A stretch of 64,000 nucleotides of DNA. Source: Romeriopsis navalis LEGE 11480 (GTDB lineage: Bacteria; Cyanobacteriota; Cyanobacteriia; Leptolyngbyales; Leptolyngbyaceae). The position numbers and the translations under genes are program-made. The stretch is from assembly GCF_015207035.1 (NCBI RefSeq), contig NZ_JADEXQ010000019.1, forward strand, positions 1 through 64,000, given 5' to 3'. The notes beneath the pieces are model-generated. The model had not been told where the DNA came from and searched no databases. It saw only the letters and a program-made list of their open reading frames with translations. How positions within the stretch are numbered: position 1 is the first letter of the stretch; the number at the start of each line of letters is the position of its first letter. Shown piece after piece: positions 1 through 64,000 of the stretch.

Positions 1-593
1 CCCAAAATACTTGTATAGAGCTGGTAGAGGTCGTTCAGCGTAAATTGTTCCGGTAAAACATCGAAGGCTACGGGGCTATATTCCAACTTATTGCGGAGCC
101 GCCGATGGCCGTATTCAATGATGGTTTGATGGTCAAATGCGAGTTCTGGTAGTTGACTGACGGGATACCAAGCGATACCGCTGACGCCATCGGCAATCAG
201 TTCGGCTTCGGCATAGCGCACCAGGGCAAAGTAGCTGACAGAGAGATAACGCACGCCATAACTTTCGGCCGCTTCGCGGGGATCACGACCAGGGCCACCA
301 AATGTATATAGCTGTTCTAAATACAAATTACGCGCCCGAATCTTCTCCGACAGGACACGATCGGCAGCTTTTTCCAAAGATTCACCTTGGCGCACTAAGG
401 TGCCGGGTAAACTCCAGCGCCCGAGAAACGGCTCCTCCTGACGCATGACGAGCAGTACCAGCAGGCGATTCAGCTCGGTATCAACGGAGAAAATCGCATT
501 GTCGACGCCCACACGAAAGTCCGCCAAATTAGTTTCAGGTGCGGCTGTTTTTAAGGATGAACGGCTGCTTTTTCGGTTTTGTCTGTCTGCCAT
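1..593 (-). CDS. NUDIX-like protein with C-terminal winged-helix region, probable NrtR-type regulator of NAD metabolism (partial, 3' end outside window)
   Basis: Reading from the ATG at 593 the frame stays open to the window edge, 197 codons. The N-terminal part is a NUDIX fold. Its NUDIX box (GTLVRQGESLEKAADRVLSE) departs from the hydrolase consensus: the second Gly is Thr, the RE pair is RV and the EE pair is EK. The C-terminal part (AFDHQTIIEYGHRRLRNKLE, then FTLNDLYQLYTSIL) looks like the winged-helix region of the NrtR family, whose members repress NAD genes and often have a degraded NUDIX box. The start overlaps the end of nadD by 43 bp, so the genes are probably translationally coupled, and pncB lies upstream in the same direction. 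That context fits a regulator or ADP-ribose sensor of NAD salvage. A working ADP-ribose hydrolase remains possible. Confidence 0.8.
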   Translation of the reverse strand, partial: MADRQNRKSSRSSLKTAAPETNLADFRVGVDNAIFSVDTELNRLLVLLVMRQEEPFLGRWSLPGTLVRQGESLEKAADRVLSEKIRARNLYLEQLYTFGGPGRDPREAAESYGVRYLSVSYFALVRYAEAELIADGVSGIAWYPVSQLPELAFDHQTIIEYGHRRLRNKLEYSPVAFDVLPEQFTLNDLYQLYTSIL

Positions 594-1159
594 GCGTAGA
601 GCTGCTCCCGCTCAATGTATGCCTGAATTTGGGGGGTGAGGTAGGGCGAAGGCCGCTTGCCTTGTTTACGATACTCGCTGGAGGCGGCTTTGGGGGGGGT
701 GATTTGGGCGATTTGAACCCTTGTCCCAAGGCGCCGAATCGGTTCGAGATCCACTGCTTGGAGTTCATAGCCTTGACGGGGTATGACGAGCAGACTGACC
801 GCTTGGAGTAAGTCTTTGGCCCGGTACCAGTGGGTGATTTGCTGCACGAGATCCGCGCCGACAACTAAGGTGAATTGGGCGTCTGGCCAAGTTTGTTGTG
901 CCTGCTCGAGTGTCAGCCAAGTCCGGGCGTGGCTGAGTTCGGGGTGGACGGCGATGCGATCGGGATCGATTTGATGATCATCAATCAGCAGTTGCAACAT
1001 CTGATGTCGTTGGGATAGCGGGGTGCGTTGGCGCTTAAAGGGATTTTCAGCGGCCCAGACCGCTACATGGTCAAAATTTTCGGTCAGGTACTTCAGGATG
1101 GCGGCATGCCCGATCGTGGGTGGATCAGCGCTCGTGCCAAAAAGGGCGATGTTAGTCAT
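551..1159 (-). CDS. nadD: nicotinate-nucleotide adenylyltransferase
   Basis: This 202-residue protein transfers AMP from ATP to nicotinate mononucleotide, giving deamido-NAD in the cytoplasm. The N-terminus MTNIALFGTSADPPTIGHAA carries the nucleotidyltransferase signature, with T-I-G-H in place of the usual HxGH. Further on are VWAAENPFKRQ, LVVGADLVQQITHWYRAKDL and, near the C-terminus, AASSEYRK, the counterpart of the ISSTxIR motif. The length is normal for the family. It starts 10 bp after the pncB stop and overlaps the NrtR-like gene, so the three form one transcription unit. The pair makes the two consecutive steps from nicotinate to deamido-NAD. Confidence 0.9.
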   Translation of the reverse strand: MTNIALFGTSADPPTIGHAAILKYLTENFDHVAVWAAENPFKRQRTPLSQRHQMLQLLIDDHQIDPDRIAVHPELSHARTWLTLEQAQQTWPDAQFTLVVGADLVQQITHWYRAKDLLQAVSLLVIPRQGYELQAVDLEPIRRLGTRVQIAQITPPKAASSEYRKQGKRPSPYLTPQIQAYIEREQLYAWQTDKTEKAAVHP

Positions 1160-1169
1160 GTCGCAGATT

Positions 1170-2531
1170 TTAGGGAGTAGCGATCGGTGTACGGCGTGTC
1201 GTCTCGGTCAAGTTGTGCAAGTCCGCCGAAATCTCGGCTTGCAGGGGCTGATGGATGGTGATATCCCGACTCGGTGTGGGCAGACTGGCAACGGATTGGG
1301 CTGTACTGGTTGCAATTTGGGCCAAGGTGGGCGCAGGTTGTGTCCGCTGGCCATTTTGCATAACGGGTTGCAGCAGCGACTGTTCATCGGGGTGCGCTAT
1401 TTCTGTACTTAAGCCCAGGCGATCCGACTGAATTTGACCACGCCTGATGGTGCGGAAGATCTGTTTCCGCCCCGGATAGGTGATCTTGCCTGCTGCCTCT
1501 TTCATCACTGGAATCCCATCGATATCGACGAGTTTATAGACCCCATTAACGGGTGTGCCAGTGACTAATTTGGTGCCGAAGCCGAAGCTATCGAGCTGGG
1601 CCCCGTCCTGTTTCAACTGGGCAATCCGATGTTCATCTAAATCACCACTGGCGAAGATGGGGACACCCGGTAGCAGTTGGCGAATTGTTTGCGATTGTTG
1701 CACAAGATCGCCCGAATCGAGCCGCACTCCGGAGAGTTTTAAGCCTTCTTGCTGAACTTGTTGAGCTAGGGTTTGAGCCGCGGTGATCGAGTCATAGGTG
1801 TCGATTAGCAGTGGGGCACCCGGAAAATAACGGTGAAATGCTTGGAAGGCTTGATCTTCGCTGCCGGTGGTGGCGTCGAGGGCCATCACAAGGGCATGGG
1901 CCATGGTTCCAGCGGGCTTTTGGCCGAGCTTTAGGGCGGCGAGGACATTCGATGTGGCATCAAATCCAGCGGCGATCGCGGCGCGGGCCGCCCACAGTGC
2001 GGCTTGGGGACTAAACGCCCGCCTTGTGCCAAATTCGAGGAGCTGGGCTTCTGGTCCAGCGACATCGCGAATACGCGCCGCACGGGTGGCAATTAATGTT
2101 TGATAATTGAGTGTATTGAGTAGATAAGTTTCAACCAGTTGTGCTTGCCACAGGGGGGCTTCGACCCGCAGCAGTGGTTCGTTGGCAAATACGACGCTGC
2201 CTTCGGGGACGGCCCAGACATCGCCAGTAAAACGAAAGTCGTGGAGTTGTTGCCAAAATTGCGCAGGTGCCTGGTGGAAAATGTCGGTGTCTTGCAGCGC
2301 GGTAATTTGTGCTGGAGTAAAGCAGAGGCTGTCTAAATAGCTCAGCGCCTGTTCGAGGCCCATAGCAATCAGATAACCAAAGCCCTCGGGTAGACGCCGG
2401 GCAAATAGTTCGAAACTAGCTTGGCGTTGATCCAAGCCCTCCCCAACATAGCAAGCGCCCATTGTCAGCTGATAGAGGTCAGTCAGTAGGCCGTATTCGG
2501 CTGGCTGAATATAAAGGTTAGAGTCTTCCAT
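1170..2531 (-). CDS. pncB: nicotinate phosphoribosyltransferase
   Basis: The 453-residue enzyme converts nicotinate and PRPP to nicotinate mononucleotide, the entry step of NAD salvage. Family motifs are clear: GLLTDLYQLTMGACY at the N-terminus, NTLNYQTLIATRAARIR, LLEFGTRRAFSPQAAL and SGVRLDSGDLVQQS, followed by FASGDLDEHRI and FGFGTKLVTG. Residues beyond about 400 form a low-complexity tail rich in Gln, Thr and Ala. It is the first gene of the pncB-nadD-nrtR-like unit. The promoter in front of it is overlapped by an inverted repeat, suggesting repression by the regulator encoded at the end of the same operon. Confidence 0.92.
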   Translation of the reverse strand: MEDSNLYIQPAEYGLLTDLYQLTMGACYVGEGLDQRQASFELFARRLPEGFGYLIAMGLEQALSYLDSLCFTPAQITALQDTDIFHQAPAQFWQQLHDFRFTGDVWAVPEGSVVFANEPLLRVEAPLWQAQLVETYLLNTLNYQTLIATRAARIRDVAGPEAQLLEFGTRRAFSPQAALWAARAAIAAGFDATSNVLAALKLGQKPAGTMAHALVMALDATTGSEDQAFQAFHRYFPGAPLLIDTYDSITAAQTLAQQVQQEGLKLSGVRLDSGDLVQQSQTIRQLLPGVPIFASGDLDEHRIAQLKQDGAQLDSFGFGTKLVTGTPVNGVYKLVDIDGIPVMKEAAGKITYPGRKQIFRTIRRGQIQSDRLGLSTEIAHPDEQSLLQPVMQNGQRTQPAPTLAQIATSTAQSVASLPTPSRDITIHQPLQAEISADLHNLTETTRRTPIATP

Positions 2532-2608
2532 AATGGCGGCGTATGATATTTCGGCAAAGTTGATCTGAATAAAGCCAAAGGGGGATGACGGGGGATGTAA
2601 CCTGTATT

Positions 2609-2639
2609 TAATATAGTAAAAACCACCATATTATGTCAA
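2609..2639 (-). promoter_or_regulatory. pncB operon promoter overlapped by a 25-bp inverted repeat (candidate NrtR operator)
   Basis: On the minus strand a perfect -35 TTGACA (2639-2634) is followed after 18 nt by TATATT (2615-2610), a good -10, with a predicted start near 2603. The inverted repeat has 9-bp arms TAATATAGT (2609-2617) and ACCATATTA (2625-2633) around a 7-bp spacer, with one mismatch. It covers the spacer and the -10, where a repressor would block RNA polymerase. The assignment to the NrtR-like protein is inferred from operon membership. Confidence 0.65.
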
Positions 2640-2688
2640 GTAGTTATTGTATTTTTTGCTTTAATCTTGGCTTGAATATGGCTGAAAT

Positions 2689-2883
2689 TTAATTGGGAAG
2701 CCGGTCTGTGGCTGTTTGGTGGTGGTGAAAATAATAATAGACATGTTGTTTCTGGTTAATTTCAAATAAAAGTATGTGTCGATCGTCGATGAAATCTAAA
2801 CATTTGCTGCGATCGGGACGCGCCCCCGGTTGTGATTCGCGATAATAATAGATGTAGCCTCGGACAGCGTATTTACAGCTCAA
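2689..2883 (-). CDS. small hypothetical protein (doubtful)
   Basis: A 64-codon frame starts at a TTG directly after an in-frame TGA; there is no ATG. The product is rich in Tyr and His (HVYYYFHHH near the end) and contains RPDRSKCLDFIDDRHILLFE, which reads like real protein rather than random translation. No family is recognised and no ribosome binding site is convincing. It may be a 5'-truncated remnant of a longer gene. Confidence 0.25.
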   Translation of the reverse strand: MSCKYAVRGYIYYYRESQPGARPDRSKCLDFIDDRHILLFEINQKQHVYYYFHHHQTATDRLPN

Positions 2884-3017
2884 TCACTCACCGCTTCGTT
2901 GATGCTGCGTTTGAAGCAGCCTTGGTATCACCAAGACCTTGGGAGTCTGTATCGTTCCGCGTCTGAAAGAGGAAGGTTCCGATCCACTTCACTTATTGAA
3001 TCTTTGAGGTTTTTGCT

Positions 3018-3158
3018 ATGACTACTATGGTGTCTTGGTTTACAGCGGCGTTTTCTTTCATTTCTGATGGCATTAGCCGAATTTTCAGCTTGACGAATGA
3101 TGAGTATCCTGCAACGGGTATCCAGCCCTATAGTGGTGATCCGGCGGCGGGGCATTAA
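3018..3158 (+). CDS. 46-residue cyanobacterial microprotein
   Basis: ATG at 3018 follows GAGGT at 3006-3010, a good ribosome binding site. The product is 46 residues. The first half (MTTMVSWFTAAFSFISDGIS) is a hydrophobic or amphipathic helix; the second half is polar and Pro/Gly-rich, with DEYPATGIQPYSGDP. From memory, short cyanobacterial proteins with a helix followed by a Y-P-x-T-G-x-Q-P segment exist, but this could not be checked here. A strong hairpin at 3245-3278 lies 86 bp downstream as a likely terminator, which supports an independent gene. The function is unknown; membrane association is inferred from the helix. Confidence 0.6.
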   Translation: MTTMVSWFTAAFSFISDGISRIFSLTNDEYPATGIQPYSGDPAAGH

Positions 3159-3244
3159 TCGATTGGGCGCGTTAATCATGCGGGGCAGGCCGTTTGAGAC
3201 GTTGGCTAGCGCGTAATTTGATTTCGGACAATTACCTTGGAGGG

Positions 3245-3284
3245 AGGGCAAGATGATGTATTGACATTGTTTTGCCCTTTGCTT
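3245..3284 (+). terminator. hairpin terminator after the 46-codon gene
   Basis: The arms AGGGCAAGATGATGT (3245-3259) and ACATTGTTTTGCCCT (3264-3278) form a 15-pair RNA stem, with three G-U pairs and loop ATTG, followed by a T-rich stretch (TTGCTTTG). Confidence 0.55.
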
Positions 3285-3373
3285 TGTGAGCGTTGCCTGA
3301 CTAAATAATTGAGGGCAATCATGAGTCGGAATGGTATAAGAGTTACGTCCAGCCTTGAGTTGTTGCCCTGACG

Positions 3374-4069
3374 ATGCAAGAGTCAAATTTGCTCATCTTG
3401 ACGATCTATTTTTTGTGCGTAACCTACGTGCTATTTCAGATTGTCAATGCTTTTAATGATGAGTACACGATTAGTCTGGATAAAGAGGCGCTCGAAGCTG
3501 AGTTGAAGCGCAAAAAAATTGACGATCGGCTAGAAATCAACTTCAAATTCAATAATCGCTACGAAATCAACAGCGATCGCAACAAGCTGCAAGATTTGTC
3601 AGTCAGCGTTAAGAATAAATCGACTGACTATCCGATCTACATTGATTGGGATTACAGCAGTATGGATGACTGGTTTGGCGGTCGATCGCGTCGCCTCACC
3701 CGCATGGTCTCGGGTTCGCTGGATAATTTGTCCCAACAGCAAGTGCTAAGTGTGATTAATCCTGGCTTGACGCTACAGGAGAAAATCGTCCCGGAAGATA
3801 CGTTGGCGCGGAAGGGGGAAGGGGGCGAAATTCAGGTGAGTAAGCCACTACTGGATCTAATGCCGCCGCCGGGTAAGGCCCCCGCACCCAAGAAAAAAAT
3901 GTATAAGGCTTTCCTCAATAGCGAAGATTCTTTGTCGTTTAATGTGAATTTGGTCATGCGCTTTGTCGATCAAGGCAGTTCAACGGGGGGCGATCGGGTT
4001 TTGGTGCAATGTAAGTTTAATTTGCATCGCTTGAGCTGGAAAGCCGGTCTGACCTGGAATCCTAAGTAA
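3374..4069 (+). CDS. membrane-anchored protein of unknown function
   Basis: The 231-residue product begins with a single hydrophobic segment (about residues 5-26, LLILTIYFLCVTYVLFQIV) without a clear signal peptidase site, so it is probably an N-terminal membrane anchor. The rest is a soluble domain with a charged stretch (DKEALEAELKRKKIDDRLEI) and alternating beta-like segments. A Pro-rich linker (DLMPPPGKAPAPKKK) lies around residues 160-175. The C-terminus LHRLSWKAGLTWNPK is notable. No known domain is recognised. It stands alone between the 46-codon gene and rnpB. The start is the first ATG in the frame. Confidence 0.75.
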   Translation: MQESNLLILTIYFLCVTYVLFQIVNAFNDEYTISLDKEALEAELKRKKIDDRLEINFKFNNRYEINSDRNKLQDLSVSVKNKSTDYPIYIDWDYSSMDDWFGGRSRRLTRMVSGSLDNLSQQQVLSVINPGLTLQEKIVPEDTLARKGEGGEIQVSKPLLDLMPPPGKAPAPKKKMYKAFLNSEDSLSFNVNLVMRFVDQGSSTGGDRVLVQCKFNLHRLSWKAGLTWNPK

Positions 4070-4121
4070 TCTTGAGGCATGGAATATTGGGCTCCTCAAG
4101 TAATGCAGGCACAATGCTGGC

Positions 4122-4127
4122 TATACT
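4122..4127 (+). promoter_or_regulatory. -10 element of rnpB
   Basis: TATACT lies 8 nt before the predicted 5' end of RNase P RNA at 4136, the right distance for a sigma70-type -10. No convincing -35 was found at the expected spacing. Confidence 0.5.
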
Positions 4128-4135
4128 CTGTAATT

Positions 4136-4539
4136 GGAAGAGCCAGCGAAGCAGTTGCGGAAAGTATCGCTGCGGCGATGGTTTCTGAGGAAAGTCCGGG
4201 CACCCGAAAGACGCAAACTTGCTGGGTAACGCCCAGTGCGAGCGATCGTGAGGATAGTGCCACAGAAAAATACCGCCGGGTCAATTGACTCAATTTTCCC
4301 GGTAAGGGTGCAAAGGTGCGGTAAGAGCGCACCAGCAGCATCGAGAGGTGCTGGCTCGGTAAACCCCGGTTGGGTGCAAGGTGGTGGGAGTATGGTTGGT
4401 CTTTTTCCAGTCCCATGCCATCGGCTACGGCTGATGGAGAACCGCTTGAGGTAGTAGGTAACTGCTATCCCAGATAGATAACTGCACTACTTAAGCCTGG
4501 CTTTGGTAGAACAGAACCCGGCTTATGTCTGACTCTTCC
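4136..4539 (+). ncRNA. rnpB: RNase P RNA, type A
   Basis: The catalytic RNA of RNase P matures tRNA 5' ends. The conserved core GAGGAAAGTCCGGGC (4190-4204) marks the family. The matching 3' part has AGAACCCGGCTTATGTC. The ends pair as helix P1: GGAAGAGCCAG at 4136-4146 against CTGACTCTTCC at 4529-4539, with one mismatch. The length of about 404 nt is normal for cyanobacteria. Open frames on either strand inside it are artefacts. The exact mature ends are inferred from the pairing. Confidence 0.93.
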
Positions 4540-5213
4540 CTAAAACGTTTATGCCGATGATGCTTGATTTTGCCGCGATGGCCGCGAACTGATTGAGAAC
4601 TGCGACGAATTCGGTTGAAGCGAATTTAACACGGAGCCCAACTGCTACAGCGTGATTGGCTGATCGAAAGAAAATATAACTTTTTCGCAAAATTGTCCGG
4701 CGAAGGTGAATGTGCCCGTGAATATACGGATAACCCTGTTGTTGTAATCCGTGAATATACGGTTTTGTCTCAAAGCACATACCGTGATTCTAAGGGTGCA
4801 AAGTTCCTGAGGTGCTTGTGATGGTTTGCCAACTTTCGATGTATTTAGATCGTGGATTTGGCTATTGCCTGTACCAAAAGTGCTAGTGGCACATAGATTT
4901 AGGACGTCAAGTTTGGCATTTCTTTAAAATTGGTTGACCTATTTATAGATTCCACAAAGTCCTGTGTGGATTTGGCTGGAACAGGTCAACATTAAATTAC
5001 GATGCGAAAGCATTTTGGGTGCCCGTGTTTTTGCGGTGCTGTTGGATAAATTAATTTGGGCCGTTCAGTGTGTGACTAAACATGGTTGTGGAATCATGAC
5101 TTATCCCTAACTGAGCGGGTTTGTTCCAAATTTCTTAGCTTGAGTTGTGCTGTCTACGTTGTTTGTTTGGTCATTGGTCTCTGCCCCCGCTTTTGACTGT
5201 TAGTGAGCATTGA
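4540..5213. other. 674-bp intergenic stretch between rnpB and the next gene
   Basis: No coding frame here is convincing. It holds one pair of direct repeats (4716-4762). Part of it may be the leader of the gene at 5214. Confidence 0.5.
4716..4762. repeat. pair of 14-bp direct repeats
   Basis: CCGTGAATATACGG occurs at 4716-4729 and again, identical, at 4749-4762, 33 bp apart. Each copy is itself nearly palindromic (CCGT...ACGG), and three helical turns separate them, so a dimeric DNA-binding protein could use both. No regulator is identified. Confidence 0.6.
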
Positions 5214-5840
5214 ATGCGCCTTGTGAATATTCAACTTTCTCCCCCTGTGAGTTTTAATACTGTTGCCCGATTGCCATTGGCGGATAACCTCCTTGCCATT
5301 AGTGAGCAGCGCAAGAGTGGTTTGATTCTCTGTAAAGAATTTCATGCTGAGTTTGCTGGCCCCGGGGCGGCAATTTCTAGCTTTGTTGAGCAGCCTTATC
5401 GTGCGGTGATTGCGATCGGCGAGCCTGAACTGGTTACGAGCAAAACGTTGAGTCAGCGGCGCCAAGCCTATAGCCGCCGCATTCAGTGGGGCCGCTGGCT
5501 GTCGAAGATTGCGGAGCATCCGGAGCCCGTCGAGCGAATTGAACGGCTATTTGCTGGATTTGAAGGATTTTTTGGTCGGCAAGTGGTGACCAGCCTGCCC
5601 GTGGAAGTGGTGGCGGCGATGGTTGGGGTTTTGCCAGAAACGGCGAAAACGGTGCAGGAGCGATACTTCAATTTGGGACATGCGGGTGGTCCGACCTACC
5701 TATTTCCGCAAGACCAGCAGCTGACGGTGAGCGTGATTTCCTGGGATGGTTTATTTCGGGGTGACGTAGTGCAACCCCTACAACGTGCCACGACAATGCA
5801 GGAAATTTGCCGAGCCTATGATCTACTGAAGAGTGCGTAG
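5214..5840 (+). CDS. conserved-looking hypothetical protein
   Basis: A 208-residue protein without signal peptide or membrane segment. An Arg-rich patch (SQRRQAYSRRIQWGRW) precedes LPVEVVAAMVGVLPETAKTV, which could form a helix-turn-helix. No family is recognised. It lies 123 bp upstream of rnc in the same orientation and may share its transcript. The N-terminus has no obvious Shine-Dalgarno sequence, so the start is uncertain. A DNA- or RNA-binding role is only a guess from the charge pattern. Confidence 0.65.
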   Translation: MRLVNIQLSPPVSFNTVARLPLADNLLAISEQRKSGLILCKEFHAEFAGPGAAISSFVEQPYRAVIAIGEPELVTSKTLSQRRQAYSRRIQWGRWLSKIAEHPEPVERIERLFAGFEGFFGRQVVTSLPVEVVAAMVGVLPETAKTVQERYFNLGHAGGPTYLFPQDQQLTVSVISWDGLFRGDVVQPLQRATTMQEICRAYDLLKSA

Positions 5841-5963
5841 GTTGAGGGACTACGCCTGTATGGTGCGCTGATGTTTTCGAGTTGGCGAAATCGTTGTGAC
5901 TACGGCCTGCCCGATCGCCGCAAATTTGTGCGATGGTAGTAGCCTGTTTGTGAATGCGTTGCT

Positions 5964-6779
5964 ATGTCTTTGCGCTACCCCCGTCGTCAGCAAGAATTAG
6001 AAAAATTAGTTCAGCGTCTTGGCCTCTCCCCGGCACCTTCGTTTGATTGGGCATTGCTGGATAAGGCGTTGACGCACTCGACGGCTGATCCTCAAAATAA
6101 TTATGAGCAGCTAGAGTTTGTTGGTGATGCGGTTGTAAAGCTTGCGGCGGCGGAGTTTTTGTTGGAAACCTACCCGCAGTTAGATGTGGGTGAATTTACC
6201 GCGCTGCGATCAGTATTAGTGAGTGATCGTGTGTTGGCCAAAATTGCCGATGGCTACGGATTTGATCGTTATCTTGTGGTTGGTGCGAGTGCCCAGTGCG
6301 ATCGGGCTGGCCGTGGGTCACGGTTGGCGGATGCCTTTGAAGCGATATTGGCTGTTCTATATCTGACAACTCATGATTTGACCTTGGTACGATCGTGGTT
6401 GGATCCGCATTTCCAAGAATTATCAAAGGAAATTTTGGCGGATCCCGCCCGAAAGAATTATAAAGCTGCCCTCCAGAACTGGACCCAATCGCAGCTCAAG
6501 GTGCTGCCGGAATACCGTAATCAAGAGATGAGTCAAATTCATAACGACCCGGCCCGGTTTGAATCGACGGTTTGGTTGCAGGGAGAGTATTTGGCCAAGT
6601 CGCGCGGCAGATCGATTAAAGCGGCTCAGCAGGCGGCGGCCAAAAAGGCCTTTATGAAATTATCAGCAGCCGATGCCGTGACGGATGTTGACGAAAGTCT
6701 GCCAGTGGACATGCCCGAGGAAGTGAGTAATTCGGTTCAAGTTGTGGCGAATGGCTCCGAGGGGAATCCTGAAGCATAG
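5964..6779 (+). CDS. rnc: ribonuclease III
   Basis: The 271-residue endonuclease cleaves double-stranded RNA and acts in rRNA processing. The catalytic domain carries the signature NYEQLEFVGDAVV (residues 46-58), with Glu51 and Asp55 as metal ligands, and LADAFEAILAVLY (121-133), with the catalytic Glu126. A double-stranded RNA-binding domain follows at about 160-230 (YKAALQNWTQ ... AQQAAAKKAFMKL). The last 35 residues are an acidic tail beyond the domain. It is followed after 29 bp by the oxidoreductase gene at 6809. Length and domain order are normal. Confidence 0.92.
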   Translation: MSLRYPRRQQELEKLVQRLGLSPAPSFDWALLDKALTHSTADPQNNYEQLEFVGDAVVKLAAAEFLLETYPQLDVGEFTALRSVLVSDRVLAKIADGYGFDRYLVVGASAQCDRAGRGSRLADAFEAILAVLYLTTHDLTLVRSWLDPHFQELSKEILADPARKNYKAALQNWTQSQLKVLPEYRNQEMSQIHNDPARFESTVWLQGEYLAKSRGRSIKAAQQAAAKKAFMKLSAADAVTDVDESLPVDMPEEVSNSVQVVANGSEGNPEA

Positions 6780-6808
6780 TTACTCCTTTAAGTAAGGCGG
6801 AATTTACT

Positions 6809-7852
6809 ATGACTGAATTCGAGCAGCCTGAGCCAGTGGGAATTGCGGTACTGGGTTTGGGTCGCTGGGGAGTCCATTGGTTACGGAATTTTGCGGCAAA
6901 TCCAGCGGCTCAAATCGTCGCGATGGCTGATCCGTCCGCAGAAAATTTAGCCAAAGCGCGTCAACTCCTGCCTGACTATAGCGGCTATTGCACAACCGAT
7001 TGGCAATCCGCGATCGCGCAGCCGGGGGTGCGGGCGGTGGTGGTGGTTACCCCTGCGATAACGCATTTTGAGTTGATCACTACAGCCCTGGAACTCGGCT
7101 TGCATGTATTAGTCGAAAAGCCCATTACGGTGACGATGGCGGAAGCCCAACTAGCCTGTGAATTGGCGGAGCGGCAGCAGTGCGTTTTGATGGTTGACCA
7201 TACCTATTTATTTAATCCGGTGATTCAGCGGGGTCAAGCGGCGGTGCCGGCGCTCGGCGATTTACGGTATGCCTATGCCACGCGTTCACATTTGGGGCCA
7301 GTGCGCCAGGATGTGGATGTGATGTGGGACTTGGCGATCCATGATTTAGTGATTCTGAATTATTGGTTGGGCCAAGCGCCAATTTTGGTGCAGGCTAAGG
7401 GGCAAGGGTGGTTGCAACCCGATCGGGCCTTAGCCGATACGGTTTGGGCAGAATTGACCTACCCGACGGGTTTACAGGCAACGATGCATTGGTCTTGGTC
7501 CAATCCGGATAAGCAACGCCGGTTGGGCTTGGTGGGGAGTCAGGGAACTTTGATCTTTGATGAATTAGCGACGGATAACTTGGTGTTGCAGCGGGGGGAG
7601 TTGGCCACGTCGGACGATCAGTTTATCCCGCTGAATCAGCACAGACAAACCTTAGAAACGGTTAACCAAGAGCCCCTCGCGAACGTCTGTAACCATTTTT
7701 TGGAATGTGTCCAACAAAATCAACCCTCCTCGATTAGTGCGGGTTGGCAGGGCCTAGAACTTGTACAAATGCTGGAAGGAATTAGCCAATCGATCGCGCA
7801 TAATGGGGCCGCGATTGCGCTAGAGTATGGCCGCAGTCCTGTGATGATTTGA
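6809..7852 (+). CDS. Gfo/Idh/MocA family oxidoreductase
   Basis: A 347-residue NAD(P)-dependent dehydrogenase-like protein. The Rossmann motif is VLGLGRWGVHWLRN (residues about 14-27), and the family's Lys-Pro pair is in HVLVEKPITVTMAEA. The substrate domain follows, with MVDHTYLFNP and WDLAIHDLVILNYW, where the His-Asp probably belongs to the active site. These enzymes oxidise or reduce sugars and related compounds; the substrate cannot be told from the sequence. The next gene starts 4 bp after its stop, so the two are co-transcribed. Confidence 0.85.
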   Translation: MTEFEQPEPVGIAVLGLGRWGVHWLRNFAANPAAQIVAMADPSAENLAKARQLLPDYSGYCTTDWQSAIAQPGVRAVVVVTPAITHFELITTALELGLHVLVEKPITVTMAEAQLACELAERQQCVLMVDHTYLFNPVIQRGQAAVPALGDLRYAYATRSHLGPVRQDVDVMWDLAIHDLVILNYWLGQAPILVQAKGQGWLQPDRALADTVWAELTYPTGLQATMHWSWSNPDKQRRLGLVGSQGTLIFDELATDNLVLQRGELATSDDQFIPLNQHRQTLETVNQEPLANVCNHFLECVQQNQPSSISAGWQGLELVQMLEGISQSIAHNGAAIALEYGRSPVMI

Positions 7853-7856
7853 CCCA

Positions 7857-8543
7857 ATGGTAAATGATGCAAAGCTGAACCGCCCCCATGTGACAGCGAT
7901 TTTGGCGATGAGTGCCGATGGTAAGCTAGCCGACTATCAGCGATCGGCGGGGCGGTTTGGTTCTCCTCAAGATCAGCGACATTTGGAGGAGCAGGTCGCG
8001 GCGGCGGACTTAGTGTTATTTGGGGCCGGTACATTACGTGCCTACGGTACGACTATGTCGGTGCAATCGCCAGCTTTGAAAATGGCTAGAGTGTCTGCTG
8101 GTAAGCCGGTACAGCCGATTCAAATGGTGTGTTCGGCTTCGGGGGAGTTAGATGCGAGCTGCGATTTTTTTGCGCAGCCGATTCCGCGCTGGCTGTTGAC
8201 GACGACTTCGGGGGCAAAGGCTTGGTCCGCGCCGCAGTTTGACCGGGTGTGGTCCATGGGCCGGGCGATCGATTGGCCGCTCGTGATGCAGGAATTCACC
8301 CAAGCCGGGATTGAAACCGTGGCGTTGCTGGGTGGGGGCACGATCGTGGCGAGTTTCTTGGAAGCTGGTTTGATTGATGAGATTTGGTTAACGGTTTGCC
8401 CCTTAATTCTGGGCGGGGCCACTGCGCCGACGCCCGTTCAAAGTTCTGGCTGGTTGGAAGACGTGGCTCCACGATTGCAGCTAATTGCGGCTCGGCCAAT
8501 CGAAGATGAAGTATTTCTGCATTACCGAGTCAAGTCGGCTTAG
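7857..8543 (+). CDS. RibD C-terminal-type (pyrimidine reductase-like) protein
   Basis: The 228-residue protein matches the reductase half of RibD without the deaminase half. It begins THVTAILAMSADGKLADYQR-like (the core VTAILAMSADGKLAD is clear), then VLFGAGTLRAYGTTM, and ends with ETVALLGGGTIVASFLEAGL, the NADPH-site glycine motif, and DEIWLTVCPLILGG. In riboflavin synthesis this domain reduces the ribosyl group of the aminouracil intermediate. Stand-alone copies are common, and some reduce other substrates, so a role in riboflavin synthesis is likely but not certain. It is tightly linked to the oxidoreductase upstream. Confidence 0.82.
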   Translation: MVNDAKLNRPHVTAILAMSADGKLADYQRSAGRFGSPQDQRHLEEQVAAADLVLFGAGTLRAYGTTMSVQSPALKMARVSAGKPVQPIQMVCSASGELDASCDFFAQPIPRWLLTTTSGAKAWSAPQFDRVWSMGRAIDWPLVMQEFTQAGIETVALLGGGTIVASFLEAGLIDEIWLTVCPLILGGATAPTPVQSSGWLEDVAPRLQLIAARPIEDEVFLHYRVKSA

Positions 8544-8561
8544 ACATAATTTATGCCTAAG
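8539..8561. repeat. near-palindrome at the stop codon of the RibD-like gene
   Basis: CTTAGACATAA and TTATGCCTAAG, with one mismatch and a 1-bp centre, span the TAG stop codon at 8541-8543. No T tract follows, so it is not a standard terminator. Confidence 0.5.
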
Positions 8562-8657
8562 TCGTTTAAATGCATCGGATTTAACCTGACAGATCTGGAA
8601 ACATTGCTTTAATCTGGAGAGGCAAGTTTTGCTCGTCCATGTTTGAGTCTCGACCGT

Positions 8658-9851
8658 ATGCAGGAACCAGTAAAAGTTGAATATCGTGTTGCCTGGATTA
8701 ATAAAATTGCCGAAATTCCTCAAACGGCCTGGGATGAGTTGGCACTGAAGCTGAAAACGCCATTTTTGGAATGGTCGTGGCTGAATAATATGGAGACATC
8801 TGGGAGTACAACGGCTCAGACTGGTTGGCTACCTAATCATTTAGTGGTTTGGCGGGGACAAGATTTAATCGCGATGGCCCCGTTATACGTGAAGGGGCAT
8901 AGCTACGGTGAGTTTGTGTTCGATCATCAATGGGCGGAGCTGTCAGAGCGACTAGGGATTGATTACTATCCCAAGCTGTTGGGAATGTCACCTTTTACCC
9001 CAGCTGAAGGCTATCGCTTTTTGATTGCACCGGGTGAGAATGAGGCGCTGCTGACGGAAATTATGGTTAGCGCGATCGATCAGTTCTGTACCCGTAATCA
9101 GATCTCAGGCTGCAACTTCCTCTATGTTGATGCGGAATGGCAGAAGGTGATGGAAGAGCTGGGTTTCCATGCTTGGAAGCATCATAGTTATATTTGGCAA
9201 AACCACAATTTCGATACGTTTGATGATTATCTCAAGTCTTTTAATGCTAACCAGCGCCGTAATATTAAACGTGAGCGTAAAGCCGTTGCTAACACTGGTT
9301 TGAGTTTTAGGGCGATTACCGGAGATGATATTCAGCCATCGCATTTGAAATTGATGCATGATTTTTATGCGGATACTTGCGATAAATTTGGGTGGTGGGG
9401 AAGCAAGTATTTGACTCAGGAGTTCTTTGAGCAATTGCATCAAGCCTTTCGCGATCGCGTTGTGATGTTTGGCGCATACGCTGAGGGTGATGATCAGCCC
9501 TTAGGCATGTCTTTTTGTCTAACTAAAGGGGATCGACTTTACGGGCGCTATTGGGGTTCATTCCAATCAATCGATTGTTTGCATTTTGATGCTTGCTACT
9601 ACTCCCCGATCGAATGGGCGATTCAGAATAAAATTCAGCTGTTCGATCCGGGTGCCGGTGGGCGACATAAAAAACGACGGGGATTCCCCGCGACAGTGAA
9701 TTATTCGTTGCATCGGTTTTATCCACCGCGCTTGGCCCAGATTTTTGCCACCTATATTCATCAAATCAACGATATGGAACAGCAGGAGATTGATGCGATT
9801 AATCAAGAGCTGCCGTTTAAAAAAGAAGCAATTGCGCTTCAGGTCGATTGA
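8658..9851 (+). CDS. DUF482 (GNAT-fold, 'peptidogalycan' type) protein
   Basis: A 397-residue cytosolic protein of the DUF482/COG3146 family, which has a GNAT-like acyltransferase fold. Typical segments are the N-terminal TAWDEL and [12 protein letters not shown], then [36 protein letters not shown], and the C-terminal [13 protein letters not shown] with [15 protein letters not shown]. The biochemical reaction of the family is not settled. The ATG at 8658 is preferred to an in-frame TTG at 8643; GGAGAGG lies at 8616-8622, rather far from either. Its 3' end overlaps by 13 bp the tail of the pseudogene on the other strand. Confidence 0.82.
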
Positions 9852-11255
9852 GTGCCAGTGTGTAATTGAGTCACAGTTTGTGGCATCGATCGATTGGCAG
9901 TTGGGTGCAGCGGTAAGGTGATGTTGCCTGCTGGGTAATGGATTTGATAGCTAATGGGTAATCCCATCCCTGTACCCTTACCGATGGGTTTGGTGGTGAA
10001 GAATGGTTTAAAGATTTGGGCTTTGGTTTCATTACTCATACCGGGGCCATTGCAATACGGATTTGGATTGTTGATGGGGCGGCGGCGGTGCGAATGTGAA
10101 TTTCGGGTTGTGTCTGGAGCGCTGCTGATTCAATGTCTTGTGAGGTACGCTCAATCGCATCAATTACATTGGACAGAGTGTTTATAAAAGTCTGATTTAA
10201 CTGTCTTGCGTAGCATTCTAAATTAGGTAGGCTTTGATAGATTTTGACAATATTAATTGCTGGATGATGGGTTTGTAATTTGATTCGATGTGCTAAGAGC
10301 ATGAGGGTGCTGTCTAACCCGGTATGGAGATCGACAGCACCCTCATGCTTGGCTTCATCCAGGCGTGAAAAATTGCGTAGGGACAGCCCAATATCCTGGA
10401 TACGTTTTGTGCCGACCTGCATTAAATCAAATAGCTTTGGCAGATCTTGTTGAATAAAGTCGAGATTGATTGTCTCATAAACTTTGGTGATGCAAGGGGT
10501 TCTTCTGGGTATGCGGTTTGGTAAGCCTGCAGCACTTGGCTATAAGCGTTGGCATGTTTGATATTGCCGGAGATGAAGTTGCCTGAATTATTAATTGCAT
10601 GGGCCATACCGGTGACCATTTGCCCGAGACCGGACATTGACTGATAACTGTGGCGATTTGGGCTGGCCCAGTCAGTAAGCCCCAAACGATGCCGTCACCG
10701 ATGAGTTGGTCGTTACAGTACTGATAGGTCTTTGTCTAGTTCAAATAATCGCCGACCAAGCCCCCAATAATGGGAATGGGCTGCTCGCCAACCTGGAGTT
10801 TTGCCCGAGTCCATGCATGAAATCTTCAAAGTGATAAGTGATGCCATCGGGAAACAGAAATAAGGCGATCGCTTGATTGAGGGGGAGTTGTTAGAGCTGA
10901 CGTTGGGCATTTTCTCCGAAGCTGGCGGAGGATATGTTCACGCCGGGCTCGATGCCATAATGCCGTGTGAGTTCATCCGATCGCACGACTATCACTACGA
11001 TGCTAAAGTTTGATTCGTCGGCAATTCCTTGAGCAATCACCCCCGTACTAGAGCAACCGATCAGTGGGGCGTGAGCTGTGGATTGACGGACCGTCTGGAG
11101 CAGAACGTCTTGGCGATAGCCGACCGTGGCAAACATCAGGACGAAGTCTGGTTGGCGGATATTTGCTTGTTGTCAGGCTTGATCGACAGTCCCGCGTTAG
11201 CGGCTGCGACGGGATTGCGATGTTTGCTCGTGCCAACGCCAATCTGTGTTGCCAT
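9839..11255 (-). pseudogene. decayed FIST-domain sensor histidine kinase
   Basis: Fragments of one kinase lie in order on the minus strand but in changing frames. From the ATG at 11255 the product starts MATQIGVGTSKHRNPVAAAN; a frameshift then leads into QQANIRQPDFVLMFATVGY and APLIGCSSTGVIA, a FIST N-domain. An in-frame TAA at 10893-10891 follows, then QAIALFLFPDGITYHFEDF and a second frameshift; most of the FIST C-domain is missing. The kinase half is also scattered: GLGQMVTGMAHAINNSGNF (His kept, the usual following Glu now Ala), SLRNFSRLDEAKHEG, LNQTFINTLSNVIDAIE, and [19 protein letters not shown] with a degenerate end. The ancestral enzyme sensed a small ligand through FIST. It is clearly nonfunctional as one protein. 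Confidence 0.85.
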
Positions 11256-11460
11256 ACGGTTCTCCAATTGCTGCGGGCCGGTCATCTAGGTAAATGGATG
11301 GGGCAGTTGTTAACCTCAGAATGCCCAAATCCTTTGTGTGTGAACAATTCTGCCGGATTGGTAAAGACTCTGGAGCCGGATGATTTTTGTATCCGAATCA
11401 AGAGGGGATGTCACCCCTCACCTACAATAGAAACTGATACAACAAAAATAATGATTAGCC

Positions 11461-11844
11461 ATGCTGACTCAAGCTGCGACGGAAGCGCATGAACTCGATG
11501 ACCGGCTTTCGAATCGCTTTATTGAATTAGATGAATCAGGATATTTCTTGATTTCCGTCGATCGTGAAGCGGTCGAAATTTGCGCTGATCACTATAGCAA
11601 TACCATTAACGACCAGGGTTTAGCCTGCGACCCGGAAACGGGTGAACCACTACCCTGTAATGGTGATTTGCAGCGTCAGCCAGTCACACACTTTCGGGCG
11701 AAAACGGCGAAACAGCTATGTATTGACCTGTTTGAGAAAGGTGCGTCGTCGGTGACACGGCTTGATCATGCGGCTTATCTCGGGCGCGAGTTTGTGCGGG
11801 CAGAAATCGCGCTGTATAGCGGTGAAGAATATATTCAGGATTAG
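11461..11844 (+). CDS. DUF4346 domain protein
   Basis: The 127-residue protein matches the cyanobacterial DUF4346 family as remembered: ELDDRLSNRFIELDESGYFL, then VDREAVEICADHYSN, LACDPETGEPLPC and the C-terminal SVTRLDHAAYLGREFVRAEI. Its function is unknown; related domains occur in archaeal methyltransferase-type proteins. A -10-like TACAAT at 11423-11428 lies about 30 bp before the start. The next gene begins 17 bp after its stop, so both may be on one transcript. There is no signal peptide or membrane segment. Confidence 0.8.
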   Translation: MLTQAATEAHELDDRLSNRFIELDESGYFLISVDREAVEICADHYSNTINDQGLACDPETGEPLPCNGDLQRQPVTHFRAKTAKQLCIDLFEKGASSVTRLDHAAYLGREFVRAEIALYSGEEYIQD

Positions 11845-11861
11845 GCAGTTTTGAGCCACGC

Positions 11862-12680
11862 ATGAGTTACCAGGATCTACTACAGAATGTTGCACTATTT
11901 CAGGGGTTTCGACCAGCCGAGCTAGAACTGCTCGCGCAACATGCAGTGGTGCATCGCCATCCGGCGGGGGAGTTGATTTTTCAGCAGGGTGATCCGGGAA
12001 CTACGCTCTATGTGATTGTCAGTGGTCAGGTGGAAATCTATCTTTTGAGTCCAGCGCCACAATCACACCCGATCGTCTTGCAGCAGATGACGCGGGGCGA
12101 TTATTTTGGCGAGTTGTCATTGTTTGATAATAAAGCTCGGAGTGCCTATGCGCGGTCGATTGAAGATGTGGAATTGTTAGGCATTACCCAGATGCATTTG
12201 ACTGATCACATTACGCGGCATCCTCGCGCTGCGTTGGTATTGTTAGAAGCATTAGCCGATCGATTGCGGATGACCGATGACCTATTAACTCATTGTGCGG
12301 CCAAAAACGTTGACGCTGAACTCGATAAACAGATGAATTGGAGCGATCGGCTCGCGGATCAAGTGGCGACCTTAAACGGGAGCTGGGCCTTCATTGTCTT
12401 GCTATTGTTATTAACGACGGTCTGGATGGTGGTGAACGCGCTGCCGTTATTTGGCAATCGTCATATGCTTGATCCCTATCCCTATGTGTTTTTCAATTTG
12501 CTGCTGGCAATTTTGGTGGCGTTACAAGGACCGTTAATTGTCATGAGCCAAAACCGGAAAGCGACCCTCGATCGAGCGCGGGCAGAAGCGGACTACCATG
12601 TCAATTTGAAAAATGAAGTGAATATTGAAATTCTACTGGCCGAGATTCGTCACTTACGCCGAAAAATCGATGAATCGTGA
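11862..12680 (+). CDS. cyclic-nucleotide-binding domain fused to DUF1003 membrane protein
   Basis: A 272-residue membrane protein. Residues about 5-135 are a CRP-type cyclic nucleotide-binding domain (LFQGFRPAELELLAQHAV, IFQQGDPGTTLYVIVSGQVE, GDYFGELSLFDNKARSA), including the GE of the phosphate-binding cassette. A DUF1003-like segment follows, with two transmembrane helices (WAFIVLLLLLTTVWMVVNA and YVFFNLLLAILVALQGPLIV), the PLIVMSQNRK motif and a C-terminal coiled-coil-like tail. It probably responds to cAMP or cGMP at the membrane; the output is unknown. Domain order and length match known cyanobacterial proteins of this layout. Confidence 0.85.
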   Translation: MSYQDLLQNVALFQGFRPAELELLAQHAVVHRHPAGELIFQQGDPGTTLYVIVSGQVEIYLLSPAPQSHPIVLQQMTRGDYFGELSLFDNKARSAYARSIEDVELLGITQMHLTDHITRHPRAALVLLEALADRLRMTDDLLTHCAAKNVDAELDKQMNWSDRLADQVATLNGSWAFIVLLLLLTTVWMVVNALPLFGNRHMLDPYPYVFFNLLLAILVALQGPLIVMSQNRKATLDRARAEADYHVNLKNEVNIEILLAEIRHLRRKIDES

Positions 12681-12733
12681 TGTTTGGGCAATTTGTGTGG
12701 GTGATTTTAGGGTGTCAGGTGGTCTGGGATACC

Positions 12734-13858
12734 CTATTCATTTTGCAAGGTTTGGATGGCGCGTTTGGCTTCCAGTTTTTTGCGCACGATCGCGCGGTTG
12801 CGCTCAGCGAGTTTGTCATCTGGGCGTAGATGTAATACTCGTTCGTAGCTGACAAGCGCGGTTTCATATTGGCCGAGATTAACCAAAATGCCGCCGCGAT
12901 TGTTCCAGGCACGGTAATCTTCTGGGCGAATTTCTAAAGCTTGGTCGTAGCTGACGATCGCTTCTTCGAGGCGTCCAAGGGCTTTGAGTACGAGTCCGCG
13001 GTTGTACCAGGCTTCATGATAGGCCGGTTGTAAGTTGACGGCACGATCAAATGCGGTGAGTGCTTGACTATAGGCTTCAATTTTCATATGACAGAAGCCT
13101 TTGTTGTACCAAGCGGCAGCGTAGTCTTCGTAGAGTTCTAGGGCTTTGCGGAAGCAGCCGATCGCCTCTTTGTACTGATTCAGGGCTTTGAGTGTCAGTC
13201 CTCGAAAGAACCAGACTTGGTTATCATTTTGGTCAATTTTCAGCGCTTGATTGAAGCTGGAAAGCGCTGCTTCATAATCGGCTAAACGAAACAGGGACTG
13301 ACCGCGATTATTCAGGGCTTCCGCATGGCTGGGGCGGAGTTCGAGGGTGCGATTAAAGCTCGTTACGGCGCCTTCATAACGGCCCGTGATCAGCAGAATC
13401 GAACCATGCACGTACCAACTATCGACGGATTTTGGCGCGAGTTCGACGGATTTGGCCAGATAGGGCAGGGCTTTTTCGTATTCCCCGAGCATATACATTG
13501 CAAGCCCGGCGCTGTAGTGCGCATTCGGGTAATTGGGTTGGAAACTGATGGTTTTTTGAAAGCCGGTGAAGGCCAATTTGTATTGGCCGAGTAAATGGGC
13601 CACCCAAGCCTGATGATATTGCAGGTAAGGCGATGTGGGATGTACCATCAACGACTTTTCAAAACAATTCAGGGCCGATTCCAGTTGGCCGAGATTGACT
13701 AGCGCGGTGCCTTTCTCGCTCCAGGCTTCGAGGCAGTCTGGGCGTTGTTCTAAGACTTTATTTAAATGACCGATCGCGCTTTGATAATCACCCATTTGGC
13801 TGAGTTGGAGCGCGTGTTGGAGAAGCTCTTCGGGATTAACCTGTTCCGACATCATCAT
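12734..13858 (-). CDS. TPR repeat protein
   Basis: About 374 residues made almost entirely of tetratricopeptide repeats, roughly ten units of 34 residues, e.g. GDYQSAIGHLNKVLEQRPDC, GQLESALNCFEKSLMVHP and ADYEAALSSFNQALKIDQND. Such repeats form a helical scaffold for protein contacts. There is no catalytic domain, signal peptide or membrane segment. The frame extends upstream to a TTG at 13900; the ATG triplet run at 13858-13850 (MMMSEQVNPEELLQ) fits the first repeat better and is preferred. The partner cannot be inferred. Confidence 0.85.
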   Translation of the reverse strand: MMMSEQVNPEELLQHALQLSQMGDYQSAIGHLNKVLEQRPDCLEAWSEKGTALVNLGQLESALNCFEKSLMVHPTSPYLQYHQAWVAHLLGQYKLAFTGFQKTISFQPNYPNAHYSAGLAMYMLGEYEKALPYLAKSVELAPKSVDSWYVHGSILLITGRYEGAVTSFNRTLELRPSHAEALNNRGQSLFRLADYEAALSSFNQALKIDQNDNQVWFFRGLTLKALNQYKEAIGCFRKALELYEDYAAAWYNKGFCHMKIEAYSQALTAFDRAVNLQPAYHEAWYNRGLVLKALGRLEEAIVSYDQALEIRPEDYRAWNNRGGILVNLGQYETALVSYERVLHLRPDDKLAERNRAIVRKKLEAKRAIQTLQNE

Positions 13859-14025
13859 AGGGCTGGCGAACGAAATAAACCGCAATGTCATAAATGACAA
13901 TCCGTAGACTGAAGGTGCCCGATTTTCGTGCCGATCCAGTCGGTGATCTTAACGATTTTGAGCCATTCACCAAAAGCGCCACGGCGGCTGGAGGTAATGG
14001 TAATCATAGCAAAATTGCCATAAAG

Positions 14026-14051
14026 CAACGGGGGGCGATCGCCCCCCGTTG
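14026..14051. terminator. 26-bp perfect palindrome downstream of the moeB-like gene
   Basis: The palindrome has CAACGGGGGG and CCCCCCGTTG arms around a central HIP1-type CGATCG. It lies 40 bp past the stop of the minus-strand gene at 14092 and can form a very stable hairpin. The T tract after it is weak (GTTGCTTTATGG on the minus strand), so efficient intrinsic termination is likely but not certain. Confidence 0.5.
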
Positions 14052-14091
14052 GTCTAGTCGTGGAACTGGCAATAGCGCTTAATCGCCAGCT

Positions 14092-15363
14092 TTAGTATTC
14101 AGGGATGGAGGCATCGACTTCGCGGCTCCAGGCCGTGATGCCACCGATTACATTGGTGCCGGTAATGCCGTGTTGGCTGAGAATGCCGATGGCTTTGGCC
14201 GATCGCCCACCCGCTTTGCAATGCACAATTAGCTCTTGCGTTCCGACCAGTTCCTTCACTTTTTCGATCCCTTGACCATTTTCAATCTCCGGTAAGGGAA
14301 CCAGCACGGCTCCAGGAATCTGAGCAATTTCGACTTCGTTGGGATTGCGGACATCAAGTAAAACGAAATCACGTTTCGCTGCATCCAGCCGAGTTTTTAA
14401 CTCGGTGACAGAAATCTCTTTCATATCGGATTGGGCCTCCGCGGCGGCTGCGTTTGCTTGGGGAATACCACAGAATTCTTCGTAGTCGATTAGCTTGTCG
14501 ATCACGGGACGTTCTGGGTTGGGTTGGAGCTTGAGCTCTCGGAAGGTCATATCGAGGGCATTGTAGACCACGAGGCGACCGCTTAATGTGCGACCTTGAC
14601 CCAAGATGATTTTAACGGTCTCGGTGGCTTGCATGACCCCAATAATTCCAGGCAAAATGCCGAGGACACCACCTTCAGCGCAGGATGGGACTAACCCAGG
14701 GGGTGGTGGCTCGGGATAGAGATCGCGGTAATTGGGACTGAGGGCGGTGTCATCGTAATACCAGTCTTTTCCCCGTTGCCGTGCGGTGGCTTTGGCTTCG
14801 CGGGATAAATCCTCCCAGCCCGCGGGCCGGCGCCAGCCACCTTGGTGATTAAAGACGGTTGCTTGACCTTCAAAGCGGAAGATGGAGCCATAGACATTGG
14901 GTTTGCCGAGCAATACACAGGCATCGTTGACTAAGTAGCGCGTGGGAAAATTATCGGTTCCATCAACGACGATATCGTAAGGGCGCACAAGCTCGAGGGC
15001 ATTCTCTGATGTGAAGCGCGTTTCATGCAGATCGACTTGGCAATAAGGGTTGATTTCGAGGATGCGATCTTTGGCGGATTGAATCTTTGGTTTGCCGACC
15101 CAGGATGTGCCATGGATGACTTGGCGTTGCAAATTCGATTTATCAACGATGTCAAAATCCACAATCCCAATCCGACCAATGCCAGCGGCAGCCAGGTAAA
15201 GCAAGAGTGGTGAGCCCAAACCACCGGTGCCGATGCAGAGGACGCTAGCGGCTTTGAGCCGCTTTTGGCCCGCGACGCCAACTTCCGGCAGGATGAGATG
15301 ACGGGAATAACGCTCAACGTCATCCTTTGAAAGTTCAATTTCTTCCAGATGGGGATTCAGCAT
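14092..15363 (-). CDS. moeB: MoeB/ThiF-type adenylyltransferase with C-terminal rhodanese domain
   Basis: The 423-residue protein has an E1-like domain (residues about 1-290) and a rhodanese domain (about 315-423). The E1 part shows the ATP site CIGTGGLGSPLLLYLAAAG (residues 43-61), VDGTDNFPTRYLVND and PSCAEGGVLGILPGIIG. The rhodanese active-site Cys382 lies in VHCKAGGRSAK. Proteins of this layout adenylate and sulfurate the C-terminal Gly-Gly of small sulfur carriers for molybdopterin, thiamine or thiolated-tRNA synthesis; ThiS (36134) is one possible partner. Unusually, residues about 176-209 (GWRRPAGWEDLSREAKATAR, then DWYYDDTALS) interrupt the segment that in relatives runs directly from the GG of FNxxGG into NYRDLYPEPPPPG. 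Confidence 0.85.
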   Translation of the reverse strand: MLNPHLEEIELSKDDVERYSRHLILPEVGVAGQKRLKAASVLCIGTGGLGSPLLLYLAAAGIGRIGIVDFDIVDKSNLQRQVIHGTSWVGKPKIQSAKDRILEINPYCQVDLHETRFTSENALELVRPYDIVVDGTDNFPTRYLVNDACVLLGKPNVYGSIFRFEGQATVFNHQGGWRRPAGWEDLSREAKATARQRGKDWYYDDTALSPNYRDLYPEPPPPGLVPSCAEGGVLGILPGIIGVMQATETVKIILGQGRTLSGRLVVYNALDMTFRELKLQPNPERPVIDKLIDYEEFCGIPQANAAAAEAQSDMKEISVTELKTRLDAAKRDFVLLDVRNPNEVEIAQIPGAVLVPLPEIENGQGIEKVKELVGTQELIVHCKAGGRSAKAIGILSQHGITGTNVIGGITAWSREVDASIPEY

Positions 15364-15460
15364 GGTTTCTGTGCCTAATGGATTGCCTTGGGTGAGCGGT
15401 GGTCCTGTATCTACGAATTTATTCTAGGGTAGGTCGGTGAGCGATCGTAAAATATCAACC

Positions 15461-15489
15461 TCAAAGCCGACTAAATTAATCGGCTTTGA
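15461..15489. repeat. 10-bp inverted repeat upstream of the moeB-like gene
   Basis: TCAAAGCCGA (15461-15470) and TCGGCTTTGA (15480-15489) pair perfectly around a 9-nt AT-rich loop, about 100 bp upstream of the minus-strand start at 15363. It may be a terminator or an operator. Otherwise the 339 bp from 15364 to 15702 holds no gene I can support. Confidence 0.45.
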
Positions 15490-15702
15490 TTTCAAGCTCT
15501 CATTACGCTTGATGTTCGACGGTGAGGTGCCATTAGCTGTGAACGGTTGGTTTGTCTTGCTGGAGAAAATTAAATGTGTTGGATTACCTGCAATTGGGGC
15601 AAATTTAGACAGGAATGCTCGAATTAACTAATTGCTGCGTGCACTATAGAGTTATAGAGTTGGCAAATTGCTTATATTTCCCATATTTCTCAGGGGAAGC
15701 TG

Positions 15703-16784
15703 TTGCTCTGGTCCGCCGATCGACCGGTGCGGGAAGTCGAAAGTGAATTTGCGCGCGAGGTTCAGGTACGCAGTCAGCGGATGCAGCAGATGCAAGAGCA
15801 AGTCCAAGTTGCTGTGGTGAATATTGCGATTACGAGTCTTTGTCCGTTGCCTGCGGGTGAGGTGTTATACGCACTGGAGTCGGATGCCGTTAGTGGCGTT
15901 TTCCAATTTGATCCGGTGCGCGATCGGGAAAATCGTTGGTTTCATAATGCTCACTATTAAAGTGAGCCACCTTGATTTGCAGCAGCAGCGACGGTTGATT
16001 GCCTGTACGAAGACTTATTCGAATATCACCGTCAATATTGCCACCATGCCATTGGATGGGGCCAGACCGTTTGATATGACGGAAGGGGATTCGATTGATT
16101 TGGCACTGCGTTGGATGCCAGGAGAACGGCAATTGTTGGTTTATTCAGTCAGCCGGCCTGGCGCGTGATGCGGAAGGATTTATTCGCGATCGGTCAGCGT
16201 TTACGATTGAACAACTGGATTTTGAACGACCAACTGTAAAGTCTTTGGCGGACGACCCGAAGTCAGATTTGCTGGGGCCGTAGTTCGATGCTTAGGGATG
16301 GTTGTATTACATTCGCCGACCGTATCGGGAGCCGTGTCCGAAAGTGGGGATCTTGTAGACCATCAAGAATATGCTGATGATGCCGGTGCGCTTTGTCCAA
16401 GCGATTTACTATTTCCTCGACTTTTTTACGCGCCGCTATATGGGGAAGCTATTGATGTCGGCCAGTGCGCAAAAGTTGGATGTGCCGATGCATATTTTGC
16501 GGGCTTGGGGTGAATTAGTCACACCAGAAATGCTGCATAAAGGTAATTGGGTGGTCGATGTGGAAGCCCCAGCTTTAGTCCCAGATACTTAGGAATTAGT
16601 GCGTCAGGGAACTCAAGGTGTGCCGGAAGTTTTGGCGAAAGGGGGGTTGAACTACGATTTGGCGATGGATGGAACGATCGTCTATACCAATGGCAGCGAG
16701 ATTTTCCGATTGGTGCCGGGTGGTCAGCCAGAGCAATTGTGTGCGGGTAAATTGGTTGAGTCGCTGGTGATGCGAGCCGCTTAA
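15703..16784 (+). pseudogene. decayed cyanobacterial beta-propeller-like (TolB-type) protein gene
   Basis: A single ancestral frame of about 360 codons can be read through two frameshifts and four amber stops. Its product begins LWSADRPVREVESEFAREVQ and continues ITSLCPLPAGEVLYALESDA and VSHLDLQQQRRLIACTKTYS (after a shift near 15957). After a second shift near 16138 come QSAGLARDAEGFIRDR, GWLYYIRRPYREP, MLMMPVRFVQAIYYFLDFFT and GGLNYDLAMDGTIVYTNGSE. The in-frame TAGs are at 16281, 16293, 16356 and 16590. From memory, intact versions occur in many cyanobacteria as proteins of unknown function with repeated blade-like segments. The first codon is a TTG and the original start may be lost. Confidence 0.78.
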
Positions 16785-17058
16785 AGCACGGTTCAATCCG
16801 GCTAGTTGGTAATTCTATCCGGGTTGAAATCTCCCATTAGCGCGGTCATCAATTTAATCAAAACGCGGACTTTGGTAGTCTCTCGCTGTGTATCCAAGGC
16901 AATGCTGCTGGTCTCGCCTGCTTTCCTTAGGGTTTGCAGCACTAGCCAACCAAACCTAGCGAATGAGACATCCGTGTCAACTGCCTCTATGTCGCGCTGA
17001 TTAATGTCGAGGCCAAACTCAAGTTGTTAAAACATTTGCCGCTTACTGTCGCTAACAA

Positions 17059-17088
17059 ACATGAGCGGTTAAGACATGAGCGGTTAAG
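17059..17088. repeat. 15-bp perfect tandem duplication at a stop codon
   Basis: ACATGAGCGGTTAAG occurs twice in a row (17059-17073, 17074-17088). The second copy contains the stop codon of the histidine kinase on the minus strand (17086-17084). Because the unit is 15 bp, the other copy supplies a second in-frame TAA. Confidence 0.85.
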
Positions 17089-18436
17089 GCTGAGATGATT
17101 TGGCATCTGTCGTCATTGTTTGAGTGGCAAGTAGCCTCGGAAAATAGACGATAAAGGATGTTCCTTTGGTGCCGGTCTTAACATCAATCATGCCGTTTAA
17201 CCCTTCTACTATGCTGTGCACCGTCGCAAGTCCCAATCCTGAACCACTTCTGCCTAATGTTTTCTTGGAGAAAAAAGGATCAAAAATATGGGCTAAAGCA
17301 TCGTGAGGGATGCCTTCGCCGTTATCTTGAACTACTAAAGCAACATATTGACCGGCGGGGACAGTCATGTACCCTTCATAAGGGGTAGGGATATCGTAAT
17401 CTTTGACGAAGATCTCCACATCTCCTCGACCATGGATTGCATCAAATGCGTTTGTCACGAGGTTCATGACGATCCGAGTGATCATCGTATTGTCGGCCAA
17501 AACTTGTGAATCACTGTCTAGCTGCCATCGACAGTTAATATTGGGCTCCGCCGATTGCAGGGAAATAAATGAAGCAGAATTTTGGTATTGAAATACGGGC
17601 TCAGCGAGTGAAATAGCAGTGTGATATCTTCTTGACTTCTGCGACAGCATCAAAAGATCCCGCATCATTGCATGGGCCTTGTCGGAAGCCGCTTGAATTT
17701 GCAACAGCATCATTTCTTCTCTTGAGCCTTCAGCAAAAGCACTTTTCAATATGGGGGGATAGGCTGTAAGAGGATTCAGAATATTCCCCAAATCATGGGC
17801 GATGCCACTGGCCATTAATCCCAAAGACTCTAAATGTTGGGCTTTCCCTAACTTTTTTTCTAATGCAATTTTGGCCTGAGTTGCTTGTTGCAATGACTTA
17901 TGATTCAGACAGGCTTCCACAGAACAACCAAATTTATTGAGCAGTAAATGTAATTGGCTGAGTTGCCATTTCGGATATTCACATTGCCGAACTTGATTAA
18001 TACAAACAACAATAATTTGGTTCTGAGCGATAGAAAAGGCGGAAAAAATCCCTGGAAACGATTGAAAAATCGGGGAGGATTGAATCGTTGTTTCCGACTC
18101 TTGGGTATTGATACTCAACATGCCTTGAGCTTGTATTCTTTGTCGCATCTCGGTTGAGATAACCTGTTCTAGCTCGTGGGCTGGCAAACCTGGGCAAGTA
18201 TAGATGCAGCTGTATTGTTTGTCTGAGTTCACTATTTGGCTCGACAAATCCTGGAGAGCGACATCAGCGTAGATCGCCACAAAACTTAAGTTTTGACGCG
18301 ACATAAGCTTTTGGACAAAAAACTCGCAATTTTCTTGAAGATTGAGGCTGGTTCCTATCCCTAGGGATAGTTCGTACAACATTGCAATGTTGTCTTGAAT
18401 TTCGCCTGGACTGGGGGTGGAGAGCACTGCTTTCAT
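17084..18436 (-). CDS. sensor histidine kinase with GAF-like input domain
   Basis: The 450-residue cytosolic kinase has an N-terminal GAF-like sensor region (about 15-180), a coiled linker, and a dimerisation/phosphoacceptor domain with His214 in MASGIAHDLGNILNPLTAYP. The ATP-binding domain follows, with TRIVMNLVTNAFDAI (N box), VQDNGEGIPHDAL (G1), FDPFFSKKT (F box) and GSGLGLATVHSIVEG (G2). All catalytic motifs are intact. It begins 26 bp after the FIST gene, so the two form an operon and the FIST protein is probably its sensor partner. No response regulator gene is adjacent. Confidence 0.88.
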   Translation of the reverse strand: MKAVLSTPSPGEIQDNIAMLYELSLGIGTSLNLQENCEFFVQKLMSRQNLSFVAIYADVALQDLSSQIVNSDKQYSCIYTCPGLPAHELEQVISTEMRQRIQAQGMLSINTQESETTIQSSPIFQSFPGIFSAFSIAQNQIIVVCINQVRQCEYPKWQLSQLHLLLNKFGCSVEACLNHKSLQQATQAKIALEKKLGKAQHLESLGLMASGIAHDLGNILNPLTAYPPILKSAFAEGSREEMMLLQIQAASDKAHAMMRDLLMLSQKSRRYHTAISLAEPVFQYQNSASFISLQSAEPNINCRWQLDSDSQVLADNTMITRIVMNLVTNAFDAIHGRGDVEIFVKDYDIPTPYEGYMTVPAGQYVALVVQDNGEGIPHDALAHIFDPFFSKKTLGRSGSGLGLATVHSIVEGLNGMIDVKTGTKGTSFIVYFPRLLATQTMTTDAKSSQP

Positions 18437-18462
18437 AAACCTTAAATCTCAATTTCCTTCAC

Positions 18463-19584
18463 TTACATGAATGAGCCAATCGCGAGTGACTTGTTCAACA
18501 TCGCTAGACTGCTGCGTCCATCGGAAGCAATTTCACCTTTGAATAAAGCCCCAATCATCGGGGCACTTTCTACGCTCGTGAGACCGCGGTGAATCGTTGC
18601 CAGTTCTTCGGCTCCTAAATCTTCTAAAAACCAGTAGCGTGTGACGCAGTTGACGACAATATGACAGTTTGGAGGCGATGAGATTTGGCTTTTGCATGAA
18701 GCTAGGGTCTTGTCCGCAGCCTGAACCACTGATTGAGGTTGACCGTGCAATATATGCACTACGGAATTTGCCTGAATGCCGCCAATACAAACCATGCCAC
18801 CATCTTCTGTGACGGTACTGGGTAGGCGGACGATGTCTTCTGCCCCTTGCTGCAGCATGCCAAGTGGAAAACCATGAGAGAGTCGGCTGCCCAAGTCTTT
18901 TGGATGCAAAGGTTGGTTGATCTGGGCTTCAACCACCTGGCGATAAACTTCAAAAGCGGGTTGCCAGTTCAATTCATGCAGAATCTTGCCCTCACTGCGA
19001 GTGGCTAGGAGTGGTCCATGCAGTCTTTCCCAACCATGATGTGCTCCAACAACGCAGGGTTGAGCAACCAACGCGAGAACGGCGGCATTTGCAATCATGC
19101 CTTTTTCGCTCGTGAAAACACACTGTCGTTGCTGGGCTGTTTCTGCCCCTAGAATCCCGGCCCCACCGCCAAGATATTGAACACGATTGCCAAAGCGATG
19201 GTAAAGCTGAGTAAAAAAATCAGCCAAGTAAAGCGCGTCAGCGTCAGCTAATACAACTAGGGTGTGATTTTCAGGTAGTTCTTCGCGCCGGGGCAGGTGT
19301 TCTAAGGAAAAGTCCGTGCGATGAAGATCATGGACGACGAATGGCGATCGCCAAAGGTCTAAGCGAGCTACGGCACAGCCCTGTTCAACGGTTTTGTGCC
19401 CCACAATGAGGCGCATGAAAGTGCCACCAAAACAAGGAATATTTGCCTGTTTTAGCGCTTGTAAAAGTGTGGGCAGCTGAGCTTGGTTTTTCTCCGCCAC
19501 AAATAGCCACAGTCCACTACTGGGAGTGTGGTGCGCTACTGCCCAGTTAATAATCCTTGCTATATCGAATGATTCAAAAAACAT
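18463..19584 (-). CDS. FIST domain protein (FIST N and C)
   Basis: The 373-residue soluble protein matches the FIST sensory module (F-box and intracellular signal transduction), known to bind small ligands such as amino acids. FIST N covers about 20-215 (LPTLLQALKQANIPCFGGTF, HTLVVLADADALYLADFF, VQYLGGGAGILG). FIST C covers about 215-370 (HELNWQPAFEVYRQVVEAQI, LSHGFPLGMLQ, SAPMIGALFKGEIA). The downstream kinase gene lies 26 bp away. In many bacteria FIST is fused to a kinase; here the two are separate, and a fused version lies wrecked at 9839-11255. An in-frame GTG precedes the chosen ATG. Confidence 0.85.
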   Translation of the reverse strand: MFFESFDIARIINWAVAHHTPSSGLWLFVAEKNQAQLPTLLQALKQANIPCFGGTFMRLIVGHKTVEQGCAVARLDLWRSPFVVHDLHRTDFSLEHLPRREELPENHTLVVLADADALYLADFFTQLYHRFGNRVQYLGGGAGILGAETAQQRQCVFTSEKGMIANAAVLALVAQPCVVGAHHGWERLHGPLLATRSEGKILHELNWQPAFEVYRQVVEAQINQPLHPKDLGSRLSHGFPLGMLQQGAEDIVRLPSTVTEDGGMVCIGGIQANSVVHILHGQPQSVVQAADKTLASCKSQISSPPNCHIVVNCVTRYWFLEDLGAEELATIHRGLTSVESAPMIGALFKGEIASDGRSSLAMLNKSLAIGSFM

Positions 19585-20135
19585 CACCGGGAAACCTGGG
19601 GCGGAGTTCCCACTGAAATTTAGAAGTCTAACTCAGTGGAGGTCTTGTATTGTTTGCGTTATTCACTCCTCAGCAATAGGGGTTCTCGAAGCCAGTGATG
19701 ATCGGCTGCAAGGCGCTCTCCTGGACAAGCTCCGAAGAACGCACAGTCTGCTATCACAAACGATTTGACTGCCAAATCACAAAATCCTTAACTTCCTATA
19801 TACGGTAGCTGATCTTCTCGCATTTCCAACCTTGTCGCGCAAATAGTGAATTAATTGTGAAGGTTGCCGCTCTACTGGCTTCCAGATCCCCTGAAAGAGC
19901 CGATGCCCTTGGTTTGGTCCCATCTGCCCATAACTCTCCAATGTGATTCAACATTGGATGGCCGACTAGGTATCCTCCGGAAGATTCGCAGCCCAGTCGA
20001 TGATGAACTGGGCTGGAACTACAAGGGTTGAGGTGTCACTCAGCAAACAGCGCCCCATTGAGTCATCCTTGAACTCAATGGGGCGCTGTTTGCTGCGAAG
20101 TGCGATAACTGGAATCGACTTTACTGTTGTGTGAT
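19585..20135. other. 551-bp intergenic stretch
   Basis: No convincing gene. It contains a 9-bp inverted repeat, CAGCCCAGT/ACTGGGCTG (19989-20015), and the long hairpin at 20041-20095. The first part is presumably the promoter region of the FIST-kinase operon. Confidence 0.5.
20041..20095 (-). terminator. long hairpin after the beta-helix protein gene
   Basis: Two perfectly complementary 23-nt arms (20041-20063 and 20073-20095, beginning CAGCAAACAGCGCCCC) flank a 9-nt loop. It lies 40 bp past the minus-strand stop at 20136. A 23-bp stem is far longer than a usual terminator, and no T tract follows on either strand, so it could instead stabilise the mRNA 3' end or be a small repeat element. 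Confidence 0.5.
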
Positions 20136-21926
20136 TTAGTACTTATCAAGTACTGGGGCTAATCCAGCATCAACTAGACGTTTGACTAATTCTTCGGCTT
20201 CTTGGCGATCGTTAAATGCGCCGACCTGAATTACAGATTGGCGATTGACGGTGGCATTGAATGCACCTGGAACGAGTTCGCGGAGTTTAAGCAGCTGGTC
20301 ACCACTAACTTTCGGTACGTATACCCGCAGTTTGAAGTTTGGCTTTACTGTTGGGCGAGACTTTTGACTGCGCCAGACGGAGGCGGCTGAACCGACATTA
20401 CCGACGGGAATCTTGCCTTTGGGGACCGGGAGAATATTTTTGGCCGGACGGATGGTTTGAGCGCGATCCCGCTCAACGACTACTACCCCATTTGCTGGAG
20501 CAGCAGCGGTGGGATTAATCGCGGGCGATGGAACCGCGATGGGAATGCTATTGCTATCGGTTGCAGGCGTAGCAACGGCAGTGCCGCCGAGGACGCTGGG
20601 CTTTGAAACGCGCAATTCGGGAACGTTGGGGAGCGATCGGCGACTGGTTGCCGCGTTGCCAAAATTACGGATTTGGCTCTGATCGACGGGGCGGGCGACG
20701 GGGCGCAACTTTGGTGCTAAGCGTTTCGGAATTGACGGTAAGCGAAGGAGTGGTAGGTTGCTGGTATCAATCGGGGGAATGGTGACGGACGGCTTGGCGG
20801 TGTCGGTGGTGTCAGAGCCAATGCGCGAACTCATTTTGCTCGGCTTGAGTTGGACTGGCTTGATGCTCGCAAACTGACGTACTGGCTGAGTTGCCACAGC
20901 AACCGTCGATTGCTGATCGAGCTTGCCAGTTGTCTTGTCGATCGTATTGCCAACATTTGGTAGGGTCTGGTTTGTGGCGACCGCATTGACGTCAAACTTA
21001 CCGTTGCGCGCAAACTGATTGTGGCCCGGATCGCGCTTGTTCCCTAGATGGGGGCGGGATTGACTAATGGCGACGAGACCATTGCGATCGTTATCGGTAA
21101 TGGTATTTTGGCGCAGAATTGGTTGGGCATTGCCTTGAACCAAGATGCCATCTTTATTCCGGGTGACGCGATTGCCGATTAGTCGGGGTGTGGCATGTTG
21201 GGCGATATTGATGCCAAAACCCGTATTGTCGAAGGTATTCTCAATAATCTCGGGTCGCGAATGGCCATAAATCGTGATGCCATTGGCCCCGTTCTGGGTG
21301 AAGTAATTATTTTTGAGAATTGGCGCACTGCTGCCGACGATCGACACACCATCATGAGTGCTGCCAATAAAGGTGTTGTCGCTGATGACAGGGCTAGTTG
21401 ATTCAATCCAGAGGCCATAGCCCTGGGGGGCCGGATTGGTCACTGTGACGCCGCGGAGGCCCGCACGATTGGCGCCGAGTAGTGTGATGTTTTGGCGCGC
21501 AAAGGTGCGACTGAGGTAAGTGCCGCTGCCTTTGATAATGACTGCTTGACCGCGATTTGCCGCTTGGCCTTGAATCGTCATTCCCGACTTCATGACGATC
21601 GGAAATTGTTCGCCAGTGGTGGCGCTGTAGGTGCCTGGTGCCAGCACAATAATCGTATTTTCCGGGGCCGCAGTGATTGCCTGTGTGATGGTGCGAAATG
21701 GCGCGGCAAGACTGCCATCGTTCTGGTCGTTACCCTTGCGGGGATTAACGTAGCGGAAGCTATAACTGTGCGTTTGACGTTTGGCGGCGATCAGTTGCGG
21801 ATTATTATCCTGGGCGAAGGCCTGACCGGCAGTCACGCCGATGGCCAAGGTGGATAAACCGGTGGCCAGAAGGCAAGGGGACAGGAAAGCGCTGACGTAA
21901 CGAGCGGTTGAAGAGATAGAACTCAT
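20136..21926 (-). CDS. exported right-handed beta-helix (DUF1565-type) protein with C-terminal SPOR domain
   Basis: The 596-residue protein starts with a signal peptide: hydrophobic core FLSPCLLATGLSTLAIGVTA, likely cut after AGQAFA. Residues about 55-320 form a DUF1565/pectate-lyase-like beta helix: YVNPRKGNDQNDGS, AITAAPENTIIVLAPGTY, and repeated rungs such as NGANGITIYGHSRPEIIENT. A long Pro/Ser/Thr-rich linker (about 340-510) leads to a C-terminal SPOR domain (SVIQVGAFNDRQEAEELVKR), which in other proteins binds denuded peptidoglycan. It is therefore probably a periplasmic or wall-associated protein. No carbohydrate-cleaving residues can be assigned. Confidence 0.85.
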   Translation of the reverse strand: MSSISSTARYVSAFLSPCLLATGLSTLAIGVTAGQAFAQDNNPQLIAAKRQTHSYSFRYVNPRKGNDQNDGSLAAPFRTITQAITAAPENTIIVLAPGTYSATTGEQFPIVMKSGMTIQGQAANRGQAVIIKGSGTYLSRTFARQNITLLGANRAGLRGVTVTNPAPQGYGLWIESTSPVISDNTFIGSTHDGVSIVGSSAPILKNNYFTQNGANGITIYGHSRPEIIENTFDNTGFGINIAQHATPRLIGNRVTRNKDGILVQGNAQPILRQNTITDNDRNGLVAISQSRPHLGNKRDPGHNQFARNGKFDVNAVATNQTLPNVGNTIDKTTGKLDQQSTVAVATQPVRQFASIKPVQLKPSKMSSRIGSDTTDTAKPSVTIPPIDTSNLPLLRLPSIPKRLAPKLRPVARPVDQSQIRNFGNAATSRRSLPNVPELRVSKPSVLGGTAVATPATDSNSIPIAVPSPAINPTAAAPANGVVVVERDRAQTIRPAKNILPVPKGKIPVGNVGSAASVWRSQKSRPTVKPNFKLRVYVPKVSGDQLLKLRELVPGAFNATVNRQSVIQVGAFNDRQEAEELVKRLVDAGLAPVLDKY

Positions 21927-22164
21927 GGTGAATTTGTCCTATTACACGGCTATAGGATCACTTGGTGTTGTACTTTAACTGAACTTTCTGAAACTGAACC
22001 ACAAAATCTGACTCACTCAACAGGGTTCTATAGTTCTATCCACAGATAAAGTTGCGCCATCTGGGTAATTACAGATTTTTCTACTGAATAACTTGATCTA
22101 AATGCGGATTACTCTCTGTAACATTTCGCTATAAATTTCTGTATCGGTTGCATTCCGCGCTTTA

Positions 22165-22389
22165 GTGGATTTGCTTGATGAATTGTGGGCTAGAGGATTT
22201 TGTGAAGGTGATAATTTTGCGTATATCTACGATGTTAAATCTTGCTTCAGTCTGATTTATGGCGAGATTGCTCGCGGTGAGGTGCCCATCTGCGCTGCGT
22301 CGATGACGATAGGTGCAGATGGGCGCGCTCAGGTCTGTAACAATTTTGGGTTGGATCATCCAATTTGTGGGATCACGGGTTGTGGATAA
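22165..22389 (+). CDS. small hypothetical protein (doubtful)
   Basis: A 74-codon frame starts at GTG, with no clear ribosome binding site. The product begins MDLLDELWARGFCEGDNFAY and has several Cys residues toward the end (DHPICGITGCG). No family is recognised. It may be chance, or a remnant of a longer gene. Confidence 0.22.
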   Translation: MDLLDELWARGFCEGDNFAYIYDVKSCFSLIYGEIARGEVPICAASMTIGADGRAQVCNNFGLDHPICGITGCG

Positions 22390-22628
22390 GCGTGAGGGAA
22401 TACCCCAAAAAATCCTGGATGCCGATCGTGCCCCAGGAAAATCATGTGATAAGGCGCCGGGTAAATTGTTGAGATGAAGCAGTCCCCATAGGAGATTGCT
22501 CGTGAGCCTGCGGTAATCGCAGCGCGATCACCGTTCCAAAGTCAGGTGTCAGCAGCGTTGACTACTGATATCTAAGGTATAAATATTAACAAGGCTCTCA
22601 AGAAAGTATTTAATTTCGCGAATTTTCG

Positions 22629-22658
22629 AAGCGCTTAACTTCGTTCGGTTGAGCGCTT
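22629..22658. repeat. inverted repeat 70 bp upstream of the first DUF4347 gene
   Basis: AAGCGCTTAAC (22629-22639) and GTTGAGCGCTT (22648-22658) form an 11-pair stem with one G-U and an 8-nt loop. No U tract follows at once, so it may be a leader hairpin or an operator. Confidence 0.45.
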
Positions 22659-22727
22659 TGATCGAGGTTATTCAATCTGCCTGTTTGATGCCTTGGGTTT
22701 GTTTATTCTGGAAATCTGACAAAAATA

Positions 22728-25700
22728 ATGCTTAATTCCATCATCGTTCCGACCGTGCCGGTTGTTGATCCGACTGCTGTTTTGTTTGTAGATGCTGGGG
22801 TGGGGCAGCGGGAGCTGTTGACTCAGAGTGCGGCCTCCGGGACGGCGGTGTACTGGCTCGATGCGGAGCGAGATGCGATCGGGCAAATCACCACAGTGTT
22901 GGCGGCGCATCGGGGCTTAGAAAGCGTGCAGATTGCTTCCCATGGCATGATCGGGGGAGTGCAGTTGGGTGGTGATTGGTTGTCGGCGGCTAATCTTTCC
23001 AATTATGTGGGGCACTTAAAAACTTGGGGTGAGGCCTTAAGTGAAACGGGTGACTTACTGCTGTATGGCTGTGAAGTGGGTCAAGGGGCAGTGGGGAGTG
23101 ACTTTGTTGCTAGTTTGGCAGCGATGACGGGGGCGGACGTGGCGGCCTCGAATAATTTGACGGGGCATCACTCGTTGGGTGGTGATTGGGACCTGGAGGT
23201 GATGAGCGGTGCGATTGAGGCCGTTGGCTTGGTGGCGGATGAGTTTCAGAATGTGCTGAATCCGATCATTACGTTGCCGAGTTTGGCGGTCTCTTATCAA
23301 GAAAATGCGGCACCGGTGATACTTGATGTTGGGGCAACGGTGAGTGATTCGACCTCAGCGGACTTTGATACTGGGAGCCTGACGGTGAGCGTCAGTAGTG
23401 GAGGGACAGCGGACGATCGGTTATCCATCAATAATCAGGGAACAGGCACAAATCAGATTGGCCTAGATGGACGAATTGTCACCTATGAAGGGTCGCGCAT
23501 TGGCACCTATACCGGCGGAATTGGGGGGAGTGATCAACTGGTAATCAGCTTGGAAGCAGCGGCGACCGCGGTCGCGACCCAAGCCCTCGTGCGAAATTTA
23601 GCCTATAGCAATGTGTCGGAAGATTTGGCCACGGGCAATCGGACGGTGCAAATCGTCCTGAATGATGGTGATGGCAATGTTAGTGCAACTGTCGGTAAGC
23701 CTGTGCAGGTGACAGGGACAAATGATGGATTAACCTTTCGGCAGAAGACTATCATCTACGATGGCAGTAGTGGTCAAACGCCTGATCAAACGGCTTCGCT
23801 ATTTTACCAAGACTCAACGGTATTTCCGGTAAATCAGGGGACTGCTAGTGCGGTGGCGGCAAACGGCGGGACAACCTTAACGACGGATGCGGATGCTTAC
23901 TCGGGCTATAGCAGCTATGCGGTGAATTTTACGGTGTTCCCACCTTCGATTACGACGCAACTCAAGAATCCGAATTTCCCCACGCTGGATCGGAATCAGG
24001 GTTATGCGGTGAGTTTCACGGCGGATGTGATTTCCGAGTCTCGGACGGCGGCAGCGAATAAAGATAACTATCGGGGAGACGATCGCGCGGGTTTCTCCGT
24101 CATCGTTGTTAGTAGTGATGGTCAGAATGCGATCGAGCTGGGTTTCCAACGACTCAGTAGCACTACCCTCCGGGTGTTTGCCCAAGAGGATGGAACGAAT
24201 CAGTCCAATCAGGCCCTGGAGCCGAGCTTAAATGGGGATGCGCAGTATCGTCAGCTATTTAGTCAGGCGGAATCGGCTGACTTTAGTGCAACCGGTGCGG
24301 TGAGTTATGACCTATTGGTTTCGGGTGATACTTACACGTTGTTGGTGAACGGGAATGCGGTCTTGAGTGGCAGACTGCGAGACTATACCGCCTTTGTGCC
24401 CCAAACGGTGTTTAATGTTCAGCCACCGAGTCCCTATCAACAGGCAAATATGGTGGTGTTTGGTGACAACACACCGACGGCTCAGACCCAGACTAAAATC
24501 GACCAAATTGCAATTTCGACTAATGCTGCTGTAACTTTGCCTGGCTTATCGGTGGATGCCGGTAATTCCTTGAGCGTAACGGGTTTATCGGATCTGCTGA
24601 TTTTCGATCGTGATTTACCAAACACGCTGACGTTAACGCTAACGACGACTAGTGGCAATGTAACTGTCAACAGTAATGTTAGCGGTGGTGTGACGGCGGG
24701 AAATATTACTCAAAATGGTTCGAAGACGGTGACTCTAACGGGCAGCTTGAGCCAGATTACGCAGACGTTGATTGCCGCAAATGCTCTGACCTATCAGGCA
24801 AGTGCTAATTTTAGTGGGAATGATCAGCTAACGATTACCCTCGATGACGGCAGTGGGGCGCAGACCGTGGCCCAAACCATGGATATTGCTGTGTCAGGGC
24901 CGAAGGCGGAGATTCTCTGGCGGAATACACGGTTGGGAATTAGTACATTTTGGTACCTGAATAATGCGACGGAATTTGTGGCGGCCCAGAGCTTGGTTTA
25001 TGGTGCGGGGATTGGTGATTCGCGCGTCGGCACTGAGGTGAATTGGGACCCCAGCTGGCGGTTAGCGGGTGTTGCTGACTTTAATAGTGATGGGATTCAA
25101 GACCATCTTTATGAAAATGGCGTCGATATATTGATTTCAACGTTGGGCCGGACGAATGGTCAGACTGCAACGTTAGAATCGGCTGTCTCGCCCACAATTA
25201 ATGGTGTGACGCGCACGATCCCAGTGGGCTGGGATTTGGTCGGTGCCGCTGATATGAACCGGGATGGCATTGGTGATTTGATTTTCCGCAGTCAGGCGTT
25301 GGATATCACGGCGATTTGGCAGATGGGCAATACGAATCAGGTGACGAATCCGGTCTTAGTGACCAATACAAGCAATGAAATTGCCCGGACTGGCGCGCTG
25401 GGTCAGTTCAGTCCATGGACGTTGGATGCGATCGGTGATTTTGATGGAGATAATGATATTGACTTTGTCTATCGCTGGGCGGCGGCGAATCTGACGGCGT
25501 TGTGGACGATGAATGGCTTGCAAGTTGAGTCGACGGCGTTGCTGAACGTGTCTGCCCCAGTTGGGTTTGAGGTGCGGGGTGTGGGTGACTTTAACGGCGA
25601 TGGGACACAGGATATTGTCTTACGCAATCAGTTAACTGACCAGACCAAATTATGGACGTTTAGTAATGGTGTGGCAACCGAGAGTTTCTTGCCAGCGACG

Positions 25701-25946
25701 GGGAGTCCGGCCTGGCAGATTGAAGCGATCGCCGATATGAATGGGGATGGAACGGACGACTTGATTTGGCAGAATCGTGCGGCTGATTTTGCCGCGGTTT
25801 GGGTGATGCAAAACGGTCAGGTTTCGGCTGCTTCGAATTTGGTGCGAGATTTCCGGGTTGGGGGGAGTCAAGGGGCGATTCAGAGTGGTGATCCGGGTTG
25901 GGATATTGAGGATGCGGCGGCGGCACCAGCGGCGAATCTGATGTAA
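22728..25946 (+). CDS. DUF4347 surface-type protein with FG-GAP/VCBS-like C-terminus
   Basis: The 1072-residue protein begins with DUF4347 (residues about 12-170: VDAGVGQRELLTQSAA, VQIASHGMIGGVQLG, LLLYGCEVGQG). His72 and Cys115 sit where caspase-like folds carry their catalytic pair. A cadherin-like stretch follows (LDVGATVSDSTSADFDTGSL), then a region resembling a lectin or laminin-G fold (about 340-600). The last 350 residues hold FG-GAP/VCBS-like blades with calcium-binding DxDxDG patterns (GDFDGDNDIDFVYRW, ADMNGDGTDDLIWQ). Such proteins are usually exported; no classical signal peptide is present, which is common for DUF4347 proteins. A paralogue follows 107 bp downstream. Confidence 0.85.
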   Translation: MLNSIIVPTVPVVDPTAVLFVDAGVGQRELLTQSAASGTAVYWLDAERDAIGQITTVLAAHRGLESVQIASHGMIGGVQLGGDWLSAANLSNYVGHLKTWGEALSETGDLLLYGCEVGQGAVGSDFVASLAAMTGADVAASNNLTGHHSLGGDWDLEVMSGAIEAVGLVADEFQNVLNPIITLPSLAVSYQENAAPVILDVGATVSDSTSADFDTGSLTVSVSSGGTADDRLSINNQGTGTNQIGLDGRIVTYEGSRIGTYTGGIGGSDQLVISLEAAATAVATQALVRNLAYSNVSEDLATGNRTVQIVLNDGDGNVSATVGKPVQVTGTNDGLTFRQKTIIYDGSSGQTPDQTASLFYQDSTVFPVNQGTASAVAANGGTTLTTDADAYSGYSSYAVNFTVFPPSITTQLKNPNFPTLDRNQGYAVSFTADVISESRTAAANKDNYRGDDRAGFSVIVVSSDGQNAIELGFQRLSSTTLRVFAQEDGTNQSNQALEPSLNGDAQYRQLFSQAESADFSATGAVSYDLLVSGDTYTLLVNGNAVLSGRLRDYTAFVPQTVFNVQPPSPYQQANMVVFGDNTPTAQTQTKIDQIAISTNAAVTLPGLSVDAGNSLSVTGLSDLLIFDRDLPNTLTLTLTTTSGNVTVNSNVSGGVTAGNITQNGSKTVTLTGSLSQITQTLIAANALTYQASANFSGNDQLTITLDDGSGAQTVAQTMDIAVSGPKAEILWRNTRLGISTFWYLNNATEFVAAQSLVYGAGIGDSRVGTEVNWDPSWRLAGVADFNSDGIQDHLYENGVDILISTLGRTNGQTATLESAVSPTINGVTRTIPVGWDLVGAADMNRDGIGDLIFRSQALDITAIWQMGNTNQVTNPVLVTNTSNEIARTGALGQFSPWTLDAIGDFDGDNDIDFVYRWAAANLTALWTMNGLQVESTALLNVSAPVGFEVRGVGDFNGDGTQDIVLRNQLTDQTKLWTFSNGVATESFLPATGSPAWQIEAIADMNGDGTDDLIWQNRAADFAAVWVMQNGQVSAASNLVRDFRVGGSQGAIQSGDPGWDIEDAAAAPAANLM

Positions 25947-25989
25947 CTGAATCAGGTTGAGATGTTGGATACCGGTCCGAAATAAGACA

Positions 25990-26016
25990 GTGCCCTGGTC
26001 ATCATCGCTAGGGCAC
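25990..26016 (+). terminator. hairpin between the two DUF4347 genes
   Basis: GTGCCCT (25990-25996) and AGGGCAC (26010-26016) form a 7-bp GC-rich stem 44 bp after the upstream stop. No strong T tract follows, so it may be a weak terminator, or the two genes may be partly co-transcribed. Confidence 0.4.
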
Positions 26017-26053
26017 CGTTGGTTGATGATGCAATAGGTTTTGGTTTGCCCCT

Positions 26054-28849
26054 ATGTTTAAGTCCTTCGATGCGGCGGCGGTTGTGTTTGATTTATCTTT
26101 GCAAGCATCGATCGCCCCGGTGTTAGGGGCGACTTCGGTCTTGTTCGTTGATGCGGGTGTCAGTCAACGGCAGTTATTGACCCAAGGTGCGGCGGTGGGA
26201 ACGGCGGTGTATTGGTTGGATGCGGCCCAGGATGCGGTGGGGCAAATTACGACTGTGTTAGCGGGTTATCGCGATCTGGACGCGGTGCAGTTGGTTTCCC
26301 ATGGTGCGAGTGGTGGTGTGCAACTTGGGCAGACTTGGCTTGATGTGGATAATGTTGTGGGCTATGCCAGTCAGTTGCAGACTTGGGGGGAAGCGCTGAA
26401 GGCGACGGGAGATTTATTGCTGTATGGCTGTCGTGTGGCTGCGAATCCGGCGGGACGACAATTGCTGGATCAGCTGGCGCAGTTGACGGGGGGAGATGTT
26501 GCGGCTGCCGATGACTTGACGGGGGCAACGGCACTCGGTGGGGATTGGGATTTAGAAATTACGACGGGCGCGATCGCGGCGTCGAGTTTGCTGGTGGGCG
26601 ATCGGTTGCAGGATTACGATCATGTTTTGCAGTTTGCCCAGATTGGGGTGGATTTGGATGGTGAAGCGCCGAATGATCTATCAGGGAATGCTGTAGCGTT
26701 ATCGGCGGATGGACGGACGTTAGCGATCGGGGCCTATTTCAATGATGGTGGTGGGAACGATAGTGGCTCAGTGCGGGTTTATCAAAATGTGGCGGGGACT
26801 TGGACGTCTGTGGGACTGGATATTGATGGAGAACGATCGGGGGATTTAGCGGGTTATTCGGTGGCGCTGTCGGATGATGGGGCGACGGTGGCGATCGGCG
26901 CAATTTCGAATGACGATAATGGCAGTGATAGTGGCTCAGTGCGAGTTTATCAGAACCTGGCGGGGACTTGGACGCAACTGGGCGGCGATATCGATGGGGC
27001 GACGATCGATGAGCAATCGGGTTATGCCGTGTCGTTGGCGGCAGATGGCCGGACGGTGGCGGTGGGGGCGTATTTTAATGATGGTAATGGGACTGATAGC
27101 GGTGCGGTGCGGATCTATCGCTATGGGAACAATGCTTGGACGCAAATTGGCGCGGATATTTTAGGTGAAGCGGCTGGTGATCAATTCGGTAATGCTGTCT
27201 CCATTGCGGCGGATGGTAATACTGTGGCGATTACTGCGCGGTTTAATGATGCGAATGGTAGTGATAGTGGTGCGGTATATATTTATCAGAACGTGGCGGA
27301 TAGCTGGCAGTTAGTTGGTGAAAAAATCCCTGGTGAGGTCGCCGGGGATACGTCAGGGAATGCGGTGGCGTTATCGGCGGCGGGAAATGTAGTGGCGATC
27401 GGTTCGGCCTTTAATGATGGTGGTGGTAATGATGGTGGCTCGGTACGGGTCTACCAGAACCTGGCGGGGACTTGGACGCAGGTGGGGGCCGATATTGATG
27501 CGGGGGAAGCGGGCGATTTATTGGGTTGGTCGGTGGCGTTGTCGGATGATGGCCGTGTGGTGGCGATCGGGGCGCGGGGAAATGATGCGAATGGAAATGA
27601 TAGTGGGGCGGTTGTTGTCTACCGGAACTTTTTTGGTACGTGGCAGCTGGTTGATCAGCCGATTAAGGGGGAAGCGGCGGAAGACCAATCGGGTTGGTCG
27701 GTGGCGTTGTCGGGGGATGGTCAGACGGTGGCGGTGGGGGCGTATCTGAATGATGGGAATGGCAGTCTCAGCGGTTCAACGCGGGCCTATGATGTGCCGT
27801 CGAGTCCGGCGAAGGCGGAGGTGCTATGGCGGAATACGCGGTTGGGGATTAGTACGTTGTGGTATGTGGATAATGCGACGGAGTTGGTGGCGGCCCAGAA
27901 TTTGATTTATGGGGCGGGGATTGGTGATGGGCGAGTGGGGACGGCGGTGAATTGGGATGCGAGTTGGCGATTGGCGGGGGTGGCGGACTTTAATGGTGAT
28001 GGGGTGGCGGATTATTTGTATGACAATGGCGTGAATGTGCTGATCACGACGTTGGGGCAGGTGGCTGGTCAGACGGTGACGCTGGAAGCGGCGGTGGCAC
28101 CGTTGATTAATGGGGTGGCGCAGGTGATTCCGACGGGCTGGAATTTGGTGGGAACGGCGGATATGAATGGGGATGGGATTGGGGATTTGGTGTTTCGCAG
28201 TCAGGCGATGGATGTGACGGCGGTATGGCAGATGGGCAATACGAATCAAGTGACGCAGGCGGTGTTTGTGACGGAGCCGGGCGGCGCGATCGCGCGGACG
28301 AATGGGGGGCAAGCGAGTCCTTGGACGATCGTGGGGTTAGGCGATTTTGATGGGGATAGTGATGTGGATATTTTGTATCGCTGGGAGGCGGCAAATCTGA
28401 CGGCGCTGTGGACTATGAATGGATTGCAGCAGGTGAGTGCGGCGTTTGTGAATCTGACGGTGGGGAGTGGGTTTGAACTGGGTGGGGTGGGTGATTTTAA
28501 TGGCGATGGGGTGCAGGATTTGGTGTGGCGCGATCGGTTGACTGATCAGACGCAGCTTTGGACGTTTGATGGGAATGGGGTGGCGACGGCGGTGGTGTTG
28601 CCGGGGACGGGGAGTGCGGACTGGCAGATTCAGGCGATTGCCGATATGAATGGGGATGGCACGGATGATTTGATTTGGCAAAATCAGCCAGCGGATTTAT
28701 CGGCGGTGTGGATTATGCGGAATGGTCAACGATCGACAGGTTCGAATTTGATTCGGAATTTTCTACCAAATGGGAATCAGTTGGCGATTAATACGGGGGA
28801 TGTGAGTTGGCGGCTGGAAGGGGCGACGGATGCCCCATCTGTGACCTAA
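26054..28849 (+). CDS. DUF4347 protein with seven integrin-like FG-GAP repeats and the same C-terminal domain as its neighbour
   Basis: This 931-residue paralogue keeps DUF4347 (about 25-190) with His83 in VSHGASGG and Cys126 in LYGCRVA. Its middle is different: seven consecutive repeats of about 56 residues (about 198-590), each with a pattern like GYSVALSDDGATVAIGA, then NDxNGxDSGxVRVYQ and WTQLG. These form blades of an integrin-alpha-type propeller. The last 350 residues match the neighbour closely (WRNTRLGIST, ADMNGDGTDDLIWQ). The repeats read as closely related at the DNA level and are G-rich. Probably a secreted or surface protein; export by a type I-like route is only inferred. Confidence 0.85.
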   Translation: MFKSFDAAAVVFDLSLQASIAPVLGATSVLFVDAGVSQRQLLTQGAAVGTAVYWLDAAQDAVGQITTVLAGYRDLDAVQLVSHGASGGVQLGQTWLDVDNVVGYASQLQTWGEALKATGDLLLYGCRVAANPAGRQLLDQLAQLTGGDVAAADDLTGATALGGDWDLEITTGAIAASSLLVGDRLQDYDHVLQFAQIGVDLDGEAPNDLSGNAVALSADGRTLAIGAYFNDGGGNDSGSVRVYQNVAGTWTSVGLDIDGERSGDLAGYSVALSDDGATVAIGAISNDDNGSDSGSVRVYQNLAGTWTQLGGDIDGATIDEQSGYAVSLAADGRTVAVGAYFNDGNGTDSGAVRIYRYGNNAWTQIGADILGEAAGDQFGNAVSIAADGNTVAITARFNDANGSDSGAVYIYQNVADSWQLVGEKIPGEVAGDTSGNAVALSAAGNVVAIGSAFNDGGGNDGGSVRVYQNLAGTWTQVGADIDAGEAGDLLGWSVALSDDGRVVAIGARGNDANGNDSGAVVVYRNFFGTWQLVDQPIKGEAAEDQSGWSVALSGDGQTVAVGAYLNDGNGSLSGSTRAYDVPSSPAKAEVLWRNTRLGISTLWYVDNATELVAAQNLIYGAGIGDGRVGTAVNWDASWRLAGVADFNGDGVADYLYDNGVNVLITTLGQVAGQTVTLEAAVAPLINGVAQVIPTGWNLVGTADMNGDGIGDLVFRSQAMDVTAVWQMGNTNQVTQAVFVTEPGGAIARTNGGQASPWTIVGLGDFDGDSDVDILYRWEAANLTALWTMNGLQQVSAAFVNLTVGSGFELGGVGDFNGDGVQDLVWRDRLTDQTQLWTFDGNGVATAVVLPGTGSADWQIQAIADMNGDGTDDLIWQNQPADLSAVWIMRNGQRSTGSNLIRNFLPNGNQLAINTGDVSWRLEGATDAPSVT

Positions 28850-28850
28850 G

Positions 28851-28867
28851 TTTAGCTGCGAGCTAAA
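28851..28867 (+). terminator. small hairpin directly after the second DUF4347 gene
   Basis: TTTAGCT and AGCTAAA flank a GCG loop just 1 bp past the stop codon. The stem is AT-rich and lacks a T tract, so termination here is uncertain. Confidence 0.35.
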
Positions 28868-29139
28868 TTCTACAGGGTGGGCGCTGGGATGGCTGTGAGG
28901 GAAGTTGCCGTCGATTTGCTAGACAAATGGTTTTAAGTTTGCTGACGGGATAACTGGTGCAGCGAACTTGTTGATTTTGGTGCAATTGAAAATCAGTTGT
29001 GAAAGTAACCGCTGCATTTGCCCCCCGCCCCCAATCCTGGGGGAGCCGGATTAAAGCCCATAGAATTGGGGGTTTGGGGGTCTGCGGCAATTGCATTACC
29101 CAAATCCGATTGCTATCGTTGCTGGCTTTGATGCGGGGC

Positions 29140-29661
29140 TTAGTTCATCGCCAAGCGGCGGTAGCGACGTTTGATGTGGCGGAGCCAGTGGAGCCAGCGA
29201 CGGGCGGGGGCATCGTAGAAGTTGAATATGTCGCCGAAGGCGATGTTGGCGTTCTTGTGATGTTGCCAGTGGCGTTCGGGGGTGGTGATGTAGCAGGCAT
29301 CACAGAAGGTCTGAATCCATTGGGGGGTGATGTGGCCGGTGGCGGTGACGTGTCGCCAGACGACGTGAAATTCGCCGAGGGCGAGGCCAATGATTGTACC
29401 GACGGGGGATAGCTGCCACAGCCAGGGGATGAAGATGAAGTAGGGCAGGGCACCGAGGAATCCGTCGAGGAGGACTAGGGGATTACGGCTGAGGACGGCG
29501 TAATGTAAGAAGTTGCGATTTTTGCCGTGATGGACAACACTATGAAATTTGCCAAAGACATGCTCTGGGACATGATATAGAAATGTTGAAATGAAGTCTC
29601 CGAGTAGCAGCAATAGAAGGCTAGCTCCAATGGTATTGAATACGCTGAGGGTAATTTGCAA
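29140..29661 (-). CDS. small fatty acid hydroxylase/sterol desaturase superfamily protein
   Basis: The 173-residue membrane protein has hydrophobic segments at about 8-28 and 60-100. The histidine clusters that bind a di-iron centre in this superfamily are visible: YHVPEHVFGKFHSVVHHGKN, GEFHVVWRHVTATGH and PERHWQHHKNANIAFGD. It is shorter than most members, but the set of His boxes is complete. These enzymes hydroxylate or desaturate lipids and carotenoids; the substrate is unknown. It stands alone between the DUF4347 and ROCO genes. Confidence 0.78.
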   Translation of the reverse strand: MQITLSVFNTIGASLLLLLLGDFISTFLYHVPEHVFGKFHSVVHHGKNRNFLHYAVLSRNPLVLLDGFLGALPYFIFIPWLWQLSPVGTIIGLALGEFHVVWRHVTATGHITPQWIQTFCDACYITTPERHWQHHKNANIAFGDIFNFYDAPARRWLHWLRHIKRRYRRLAMN

Positions 29662-29797
29662 GATTTTGTTCCCAAGACTGGGTGCAAGCCTAGCAAGCGC
29701 AATTTAACAGGGGTTAAATGCGGGGTTTAAACCGGGTTATCGGGGAGTTATGAGCGTTGGTTTTTGTGTTGTAGATTACTAGCTTTTTTATGTTCTT

Positions 29798-32437
29798 TTA
29801 ATATTCGCTGACGAATTGTTTGTGGACCCAAAGGAATTCGCTGCGGCGATTTTGGACGCGTTCGAGGCCGCCGAAGCTGGGGTCTTTGGTTTTGATTTGG
29901 GTATGGAGTTTGCGGAGGACGGCACCTTGGGCGCGGATGCTGTCGCCGCGATCGAATTGGCGATCGCTTTTAACGGCGAGGGTGTCCGTCACGCCTTTGC
30001 TGGCGAGGGTGAGGGTTTGCTGGGTCATGCCAATTTGTTCGTCGATTCCTTTGTAGGCGGCATCGGAGAGGTTGAGTTTGGTGGCGGCGATCGCGGCGGG
30101 GGCGACGGCGCTGAGTACGGTGGCGATCGGTTTTAGCCAAGGACTGATGGCGCTGATCCATTCGCGGGTGAGTTCGATGGTGTAGACGCCGAGTGTGGGG
30201 TTGTCGGGGTTGAGTGTGGGGAGTGGGGCGAGGCTATGTTCGCACCAGAGGGTGATTTCAAATTTGGCTGTGACCCAATTAGGATTGGTGTCGAGGAATT
30301 TGGTTTTGACGGGTTTGAGGCTGAAGAGGCGGGGGCCGTCTTTGGCTTCGTCGGTGAGCATCTGCATGTAGGTGCTGAATTGCTCGTCCGATTGGCTGAG
30401 CAGTGCTTCTTGGCCTTGGCTGAGTTCCTGATGAGCGGTAGTGACGAGTTGGCCGACGGCTTTGATTTCTTGTTGGAGTGCTTCGAGTTTTTGGGTTTGG
30501 GTATCGGGTTGGGTGAGAGGGGCGTTGCTGAGGAGTTTGTCGATGTTTTGCCATTCGCCGCAGCGTTCGCAGGGGTAGTCGGGGCGGTTTTTCTTTTTGC
30601 TGTCGATGAGTTTGGCGGCTTCGTATAGGCCTTTGCCGGGTTCATCGAGGCCGCAGGGGGAGATGCAGGGCACCATGACGTTGCAGCGGAGTCCTTCCCA
30701 GAAGCTTTCGACGAGGTATTTGATTTCTTGGGTGAGGTAGGAGAGGAAGCGCTCGGGGTAGGCGGCGCGGACGGTGATGCGGATGTCGTTGCCGATGTGT
30801 TCGAGCAGGGCGCGACCGTTGTAGTCGTTGTCGAGGACGATGCCGCGTTGCCAGTGGATGCTGTGGTTGTAGTTGTGGCGGCCAAGGGAGTATTTGTGCA
30901 GGCGGACGATGAGCTGGTAGAAGAGTCCTTCGGCGGTGGCGGACTGGCGTTTTTCATCGACAATGCGACAGATTTGGATCTGTTGGCGGTCACCGGGTTC
31001 GGGGGTGGCAGGCCAAGCGGTGGCGAGGGTTTCGGGGCGATTGTCGGGGACGAGTTGGGCGATAAGGCTAGTGTTTTTGGCGTTTTCTTTGGGGTTGTCG
31101 AAGCTGACTTTGTAGGAGAGGTCGAAGCGTTCCATCAGGGCGAGGAAGATGGGGTGGAGGTCTTCGGGGTAGCCGTCTTCGCCTTCGAAGGGGGGATGGC
31201 TCCAGAGTTGGCTGAGGTGATCAAAGTCGGCAAGGCCGCTGTTGTTGCGGGTGGTGGCGTCGTCGAGGACGAAGCTGATGGCTTTGGCCAGCCAGTCGGG
31301 TTTGAGGATAACGATGTCTTTGAGAATGGGGTCTTGGCTGTAGTGGGTGAGGTGGCCGAGGCGGTGGGAGATGTGGATAAAGAGTTCGGCTTGGGCGGTG
31401 GGGATGTCGAGCTTGGTGCAGATGTCGAGCACTTCGGAATAGGGAAGATAGGGTGCCTCGGTTTGGCGGAGGAGTGCGCGGGCTTCTTCCCATTTTGCGG
31501 GGACGGTTTCGCCCATTTCGGGGAGGTCGAAGGCAACTTTGGCGATGGCTTTCCGGAGTTCGGTGATGCCTGTAAGCTGCTGGGTAGCGTTGTCGGGTTT
31601 GCTATCGATGTGGTGGAAGCCGAGTATGGTGTCGCTACCGAATTGGTCGATTAGTTCTTGGCGATCGATGTCGGGTTGGCGTTGACCGGGGCCACCGTGG
31701 GTGGCGACGATGAGGATTTTGGCATCGGGTTCGCGATGCTTGATCAGGGTAATCCATTCTTTGACGAAGCCTTGCTGGGGGCCTTCGCGGGGTTTCCAGA
31801 CGACGAGGTAGACGGCGGGGGCGCTGAAGAAGAGCTGGTGGGTGGGACGATAGACTTGCTGGCCGCCGAAGTCCCAGCCGTTGAGGGTGATTTCGGTAGG
31901 GCCATCGGGAGCAATGACTGTGACGGGTTTGATTTCGATGCCGTGGGTGGTGGGGCGCCCGGCGACCCAGGGATCGCTACGTAGGGCACCGAGGAGACAG
32001 GTTTTGCCGACTTCGCCTTCGCCCACGAGGATGAGTTTGGCTTCGTTAAGACAGATTGATGATTCGGCTTGCGCCTTGAGATAATCAAATACAGCGTCCA
32101 AACCAGATGCATAGGCATTGGCTAAATTTGAATTAAGGGGATTTTTATCGAGGTCAAGCTTTGAGAGATTTGTGAGCTGGGCGATTTCGGCGGGGATTTG
32201 GGTTAATTGGTTGGAGCTGAGGTAAAGCTTTGAGAGATTTGTGAGCTGGGCGATTTCGGCGGGGATTTGGGTTAATTGGTTGGAGATGAGGTAAAGCTTT
32301 GAGAGATTTGTGAGCTGGGCGATTTCGGCGGGGATTTGGGTTAATTGGTTGTAGCGGAGGTAAAGCGTGGTTGCTCCTGTTTTAAGTGCTTCAGCAATTT
32401 TCGCTTGTGTCTGCTGATAAGCTGCATCCTGTGTCAT
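29798..32437 (-). CDS. ROCO protein (LRR, Roc GTPase, COR)
   Basis: The 879-residue protein has an N-terminal cap with leucine-rich repeats (about 22-105), of which three 23-residue units are nearly identical (QLTQIPAEIAQLTNLSKLYL). The Roc GTPase follows: P-loop GEGEVGKT (139-146), switch II WDFGGQ (188-193) and THGGP (246-250) where Ras has NKxD. Then comes the COR dimerisation region (about 300-640; YSEVLDICTKLDIPTAQAEL, ILKPDWLAKAISFVLDDA), and a C-terminal helical region ending FGGLERVQNRRSEFLWVHKQ. Bacterial ROCO proteins are dimeric GTPases of mostly unknown pathway. A Ser/Thr kinase is transcribed divergently, 282 bp away, suggesting a signalling pair. Confidence 0.88.
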   Translation of the reverse strand: MTQDAAYQQTQAKIAEALKTGATTLYLRYNQLTQIPAEIAQLTNLSKLYLISNQLTQIPAEIAQLTNLSKLYLSSNQLTQIPAEIAQLTNLSKLDLDKNPLNSNLANAYASGLDAVFDYLKAQAESSICLNEAKLILVGEGEVGKTCLLGALRSDPWVAGRPTTHGIEIKPVTVIAPDGPTEITLNGWDFGGQQVYRPTHQLFFSAPAVYLVVWKPREGPQQGFVKEWITLIKHREPDAKILIVATHGGPGQRQPDIDRQELIDQFGSDTILGFHHIDSKPDNATQQLTGITELRKAIAKVAFDLPEMGETVPAKWEEARALLRQTEAPYLPYSEVLDICTKLDIPTAQAELFIHISHRLGHLTHYSQDPILKDIVILKPDWLAKAISFVLDDATTRNNSGLADFDHLSQLWSHPPFEGEDGYPEDLHPIFLALMERFDLSYKVSFDNPKENAKNTSLIAQLVPDNRPETLATAWPATPEPGDRQQIQICRIVDEKRQSATAEGLFYQLIVRLHKYSLGRHNYNHSIHWQRGIVLDNDYNGRALLEHIGNDIRITVRAAYPERFLSYLTQEIKYLVESFWEGLRCNVMVPCISPCGLDEPGKGLYEAAKLIDSKKKNRPDYPCERCGEWQNIDKLLSNAPLTQPDTQTQKLEALQQEIKAVGQLVTTAHQELSQGQEALLSQSDEQFSTYMQMLTDEAKDGPRLFSLKPVKTKFLDTNPNWVTAKFEITLWCEHSLAPLPTLNPDNPTLGVYTIELTREWISAISPWLKPIATVLSAVAPAAIAATKLNLSDAAYKGIDEQIGMTQQTLTLASKGVTDTLAVKSDRQFDRGDSIRAQGAVLRKLHTQIKTKDPSFGGLERVQNRRSEFLWVHKQFVSEY
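32160..32366. repeat. three 69-bp tandem repeats encoding LRR units
   Basis: Units start at 32160, 32229 and 32298 with the same sequence (TTTGAGAGATTTGTGAGC...), near identical apart from a few bases before each boundary; the third diverges at its end. Each encodes one 23-residue leucine-rich repeat, so copy number can change without breaking the frame. Confidence 0.85.
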
Positions 32438-32719
32438 CTCATACCTCCCCTTGATCCACTGACTAAAGTTATAGCGCCTATTGACTCATCAAGATTTGCC
32501 ACCATCAATTACGCCAAACAATTCCTGCTGCCCGAAATCAGCAAATCATCGGCGGCTGGTGAAATAAGCAGTGTGTGAGTTGTCGTCCATAAAGCTCAAG
32601 ATGTCAGGCCGCTAATTTCAGGAATTTCGATCGTTTACGATGAAGTTAGTGATTTACCCCCTTCTAGCGAACACCACCGCTGAAGCGACTTCATTTCACC
32701 GACTCTGGAACGACCTGAA

Positions 32720-34852
32720 ATGCTCAACGATCGCTACCAAATTATTCGCCCCCTTGCGACTGGTGGCATGGGCCAAACCTATGTCGCCGCCGACACCCAA
32801 CGCCCCGGCAATCCCCACTGCGTCGTCAAACAACTCAAACCCGCCAGCACCGATCCCGATTTTCTGGTAGTCGCTCGCCGTCTCTTCCAAAGCGAAGCCA
32901 CCATTCTCGAAAAACTCGGTCGCCGCCACGACCAAATCCCCCAACTCCTCGCCTACTTTGAGCAAGACGAAGAATTTTATCTGGTCCAAGACCTGATCGA
33001 AGGCCATCCGCTCACCGCCGAAATGCAGCTCGGCCAACGCTGGGACGAAGCCCAAGTGCTCGAACTGCTCCAATCCGTTCTCGAACTGCTCGCCGTCATT
33101 CACCAAGAAGGCGTCATCCACCGCGACATCAAACCCGACAACCTCATCCGCCGCGACCAAGACAACAAACTCTGCCTCATTGATTTCGGCTCCGTCAAAC
33201 AAATCCGCCTCTCCCAAGTCCTCAACTCCCAACCCACCACCTACTCCCAACTCATCGGCCCCACCGTCGCCGTCGGCACTCCCGGCTATATGTCCGCCGA
33301 GCAATACAAAGGCAAACCCCGTCCCAGTAGCGATCTCTACTCCCTCGGCATCATCGCCGTCCAAGCCCTCACCGGCATGCTCCCCGCCCAACTGCGCGAA
33401 GATGACAACGGCGAACTGATCTGGCGCGACCAATCTGCCGACATCAGCCCCAGCCTCACCGATTTCATTGCCAAACTCGTCAGCATCTACCTCAAAGACC
33501 GCTTCACCAGCGCTCCCGAAGCCCAACAAGCATTACAGCAAATCCTGACCGACAGTCCCGACGCCATCACCATTCCGCCCAGCCAACCGGCGATCGTCCC
33601 CGCCGCTGTGCCGCCACTGATCCCAGACTCGATCGCCACAACCCCCCAGAAACGCACTCAACCCGATGCCGTGCCACCGCCTCCCGTCCAGCCCGAACCC
33701 ACGCAAGTCGCGATTCCCCAGTCCGCTGCACCAACGCATGCCGCCAGTCCCGCGACGGGAAGCAACGTTGTTGTGGGAATCTTGATGGGGATGACGCTGT
33801 TGGGGGGGATCGGGGGTGGACTATACGCCTACACCCGCCTCCAACAGTCCCGCGCCCTCCAAAATATCGAGCAACTCTACAACGCCAAACAGTTTAAGCA
33901 ATGTAACAGTCAAGCACAGTCCTTCCCGCAGTATCACGCCGACTTACATCGCCGATCCCAAGCCCTCCTGACCCAATGTCAAGACGCCCAAACCCTGGAA
34001 AATATTGACCTCCTGGTGCAACGGGGCACCGCTGCGGAATTTGCCCAAGCCGTTGATCTGGCCATGAGCATTCCGTCGGATGCGGCGATCTACGAGCCGG
34101 CCCAACGCCTGATCCTGCGATCCTCCGAGAAAATTCTCGACCTCGCTGAGCAAAAATATTTCTCTGGGGGGGACTCGGACTACGCCGAAGCCCTGCGCTT
34201 GGTCAAAGCGATCCCCCGTGAAGCGCCGGTTTACGACGAAGCGAATAACCAGCTCCGTAAGTGGAAAACGGAAGAAGCCCGCAATCAGCAAGACGAAAAA
34301 CGGGCTGAAACGGCCCTCAAAGCCAAACGCTGGAATGCGGCCGATCAAGCGGCGAATAAGCTGGCCACTAGCCCCGTGAAAGGCTGGCAAAAAATCGCCA
34401 AATCACTTAAAGCCAAAGCCAAGCAGGGTCGCGACGCCGAACGCAAAAAAGCAGCGAACGATCGGCTTACCCGCGCCCGGCAGCGGCAACTTTTGAGCTT
34501 GATCAATCAATGGATGCGGGCCAAGTCAACCATTTTTGCTCCACCCTTCAACCGCCAACGGGCGCGCCAACTGATGACGGGTGATTTGCTCAAAGGGGTG
34601 CTGGCCCGGATGGATGAACTAGAAGAAAGTGATGCTTACTATCGCTATGGACGCTTTAAGGTGACGTTCCAATCCGGGCAAGACTTGCTGAGCGATCGGC
34701 CAACGCTGGATGTTCAGATTCGCCAGAAATTTACCCTAGTGGAAGATGGTGATGCGGCGGCAGAACAGTCAGATGAGGGGCGCTATCGCTATACCTTTGT
34801 GCGCGAAGCGGGCCGTTGGAAAACCGTGAAGCGCGAAGAACTGAAGTCGTGA
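32720..34852 (+). CDS. serine/threonine protein kinase with C-terminal IMS/ARC6-like domain
   Basis: The 710-residue protein has an N-terminal Hanks-type kinase domain (about 1-275): glycine loop LATGGMGQTYVA, Lys37 in CVVKQLK, catalytic HRDIKPDN (Asp136), IDFGSVKQ (Asp155) and GTPGYMSAEQYKG. A Pro/Ala-rich linker precedes one transmembrane helix (about 350-367, VVVGILMGMTLLGGIGGGLY), then a helical region with repeated short units (about 385-590). The C-terminal 120 residues (QLLSLINQWMRAKSTIF, YYRYGRFKVTF, RYTFVREAGRWKTVKRE) match the IMS/DUF4101 domain of ARC6-type proteins. All catalytic residues are present. The kinase part is written in C-rich codons, unlike neighbouring genes. Confidence 0.88.
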   Translation: MLNDRYQIIRPLATGGMGQTYVAADTQRPGNPHCVVKQLKPASTDPDFLVVARRLFQSEATILEKLGRRHDQIPQLLAYFEQDEEFYLVQDLIEGHPLTAEMQLGQRWDEAQVLELLQSVLELLAVIHQEGVIHRDIKPDNLIRRDQDNKLCLIDFGSVKQIRLSQVLNSQPTTYSQLIGPTVAVGTPGYMSAEQYKGKPRPSSDLYSLGIIAVQALTGMLPAQLREDDNGELIWRDQSADISPSLTDFIAKLVSIYLKDRFTSAPEAQQALQQILTDSPDAITIPPSQPAIVPAAVPPLIPDSIATTPQKRTQPDAVPPPPVQPEPTQVAIPQSAAPTHAASPATGSNVVVGILMGMTLLGGIGGGLYAYTRLQQSRALQNIEQLYNAKQFKQCNSQAQSFPQYHADLHRRSQALLTQCQDAQTLENIDLLVQRGTAAEFAQAVDLAMSIPSDAAIYEPAQRLILRSSEKILDLAEQKYFSGGDSDYAEALRLVKAIPREAPVYDEANNQLRKWKTEEARNQQDEKRAETALKAKRWNAADQAANKLATSPVKGWQKIAKSLKAKAKQGRDAERKKAANDRLTRARQRQLLSLINQWMRAKSTIFAPPFNRQRARQLMTGDLLKGVLARMDELEESDAYYRYGRFKVTFQSGQDLLSDRPTLDVQIRQKFTLVEDGDAAAEQSDEGRYRYTFVREAGRWKTVKREELKS

Positions 34853-35043
34853 TGCTAACCCGCATCGCATCCCCCCGTGCCGGAATCGGGAGAATGCATT
34901 ACGTCTATGCTGGTCGTCCAGAATCAGAGGCAAAATTAGACTGTGGCGATTAACTGCGATCGTCCACGTTTGGTTGGGTAAAAAATGCTGACTGACTCTG
35001 GGTTCAATCACCCTGTCCGGCAATTAATCTGTTGTTCCCGGTG

Positions 35044-36072
35044 ATGGAAATGGAAAGAGCTGTGCTTCGTATCCTTGATGCGAATCTCGATCGGGCCCGT
35101 GAAGGTCTGCGGGTGATCGAGGAATGGTGCCGCTTTGGTTTGGAGCGGACGGATCTCACCGATATCTGCAAACATCTGCGCCAACAGCTGGGTCAATGGC
35201 ATCTTCCCGAGATTCGGGCGGCCCGCGATACCCCCGGTGATCCGGGCACGCAGCTGACCCATGCCCAGGAAGCTCAGCGTGAAGATATCAGCCAAGTGCT
35301 GCTAGCTAATTTTGCCCGCGTCCAAGAATCCCTGCGGGTGCTAGAAGAATATGGCAAAGTGTATCGCACCGACCTCGCTGCCGCTGTTAAACAAATTCGC
35401 TATCAGGTTTATACGCTCGAAAGCACTATGACTCAAAAGCCCCAAATGCCAGCGCTGCTTGCGGCCCGTCTTTATCTGGTGACCGCGCCGGTGCCGAATC
35501 TACTGCATGTGGTTGAAGCGGCCCTCAATGGTGGTTTGCGACTGCTGCAATATCGCGATAAAGAGGCCGATAATGCGACCCGCTACGAAAATGCAACGAA
35601 GCTCAAATTCCTCTGTAAGCAATATGGTGCGGTCTTTATCATCAATGACCATATCGACTTAGCCCTTGCGGTCGATGCGGATGGGGTGCATTTGGGGCAG
35701 CAGGATTATCCGATCGAAGTGGCCCGCCGCTTACTTGGCCCTGAGAAGATTGTCGGACGTTCGACAACTAATCCGACGGAATTACAGCGGGCGATTGATG
35801 AGCAAGCGGATTATATCGGGGTTGGCCCGGTCTACGAAACGCCCACGAAAGCGGGAAAAGCCGCCGCAGGGCATGAATATGTGGCCTACGCGCAGGCCAA
35901 TGCGCCGATGCCTTGGTATGCGATCGGTGGGGTTGACGCAGAGAACCTCGGTGATGTGATTGCGGCCGGTGCTGCTCGCGCTTCTGTCGTGCGGGCAATT
36001 ATGCAGGCGGATGACCCGAAAGTCATGACCCAGCAGCTCGTGGCGCAACTGGCCCAAGCGCCCTCCGGGTGA
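35044..36072 (+). CDS. thiE: thiamine phosphate synthase, cyanobacterial two-domain form
   Basis: The 342-residue enzyme couples the pyrimidine and thiazole precursors into thiamine phosphate. Residues about 1-130 are the extra N-terminal domain typical of cyanobacteria (RILDANLDRAREGLRVIEEW, VQESLRVLEEYGKVYR). The ThiE barrel follows, with LYLVTA, GLRLLQYRDKEAD, FIINDHIDLALAVDADGVHL, GQQDYP, GRSTTN, YIGVGPVYETPTKA and AIGGVDAEN. The ATG at 35044 is preferred to an in-frame TTG at 35032. No TPP riboswitch signature was found in the 190 bp upstream. thiS follows after 61 bp. Confidence 0.92.
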   Translation: MEMERAVLRILDANLDRAREGLRVIEEWCRFGLERTDLTDICKHLRQQLGQWHLPEIRAARDTPGDPGTQLTHAQEAQREDISQVLLANFARVQESLRVLEEYGKVYRTDLAAAVKQIRYQVYTLESTMTQKPQMPALLAARLYLVTAPVPNLLHVVEAALNGGLRLLQYRDKEADNATRYENATKLKFLCKQYGAVFIINDHIDLALAVDADGVHLGQQDYPIEVARRLLGPEKIVGRSTTNPTELQRAIDEQADYIGVGPVYETPTKAGKAAAGHEYVAYAQANAPMPWYAIGGVDAENLGDVIAAGAARASVVRAIMQADDPKVMTQQLVAQLAQAPSG

Positions 36073-36133
36073 GTTGCGGTTAGTTGCCGGACGTAAGTGC
36101 TACGCTGAGGAAAGCCATTTTTTGCGATCTGAT

Positions 36134-36361
36134 ATGAACGATTTGGCCATGAATGATTCGATCACGCTGTATGTTAATGGCGAGGAAAAGACTTGCCAAC
36201 CGCAGACTGTCTTACCAGAATTGCTGGCCCAGCAGGGGATGAATCCGCGGCTTGTGGCGGTGGAGTATAACGGGGAGATTTTGCATCGGCAATTTTGGCC
36301 GGAAACGATTATCCAAACCGACGATCGGCTAGAAGTCGTCACGATCGTCGGTGGAGGTTAG
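36134..36361 (+). CDS. thiS: sulfur carrier protein ThiS
   Basis: A 75-residue ubiquitin-fold protein ending in VVTIVGGG, the C-terminal Gly-Gly tail that is adenylated and converted to thiocarboxylate for thiazole synthesis. The N-terminal beta strand SITLYVNGEEKTC and the central LVAVEYNGEILHRQFW are typical. A second ATG at 36149 (MNDSIT) is an alternative start. It sits directly downstream of thiE, and the MoeB-like enzyme at 14092 is a candidate activator. Confidence 0.88.
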   Translation: MNDLAMNDSITLYVNGEEKTCQPQTVLPELLAQQGMNPRLVAVEYNGEILHRQFWPETIIQTDDRLEVVTIVGGG

Positions 36362-36369
36362 ATCGCGTG

Positions 36370-37290
36370 ATGCCGCGTCCGCTATTGCCTGGCTTCAATC
36401 CGTTTCGTCAAGTGACGGCCCGTGAAGTCGTTTATCTCTACTTGCTTATGGCATTCCTGAGCGGGGCTGGCATAAACGGTTTACAACAGCTGACTGGGCT
36501 GGCTGCGGCTGATCCATTTTGGACTTCGATTCGCTATATCAGCCTGATGGTGCCACTGGCCGGGGGTCTGTTATGGCGCATTGAAATGACTGGGGGCAAG
36601 CGTCAATTTGTATTGGGTAAGCTGCCGCGACGGACGCGCTGGTCACGCCTGTTTGGTTTGACGATCGCCACCCTCGTGACCTCCTTGGGGTCATTTATGC
36701 TGTTTGCCTATCTGTGGTACAGCCTTAACCCAGATTCGATTACCAAGTTAGTGGATGGGATGACCCAGCTCAAGTCGTCGCTGCGGCCGACGGATTCAGT
36801 GCTGCCCGGTATCAGCCGCGCCTTGACGTTCTTTACCTTGATTATTGCGGCACCACTAACGGAGGAAGTGATTTTCCGGGGCATTTTATTACAGCGTTGG
36901 GCCACGAAATGGAATACGCCGATCGCCTTGTTGCTAACGTCAGCATTGTTCGGAATCTTGCATTTGAATTTTATTGGTGCAGGCATTCTTGGTTTAGTTG
37001 CTGGCGTGTTGTATTACCAAACGAAAAGCCTATGGGCGCCAGTGGCCTTACATGCGATTAACAACACGATCGCGAGTTTATCCCTTGTCTTACCGGCAAA
37101 TGTGCAAAAAACATCGACGCCGGAGCAATTTGAGCAGATTTTTGGTCAGGGTTGGACAGGGCTGATTTGGCTGGCTGTGGCGTTGCCTTGGGTGGTGATA
37201 TTTTTACGCAAAAATTGGCCGCGCAAACATGCTCTGATTCCCTATGAACTCAATCAATCGGCCGCGGTGATGACGGCTGATTCGGTATGA
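36370..37290 (+). CDS. CPBP family intramembrane glutamic protease
   Basis: The 306-residue membrane protein has about seven or eight hydrophobic segments and the Abi/CPBP motifs: LTEEVIFRGILLQRW (Glu-Glu and Arg), FGILHLNFIG (His) and LWAPVALHAINNTIASL (His and Asn). Members cleave within membranes, processing prenylated proteins or other substrates; the substrate here is unknown. The ATG at 36370 begins 8 bp after thiS and is preferred over longer frames that would overlap thiS. An in-frame GTG directly precedes it. Confidence 0.85.
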   Translation: MPRPLLPGFNPFRQVTAREVVYLYLLMAFLSGAGINGLQQLTGLAAADPFWTSIRYISLMVPLAGGLLWRIEMTGGKRQFVLGKLPRRTRWSRLFGLTIATLVTSLGSFMLFAYLWYSLNPDSITKLVDGMTQLKSSLRPTDSVLPGISRALTFFTLIIAAPLTEEVIFRGILLQRWATKWNTPIALLLTSALFGILHLNFIGAGILGLVAGVLYYQTKSLWAPVALHAINNTIASLSLVLPANVQKTSTPEQFEQIFGQGWTGLIWLAVALPWVVIFLRKNWPRKHALIPYELNQSAAVMTADSV

Positions 37291-37319
37291 TTGAATGACC
37301 GTTTTTTATTAGGTTGATT

Positions 37320-38831
37320 ATGACGATCGGGGTATGGGTGCTGGGCGATCAGCTCTGGGAAAATCAAGCGGCGCTGGCATCAGTCGGTACGGATACGCCC
37401 GTGATCTTGATTGAGTCACTGCATCATATTCAGGTCCGGCCGTATCATCAGCAAAAGCTGATTTTTCTCTGGTCGGCCATGCGGCATTTTGCGCAGGATT
37501 TAGAAAGGGCGGGTTATGCGGTCACCTATGACGAAGCCGCAGATTTCCAAACTCCCCTCAAGGCGTGGATTCAGGCGTATAACATCACCGAGCTGCGAAT
37601 TATGCAGCCGACCGATCGGCCTTTTGCGCGGCTAATTTCCGGGTTACGGCTGGACTGCAAAATTGTGTTATTCGATAACAATCAATTTATTTGGACCGCC
37701 GCGGAATTTTTGGACTGGGCACAGCCGCGAAAGCGAATGCGGATGGAGGATTTCTATCGTGAAAGCCGCAAGCGATTGGATATTCTGCTGGAAGATGGCC
37801 AGCCGATCGGCGGGCAGTGGAATCTCGACCCGGAAAATCGTAAACCGCCAAAGAAGAAGAATGCGGATTTTCAGCCACCACGTCGTCAAGATTTTGTGCC
37901 GGATGCGATGACGCAGGCTGTAATCAAAAAAGTGCGGGCGTTGGATATTGCGACCTACGGCAAAGCTGAGCCCTTTCAGTGGGGGGTGACTTGTGCCGAG
38001 GCGGAGGAAGCGCTGAATGCGTTTATCGAAACTCGACTTGATACCTTTGGTCCATACCAAGATGCGATGGTAACTGGCGAAGATACGATGTGGCATTCGC
38101 TGATTTCACCGTATTTGAATGTGGGTTTGTTGCAACCGTTGGCAGTCGTGCAGGCCGTCGAACAGACTTATCACGATCGGGATTTGCCGTTGAATAGTGT
38201 TGAAGGGTTTATCCGGCAGGTAATTGGTTGGCGGGAATATATGCGAGGCGTCTATGTGATGACGGATGATGACTACGCGGAACAGAATTGGTTTGGTCAT
38301 CAGCAACCGTTGCCAGATTTTTTCTGGAATGCCAAAAATGCCAAAATGAATTGTCTGAAGCAATGCCTTGATCAAACAGAGCGGACGGCCTATGCGCACC
38401 ATATTCAGCGGTTGATGATCTTGAGTAATTTTGCCCTGATTGCGGGGATTAATCCGCAGGCGATCGAAAACTGGTTCCATGCGGCTTACATTGATGCCTA
38501 TGACTGGGTGATGCAGACGAATGTCTTGGGGATGGGGCAGTTTGCTGATGGGGGGCTGCTGGCTTCAAAGCCCTATGTGTCGTCAGCCAACTATGTGAAT
38601 AAGATGAGCGACTATTGCAAAGGCTGTGAATATAACCACAAAGCGCGGATTGGTGATGATGCCTGTCCGTTTAATTTCTTCTACTGGAATTTTCTCGATC
38701 GTCACCGCGCCAAGCTCAAGTCTCAAGGTCGAATGAGCTTCATCCTGAAAAATCTGGATAAAATCGATCGGGAAGAACTCGCAACAATTCGCCAACAAGC
38801 GCAAGATTGGCATCAATCTTCCATCGCTTGA
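37320..38831 (+). CDS. iron-sulfur cryptochrome/photolyase (FeS-BCP, PhrB-like)
   Basis: The 503-residue flavoprotein belongs to the bacterial (6-4) photolyase/cryptochrome class with a [4Fe-4S] cluster. Four cysteines, Cys345, Cys433, Cys436 and Cys449 (AKMNCLKQ, DYCKGCEYN, DDACPFN), have exactly the spacing of the cluster ligands known in Agrobacterium PhrB. Other family segments are VWVLGDQLWENQ, EDTMWHSLISPYLNVGLL, VIGWREYMRGVY, HHIQRLMILSNFALI and DAYDWVMQTNVLGMGQFADG. It probably repairs (6-4) photoproducts with light or acts as a blue-light sensor. The ATG at 37320 is preferred to a TTG at 37314. Confidence 0.9.
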   Translation: MTIGVWVLGDQLWENQAALASVGTDTPVILIESLHHIQVRPYHQQKLIFLWSAMRHFAQDLERAGYAVTYDEAADFQTPLKAWIQAYNITELRIMQPTDRPFARLISGLRLDCKIVLFDNNQFIWTAAEFLDWAQPRKRMRMEDFYRESRKRLDILLEDGQPIGGQWNLDPENRKPPKKKNADFQPPRRQDFVPDAMTQAVIKKVRALDIATYGKAEPFQWGVTCAEAEEALNAFIETRLDTFGPYQDAMVTGEDTMWHSLISPYLNVGLLQPLAVVQAVEQTYHDRDLPLNSVEGFIRQVIGWREYMRGVYVMTDDDYAEQNWFGHQQPLPDFFWNAKNAKMNCLKQCLDQTERTAYAHHIQRLMILSNFALIAGINPQAIENWFHAAYIDAYDWVMQTNVLGMGQFADGGLLASKPYVSSANYVNKMSDYCKGCEYNHKARIGDDACPFNFFYWNFLDRHRAKLKSQGRMSFILKNLDKIDREELATIRQQAQDWHQSSIA

Positions 38832-39001
38832 ATCAAATCCAGCCGCGTATATTTACCTGGCGGCTGAGCAATTAAGAAGCGTTGCTGTTTGTAATAGGTG
38901 CGAAGGAAGTTGCTACGATCAATCCATAATATACGGCGATAAGTGATATTCACTTTTCAAGTAGCCATAGGGATTGATGTTCGTGTTGTCAGAATCACTC
39001 C

Positions 39002-39961
39002 ATGACTAAGTCAATACCGAAAACAGAAGCGCAGTCGATTACAGTTGATGCGCTGCCCCAGGGGGTTGTTGTGCCACCGATTACGTTGGGCGATTATGTC
39101 TATCGGTTGGTCAAAAAGCAGTTTACGCACATGATGCGTGAGGAATCAGCCGTGCTGGCAGATCAAGATCCGGAGCCATTGCATCAGATGCGGATTAATG
39201 CCCGTCGTTTGCGCTCAACGATGGAATTATTTGAAGCGGTGGTTGAAATGCCAGCCGCATATCAGCCCCAACACCTGCGTAAATTCAATCGGACTTTGGG
39301 GAAACTGCGCAATCTGGATGTGGTCATGGCGCGGTTGCAGCAGGATTACTATCCGTCGCTGCCCCCCGATGAGCAGAAGTCCCTCGCCTGGTGTCTGAAG
39401 AAGCTGCGCAAGCAGCGTCGTCAGGCGCTGAAATCGGTCAAGAAGACGCTGCAGCGTCAGTCCTTTAGCCAGTATTACGAGCATTGGCTCAAGTCGCCGC
39501 GTTACCGTGAAGCCGCGGGCCGATCGTTAACTCAAACTTTGCCGCATTTGCTGATGCCGAAACTGGCTCATTTCTTGGCTCACCCAGCTTGGTCGATTAG
39601 CGCTGATACCTGTAACGGGGATAACCAAACGAATCTACATGATCTGCGGAAAGTCGTGAAGCATTTGCGTTACCAGCTCGAGGGCGTCAAGGATCGGGGC
39701 AGTGAAGATAGCGTGGAATGGATTGCCTCCTTTAAGCTATTACAAGACTGTCTAGGCACGATTCAAGATTTAGCGGTACTACGTCAAGTGATTGTGGCGA
39801 CATTGCCGAAAGTGGGGCGATCGTTGCTCCAACTTGAAGCAATTTTTCATCAACAGCAAGCCGCGGCTTTGGCGGATTGGGAGCGCCTCCGCCAACCCTA
39901 CTTGCAGCCGCAGTACCAATACCAGTGCTATCAGCGGGTACTGCGATCGTTGCAAGTCTAA
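39002..39961 (+). CDS. CHAD domain protein
   Basis: The 319-residue alpha-helical protein carries the conserved histidines and basic residues of CHAD: DPEPLHQMRINARRLRSTME near residue 65, GKLRNLDVVMARL, and the second half LHDLRKVVKHLRYQLEGVKD with LQDCLGTIQDLAVL. CHAD domains are established binders of inorganic polyphosphate, often on polyphosphate granules. The downstream gene, 61 bp away in the same direction, encodes a polyphosphate kinase 2, which strongly supports a role in polyphosphate handling. Confidence 0.9.
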   Translation: MTKSIPKTEAQSITVDALPQGVVVPPITLGDYVYRLVKKQFTHMMREESAVLADQDPEPLHQMRINARRLRSTMELFEAVVEMPAAYQPQHLRKFNRTLGKLRNLDVVMARLQQDYYPSLPPDEQKSLAWCLKKLRKQRRQALKSVKKTLQRQSFSQYYEHWLKSPRYREAAGRSLTQTLPHLLMPKLAHFLAHPAWSISADTCNGDNQTNLHDLRKVVKHLRYQLEGVKDRGSEDSVEWIASFKLLQDCLGTIQDLAVLRQVIVATLPKVGRSLLQLEAIFHQQQAAALADWERLRQPYLQPQYQYQCYQRVLRSLQV

Positions 39962-40022
39962 ACTCAACTTGCAATCCTCAACTTTCAATCCTGTAATTGC
40001 GCTTAACGCGGATAATTTGAAC

Positions 40023-40910
40023 ATGGCCAAAACTGCCTTAGATTACGATGACTTTGTAGTAAAGCCTGGTAAGCAAATCTCACTGGCCAAGGATTTTTCG
40101 CCGTCATACAAATCGGATGCCTTTGATAAGGTGCAGGGAAAAGCCCGACTCGCGGAAACGGTGGGGGAAATGGCGGCATTGCAGAATGTGCTGTACGCCC
40201 AGAATACCTACGCACTGCTGATTATTTTTCAAGCGATGGATGCGGCCGGTAAAGACGGAACGATCAAACATGTGATGTCCGGGGTAAATCCCCAGGGGTG
40301 TCAGGTGTTTTCGTTCAAGGCTCCTTCCTCGGAAGAGTTGGATCATGATTATCTCTGGCGATCGATGAAAACCCTGCCGGAGCGGGGCCGCATTGGAATT
40401 TACAATCGTTCCTACTATGAAGAGGTATTGATTACGCGGGTTCACCCAGCGATTCTCGATCGTCAGCAATTGCCACCGCACAAAGTGGATAAACAGTTTT
40501 GGCAGCAGCGGTTTGACCAGATCAACAACTTTGAGCAATACCTGACGGCAAATGGGGTGATCGTGCTGAAGTTTTTCCTCAATGTCTCAAAAGCCGAGCA
40601 AAAAACACGGTTTATGGAGCGTTTAGATAATCCTGAGAAGAATTGGAAATTCTCGATGCAGGACGTGAAGGAACGGCAGCATTGGGACGATTATCAAAAT
40701 GCCTACGAAGATATGTTTAATCACACCAGTACGAAAGCCGCTCCCTGGCATGTGATTCCGGCCGATCGTAAATGGTTTATGCGAATGGTTGTATCCGAAA
40801 TTATTTGTGAGAAGTTGCGATCCTTGGATTTGCAATATCCACAGTTAACGGATGCACAAATGAGTCAACTGGGCGCAGCGAAGCAGCAACTTTTAGATGA
40901 GCCGGACTAA
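40023..40910 (+). CDS. polyphosphate kinase 2 family protein
   Basis: The 295-residue protein is a PPK2-type nucleotidyl phosphotransferase, which uses polyphosphate to phosphorylate AMP, ADP or GDP. The Walker A-like motif is FQAMDAAGKDGTIKHVM; also clear are GRIGIYNRSYYEEVLITRVH (Walker B/lid region), VIVLKFFLNVSKAEQKTRF and WKFSMQDVKERQHWDDY. The substrate class cannot be decided from these motifs alone. The frame is open further upstream to 39792, but that part overlaps the CHAD gene in another frame, so the ATG at 40023 is chosen. Confidence 0.9.
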   Translation: MAKTALDYDDFVVKPGKQISLAKDFSPSYKSDAFDKVQGKARLAETVGEMAALQNVLYAQNTYALLIIFQAMDAAGKDGTIKHVMSGVNPQGCQVFSFKAPSSEELDHDYLWRSMKTLPERGRIGIYNRSYYEEVLITRVHPAILDRQQLPPHKVDKQFWQQRFDQINNFEQYLTANGVIVLKFFLNVSKAEQKTRFMERLDNPEKNWKFSMQDVKERQHWDDYQNAYEDMFNHTSTKAAPWHVIPADRKWFMRMVVSEIICEKLRSLDLQYPQLTDAQMSQLGAAKQQLLDEPD

Positions 40911-40911
40911 T

Positions 40912-40943
40912 TGCTGGCGTAGGCGAACGGTGCTGGCGCAGGC
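40912..40943. repeat. 13-bp direct repeats between two convergent genes
   Basis: TGCTGGCGTAGGC (40912-40924) and TGCTGGCGCAGGC (40931-40943) lie 19 bp apart with one mismatch, filling the 32-bp gap between the ppk2 stop and the stop codon of the rhomboid gene. Confidence 0.7.
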
Positions 40944-41638
40944 TAATTTAACAGCGTATTCCAAGTTGTTTGCCACCAAGCAAAGATCGGCTTGAAGAAC
41001 GTATGTAAATCGTTTAAACGCCAAGCGATCCAAATACCACCGATGAATCCGAGTAGGTGTGCCTCCCAGGCAATGCGACCATTGACTGATGGAAATAAGC
41101 CCCAGAGGGTACGGCCAAAGACCCATTTCTGTTCCCCGGATAGGGCGGGGAAAATAATCAAATCGCCAAAGAAGAGGGACAGCACCATGGCGACAAAAAA
41201 CATCAGCGCTAGGGGGTCGCGGTAGAAATAAATCAAGCTGACGACAAAGCCGATATAGGCAAAGATCACCCCACTCGCCCCCACATAGCCATTGTGCCGA
41301 CCAAATAACCACAGCAGGATACCGGGGATTAATGCGCCCATCAGGCTGACGATCGGAAAGTCGCGGGCGTCCCGCACAACAATCATGCCGCCAAAAATTA
41401 AGTAATAGGCGGTATTGCCGGTTAAATGTTGCCAATTGCCATGGAGAAACGCTGAACTAATAATTCCCGGTAGACCGATGATCTTGCGGGGTTTGAGCGC
41501 CCCCAAATGGGTGATTAAGCGTGGCGAAATTGCCAAATCGACCACGGCCACGACCCAGGTCATAACCAGTAAATCAAACAGCAATCGAGCTTGGATGAAC
41601 CAGTCCTGAAAGCTCTGTGCGGTAAAGAATCCATTCAT
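40943..41638 (-). CDS. rhomboid family intramembrane serine protease
   Basis: The 231-residue protein has six or seven hydrophobic segments. The catalytic Ser122 lies in YVGASGVIFAY (GxSG motif) and His194 in WEAHLLGFIGG. The early SSAFLHGNWQHLTGNTAYYL contains the HxxxN oxyanion elements. Rhomboids cleave membrane proteins within the bilayer; the substrate is unknown. It converges on ppk2, the two stop codons being 32 bp apart. Confidence 0.9.
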   Translation of the reverse strand: MNGFFTAQSFQDWFIQARLLFDLLVMTWVVAVVDLAISPRLITHLGALKPRKIIGLPGIISSAFLHGNWQHLTGNTAYYLIFGGMIVVRDARDFPIVSLMGALIPGILLWLFGRHNGYVGASGVIFAYIGFVVSLIYFYRDPLALMFFVAMVLSLFFGDLIIFPALSGEQKWVFGRTLWGLFPSVNGRIAWEAHLLGFIGGIWIAWRLNDLHTFFKPIFAWWQTTWNTLLN

Positions 41639-41697
41639 AACAGCGGACTGATGGCAGCGATGTTGAACGTGCTTCTATTATCCGTCTGATGGTTGGT

Positions 41698-42513
41698 TTA
41701 AGATTTGCGCCATTGTTGCGGTTGTTCAAACCGATAAACGTCGCTGATGACCTGCGTCCATCCAGCGGATACGGATTGCCAGATTTGTTCACCTTTTTCT
41801 TTGGTGGCGGCTTTCGCATCACCAATGACGCCACTGGTGCTGATGTCGCGGGTGAGCCAAGGAATTGGCAAATTCCGTTCGAGGGTGAGTAGGCTATCGG
41901 TGGGTAACCCCTGGGGATATTCCGTGACAGCGCGATCCATTTTGACGGTCTCCGGCAAAATGGCGAGGAGCAGACTTGTTTCCGCGTCCCCTGCATGGAT
42001 CCCGAGTTGGGCTTCTTTTTCTGTTAGGAGTGATTTGGTGATGTGGGGGACCCGCCAAGTGAAAAATGGAAACACTTCAAAATCATCATGGCGTTGATGT
42101 AAATCCCGCGCGACGATGTCCATAATCTGGGGCTGGCCCCCATGGGAATTCATCAAAATCCACTTGCGAAACCCCGCGCGGTAGATGCTTTCACCGACTT
42201 CCATCAGCATGTTGGTGAGGGTTTGGGCGGTCAGTGTGATCGTGCCGGGAAAGTGCCAATGTTCATTGGATTTACCGTAGTACAGCGACGGCATGGCGTA
42301 GGCTGGGATGCTGGCATCGAGTTGTTCGAGGGCCCGGCCCAATACGGCGAGCCCGATCGCGCTATCAACGGCGATCGGCAGGTGGGGACCATGTTGTTCG
42401 ATCGCACCTACGGGTTGGATGAGGACGACGCGCTCTTTCTGGGGCATGGACTCGATATCTGTCCAAGTCAGGTACGGAAAGAATCGATCGGCGGGAATAA
42501 ATCCATGCATCAT
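41698..42513 (-). CDS. creatininase family protein
   Basis: The 271-residue protein matches the creatinine amidohydrolase family: VVLIQPVGAIEQHGPHLPIA (Glu and His metal ligands), AVDSAIGLAVLGRALEQLDA, NEHWHFPGTITL, WILMNSHGGQPQIMD and GIHAGDAETSLLLAI. Members are zinc-dependent amide hydrolases, including mycofactocin and riboflavin-related enzymes, so the exact substrate is open. AGGAGA lies 9 bp upstream of the ATG at 42513; the frame extends further upstream to a start at 42612 without support. No pathway partner lies beside it. Confidence 0.85.
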   Translation of the reverse strand: MMHGFIPADRFFPYLTWTDIESMPQKERVVLIQPVGAIEQHGPHLPIAVDSAIGLAVLGRALEQLDASIPAYAMPSLYYGKSNEHWHFPGTITLTAQTLTNMLMEVGESIYRAGFRKWILMNSHGGQPQIMDIVARDLHQRHDDFEVFPFFTWRVPHITKSLLTEKEAQLGIHAGDAETSLLLAILPETVKMDRAVTEYPQGLPTDSLLTLERNLPIPWLTRDISTSGVIGDAKAATKEKGEQIWQSVSAGWTQVISDVYRFEQPQQWRKS

Positions 42514-42822
42514 GATGATCGGTTTCTCCTGATTCAATGCTATATTGGTATCCGACTCGGACCCACGCGGTCTTAACGCCCAAATCTTGTCAGGACCGGA
42601 AGGTAGCAGCAATACGGGATGCTTAGGACAGGCGTGGTATCCGGGTCTCCTAGTTTTAAATCAAATTGATCGCAACGCCAACTTGAGGAATCCGTCTCAG
42701 ACTTAAGCAATTCCCGCTGCGTTGACTCCCTAATATTGTGCGAAACCTTGAGAATTAATGGCCCTAGAATGCAAGAACTGCGCATGCTGGGACCATTTTT
42801 GTATTTCTTTAAGCCTGGCTGG

Positions 42823-43125
42823 CTAAGTTAATTCCATGACTTTATTGTCGTTGAGTAAGCTCCCCATGACGACGTTCCATTCGTAGAGGTCGTAGGTGAC
42901 ACAGTGGTTAATCACCAGTGGGTCACGACTGACAATTGACTCAGCTTCGCGCATTGAGTCCGCCGTAAAGAGCAACATGCCACCACCACGGCGACCCCAG
43001 TAGCCAGTACTGACTTGATGTCCCTGATCAATTAACTCCTGGACAAAGGCCTTGTGGGCCGGGACATGCTGATCGAATACTGCCTTATCGACAATTCCTG
43101 CCTCAATTTTGACAAACCAAGCCAT
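42823..43125 (-). CDS. YciI-like protein
   Basis: A 100-residue ferredoxin-like-fold protein: MAWFVKIEAGIVDKAVFDQH, VPAHKAFVQELIDQGHQVST, then GGGMLLFTADSMREAESIVS and DPLVINHCVTYDLYEWNVVM. The conserved His and Asp of the family are present. YciI-like proteins are small putative enzymes of unsettled function. It is monocistronic; 309 bp of apparently empty DNA (42514-42822) separates it from the creatininase-like gene. Confidence 0.82.
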   Translation of the reverse strand: MAWFVKIEAGIVDKAVFDQHVPAHKAFVQELIDQGHQVSTGYWGRRGGGMLLFTADSMREAESIVSRDPLVINHCVTYDLYEWNVVMGSLLNDNKVMELT

Positions 43126-43777
43126 GCTGTTTTAATTCCTCAAAAAAACTAGACCTCGCGCAAGTGTTTCACCGGCATTGTTCGCGCTGGTGCTCAACGT
43201 GAGGTTTGGTAAAGCATCCTGTTGAAATACTCTTTGAATTTAGCGTGTTGAGCGATGTTGCCGTATCCGTACTAGGGCAGATGACGGTCCGAGAGATGCA
43301 TTTTTGACCTGCTTGCTTGGTTCTACCAAGTGATATACCTAGCGTGGACCAGTGGCTTGAAAAGCCAACGTTCGTAGAGCTTATCTTTAAATATTCTTCA
43401 AAGATGCCATTGGGGGAGCGGCAGATTCCCTGATTTGAGGCGGATAGCAGATAAACACCGGTGTATAGAGTGATTGGCTAGATGGGATGATTTCCTCCTG
43501 TCAGAGGGATTAAGTTTGCGCTATGATTCGCGGATGCTGACGTTTATGCCTAATTCCTGTAATCTTGTCTTAAGATTCCTGATGGAATTTATTGAAAAGT
43601 GCAGTAATATACCTAGTCTGTATTTGGCATTCGCCGAAACTGACGGTAATTCTGATAAACCTCTGAGCTTTCCACCGCTGTTCATCCAGAATTTCTCCGA
43701 TTTAGGCTCAGCCGAATTTATCTGAATGATGTGTTCCACGCAATGACGTTACGATTGGAGCGAATCGAGGTTAATCT
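43126..43777. other. 652-bp intergenic stretch before the penicillin-binding protein gene
   Basis: Short overlapping frames on both strands around 43474-43739 are mutually exclusive and neither resembles a known protein. No hairpin or repeat stands out. It probably holds the promoters of the two divergent flanking genes. Confidence 0.45.
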
Positions 43778-46195
43778 GTGACCAAGTCAAGAAGCCGCTT
43801 AAACCTGTTCCGGAAAATGCGAGGCGAGTCAGCGTCGGAAGAGGGCATTGAACGAGATCGGAGCAGCCGTCGCCGCAAGCGTCGTGATCGCGGTTTGCGG
43901 AAACAAGCGTTGCAGACCCGTGAGACGGTGACTGATGGGTTAGATGATATTATTCGGCGTGTTCCGGCACCCTTGAAGCGCCGCCGCAATCAGCTCGTGA
44001 TTGGTGCTGTGGCAACGACAGTCTTACTTGTTGCGGGTGGGCGAATTGCCTACTGGAATACCGATCGTGATTTGCCATCGCCAAGTCTTTTAAGCAGTTT
44101 CCGTCGTCAAGGCACTTTAGTGATTAAGGCGGCGGACGGTTCGGTTTTGCAGCAAACCGGGGATTCAACGCGGGAAAAAGTCTCGATCGATAAGCTGCCG
44201 AAGAATGTCGTGAATGCGTTTATCGCTGCGGAAGACCGGCGATTTTATGAGCACAACGGGGTTGATTTGCAGGGGATTGCCCGTGCGTTGGTGCGAAATG
44301 TTCGGTCTGGTGGTGTGGCTGAGGGTGGCAGTACGATTACTCAGCAGGTGGCCCGCATGGCTTTCCTCAACCAAGATCGGAGCTTGGTGCGGAAGTGGAA
44401 GGAAGCGGTCTTGGCCCAAAAGCTAGAGCGAGAAATTGATAAGCCAAAGCTATTAGAGCATTACTTGAATTTGGTGTATCTCGGTTCGGAAGCCTATGGG
44501 ATTTCTGATGCAGCTTGGGTTTACTTTAGTAAGTCAGTGGATGAGCTAACGCTGGCTGAAACGGCGATGATTGCAGGCTTGCCCCCCGCTCCGAGTGCCT
44601 ATTCACCGTTGATCAATAAAGATGCGGCGAAGCAGCGTCGTAATCTTGTATTAGATCGGATGGAAGAGCAGGGATTTATCACTTCCAGCGAAGCCTCGAA
44701 GGCAAAGTCAGAAAAAATTACGCTGAAGCAAGAAACCCCGAAAAATCTCTATAGCTCTTCGCCTTACTTTACGGATTATGTTCGGCAGGAATTGCCAAAG
44801 TTGATTGACAAGGAAGACCTGCAAGCGGGTGGCTTGTTGGTCGAAACAACGCTCAATCCCCGTTGGCAAAAGATCGCGGCGAAGGCCGTCCGGAGCCAGA
44901 CGGGTTCAGCGACGGGGCCGAAGGCTTTTCAGGGAGCGCTAGTTGCGGTTGATCCGAGTAACGGCGAAATCCGGGCAATGGTCGGGGGGAAAGATTATTA
45001 CGGTGATGGCAAGAAAAGTCCTGATGATAAGTACAAAGGTGATCAGTTTAACCGCGCAACGAAGGCGATGCGGCAGCCAGGTTCGACCTTTAAGATGTTT
45101 GTCTATACGGCAGCAGTAGCGGCGGGATTTTCCCCCTATAAGTCTTACAAAGATGCGCCGTTTCACGTTGATGGCTATGAGCCAAAGAACTACGGTGATA
45201 GCTATTCCGGCAGCCTCAATATGCGTCAGGCGTTGACCAAGTCAGCCAATGTGGTGGCGGTCAAAATCTTAATTGATGTTGGGTTTGACCCGGTGATTCG
45301 GCTGGCGAAAAATATGGGTCTGACGACGAAGTTGGAGCCAGTTTATTCGATGGCGCTGGGTTCCTATGAGGTCAATCTTGTTGATCTGACGAGTAGCTAT
45401 GGCACCTTAGCAGCTGAAGGGATGCATGCGAAAGCCCATGGCATTCGGAAGGTGACGAATAGTCAGGGTAAGGTGATTTATAAAGCGGATTTCAAGCCGA
45501 AGCGAGTGGTGGATGAAGGCACTTCTTCGATCATGACTTGGATGCTGGAGAATGTGGTGACTAGTGGAACGGGCCAACCGGCTTCGCTGCCCGATCGCCA
45601 GGTTGCCGGTAAGACCGGAACTTCGGAGAAAACCCGCGATTTGTGGTTTGTTGGCTATATTCCGCAGCTTGTGACGGGGGTTTGGCTGGGCTATGACGAT
45701 AGCTATCCGACGGGTGGTAGTAGTGGGATGGCGGCAGCGGTATGGCGCCGCTTTATGCGGGATGCGACAAAGGATATTACGATCGCGAAATTCCCGGATC
45801 TTCCGAATAATTTAGATACCCGTAAGGGCAGCATTAAGTCGGATCCGGTAAAAACAAATCGGCGCTACAACAAGAAATGGAAAGGCAACGAGAAGAAAAA
45901 GCGTCGGCGTCGGCGTAACTCCGATGACGGCTATGCGAGTGCGTCTCGCAGTTATTCGAAGCCGCGTTATTATGCGCCGAAGCCGAAAAAGCCGAAGCCT
46001 TACTATCCACCGCCCCAGCCGGCCTACAATGCGCCGGCGCCCAAGCCGTATTATCCGGCTCCGAAACCCTATAATCCACCGGCTCCGAAGCCCTATAACC
46101 CGCCGCCAGCAGCACCCGCTCCGCCACCGATGGCAGATCCGGCACCGCCACCCTTGGCTGATCCTGGGGCAGCCGCTCCAGCACCGCCAATGTAA
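43778..46195 (+). CDS. class A penicillin-binding protein (transglycosylase/transpeptidase)
   Basis: The 805-residue protein polymerises and crosslinks peptidoglycan. An Arg-rich cytoplasmic tail is followed by one transmembrane helix (about 73-90, LVIGAVATTVLLVAGGRIAY). The glycosyltransferase domain has Glu152 in FIAAEDRRFYEHNGVD and EGGSTITQQVARM. The transpeptidase has Ser436 in GSTFK, Ser489 in KSANVV and Lys612 in KTGTSE. The last 130 residues are a basic then Pro/Tyr/Ala-rich tail (repeated PKPYYP and PAPKPYNPP), probably in the periplasm. All catalytic motifs are intact. The bifunctional architecture is normal; the long Pro-rich tail is seen in some cyanobacterial homologues. Confidence 0.92.
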   Translation: MTKSRSRLNLFRKMRGESASEEGIERDRSSRRRKRRDRGLRKQALQTRETVTDGLDDIIRRVPAPLKRRRNQLVIGAVATTVLLVAGGRIAYWNTDRDLPSPSLLSSFRRQGTLVIKAADGSVLQQTGDSTREKVSIDKLPKNVVNAFIAAEDRRFYEHNGVDLQGIARALVRNVRSGGVAEGGSTITQQVARMAFLNQDRSLVRKWKEAVLAQKLEREIDKPKLLEHYLNLVYLGSEAYGISDAAWVYFSKSVDELTLAETAMIAGLPPAPSAYSPLINKDAAKQRRNLVLDRMEEQGFITSSEASKAKSEKITLKQETPKNLYSSSPYFTDYVRQELPKLIDKEDLQAGGLLVETTLNPRWQKIAAKAVRSQTGSATGPKAFQGALVAVDPSNGEIRAMVGGKDYYGDGKKSPDDKYKGDQFNRATKAMRQPGSTFKMFVYTAAVAAGFSPYKSYKDAPFHVDGYEPKNYGDSYSGSLNMRQALTKSANVVAVKILIDVGFDPVIRLAKNMGLTTKLEPVYSMALGSYEVNLVDLTSSYGTLAAEGMHAKAHGIRKVTNSQGKVIYKADFKPKRVVDEGTSSIMTWMLENVVTSGTGQPASLPDRQVAGKTGTSEKTRDLWFVGYIPQLVTGVWLGYDDSYPTGGSSGMAAAVWRRFMRDATKDITIAKFPDLPNNLDTRKGSIKSDPVKTNRRYNKKWKGNEKKKRRRRRNSDDGYASASRSYSKPRYYAPKPKKPKPYYPPPQPAYNAPAPKPYYPAPKPYNPPAPKPYNPPPAAPAPPPMADPAPPPLADPGAAAPAPPM

Positions 46196-46241
46196 CTGGC
46201 GACTTGTTTGATTGATTCTGTGACTAACTGAGGATGCGATC

Positions 46242-46424
46242 GTGCCAGGAATTTCCGATTTGATGTTGGGTGCTCAACCCCTAGCGGCTGCCGGTAGTTT
46301 TCCAGCGGCATTTGCCGCAGTTTATGTTTTAGGCGCGATCGCGGCATTTGTCATTGGCTTTGCAGCCTTAAAAAAAGCGCGCTCTGTCAATGCTGAGCGG
46401 ATCCAAGATGATTCGGGCGACTAG
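46242..46424 (+). CDS. 60-residue single-helix membrane protein
   Basis: A GTG start at 46242 follows GAGGAT by a good spacing. The product has one hydrophobic helix (FAAVYVLGAIAAFVIGFAAL) flanked by a basic KKARS and a polar tail. No photosystem or cytochrome small subunit could be matched with confidence. A shorter version from an internal ATG (MLGAQPLAA) is possible. It lies 46 bp after the penicillin-binding protein gene and may share its transcript. Function unknown. Confidence 0.5.
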   Translation: MPGISDLMLGAQPLAAAGSFPAAFAAVYVLGAIAAFVIGFAALKKARSVNAERIQDDSGD

Positions 46425-46449
46425 TTTTGCCTTGGCCTGCCTGCTTGAT

Positions 46450-46905
46450 TTATGACGGAAGTTGTTTGTCTAAGACGGCAACCCAACGTTGATACAGGGT
46501 GTAGATTAGATCGGGCATGTTGTTGGAGCAGATGCCCGATACGTCACAGGTGACTTCGATCTCTTGGATTTTTGTGAGTAACTTGGCTTCTTCAATGCCA
46601 ACGGTGCCGTCGCTATAGATTAGACCACTAATGGCTTCAAGTAGTTCTTGGCAGTCCGCATGACTTGGTTTATCGCCGAGATAGGCGTGAATTGCCTTGT
46701 AGCACTGCTGAGTATTAATTTTGCGGAGGCCATGCAGCAAGGGGTAAATTTCTGGGTCATCAGCGACGCCGTTCTGCTTGGCCAACTCGTAGAGATAGGT
46801 TTGTTCTTCCCGTTGAACTTTGCCATCAATCCAAGCAGCGCCGATGAGAATTTTGAGGAGATTTTGGATGCTATGGTTCGAGGCCTTGATGGTTTTGGTG
46901 ATCAT
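46450..46905 (-). CDS. TerB-like protein
   Basis: A 151-residue helical protein matching the TerB/DjlA-N family: LLKILIGAAWIDGKVQREEQ, LLEAISGLIYSDGTVGIEEA, with acidic residues after the Gly-Lys/Gly-Thr turns. The two repeats (AAWIDGKV, LIYSDGTV) are typical. The family is linked to metal or stress response, but the function is not settled. It stands alone, convergent with the preceding small membrane protein. Confidence 0.8.
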   Translation of the reverse strand: MITKTIKASNHSIQNLLKILIGAAWIDGKVQREEQTYLYELAKQNGVADDPEIYPLLHGLRKINTQQCYKAIHAYLGDKPSHADCQELLEAISGLIYSDGTVGIEEAKLLTKIQEIEVTCDVSGICSNNMPDLIYTLYQRWVAVLDKQLPS

Positions 46906-46999
46906 TGGAGTTTCCTCGACAACGGCAGGTTATAGGAGATGAATGCCATCCATCTTCACCTTCGTTGTAGTGCATTGATCTGCTGTCAGGCTCGAACCT

Positions 47000-48376
47000 T
47001 CATGCTTTTTTAAGTCGCACCATAAAAAAGCCATCCATTTGCTGTTGATGGGGGGCGACTTTGATCCAACCGGATTCGGTGAGTAGGGGGGCAAGACCTG
47101 AGTTATTCTCTGGCCGATCGATGACCCAGTTGGAATTTTGATCTAGGAAGTTCTGGATAATTGCTTCATTTTCCTGGGGATGCAAGGTGCAAGTGGCGTA
47201 AACGATCGTCCCGCCGGGTTTCACCCAAGATGCCGCCTGTTGGAGGATGGCGGTTTGCAGTTCTGTCAGTTTGGTGACGGAATCGGGGGTTTGTCGCCAG
47301 CGGGCATCGGCATGACGATTGAGGGTACCAAGGCCAGAGCAAGGGGCATCGACGAGGACGCGATCGCATTGGTTAATCAATTCGGGAATGTCGCGGCTAT
47401 CGGCAGTTTTGGTTTGGATGCAGGTGAGGCCCAGTCGATCGATGTTTTGTTGAATTTTTTTGAGGCGAGAAGCCGTTTTGTCGATCGCCCAGACGGTGCC
47501 TTGGTCTTGCATGAGTTCGGCAATATGTAGGGTCTTACCGCCGGGTGCCGCGCAGGCATCGACGATCGTTTCGCCGGGTTGCGGGTCGAGCAGGTAGCTA
47601 ACGAGTTGGGCGCTGCTATCTTGGATAATCCATTCACCATCGGTGAAACCAGGGAGTTGGTGAATTGCTCCTGCATGTTTGATTAACCGCAGTGCTTGGG
47701 GCAGCTGTGTGAGCCGTTGAACTTCGATCTCAGCCGCTTGAAATTTGGCTTCGAGGGTGTCGATTGTGATTTTGCGGGTATTCACCCGTAGATCGATCGT
47801 CGGTGGTTGATTCAGCCAATTACAGAGTTGTTCGGTGCCTTCAGTGCCAAATTGCTCCAGATAAACTTGGACGATCCAGTCAGGATAACTATGCTGGATG
47901 CCAATATTGCGAACGGGGTCATCGGCAGCGAGCAGGGCCGTGTCGGGATGGCGATCGTACTTTCGCAATAGGCCATTGACGAAACCCGATAGGCCGGAGA
48001 AGCCGTTTTGTTTCGCGAGGTCAACAGTCGTATTGACAGCGGCGGACCCGGGAATATGGTCGAGGTAGCGCAGTTGATACAGGCCCAGGTGCAGAATCAG
48101 TCGCAGTTCTGGAGGCTGTTGATTTGCCGATTTTGTAGCAAGATTGTCGATGATCGCGTCGAGGGTGCGTTGGCGACGGATGATGCCGTAGACCAGTTCG
48201 GTGGAGAGTTTGCGATCGAGGGGAGAGATATTGGCGTGTTTGAGGGCGCGGTCAAGTGCGACATCGGCGAAAGCGCCTCTCTGGATTTGCTTGAGCGCAG
48301 TTAAGGCGAGTTGCCGTGCGGTGGTAGCTGGGCCGGGGGATTGCGATTTTTTGCTTGTTTTTGTTTGCTCAGCCAC
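47000..48376 (-). CDS. rsmB: 16S rRNA (cytosine-C5)-methyltransferase RsmB
   Basis: The 458-residue enzyme methylates C967 of 16S rRNA. An N-terminal NusB-like domain (about 15-145: ARQLALTALKQIQRGAFADV, LDRKLSTELVYGIIRRQ) is followed by the SAM-dependent domain: IVDACAAPGGKTLHIAELMQ, VWAIDKTASRLKKIQQNIDR, the catalytic cysteines in VDAPCSGLGTLNRHADARWR and IVYATCTLHPQENE. The C-terminus DGFFMVRLKK is the family ending. The protein is full length. Confidence 0.92.
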   Translation of the reverse strand: MAEQTKTSKKSQSPGPATTARQLALTALKQIQRGAFADVALDRALKHANISPLDRKLSTELVYGIIRRQRTLDAIIDNLATKSANQQPPELRLILHLGLYQLRYLDHIPGSAAVNTTVDLAKQNGFSGLSGFVNGLLRKYDRHPDTALLAADDPVRNIGIQHSYPDWIVQVYLEQFGTEGTEQLCNWLNQPPTIDLRVNTRKITIDTLEAKFQAAEIEVQRLTQLPQALRLIKHAGAIHQLPGFTDGEWIIQDSSAQLVSYLLDPQPGETIVDACAAPGGKTLHIAELMQDQGTVWAIDKTASRLKKIQQNIDRLGLTCIQTKTADSRDIPELINQCDRVLVDAPCSGLGTLNRHADARWRQTPDSVTKLTELQTAILQQAASWVKPGGTIVYATCTLHPQENEAIIQNFLDQNSNWVIDRPENNSGLAPLLTESGWIKVAPHQQQMDGFFMVRLKKA

Positions 48377-48488
48377 AGGAAAGGTGCCACGTAGTTTCAG
48401 ATCACCGCATTTAGAATATCAGGCCCAGGTCTTGGATTGGTGAGTTCTGAGATTTTGGCTGAGCTGGTTGATGGGTTGGAGCGATTTG

Positions 48489-48530
48489 GCGGATTGAGTC
48501 AGTGGGTTCAGGGATACTGACTCAATCCGC
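48489..48530 (-). terminator. 15-bp hairpin after the 53-codon gene
   Basis: GCGGATTGAGTCAGT (48489-48503) and ACTGACTCAATCCGC (48516-48530) pair perfectly around a 12-nt loop, 33 bp past the stop of the minus-strand microgene. There is no T tract, so termination is probable rather than certain. Confidence 0.5.
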
Positions 48531-48541
48531 ATTAGCTTGTA

Positions 48542-48575
48542 TGTATTAGCGATGGAAGTGTATTAGCTGTGGAAG
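48542..48575. repeat. 17-bp imperfect tandem duplication at a stop codon
   Basis: TGTATTAGCGATGGAAG (48542-48558) is followed directly by TGTATTAGCTGTGGAAG (48559-48575), two mismatches. The second copy contains the last codons and the stop (48565-48563) of the 53-codon gene. Confidence 0.75.
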
Positions 48576-48724
48576 TTCTCGGTGGCACGACCTTCTAGAA
48601 TGTTGCTAATTGGTAGCTTTAACAATGAAGGGGCACTGTAGTTTGCGGAAAGATTAATGCCCATCGCACTTTTGGTTAAGTAGAGCGCGTAGAGGATAAA
48701 TGTTAAACCAATAAACCGTCGCAT
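48563..48724 (-). CDS. 53-residue membrane microprotein
   Basis: ATG at 48724 opens a 53-codon frame. The product has an N-terminal hydrophobic helix (MRRFIGLTFILYALYLTKSA) and a polar tail (NLSANYSAPSLLKLPIS) ending in FHS. It reads like a small conserved cyanobacterial membrane protein, but no named family could be assigned. It lies between rsmB and the ABC-2 permease, has its own hairpin downstream, and uses codons typical of the neighbours. Confidence 0.55.
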   Translation of the reverse strand: MRRFIGLTFILYALYLTKSAMGINLSANYSAPSLLKLPISNILEGRATENFHS

Positions 48725-48852
48725 AAATTCATTCCGATTGAGCGGGTTGCTTACTTACGAATTTAGGGGCTGGTTGTTACGATCGAGTGCGCGCTGAATG
48801 ACGATCGAGTGACAATTTAGCCCAACGGGTTATGCCAACGGGTTGCACCGAT

Positions 48853-49668
48853 TTAATCCTGCAAGCTAGAGAATTGTTTTGAGCCTTGCCAGGCCAAGAT
48901 GGCCGCAAAGCCAAGTAAAACTGGAATGACGTACCAGGGGAATTGGCTAAGCGGCTGGTAGGCAGCAGCGCGGAGGCCCATGCTGGTGTAGGTGAGGGGT
49001 AGGAAGTGGCAAATTACCTTGAGGGCGATCGGTAGTTTTTCAATGTCAAAGAAGGTGCCACCGAGAAATGACATCGGCACGATCAGGAAATTGTTGCAGA
49101 TGCCGACACTTTCGAGGGACTTCACCTTGAGCCCGACGATGACACCCAGTCCGGCAAAGACGGCACAGTTGAGAATCAGCACCAGCAAAAAGAGGGGGTG
49201 GAGGAAAGCGAAGCTGCGCGTGACGATGATTGAAATCAGGATGACGGAGCTAGCGGTGAGCAGCCCACGTACAATTCCGGCCAGCATTTTGCCGAGTTGG
49301 ACAGCCAGGGGATTGATCGGCATTAGCAGCAGTTCTTCAAAGGTTTTGGAGAAGAGCCGTTTGCCGCAGATGGAGAACGTGGTACCGCCAAAGCTGATCA
49401 CCATTGAAGAAAGGGCGATCATGCCAGGCAGGATGAATTCGAGGTAACTATTGCCAACGGAGAAGCTGGAACGCGGCAGGGTGCTCCCCAACCCGAGGCC
49501 AAAGGCAACGATATAGATCAGGGGAGAAATTAGGCCAGAAGAGACGACCTGGAGGATACGGGCGCGGAGATCAAGCCAATCGCCCCAGAAAACGGTGAGA
49601 CTGTCGGCAATCAGATTCTTGAAAGCGTTGGGATTAACGGTTGATTTGCGAAGAGTTTGGCTGGTCAC
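48853..49668 (-). CDS. ABC-2 type transporter permease
   Basis: The 271-residue protein has six hydrophobic segments and the ABC-2 membrane-protein pattern: VVSSGLISPLIYIVAFGLGL, LEFILPGMIALSSMVISFGG, FSKTFEELLLMPINPLAVQL, and near the end FLGGTFFDIEKLP with HFLPLTYTSMGLRA. It would form the membrane part of an exporter for a polysaccharide, lipid or drug. No ATPase subunit gene is adjacent, so the partner lies elsewhere or is shared. Confidence 0.85.
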   Translation of the reverse strand: MTSQTLRKSTVNPNAFKNLIADSLTVFWGDWLDLRARILQVVSSGLISPLIYIVAFGLGLGSTLPRSSFSVGNSYLEFILPGMIALSSMVISFGGTTFSICGKRLFSKTFEELLLMPINPLAVQLGKMLAGIVRGLLTASSVILISIIVTRSFAFLHPLFLLVLILNCAVFAGLGVIVGLKVKSLESVGICNNFLIVPMSFLGGTFFDIEKLPIALKVICHFLPLTYTSMGLRAAAYQPLSQFPWYVIPVLLGFAAILAWQGSKQFSSLQD

Positions 49669-49820
49669 AGGGAATTTGGGGGTGGCGCGATCGGATTTGT
49701 TACGGAATCTTATTGTTACATGCGCTGGGTGCGTTCATGCTGCGTCGGTTGGGTTGAACAACGTGCAACTCAACAAAATAGGTTTGATCGGGGTGAGTGG
49801 CTCAACCGATCGCGCCTATC

Positions 49821-49847
49821 AAAAAAGCGGCTCAATCATTGAGCCGC
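49821..49847 (-). terminator. intrinsic terminator of chlG
   Basis: On the minus strand GCGGCTCAAT and ATTGAGCCGC form a 10-bp stem with a 1-nt centre, followed at once by six T. It lies 25 bp past the chlG stop at 49873. This is the clearest intrinsic terminator on the minus strand. Confidence 0.85.
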
Positions 49848-49872
49848 CTGCCGGAAAATGTCAGCTTGAACC

Positions 49873-50943
49873 TTACATCACCGAGTGACCAAGGGCCAAA
49901 CCCGCAGTTAACATGCCAAATACGAGAAACGGCTGGGCACTCGCCTGGTATTTCACATCATTCTTCAGCGGATCACGGAGGAAATACATATCCTGGAAGG
50001 TGATTTGCGGAATCACTAGCAGCACTAAGATTGCGGCGTAGAGATTCTGATGGATGCTGACCAGATAAGCGGCGATACCGAGCTGGAAAATGTCGATCAT
50101 CAAGACACAAATCCAGGATGCAGTTTTAATCCCGAACATCACGGGGAGTGACTGGAGCCCGAGTTCGCGATCGCCTTCCACACTTTTGAAGTCATTCACA
50201 ACCGCAATGCCAAGACCTGCCAAGCTATAGAACAGGGTCAAGACCATGATGGTTGGAGTCAAAGTGCCAAACAGTGCATGACCGGCCCACCAGGGCAGGG
50301 CAATATAGCTTGCGCCCAAGGCGTAGTTGCCGAGCCAACCGTTCTGCTTCAGTTTCAGCGGTGGGGCCGAGTAGATGTAGGACAAGCCCGATCCCATCAC
50401 TGCCATGAGGGTAATGGTCGGGAAACTATGACCGGCCCACTGGTCGAGCAAGTAAGCAACGGTAATCCCTAAGGCAAGTAGAACCAATACCTGGGCTTTA
50501 ACGCGGCTGAGGGAAATGGCTCCGGAAGGAATTGGCCGATAAGGTTCGTTGATCGCGTCGATTTCGCGATCGTAGTAATCGTTGATGGTTTGGGTATAGC
50601 CGGTTAACAATGGCCCGGACATCAGCATACAGGCGAGGGCCACGGCGACGTTTTCGAAGGTCCAGGTGTAGTTGCCGGAGGATGCGGCTCCGCAAAGGAC
50701 GCCCCACATGAGGGGAATCCAGGTGACGGGTTTCATCAGTTGGAGATGAATCTTCCAAACGGACTGTTCCTTGACATCGGCTCCTTTCATCCCGAGTAGT
50801 TGCCGGGCCTTGGCCGATTTTTTGGCTGAATCGTCGGACTCGGATGTTGCGGTGGCCGCGATGTCGGTTGCCTCTTTTGCTTCCTCAGTTGCCATCTCAG
50901 TCGCCGCTGTCTCAGGGGTGAGGTCGTTGTTTGCTTCTGTCAT
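49873..50943 (-). CDS. chlG: chlorophyll a synthase
   Basis: The 356-residue UbiA-family prenyltransferase attaches phytyl or geranylgeranyl diphosphate to chlorophyllide. Nine hydrophobic segments are expected. The two Asp-rich motifs are QTINDYYDREIDAINEPYRP (residues about 118-137) and VVNDFKSVEGDRELGLQSLP. The C-terminal DPLKNDVKYQASAQPFLVFG is typical. The first 45 residues are an extra Ala/Glu/Thr/Ser-rich acidic tail, longer than in many homologues. The ATG at 50943 is chosen because the longer frame adds an unrelated Arg-rich segment. The ArsA-like gene lies upstream in the same direction. Confidence 0.92.
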   Translation of the reverse strand: MTEANNDLTPETAATEMATEEAKEATDIAATATSESDDSAKKSAKARQLLGMKGADVKEQSVWKIHLQLMKPVTWIPLMWGVLCGAASSGNYTWTFENVAVALACMLMSGPLLTGYTQTINDYYDREIDAINEPYRPIPSGAISLSRVKAQVLVLLALGITVAYLLDQWAGHSFPTITLMAVMGSGLSYIYSAPPLKLKQNGWLGNYALGASYIALPWWAGHALFGTLTPTIMVLTLFYSLAGLGIAVVNDFKSVEGDRELGLQSLPVMFGIKTASWICVLMIDIFQLGIAAYLVSIHQNLYAAILVLLVIPQITFQDMYFLRDPLKNDVKYQASAQPFLVFGMLTAGLALGHSVM

Positions 50944-51100
50944 AATTTGCTTCTGTCGTCGGGTGGGGAATTGCTGATCGCTAGTTGCAGTTTTGCTCAA
51001 ACAGGATATATTGCCGCTTTGGCCTTTCCTATTTTGCCGTATCACTGTTACAGATATGACTGGTACCGATTAGTAGTGGCACAGAAGTGCTGAGACCAGA

Positions 51101-52180
51101 TTACTGGAAGGAAATAATCAAGTGGCTATCCTGGAATTTGGCTCCACTGACTGGGCGGCCATTCAGTTCTGGGGGCAAGAAGATGTTGCGCCGCTGATCA
51201 CCGGCTTCGATCGTTACCTCCGGCCCGTACTGCGTGAGTTTTACCTGTTGCTTATTAAAGCTCGGTAAGAATAGTGAGACTTGGCGGTTGCTGGTGTCAA
51301 TGACGATCGGCTTCGGTGCGGTCGTCGCTTGGGTGAAATCGGGCAGGGCATTGATCATAGCCTCCCAGTCGTCGCCGGATTTGCGGGGAATCGTGCTGAT
51401 CGATAAAGGTGCAAACCCGTCGCTGATATTGGCTTGATTGCTTAAGACGCCACCCACGGTTAAACCGACTTGTTGGGCGCTGCCCCAGAGATATTGGGCG
51501 GTGGCGATCGCCGCGGGATCATCGGTGGTGACCAGATAGGCGGCCGAGCGGTTGGGATCAGCCAGGATTTGCTTGCCTTGATTCAGCAACGTATTGATTT
51601 CCTGAGTCGGTTGGGCGAAATTATCGGCGGTCCAGTTGACGTTCAGGACTGCGGCGCCGATCGGGGGCAGGAATGGGGCAACGGTTTTACCTAAGTCAGA
51701 ATCAACGAATACCTGGCGGAAACGGCGCACATACCAACTGATGACTTCCGGCATGCCAATCATGCGCAGGGTTTCCTGATTACCGAGACTGTCAAATACG
51801 ATGACATCATATTGTTTGTCGTAGCGCCGGATTTCATTCATTACCAGGGCGCTTTCCATCCCCGGTAACAGGCCCAATTCCTGACCATAGACATTTTTGA
51901 AAAATGGCGTGCGAACGTACTGCGCTTCTAGCTGCTTAACCTCTTCCCAGCCTTTTTCCAGCAGGGTGGCGGAATGGAACTGCACCGTATCCAGATTCGC
52001 GGCGATATTTTGCGGGGTGTGCCCCACGACTTGACCCAGCGTGATGCCAAAAGCGGGGCTATTGTCTTGAGTTGCCAACAAAACCCGTTTGTTTTGAGTG
52101 GCAAATTGTTTGGCGGCGGCGATCGCCAGGGTCGTTTTGCCGACACCACCTTTGCCTAAAAAAGTCAGAATAAATGCCAT
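51101..52180 (-). CDS. ArsA/Get3-like ATPase with C-terminal HSP20-like domain
   Basis: The 359-residue protein has a deviant Walker A (FLGKGGVGKTTLAIA, residues 7-21), as in Get3/ArsA, and further motifs DVIVFDSLGNQETLRMIG (the position of the switch region) and SDLGKTVAPF. Only one ATPase half is present. The last 65 residues (RQVSLFLPSFNKQQVKLTQY, EVTIEAGDQRRNIFLPPEL, FQDSHLIISFQ) form the small-heat-shock-like domain that accompanies plant and cyanobacterial ArsA-like proteins. The role is unknown; tail-anchored membrane protein targeting or chlorophyll-linked assembly is possible given chlG downstream. The frame is open to 52255, but MAFILTFLGKGGVGK at 52180 is the natural start. Confidence 0.85.
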   Translation of the reverse strand: MAFILTFLGKGGVGKTTLAIAAAKQFATQNKRVLLATQDNSPAFGITLGQVVGHTPQNIAANLDTVQFHSATLLEKGWEEVKQLEAQYVRTPFFKNVYGQELGLLPGMESALVMNEIRRYDKQYDVIVFDSLGNQETLRMIGMPEVISWYVRRFRQVFVDSDLGKTVAPFLPPIGAAVLNVNWTADNFAQPTQEINTLLNQGKQILADPNRSAAYLVTTDDPAAIATAQYLWGSAQQVGLTVGGVLSNQANISDGFAPLSISTIPRKSGDDWEAMINALPDFTQATTAPKPIVIDTSNRQVSLFLPSFNKQQVKLTQYGPEVTIEAGDQRRNIFLPPELNGRPVSGAKFQDSHLIISFQ

Positions 52181-52225
52181 GTTTACCGCCTCAGTTGCTC
52201 GCCTCTCAATTGCCCCATACATACT

Positions 52226-52257
52226 TAATGAGGACGCTCCGAAGAACGTCCTCATTA
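52226..52257. repeat. 11-bp inverted repeat upstream of the ArsA-like gene
   Basis: TAATGAGGACG (52226-52236) and CGTCCTCATTA (52247-52257) pair perfectly around a 10-nt loop, 46 bp upstream of the ArsA-like start. It may be a leader hairpin or an attenuator; no U tract follows on the minus strand. Confidence 0.5.
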
Positions 52258-52336
52258 GTTTTCACGAAACTAGTGGCATCAAAACTCACTAGAAATCGTT
52301 GTTTTGATCAAAATTTTGTTGGTGATGCATTTGCTA

Positions 52337-52361
52337 AATCCGGCTATTAAACAGCCGGATT
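52337..52361 (-). terminator. hairpin after petP
   Basis: AATCCGGCT (52337-52345) and AGCCGGATT (52353-52361) form a 9-bp stem with a 7-nt loop, 33 bp past the petP stop. It is a probable terminator, without a clear T tract. Confidence 0.5.
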
Positions 52362-52394
52362 ATGCGCATATCCAACATTAATCAGCGTCTATAT

Positions 52395-52589
52395 TTAAGC
52401 CGAAAGCTCAACTTCGTCCTCGAAGAACCAAGTCGCAAATTTGTCTTCAAACTGCACCAGGACGCCGACGCCGCTGCCATCAGTCATCTTGAAATCCTTG
52501 ACTACGCCGCTTTGTCCAAGCTTGGCGACAACGGTTTGGGAAACCTTATCGCGTAAACGGCTGACTCGTACCTTTTGTCCAATTTCCAT
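52395..52589 (-). CDS. petP: cytochrome b6f complex subunit PetP
   Basis: The 64-residue protein matches PetP (DUF2862), an SH3-like accessory subunit of the cyanobacterial cytochrome b6f complex that affects the balance of linear and cyclic electron flow. Diagnostic segments are MEIGQKVRVSRLRDKVSQ, VVAKLGQSGVVKDFKMTDGS, GVGVLVQFEDKFATWFFEDE. No membrane helix is expected. The ATG at 52589 is chosen over a longer frame reaching 52601. It is transcribed divergently from the rimP operon. Confidence 0.85.
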   Translation of the reverse strand: MEIGQKVRVSRLRDKVSQTVVAKLGQSGVVKDFKMTDGSGVGVLVQFEDKFATWFFEDEVELSA

Positions 52590-52697
52590 CGTCCACAGCA
52601 ACCGATACTAAAAACTGTCTATGAGTTTACCAGAGATGCGTAGTTGGATTTACAGAAATTGTTAGAATTCTATTCGGTCACGGGTGAAAGAATCCGC

Positions 52698-52797
52698 TAC
52701 ACTGAGAAATCGGAAACGAGCTTCTGCTCCGTTTCTATAGAGAAATTCTCATGAATTTTTGTGTTTCATGTAGGAGTGGGATCGCCCACTTTTTTTA
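52698..52797 (+). promoter_or_regulatory. rimP operon leader with hairpin and T tract (candidate attenuator)
   Basis: A TACACT at 52698-52703 could be the -10 of the operon. Downstream come a bulged hairpin, GAAACGAGC (52713-52721) against GCTCCGTTTC (52726-52735), then AGTGGG (52775-52780) paired with CCCACT (52785-52790) and a run of eight T. That is an intrinsic terminator ending 14 bp before the rimP ATG. If transcripts start at the proposed -10 they must read through it. A short out-of-frame ORF from ATG 52751 overlaps the terminator. Confidence 0.6.
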
Positions 52798-52811
52798 TTG
52801 GGAAAATTTCG

Positions 52812-53279
52812 ATGGCTCATCCGGTTATACCGCATGTATTAACGATCGCCGCCCCTGTGGCAGCGTCGCTAGGGTTAGCGGTGGAAAACGCTGTATTCCG
52901 CACCAATCAAAGTCCACCAGTGCTGCGCCTGGATGTCCGTAGTCTGACCGCCGATACGGGGTTGGAAGATTGTGAGCGAATGAGCCGGGCTTTTGAGCCG
53001 GTGCTCGATGAGTCGGAACTTTTCCCCGATGCTTATGTCCTAGAGGTTTCTAGTCCGGGAGTATCACGTCTGCTAGAGAGCGATCGTGACTTTATCTCGT
53101 TCAAGGGCTTTCCAGTGTCGGTGCAGACGGCAGAGGACTTTAAGGGGCAGCAGGAATGGCATGGAAATTTAATGGGACGGGACGACACAGTGGTCAAAAT
53201 CAGCCTCAAGGGTCGCACTGTGAAAATTCCGCGTGATGTGATTACTCAGGTGCAGTTGGAGGAAGGTCTTTCTGAGTAG
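52812..53279 (+). CDS. rimP: ribosome maturation factor RimP
   Basis: The 155-residue protein assists 30S assembly. Typical segments are PVAASLGLAVENAVFR, DCERMSRAFEPVLDESELF, AYVLEVSSPGVSRLLESDRD and FKGFPVSVQT, with an SH3-like C-terminal part. The ATG at 52812 is preferred over a start at 52761, whose extra residues would cross the leader terminator. It is first in the rimP-nusA-ylxR-infB order common to bacteria, with a 94-bp gap before nusA. Confidence 0.9.
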   Translation: MAHPVIPHVLTIAAPVAASLGLAVENAVFRTNQSPPVLRLDVRSLTADTGLEDCERMSRAFEPVLDESELFPDAYVLEVSSPGVSRLLESDRDFISFKGFPVSVQTAEDFKGQQEWHGNLMGRDDTVVKISLKGRTVKIPRDVITQVQLEEGLSE

Positions 53280-53373
53280 TGGCTAAGCCTGACCGCCGAT
53301 TTATCGAGTCATCGCTTCAAAGCTAAAACCGAGTGCTAGCGCCCCTGATCAAATTTTTACGGAGTAATTGAAT

Positions 53374-54849
53374 ATGTCAATCCAGTTTGCTGGACTACGC
53401 GAGATGCTCGATAGCATTAGCCGTGAGCGAAATTTACCTAAATCCCTTGTCCAAGATGCTTTGAAAGAAGCGTTGATGAAGGGATATGAGCGATTTCGTC
53501 GGACACAGCAAATTAATGATCATTTTGAAGAAGACTACTTCGAGAACTTTGAGGCGGAGCTAGATATTGAGGAAGAGGGTTTCCGGGTGCTCGCCGTCAA
53601 GCGGATTGTCGAAGAGGTCGAGAGCAAAGACCACGAGATTAGTTTGCGCGAAGTACAGGAGTTCGATCCGGAGGCCCAACCCGGGGTTGAAGTAGTCGTT
53701 GATGTGACGCCAGATAAGACTGAATTTGGTCGGATGGCGGCGATTCAGACGAAGCAGGTGTTGGCCCAGAAGTTACGTGATCAGCAGCGCAAGCTCATTC
53801 AAGAAGAGTTTCAGGAGCTGGAAGGCACGATCCTGCAAGCGCGGGTGCTGCGGTTTGAGCGGCAGTCGGTGATTATGGCCGTACAGAGTGGGTTTGGCCA
53901 GCCGGATGTTGAGTCTGAGCTGCTAAAACGCGATCAGTTGCCGAATGATAACTACCGTGCCAATGCCACATTTCGGGTTTATCTCAAGAAGGTGAGTGAA
54001 GGATCGCACCGAGGACCGCAGTTGTTGGTGTCGCGGGCGGATGCCGGTTTAGTGGTCTATCTATTTGAGAACGAAGTCCCCGAGATTCAAGAGGAAATTG
54101 TGCGGATTGTGGCCGTAGCGCGGGAGGCGAATCCGCCTTCACGCTATGTGGGGCCGCGCACAAAAATTGCGGTGGACACGATCGAGCGTGATGTTGATCC
54201 CGTTGGGGCCTGTATCGGTGCGCGGGGATCGCGAATTCAAGCTGTCGTGAATGAACTTCGGGGTGAAAAGATTGACGTAATTCGTTGGTCGCCGGATCCT
54301 TCAAACTACATTGCGAATGCGCTCAGTCCGGCGCGGGTGGAAGAAGTGCGTCTTGTGGATCCAGAAGAGCGTCAAGCCCATGTTTTGGTGCCAGAGGATC
54401 AGCTGAGCTTGGCGATCGGTAAGGAAGGTCAGAACGTGCGTCTCGCTGCGCGGTTAACGGGCTGGAAGATCGATATCAAAGACTTCGCGAAGTACGATCG
54501 TGAGGCGGAAGATGCGGCGATGGCTGAAGTGCTAGAGAAGCGCCAAGCGGAACAAGCCGAGCGTGACTTAGCCAATGCCGAAGAAGCGGCTTTAGAGGCG
54601 CAATATGCCGCTGAAGATGCTTTATGGGAGTTGGACCGAGTGGCAAAATTAGCAGCGGCAGCCCCTGCCGTGGCGGAGGAAGAAGTTGAGCTGGAGTCTG
54701 TGGACTCGGCTGACGTCGCGGTGGAAGAAACAGTAGAAGTCGCGGAGCTCGAGGCCGTCGAGACTGATGAAGCCGTTGAGTCAACCGCAGACACATCAGC
54801 GGATGAGGCGGTTGATGTGGATGAAGACGATGTGGCTGAGGCGGAATAG
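53374..54849 (+). CDS. nusA: transcription termination/antitermination factor NusA
   Basis: The 491-residue protein binds RNA polymerase and controls pausing and termination. The N-terminal domain has FAGLREMLDSISRERNLPKS and EVVVDVTPDKTEFGRMAA; then an S1 domain (about 135-205), KH1 with PVGACIGARGSRIQAVVNEL and KH2 with QLSLAIGKEGQNVRLAARLT. It ends in an acidic Ala/Glu/Val-rich tail (about 390-491), instead of the acidic repeats of enterobacterial NusA. GGAG lies 10 nt before the ATG at 53374; an in-frame TTG at 53368 is rejected. NusA may act on the leader terminator of its own operon. Confidence 0.92.
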   Translation: MSIQFAGLREMLDSISRERNLPKSLVQDALKEALMKGYERFRRTQQINDHFEEDYFENFEAELDIEEEGFRVLAVKRIVEEVESKDHEISLREVQEFDPEAQPGVEVVVDVTPDKTEFGRMAAIQTKQVLAQKLRDQQRKLIQEEFQELEGTILQARVLRFERQSVIMAVQSGFGQPDVESELLKRDQLPNDNYRANATFRVYLKKVSEGSHRGPQLLVSRADAGLVVYLFENEVPEIQEEIVRIVAVAREANPPSRYVGPRTKIAVDTIERDVDPVGACIGARGSRIQAVVNELRGEKIDVIRWSPDPSNYIANALSPARVEEVRLVDPEERQAHVLVPEDQLSLAIGKEGQNVRLAARLTGWKIDIKDFAKYDREAEDAAMAEVLEKRQAEQAERDLANAEEAALEAQYAAEDALWELDRVAKLAAAAPAVAEEEVELESVDSADVAVEETVEVAELEAVETDEAVESTADTSADEAVDVDEDDVAEAE

Positions 54850-54898
54850 ATTGCCGGTGCGCCGGGATCGCTGTGTTTTCCCAAGTGGATATAACGGG

Positions 54899-55225
54899 AT
54901 GGAGGATGAGGCATTGATCAAGAACCACCGTCGCTGCGTGAGCTGTCGTAAAGTTGCGCCGAAATCTGATTTCTGGCGGATCGTGCGGCAGCATCCTGGT
55001 CATCAACTTGTGTTGGATCAGGGGATGGGGCGATCGGTCTATCTCTGTCGAAATTGGGATTGTTTGAAGCTGGCGCAAAAAAAAGATCGACTTAGTCGAG
55101 CGCTCAAAGTAAAGGTTAGTACGGTTCTATACCAGTCTTTAGAGCAGCGTCTGGAATCACAGCAACAGACGTCAGCATCAGCAAATTTGCAATCGGGCGA
55201 TTGCGGTGTCACCGCAATCAACTAA
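54899..55225 (+). CDS. YlxR family RNA-binding protein (RnpM type)
   Basis: A 108-residue protein with the YlxR signature RRCVSCRKVAPKSDFWRIVR, where two cysteines sit close together, and GRSVYLCRNWDCLKLAQKKD. YlxR proteins bind RNA; in Bacillus this family modulates RNase P. The last 35 residues are a Gln/Ser-rich tail. It sits in its standard place between nusA and infB, 49 bp after nusA. Note that rnpB lies in the same window. Confidence 0.85.
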   Translation: MEDEALIKNHRRCVSCRKVAPKSDFWRIVRQHPGHQLVLDQGMGRSVYLCRNWDCLKLAQKKDRLSRALKVKVSTVLYQSLEQRLESQQQTSASANLQSGDCGVTAIN

Positions 55226-55390
55226 AATTGATTTTTTAGAATGCCGACGAAGTGCATGCCAGATTATCCTAGTAATAGGTTTGGGAATGTATTTCTCGCG
55301 ACCATTGAGCGTGAAGCCAGATTAATCGTCCTTTAGTCAAGGCGGAAAGCGACAACTATGTAACAACAAATTGCAGCAAGGGGAACGTGG

Positions 55391-58330
55391 ATGAGCAAAG
55401 TTAGAATTTACGATCTGTCAAAGGAATTAAATCTGGAAAATAAAGATATCTTGACAATCTGCAGCCAGCTTGGTGTTGCAGCGAAGAGTCACAGTAGTAC
55501 GATCAGTGAAGAAGATGCAGCATCGATTCGTGCCGCTGCAGGCTCCTACAAGTCAACAACTGCTCCCACTGCCCCTTCCCCTTCTGTCCCCAAACCTCCG
55601 AATAATACTGAATCCTTGAATAAGCCGAAAAAGCAGCAAATTTTGCAAGTCCGACGTTCTCCTGATGCGCCGAACGCCAAGCCGAAGCGACCAGATGCGG
55701 GTGCGCCGGCAGCAGTGAAAAAGGCGCCGGCAAGGCCCGCGGCAGCGGCGCCTTCAGGCCAGGTTGCGCCGCCCGCGCCATCGGCACCCCCAGTTGCACC
55801 GAAGCCGTTGGCTTCTCCCCCACCACGCACAGAGCCGGCTGCCAAGGCTGCCGCTACAAAGCAGACAGTCGCAAAGCCAGTCGCACCACCGCCTCGTCCT
55901 GTCCTGAATAAGCCGCCAGCGATCGTTAAGAAAGCAGCTAGCGCAGAGACAGCCGCGCCAGCCAAGCCAGCCAAGCCGACGAAGCCAACGCCGGGTCAAA
56001 AGCCGACCCCGCGTCCACAGCAAATTGTGGAATTGCGGCGACCGAAGCCCGTATCGGAAACAGCGAAACCTACACCAATTTCCAATAAGCCGCAACGCCC
56101 GTCGGTGGCGAAAGCTGGCGGTGATGGTGCGGAGGCAACACCACCGAATAAGCCCGTTGCACCAGCGGCGGCCTTGATGGCGAAGCCGACGATGCCATCG
56201 CGCAACCGACCGCGTAAACCTTGGCAAGAGGAAGAGGATACTGATGCGCTAGAGAAGGCAAAAGCGGCGAACGCGAAAAAGCGTCGCGGGCCGAAATTCC
56301 AGGAAGCTGATTTGGAGATGGATGACGATCTCCTGGATGATGATGACGAAGATGCAACAGTGTCGCGTGAGCAGATGAGCTTGTCGCTGGCGCGACCGCC
56401 GAAGCCGAAGTCGATGCAGACGGCGAAGCCAGTGGCGGCAACGACTCAGCGCCGCCGTCCATCGATGGGCGGGAACAAGAAGAATAGCTATCGCGATCGC
56501 CGCGATCGACGTCATCAACAGGCGAACCAAAAGCAAGAGCGACCGGAGATTATTACCCTTACACGGGGGATGACGGTTCAAGAGCTGTCGCAGTTGATGA
56601 GCGTATCCGAAACGGAGATTATTCGGAGCCTGTTTATCAAGGGGATTGCGGCAACGGTGACGCAGACTCTGGATGTCGATACGGCAACTAAGGTTGCTGA
56701 GGAAATGGGCATTCTTGTTGATCACGTTGAGGAGCAATCTGCGGCCACGAAGGTCACAGAAATGCTGGATGCCGATGACCTAGAGAATCTCCATCGCCGT
56801 CCACCGGTTGTGACGATCATGGGTCACGTTGACCACGGTAAGACCTCCTTGCTCGACGCAATTCGGAAGACCAAGGTGGCTTCTGGGGAGGCGGGTGGAA
56901 TTACCCAGCATATCGGTGCTTACCATGTGGATGTTGACCACAATGGTGCGACGCAGCAGGTTGTCTTCTTGGATACGCCGGGTCACGAGGCGTTTACGGC
57001 CATGCGTGCCCGTGGTGCCCGTGTGACTGACGTTGCAATTCTTGTGGTTGCGGCGGATGACGGTGTGCAGCCGCAGACGATTGAAGCCATCAGCCACGCG
57101 AAAGCGGCGGGTGTGCCGATGATTGTGGCGATTAACAAGGTTGATAAAGAAGATTCTCAACCAGATCGTGTGAAGCAGGAATTGACTGAGCATGGTTTGG
57201 TGCCGGAAGAATGGGGCGGTGACGCAGTAATGGTGCCGGTGAGTGCCATTACCGGGCAGAACCTCGATACCTTGCTGGATATGATCTTGCTGGTTACGGA
57301 AGTTGAGGATCTGAATGCGAATCCTAATCGCTTGGCTAAAGGTACGGTCATTGAGGCTCACCTAGATAAAGCCAAAGGACCTGTGGCGACTTTGTTGGTT
57401 CAGAACGGGACCTTACATGTCGGTGATATTCTGGTTGCCGGTTCGGCCCTGGGTAAAGTTCGGGCAATGGTTGACGATCGCGGCCAGCGCGTGAAACAGG
57501 CTTCGCCGTCCTACGCGGTTGAGGTGTTGGGTCTGAGTGATGTCCCGGCGGCGGGTGATGAGTTCGATGTATATAACGATGAGAAGGAAGCTCGGTCGAT
57601 CGCGACTGGTCGCGCCGATGAGCAGCGTCAGTCACGCTTGATGGCGGCAATTTCCTCCCGTCGGGTTAGTTTGAATACGCTTTCTAGCAAGGCGCAAGAA
57701 GGCGATCTGAAGGAACTCAACATCGTCATGAAGGCGGATGTTCAGGGTTCGGTCGAAGCGATTCTGGGATCGCTGAAGCAACTCCCGCAAGGCGAAGTCC
57801 AGGTGCGTGTGCTCTTTGCCGCGCCGGGTGAAATCTCTGAGACGGACGTTGACTTGGCAGCGGCTTCCGAAGCGGTGTTGATTGGTTTTAATACAACCTT
57901 GGCTCCGGGTGCACGTCAGTCGGCCGATCGTTTAGGTGTGGATGTGCGTGAGTACAACATCATCTATGCGTTGCTGGATGATATTCAGGCGGCGATGGAA
58001 GGTCTGCTCGAGCCGGAACTTGTGGAAGAATCCCTGGGTTCGATCGAAGTTCGTGCGGTCTTCAGTGTTGGCAAAGGTGCTGTTGCTGGTTGTTATATCC
58101 AGAATGGTAAGGCGATTCGGAACTGTAAGGTGCGAGTGCGCCGGAAGGACGAAGTGGTCTTCGAAGGTGGTCTGGACTCACTCAAGCGGATGCGTGAGGA
58201 TGTCCGTGAGGTCAACTCTGGCTACGAATGTGGTGTCGGTATCGACAACTTCAATGCGTGGCAAGAAGGCGACATCATTGAAACCTATCGCATGGTGACG
58301 AAGCGTCGGACGCTAAGTATGTCGAAGTAG
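55391..58330 (+). CDS. infB: translation initiation factor IF-2
   Basis: The 979-residue GTPase brings initiator tRNA to the ribosome. Residues 1-55 form the IF2-N fold ([19 protein letters not shown]). A long Pro/Ala/Lys-rich region (about 60-370) follows, typical of cyanobacterial IF-2. A second IF2-N-like segment is at about 395-450 ([20 protein letters not shown]). The G domain begins with [19 protein letters not shown] (G1 from residue 478); [12 protein letters not shown] and SAIT follow, then the IF2 domains 2-4. All GTPase motifs are intact. A strong terminator lies 55 bp downstream. Confidence 0.95.
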
Positions 58331-58384
58331 AGTGGATGGCCAAAAGTCAAAATAAGCCATATCACGTTATTCGATAATCCATAG

Positions 58385-58421
58385 AAACCGGGGGGCGAGC
58401 ATATCTCGCCCCCCGGTTTTT
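58385..58421 (+). terminator. intrinsic terminator of the rimP-infB operon
   Basis: AAACCGGGGGGCGAG (58385-58399) and CTCGCCCCCCGGTTT (58405-58419) form a 15-bp GC-rich stem with a 5-nt loop, followed by further T. It is the strongest intrinsic terminator in the window. Confidence 0.9.
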
Positions 58422-58451
58422 GATGATAGTGGGATTCTGTGATGGCTCGCG

Positions 58452-59012
58452 ATGGGTGGATTTGTAATCTTTGGTAGACCATTGTTTCAAGTTCTTGGGA
58501 CTGCGCTTGGAAGAATTCAGCCGAATTTGCGCTTGGGGCGGGATCGTAAACTTAAACAGCTTTTGGTGGGATATACGGGGCGGGTTTTGTCCGCTATGTG
58601 GCTGGGGCAAGGATTGTGGGGAGCGCCCTATAGTCAGTATCTTGGCGACCAGCGCGTGGCGCGAATACATCAAGCCTTAGCGGATTTGCCAGCCGATACA
58701 TTGGGGCGATCGCTATTTGATTACCATCGCGATCGTAATTCTCCATGGCCCGGAGAAAAGAAAGGTTTTAGCGAAGCCTTGGTGAGCCATGATCGCGTCC
58801 ACTTCCTCAGTGGTATCGGCACTGACATGGAATGTGAATCACTGTTGCTGGATTGATTTGAAGCCGGTATGAGCCGCAGTGAGTTTGGGGTTGATCGGCT
58901 GGACCCGGATTGGGACTTGAGCGCGATTTTCAATTGTTCCATTACTGAATTGTGTCAACGATACAATATCCCTGAACCGGATCAGGAAGCTTGTGGGCCT
59001 GCCGTTGCGTGA
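58452..59012 (+). pseudogene. broken Coq4-like protein gene
   Basis: The first 134 codons encode a Coq4-like N-terminal part (LLVGYTGRVLSAMWLGQGLW, LPADTLGRSLFDYHRDRNSP, GFSEALVSHDRVHFLSGIGT, the last containing the HDxxH-type metal motif). The frame is stopped by TGA at 58854-58856. Translation past it continues in frame: FEAGMSRSEFGVDRLDPDWD, then FNCSITELCQRYNIPEPDQE, ending at 59010-59012. Compared with remembered Coq4 proteins, the middle between FEAG and RLDPD is missing. Thus it has a nonsense mutation plus an internal deletion. The ancestral family binds quinones or lipids. The 134-residue product alone is unlikely to be functional. Confidence 0.75.
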
Positions 59013-59289
59013 TTGTTCGATGGCAATTAGCGATAGCTGGCGATATCAATTTTTGGTTTGTTTAGTTTGACGTATCGAGTTGAAAATTCTCGTTGCTTAA
59101 AGTTGATTGGCTAAAATGATCCCTCGTTGAAGGACTGTGATATTCGAACTGACGATCGCGGATTTGGAGGCAACTATATAAACGGTATCTTTTATGACAA
59201 CCGACTTTTTAGAGTGTTTTACAATAACATCAACATCCACTGCGATGCCTCAGACCGTACCCAAAATCCCAAATCGGAGGACTAAATTA

Positions 59290-59481
59290 ATGTCTAACGT
59301 CAAGCAGGTTTCGGAATTACGTAATGCCCAAGAAATTGCCGCGGCGGTGAATGCGTTCAAAGCATTTGATGGTTGGCATGACGAGCTGAGTGTGGCGTGG
59401 GAGTCAATTCGGGAGGCGGCGCTGCAGCAATTTGCTTGCGAACAGTACAATGACCCAATTGCGGGTTCAGATAGTTATTAG
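59290..59481 (+). CDS. 63-residue hypothetical protein
   Basis: The start ATG at 59290 follows CGGAGG by about 10 nt, a good ribosome binding site; the longer frame from 59194 is less likely. The product is MSNVKQVSELRNAQEIAAAV, then FDGWHDELSVAWESIREAAL and QFACEQYNDPIAGSD. It is soluble, mostly helical and acidic. No family is recognised. It stands alone between the Coq4-like pseudogene and mtnA; 289 bp without a gene separates it from mtnA. Confidence 0.6.
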   Translation: MSNVKQVSELRNAQEIAAAVNAFKAFDGWHDELSVAWESIREAALQQFACEQYNDPIAGSDSY

Positions 59482-59770
59482 ATGGTCGCTGTCAATGTCT
59501 GATGAGTGTGACAGCTTAAATCCGTAATAATACTGAGTCTGACGTCTTTAAAATCTCCTTGCTGACTTGATTTCTCCTGTTTATCCTGATTAATCTTGTT
59601 CACTAAAATCAAATGCTGGTTGAGGCTCATTCCGATGGGCCTCTTTTTATGGTTTTTTGCGCTGTCCGGGCTGACGTCGATCGTGCGCCGATATGTTTAA
59701 TGGCGGATGCCAGGTGAGAATCGCTTCTATGCTTAACTGGAAAACGTGTTGTTTTTCAATCGAGTGAGTT

Positions 59771-60841
59771 ATGTCTGCAACCCGTGAGATGTATCCTGTC
59801 CAATGGCAAACCGATCGAGTCATTTTGATTGACCAAACGAAAATTCCGGGGGAGTTTGGCACGGTTGAAATTCTGACGAGTCAGGATATGGCGATCGCGA
59901 TTAAAACCATGATTGTGCGGGGAGCGCCGGCGATTGGCGTGGCAGCAGCGTTTGGATTATGTTTGGGAGCGCAGGAAATCCAGACCGTCGATCGGCAAGA
60001 ATTTTTGGTGCAACTTGAAGCCATTGCGGTGACATTGCGGGCGACACGACCCACCGCAGTGAATCTGTTTTGGGCGATTGATCGAATGATGCAAGCGGCG
60101 CAGTCAGCGCCGGGTGATGTTGCCAATCTGCGGACGATATTGCAACAAACGGCTCAGCAAATTAGCGACGATGATCTTGCTACGTGTAAAGCCATCGGTG
60201 ATCATGGTGTGACCGTTTTGCCGTCAAGTCCGCAGAAGTTGCGTTTATTGACGCACTGTAATGCGGGTGGACTCGCCACGGCTGGTTATGGAACGGCGTT
60301 GGGTGTTGTGCGATCGGCATGGCGGGATGGGCGTTTAGAGCGGGTGTATGCCGATGAGACCCGGCCACGTTTGCAGGGGGCCAAACTAACCGCTTGGGAA
60401 TGTGTGCAGGAGCAGATTCCGGTGACGGTGATCGCGGATAGTATGGCGGCTCACTGTATGCAGCAAGGCATGATTGATGCCGTGGTGGTGGGGGCCGATC
60501 GCATTGCGGCGAACGGCGATGCGGCGAATAAGATTGGCACCTATAGTGTGGCGCTGGTTGCCAAGGCGCATAATATTCCGTTTTTTGTGGCCGCACCGCT
60601 ATCAACGATTGACTTCAAGATTAAGTCAGGTCGCGAAATCCCGATCGAAGAACGTGATCCCGCCGAAATCTTTAACATTGGCCATGTCCGGATCTGTCCA
60701 GAGGGGGCGGAGTTCTATAATCCTGCTTTTGATGTGACCCCAGCCTCCCTAATCGCGGGGATTATCACCGAATTTGGCGTATTTCCGCCCGATCAAATTG
60801 AAGCAGAATTAGCCCATCGAGCCGAGGGCGGCAAGCGATAA
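59771..60841 (+). CDS. mtnA: S-methyl-5-thioribose-1-phosphate isomerase
   Basis: The 356-residue methionine-salvage enzyme interconverts methylthioribose-1-phosphate and methylthioribulose-1-phosphate. The catalytic Cys163 ([20 protein letters not shown]) and Asp243 ([20 protein letters not shown]) are both present. Other family segments are [31 protein letters not shown] and [20 protein letters not shown]. Length is normal. It is monocistronic and converges on the PfkB kinase gene, stops 70 bp apart. Confidence 0.93.
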
Positions 60842-60886
60842 AATTTTAAGTCTGATATTGCTGGATTCAAGCGATTCTTTGGCACT

Positions 60887-60914
60887 ACATCCTGGTTTAG
60901 ACATCCTGGTTTAG
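60887..60914. repeat. 14-bp perfect tandem duplication at a stop codon
   Basis: ACATCCTGGTTTAG occurs twice in a row (60887-60900, 60901-60914). The second copy contains the stop codon of the PfkB kinase on the minus strand (60913-60911). Confidence 0.85.
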
Positions 60915-61915
60915 CGCTCCGTTTGATTGAGCAACTGTTGGACTTGAGCGGCGGTGGGTTGGGCGTTAATTGCTCCGAGTTGGGTCGTGGTTAGTGAACC
61001 GACGGCACAGGCATAGGTGACGATCGTGTTGGCGGCTTGTGCGGTGATTGATGATACGGATTCGGTGCGGCAGAGTTGATGAAGTAGCCCGGCGACAAAT
61101 CCATCGCCAGCGCCGGTGGTGTCTTGGACGATAACTGCGAGGGCGGGTGCCTTGCCGTGATGCCCACGCAGCCAATAATCACAACCATCGGGGCCTAAGG
61201 TAATAAATACACCTTGAAGCTGAGGGAACTGCTGGATGATTTGGTGCGGATTGTGGTGTCCCAATAACCACTTGCTTTCTTCGATCGAGAGCTTCAGCCA
61301 ATCCACTTGTTGAATCAGTTTGGCAATGGTTGACTTGGCTTGCGCTGGTTGGGGCCAAAAGACGGGCCGCCAGTTAACGTCTAAAAAGACTTGATTGCCT
61401 GATTGGTGGGCGATTTTGATGGCTTGTAAATTGGCATCATGGCTTTTTGGGGTCGCCATGGCTAAACTGCCCAGGACCAAAAACTTGGCGGTTTTGAAGC
61501 GTGATTGGGGCAGATGTGCTGCTTCGAGTTGTGTGTCGGCAAAATCGGTTGTTGCCCGCTGATCACCAAAGGCCGCAAATGTGCGCTCACCGCTGGTCGA
61601 TCGCAGAACCAGTACCGTCCGTGTCGGATGCGTCGCAATGCGTTGAATGCCAGTCGGATTTACCCCTTCGGCGCTTAACTGTGTGACTAAGGCTTGACCG
61701 ATGGGATCGTTGCCGATCGCCCCAATAAAGCCGCTCTCGGTGCCGAGTTTGCTGAGCGCACAGGCAACGTTGGCCGGTGCCCCGCCGACATAATTCGTCC
61801 AACTGCTGACGTGTTGAATGGAGGATGCAACATGATCCGCAATGCGATCGTATAAAATTTCGCCGAGACATAAAACTTGAGGATGTGGCACGGATGTTTC
61901 CCTCCACTGGCTCAA
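60911..61915 (-). CDS. PfkB family carbohydrate kinase (probable fructokinase)
   Basis: The 334-residue ribokinase-fold enzyme shows LCLGEILYDRIADHV, the first PfkB signature region NYVGGAPANVACALSKLGTE, VFLDVNWRPVFWP and the second signature DTTGAGDGFVAGLLHQ, with the catalytic Asp in GAGD. The substrate is probably fructose, from the family's usual cyanobacterial members, but other sugars are possible. The HAD phosphatase gene lies 40 bp upstream in the same direction, suggesting a sugar-phosphate operon. Confidence 0.88.
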   Translation of the reverse strand: MSQWRETSVPHPQVLCLGEILYDRIADHVASSIQHVSSWTNYVGGAPANVACALSKLGTESGFIGAIGNDPIGQALVTQLSAEGVNPTGIQRIATHPTRTVLVLRSTSGERTFAAFGDQRATTDFADTQLEAAHLPQSRFKTAKFLVLGSLAMATPKSHDANLQAIKIAHQSGNQVFLDVNWRPVFWPQPAQAKSTIAKLIQQVDWLKLSIEESKWLLGHHNPHQIIQQFPQLQGVFITLGPDGCDYWLRGHHGKAPALAVIVQDTTGAGDGFVAGLLHQLCRTESVSSITAQAANTIVTYACAVGSLTTTQLGAINAQPTAAQVQQLLNQTER

Positions 61916-61955
61916 CGGCTATGTTTGCTGATATTTGCGCCACTTTACGACGCGT

Positions 61956-62669
61956 TTAAGCGGGCTGTTCAGGCGGCGGTGTGGCCAGGCCGAGGCGATC
62001 GAATTCGAGATCGGTGAAATAATCGACCGCCCAATTTGCGACCCGCTGCATCATATGGAATGGATAGCTGTGGGCGATTCCGACGACGGGAATGTTGGCA
62101 CGTTTAGAAGCGGCGATCCCAGCAAACGTATCTTCGATTGCTAGACAACTTTCGGCCCGGATATCCGCATCGGGAAATTTTGTTTGCAACCGCTGGACCG
62201 CTAGTAAGTAGCCATCGGGTTCCGGTTTGCTGGTGGTGATGTCGTCACCGGCGACGATAACGTCGAATACATTGAGCAGATTAATGCGGCTCAGCACGGC
62301 TTCAATTTCGCTATGGAGGGCCCCGCTGACAACGGCTAATTTGACTGGCGTGCGGCGGAGCTTAAAAATGAAGTCTTCTAAATCAGGGTAAATTGGCAGC
62401 CGATCCATCTGACTCAACATCTGTTCGTAGGCTCGGGCTTTCCGCTGAATTAATTTGTCGAGTTCGGCTTCCGTGAGTGTGCGCCCCTTTTGCGCCAGCA
62501 AATCGCGAATACAGGCCCGATCGCTGCGACCGATACAGTAGGTCTGGAAGTCGGTTGGTCCCATGCGAAGGTTTTCTTCTAGTAAGAGCTGTTCTAGAAG
62601 CTGCTCATGGAGCGATTCATCATTGATAATCACGCCATTGAAATCGAATAGAACAGCCTTGAGACTCAT
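61956..62669 (-). CDS. HAD family hydrolase, beta-phosphoglucomutase-like
   Basis: The 237-residue protein has all four HAD motifs: AVLFDFNGVIINDESLHEQL (nucleophile Asp9, acid Asn where Asp is usual), VVSGALHSE (Thr/Ser motif), SKPEPDGYLLAVQR (Lys) and LAIEDTFAGIAASKRANIPV (acidic pair). The second residue of motif I is DFN instead of DxD; phosphoglucomutases and phosphatases use Asp there, so the activity could be altered or the enzyme may be a phosphonatase-like member. The helical cap lies between about 15 and 85. It probably acts with the downstream sugar kinase. Confidence 0.83.
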   Translation of the reverse strand: MSLKAVLFDFNGVIINDESLHEQLLEQLLLEENLRMGPTDFQTYCIGRSDRACIRDLLAQKGRTLTEAELDKLIQRKARAYEQMLSQMDRLPIYPDLEDFIFKLRRTPVKLAVVSGALHSEIEAVLSRINLLNVFDVIVAGDDITTSKPEPDGYLLAVQRLQTKFPDADIRAESCLAIEDTFAGIAASKRANIPVVGIAHSYPFHMMQRVANWAVDYFTDLEFDRLGLATPPPEQPA

Positions 62670-63102
62670 ATGTTTAATTTCTTAAAAGGGAAATTTGGAT
62701 GCGACTTAAACCGCCCAAATTTAGTCGGGTTAGCTTTCTAGCCTATCAGACGATCGGGCCGGACTCAAAATTCTAGGATGGGGTGATTGCAGCCGTTCTA
62801 ATTGTGAGGCTGGGCGCTGATTTATGGTGGATCATCATCACTGTTTTTAAGGCCGACATCGCAAGGCAGAAAACCATGGCTTTCACTTGCTAGTTAATGG
62901 ATTGGGCACTTTTTAAAGTGGTTGCCGTCAGCAATGACTGGTAACTTTACCCTGATAGGATGTATCGACCATCGAAAAGCAAAACACATTGGTTTAATTA
63001 ACCGCTCGAATAATTTTTGGGCTACGCCAGAAGTTATGCGTCTTAATCAGTTGGTTTGATGCGTCTTAATTCATAAATCCCTGTCTTTATAATTTGTTGC
63101 TA
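62670..63102. other. 433-bp intergenic stretch
   Basis: No gene, strong hairpin or repeat could be supported. It contains the promoter regions of two divergent genes, with a duplicated ATGCGTCTTAAT-like phrase near 63038 and 63059 as the only notable feature. Confidence 0.45.
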
Positions 63103-64000
63103 ATGAATTGGTTTTTTACAAAACGATTTTCACGTTCGCTGTTGGCGATCGGCACTTGTCTTTTAGTGCTGCTATCGGCCCAAGCTCCCAATGTCGCTTC
63201 TGCGCCAAAGAGCCCGTTGGAAAAGCAGCTCAATCCACCAGCGCTATTTAAAAAATCCGGCAAGACGCCGAAAAAGTCATCGGCTCAGCAAAAAGCAGCG
63301 GAGGCGAAGGCGAAGGCCGCCAAGGCGAAGGCTGAGGCTGAGAAAAAGGCATCAGAGCCACTGTTTCCGACCTTGCGTCCGCCGGAAGAGATTCGGGGCG
63401 TTTGGCTGACGAATAATGATATGACCGTGTTGAAAGATCGGCGCAAGCTGGGCACGGTGATGAATAAGCTCAGTCAGTTGAAATTCAATACGCTGTATCC
63501 GGTGATTTGGAATTCGGGTTATGTGACTTATCCCAGTCAGGTCGCCAAGAAAGCCGGAATTCAGCCATTTGTGTATCGAGGCACCGAAGGGCAGGATATT
63601 CTCGCCGATGTGATTGCCCAGGGTCGTCGCCAGAAGATGTTGGTGATTCCTTGGTTTGAGTTTGGTTTCATGGCGCCGCAGACTTCAGAGTTAGCGATTA
63701 ATCATCCCGACTGGTTAACGCAGCAGCGGAATGGCAAGCAGACTTCGATCAGTGCGGCGGGTGAAGTGGCTTGGCTGAATCCATTCCGACCAGAGGTACA
63801 GAAATTTATTACGGACTTAGTGGTCGAAGCGGTCTCGAACTATGACGTGGACGGGATTCAATTTGACGACCATATGAGTCTGCCTTATACCTTTGGCTAT
63901 GATCCCTATACCGTGGCCTTGTACAAAAAGGAAATGAAGAAAGACCCGCCCACTAATCCCAAAGATGCGGCTTGGACCAAGTGGCGGGCTGATAAGCTGA
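63103..64000 (+). CDS. GHL10/DUF187-type glycosyl hydrolase-like protein (5' part only)
   Basis: The ATG at 63103 opens 299 codons to the window edge. A signal peptide is clear (SRSLLAIGTCLLVLLSAQA, cut probably near ASA). A Lys/Ala-rich coiled linker (about 55-85, AAEAKAKAAKAKAEAEKKAS) is followed by the barrel: EIRGVWLTNNDMTVLKDRRK, LKFNTLYPVIWNSGYVTYPS, LVIPWFEFGFMAP, NPFRPEVQKFITDLVVEAVS and YDVDGIQFDDHMSLPY. This matches the glycosyl-hydrolase-like 10 family. Members are exported and thought to cleave glycan or peptidoglycan chains. The C-terminus is outside the window. Confidence 0.88.
   Translation, partial: MNWFFTKRFSRSLLAIGTCLLVLLSAQAPNVASAPKSPLEKQLNPPALFKKSGKTPKKSSAQQKAAEAKAKAAKAKAEAEKKASEPLFPTLRPPEEIRGVWLTNNDMTVLKDRRKLGTVMNKLSQLKFNTLYPVIWNSGYVTYPSQVAKKAGIQPFVYRGTEGQDILADVIAQGRRQKMLVIPWFEFGFMAPQTSELAINHPDWLTQQRNGKQTSISAAGEVAWLNPFRPEVQKFITDLVVEAVSNYDVDGIQFDDHMSLPYTFGYDPYTVALYKKEMKKDPPTNPKDAAWTKWRADKL

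Follow-up and report, generated by a model that had tools for sequence, protein, structure and literature searches.

The closest described relative of the element reported here is the rimP-leader, a transcription attenuator of Naville & Gautheret 2010 (PMC2965389). In the available text of that article it is a terminator hairpin with a G-rich 5' arm, a C-rich 3' arm and a T stretch, located in the 5' UTR of rimP, the first gene of a rimP-nusA-infB operon, at 4-130 nt from the gene; its arms read GGGc...gCCC, its stem sequence is unusually conserved, and no obvious antiterminator accompanies it. Firmicutes and Gammaproteobacteria are the groups named in the main text, which makes no mention of cyanobacteria. 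In B. subtilis, a terminator in the leader preceding nusA governs transcription into the gene, and PMC12288461 (citing Mondal et al. 2016) describes autoregulation of NusA by NusA-stimulated termination in this 5' leader; it is the sole demonstrated feedback that we found in the literature for such a leader. At the S. agalactiae rimP-nusA operon (gbs0413-gbs0418), a short leader RNA and a long transcript arise from one start, with an intrinsic terminator 31 nt after it, and the authors propose feedback by NusA (PMC4448216). Rfam holds a rimP family at the same gene position (RF01770, a 102-position model). Finally, cyanobacterial actuatons are discrete short RNAs that double as the 5' UTR of a gene lacking a separate start site; the text of the paper describing them makes no mention of nusA or infB (PMC5386190).

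We analysed a window of 64,000 nucleotides (the whole stretch of Romeriopsis navalis LEGE 11480 DNA under study), in which a preliminary description had placed a possible attenuator in front of rimP-nusA-ylxR-infB. Our main reading, to which we assign a probability of roughly 80%, is that positions 52698-52797 form a rimP-leader-type transcription attenuator with negative feedback by NusA. The prediction that an attenuator separates the operon promoter from rimP is strong, and NusA feedback acting at this leader is likely. The features are collected in Table 1.

Table 1. Positions of the rimP leader elements and neighbouring genes in the window.
Feature	Position	Strand	Basis
Operon promoter, -10 element TACACT	52698-52703	+	GCTACACT context; -10 conserved in cyanobacterial leaders
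Predicted transcript start	~52710	+	Inferred from -10 position
5' leader hairpin P1, GAAACG-AGC / GCT-C-CGTTTC	~52713-52735	+	Computed fold and fold conservation
Candidate second hairpin P2, CATGAA/TTCATG, directly 5' of the terminator	52750-52770	+	Pairing in relatives
Intrinsic terminator/attenuator, (AGGA)GTGGG-ATCG-CCCAC(TTTT) with seven-T tract	52772-52796	+	Sequence and comparison
rimP, first gene behind the attenuator	52812-53279	+	Pfam RimP_N, E 2.9e-12; DUF150_C
nusA, candidate feedback factor	53374-54849	+	Pfam NusA_N, KH_5
ylxR	54884-55225	+	Pfam YlxR, E 2.2e-22
infB (IF-2)	55391-58330	+	Pfam IF-2, GTP_EFTU, IF2_N
Small divergent gene, Tsr0524-like (described as cytochrome b6f subunit)	52395-52589	-	PF11061, E 1.2e-28

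The core of the terminator consists of GTGGG (52776-52780), the loop ATCG and CCCAC (52785-52789), followed by seven T (52790-52796) and an A at 52797. The hairpin before rimP that had been proposed is real, but its T tract is one residue shorter than the eight claimed, and it ends 15 nt before the rimP ATG (52812), a start backed by the N-terminal M-x-H-P that is conserved in relatives. The stem, at about -10.7 kcal/mol, can lengthen to nine pairs (52772-52793), with some T of the tract able to pair with its A/G-rich foot. Upstream, the arms GAAACGAGC and GCTCCGTTTC form P1, and an A/U-rich stretch containing an ATG at 52751 separates P1 from the terminator. The 133-nt leader as a whole folds better than its shuffles (z = -3.5). 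This arrangement, with a terminator set between promoter and operon, is what an attenuator looks like.

Generic scans of the single sequence reveal little of this. Ten terminator-like sites were found in 10 kb, as compared to 10.0 expected in shuffles, such that the terminator alone does not exceed chance, and a scan for sigma-70-type promoters called none at the -10. The case for the predicted attenuator depends instead on comparison. Among rimP upstream regions of 131 cyanobacterial genomes, 116 carry the element GTGGG-N-C[C/G]...TTTT, and seven of the remaining 15 carry a variant form of it; in a few genomes no recognisable element was present upstream of rimP. In one family (leaders L188, L192, L224 and L248), AGTCGGT...ACCGGCT7 replaces AGTGGGT...ACCCACT7, a double change (GTCGGT/ACCGGC) that keeps the pairing; this natural compensatory variant would be useful for testing sequence versus structure. 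Three leaders of another family have a longer loop (L215 and L245, plus L240, which was read by eye). A strict pattern matched 46 of the first 57 leaders, versus 0.1 in dinucleotide shuffles. Across 58 whole genomes, GTGGGN3-8CCCACT6 occurred 45 times, in 42 cases ahead of rimP and on its strand, as judged by coordinate comparison, whereas a reversed control pattern matched once; in the 6.5 Mb R. navalis genome the strict pattern occurs a single time, at the rimP leader.

The cyanobacterial core is GAAGTGGG...CCCACT7ATTG. Across the 116 leaders GTGGG is 99% invariant, T5 is found in all and T6 in 99%, and most continue with ATT. Conservation of T5/T6 fits a role in termination rather than some other role for the hairpin. 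The promoter is conserved as well: a -10 of the form GCTAMACT (searched as GYTANRMT) lies 60-92 nt 5' of GTGGG in 91 of 116 leaders, versus 2.5 in shuffles, which bears out the earlier proposal that the -10 sits upstream of the terminator. On the other side, the distance from T tract to start codon has a median of 18 nt in relatives and is at most 25 nt in 75 of 116 leaders, leaving no room for a downstream promoter. A promoter located solely between terminator and rimP, the arrangement that the preliminary description had set against its own proposal, likewise finds no space in the 15 nt of R. navalis. With promoter, spacing, stem and U-tract all conserved, the central suggestion of an attenuator ahead of the operon is strongly supported. 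The preceding hairpin is also real: in 83 relatives, folds of the P1 segment gave a mean z of -2.3, versus -0.4 for an untranscribed control segment, indicating that P1 is kept as structure, not as sequence. By the same measure the terminator fold is strongly conserved (mean z -3.7) and P2 weakly so (mean z -0.9).

By position, stem, U-tract and spacing, the predicted cyanobacterial element belongs to the rimP-leader kind. Its 15-nt distance to the gene falls within the described range, a Pfam-supported rimP stands first in the operon behind a conserved promoter, and GGG and gCCC are present in the arms, although GGG is followed by A in R. navalis and by T in 77% of relatives, where the described form has C. 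Stem conservation is common to both; the cyanobacterial form differs from the rimP-leader in the available text by its promoter at a fixed 60-92 nt upstream and by its 5' hairpin. In contrast to B. subtilis, which belongs to another phylum and where the effect of NusA was demonstrated, feedback here is inferred, and cyanobacteria lack Rho. The predicted leader of about 87 nt exceeds the 31 nt seen in S. agalactiae. As with the actuatons, the predicted short RNA would correspond to the 5' UTR of a gene that has no separate start. RF01770 matched neither the R. navalis genome at its 47-bit cut-off nor the leader in a lax scan, and among 14 control genomes it matched only E. coli. We found no literature report of a rimP-leader-type switch in cyanobacteria, and a literature search under the cyanobacterial gene names slr0742/slr0743 returned no matches. 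This is a known kind of attenuator recorded in a new lineage.

Going by relatives and precedent, RNA polymerase would start at the site predicted from the conserved -10 and produce a leader with the P1 hairpin at its 5' end. At the GTGGG-CCCAC hairpin and its run of seven U, transcription would either stop, releasing a short leader RNA, or continue by read-through into rimP-nusA-ylxR-infB. The NusA that the operon encodes would stimulate the terminator, so that high NusA would lower read-through and low NusA would raise it. We regard NusA feedback as the best explanation because of the precedents in B. subtilis, S. agalactiae and E. coli and because NusA acts on cyanobacterial termination in vitro, where it stimulated both terminators tested with S. 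elongatus RNA polymerase (PMC13289151). Given its stem energy and its seven U, it is not obvious that the terminator is of the weak, NusA-dependent type. An additional promoter inside rimP could bypass the attenuator, comparable to the one that serves nusA in E. coli (PMC6511841).

Could the attenuator respond to something other than the level of NusA? RimP, a ribosomal protein, or cold-shock or other RNA-binding proteins that melt the hairpin could set read-through instead. The stem sequence is conserved beyond what pairing demands, suggesting recognition by a protein, and the E. coli operon is strongly induced by cold (PMC6511841). However, NusA is the one factor for which such feedback has been demonstrated in the sources found, and its in vitro effect on terminators extends to cyanobacterial polymerase, and we consider a different input unlikely. 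At the other extreme, the hairpin might be a plain insulating terminator that blocks stray plus-strand transcription and regulates nothing. It has the canonical form, with a U-tract, and its single-sequence signal lies within chance for the region. Yet transcription of the operon would itself begin upstream of it, at the conserved promoter, and no promoter fits before rimP, so a plain terminator would stop the operon itself; moreover, because the neighbouring gene is divergent, starting near 52589, no other plus-strand gene needs a terminator here. We therefore view insulation as very improbable.

More elaborate switching has also to be weighed. The pyrimidine strand TTTC just upstream, which doubles as the 3' strand of P2, could act as an antiterminator by pairing with the GAAG foot of the terminator's 5' arm; formation of P2 would then free the terminator. 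P2 occurs in about a quarter of leaders and is predicted unprompted by RNAalifold; across 28 leaders its pairs fill 92% of the cells, two pairs with double changes. Its covariation is far above that of slid partners but not above that of shuffled partners, and in the R. navalis leader P2 competes with an alternative hairpin at 52741-52760. The arm and the 28 nt preceding it had a complementarity score of 10.0, versus 7.96 (sd 0.30) after shuffling, and at least five arm-upstream pairs were found in 76 leaders versus 39 shuffled, including the suggestive CACTC/GAGTG and CACTTC/GAAGTG. Alternative pairing, for which the preliminary description had proposed aligning relatives, therefore stands out from shuffles, but upstream segments swapped between leaders scored 10.05, and this lack of leader-specific covariation reflects a terminator arm that hardly varies. 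The antiterminator pairs are also few and weak compared with the terminator; in R. navalis there are only six, half of them G-U or weaker. Both P2 and the antiterminator pairing are suggestive, and a multi-state switch of this design seems to us doubtful. Equally doubtful is the idea that cyanobacteria have added a regulatory layer to the ancient rimP-leader, in which P1, P2 and the antiterminator strand would sense a second input besides NusA. In several cyanobacterial families (e.g. L194, L198, L216, L218 and L235), a conserved ACATCATTTC or GCATCATTTC motif lies about 4 nt before GAAGTGGG and is able to pair with the terminator arm.

Other classes of leader were rejected. A leader-peptide (trp-type) attenuator finds no conserved reading frame: the short ORF proposed from 52751 does begin with an ATG, but it opens a long frame in R. 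navalis, and relatives have two or six codons or no ATG. For known riboswitches, T-boxes and ribosomal-protein leaders, the Rfam scan yielded sub-threshold chance matches only, with psbT-asRNA, L20_leader and STnc480 all below their gathering scores. Elsewhere in the window, at 42554-42650 (+), lies a bacterial small SRP RNA (RF00169, 63.8 bits, E 3.3e-12).

Beyond these genomes, a pattern scan over about 85,000 bacterial and archaeal genomes matched at least 80 loci, and among the matches listed, 35 of 80 lay immediately 5' of rimP and in its orientation. These rimP-linked listed matches came from Acidobacteria, alpha- and deltaproteobacteria, Nitrospirae, Marinimicrobia, Ignavibacteria, Bdellovibrio relatives and others; since the scan selected for the motif, they indicate where the motif is located and not how many phyla have it. 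In another class of the same phylum (L282-L298, most loci), rimP is preceded by a near-invariant terminator of the form GAACGGG-N4-CCCGTTC-T6, located 76-180 nt ahead of the match to the RimP domain. In E. coli, the leader carries GGGCtttaGGCCCTTTTTTT close to rimP. An extra sample was drawn from 40 genomes in which the pattern had matched away from rimP; of the 21 rimP loci found there, about 13 were preceded by a GC-rich hairpin resembling a terminator, mostly with GGG/CCC runs oriented one way or the other; this sample is small and uneven.

Taken as predicted, the element brings nearly all sampled cyanobacteria within the range of an attenuator known from Firmicutes and Gammaproteobacteria, in a form that Rfam's present model misses. 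For a terminator, it is unusual that the stem sequence hardly changes across many phyla, and what reads the stem can be tested directly. In S. elongatus, intrinsic terminators end only about 22% of transcription units (PMC13289151). The added switch, if true, would bring a second input to this operon in a Rho-less phylum where, in the species studied, only a minority of operons are intrinsically terminated.
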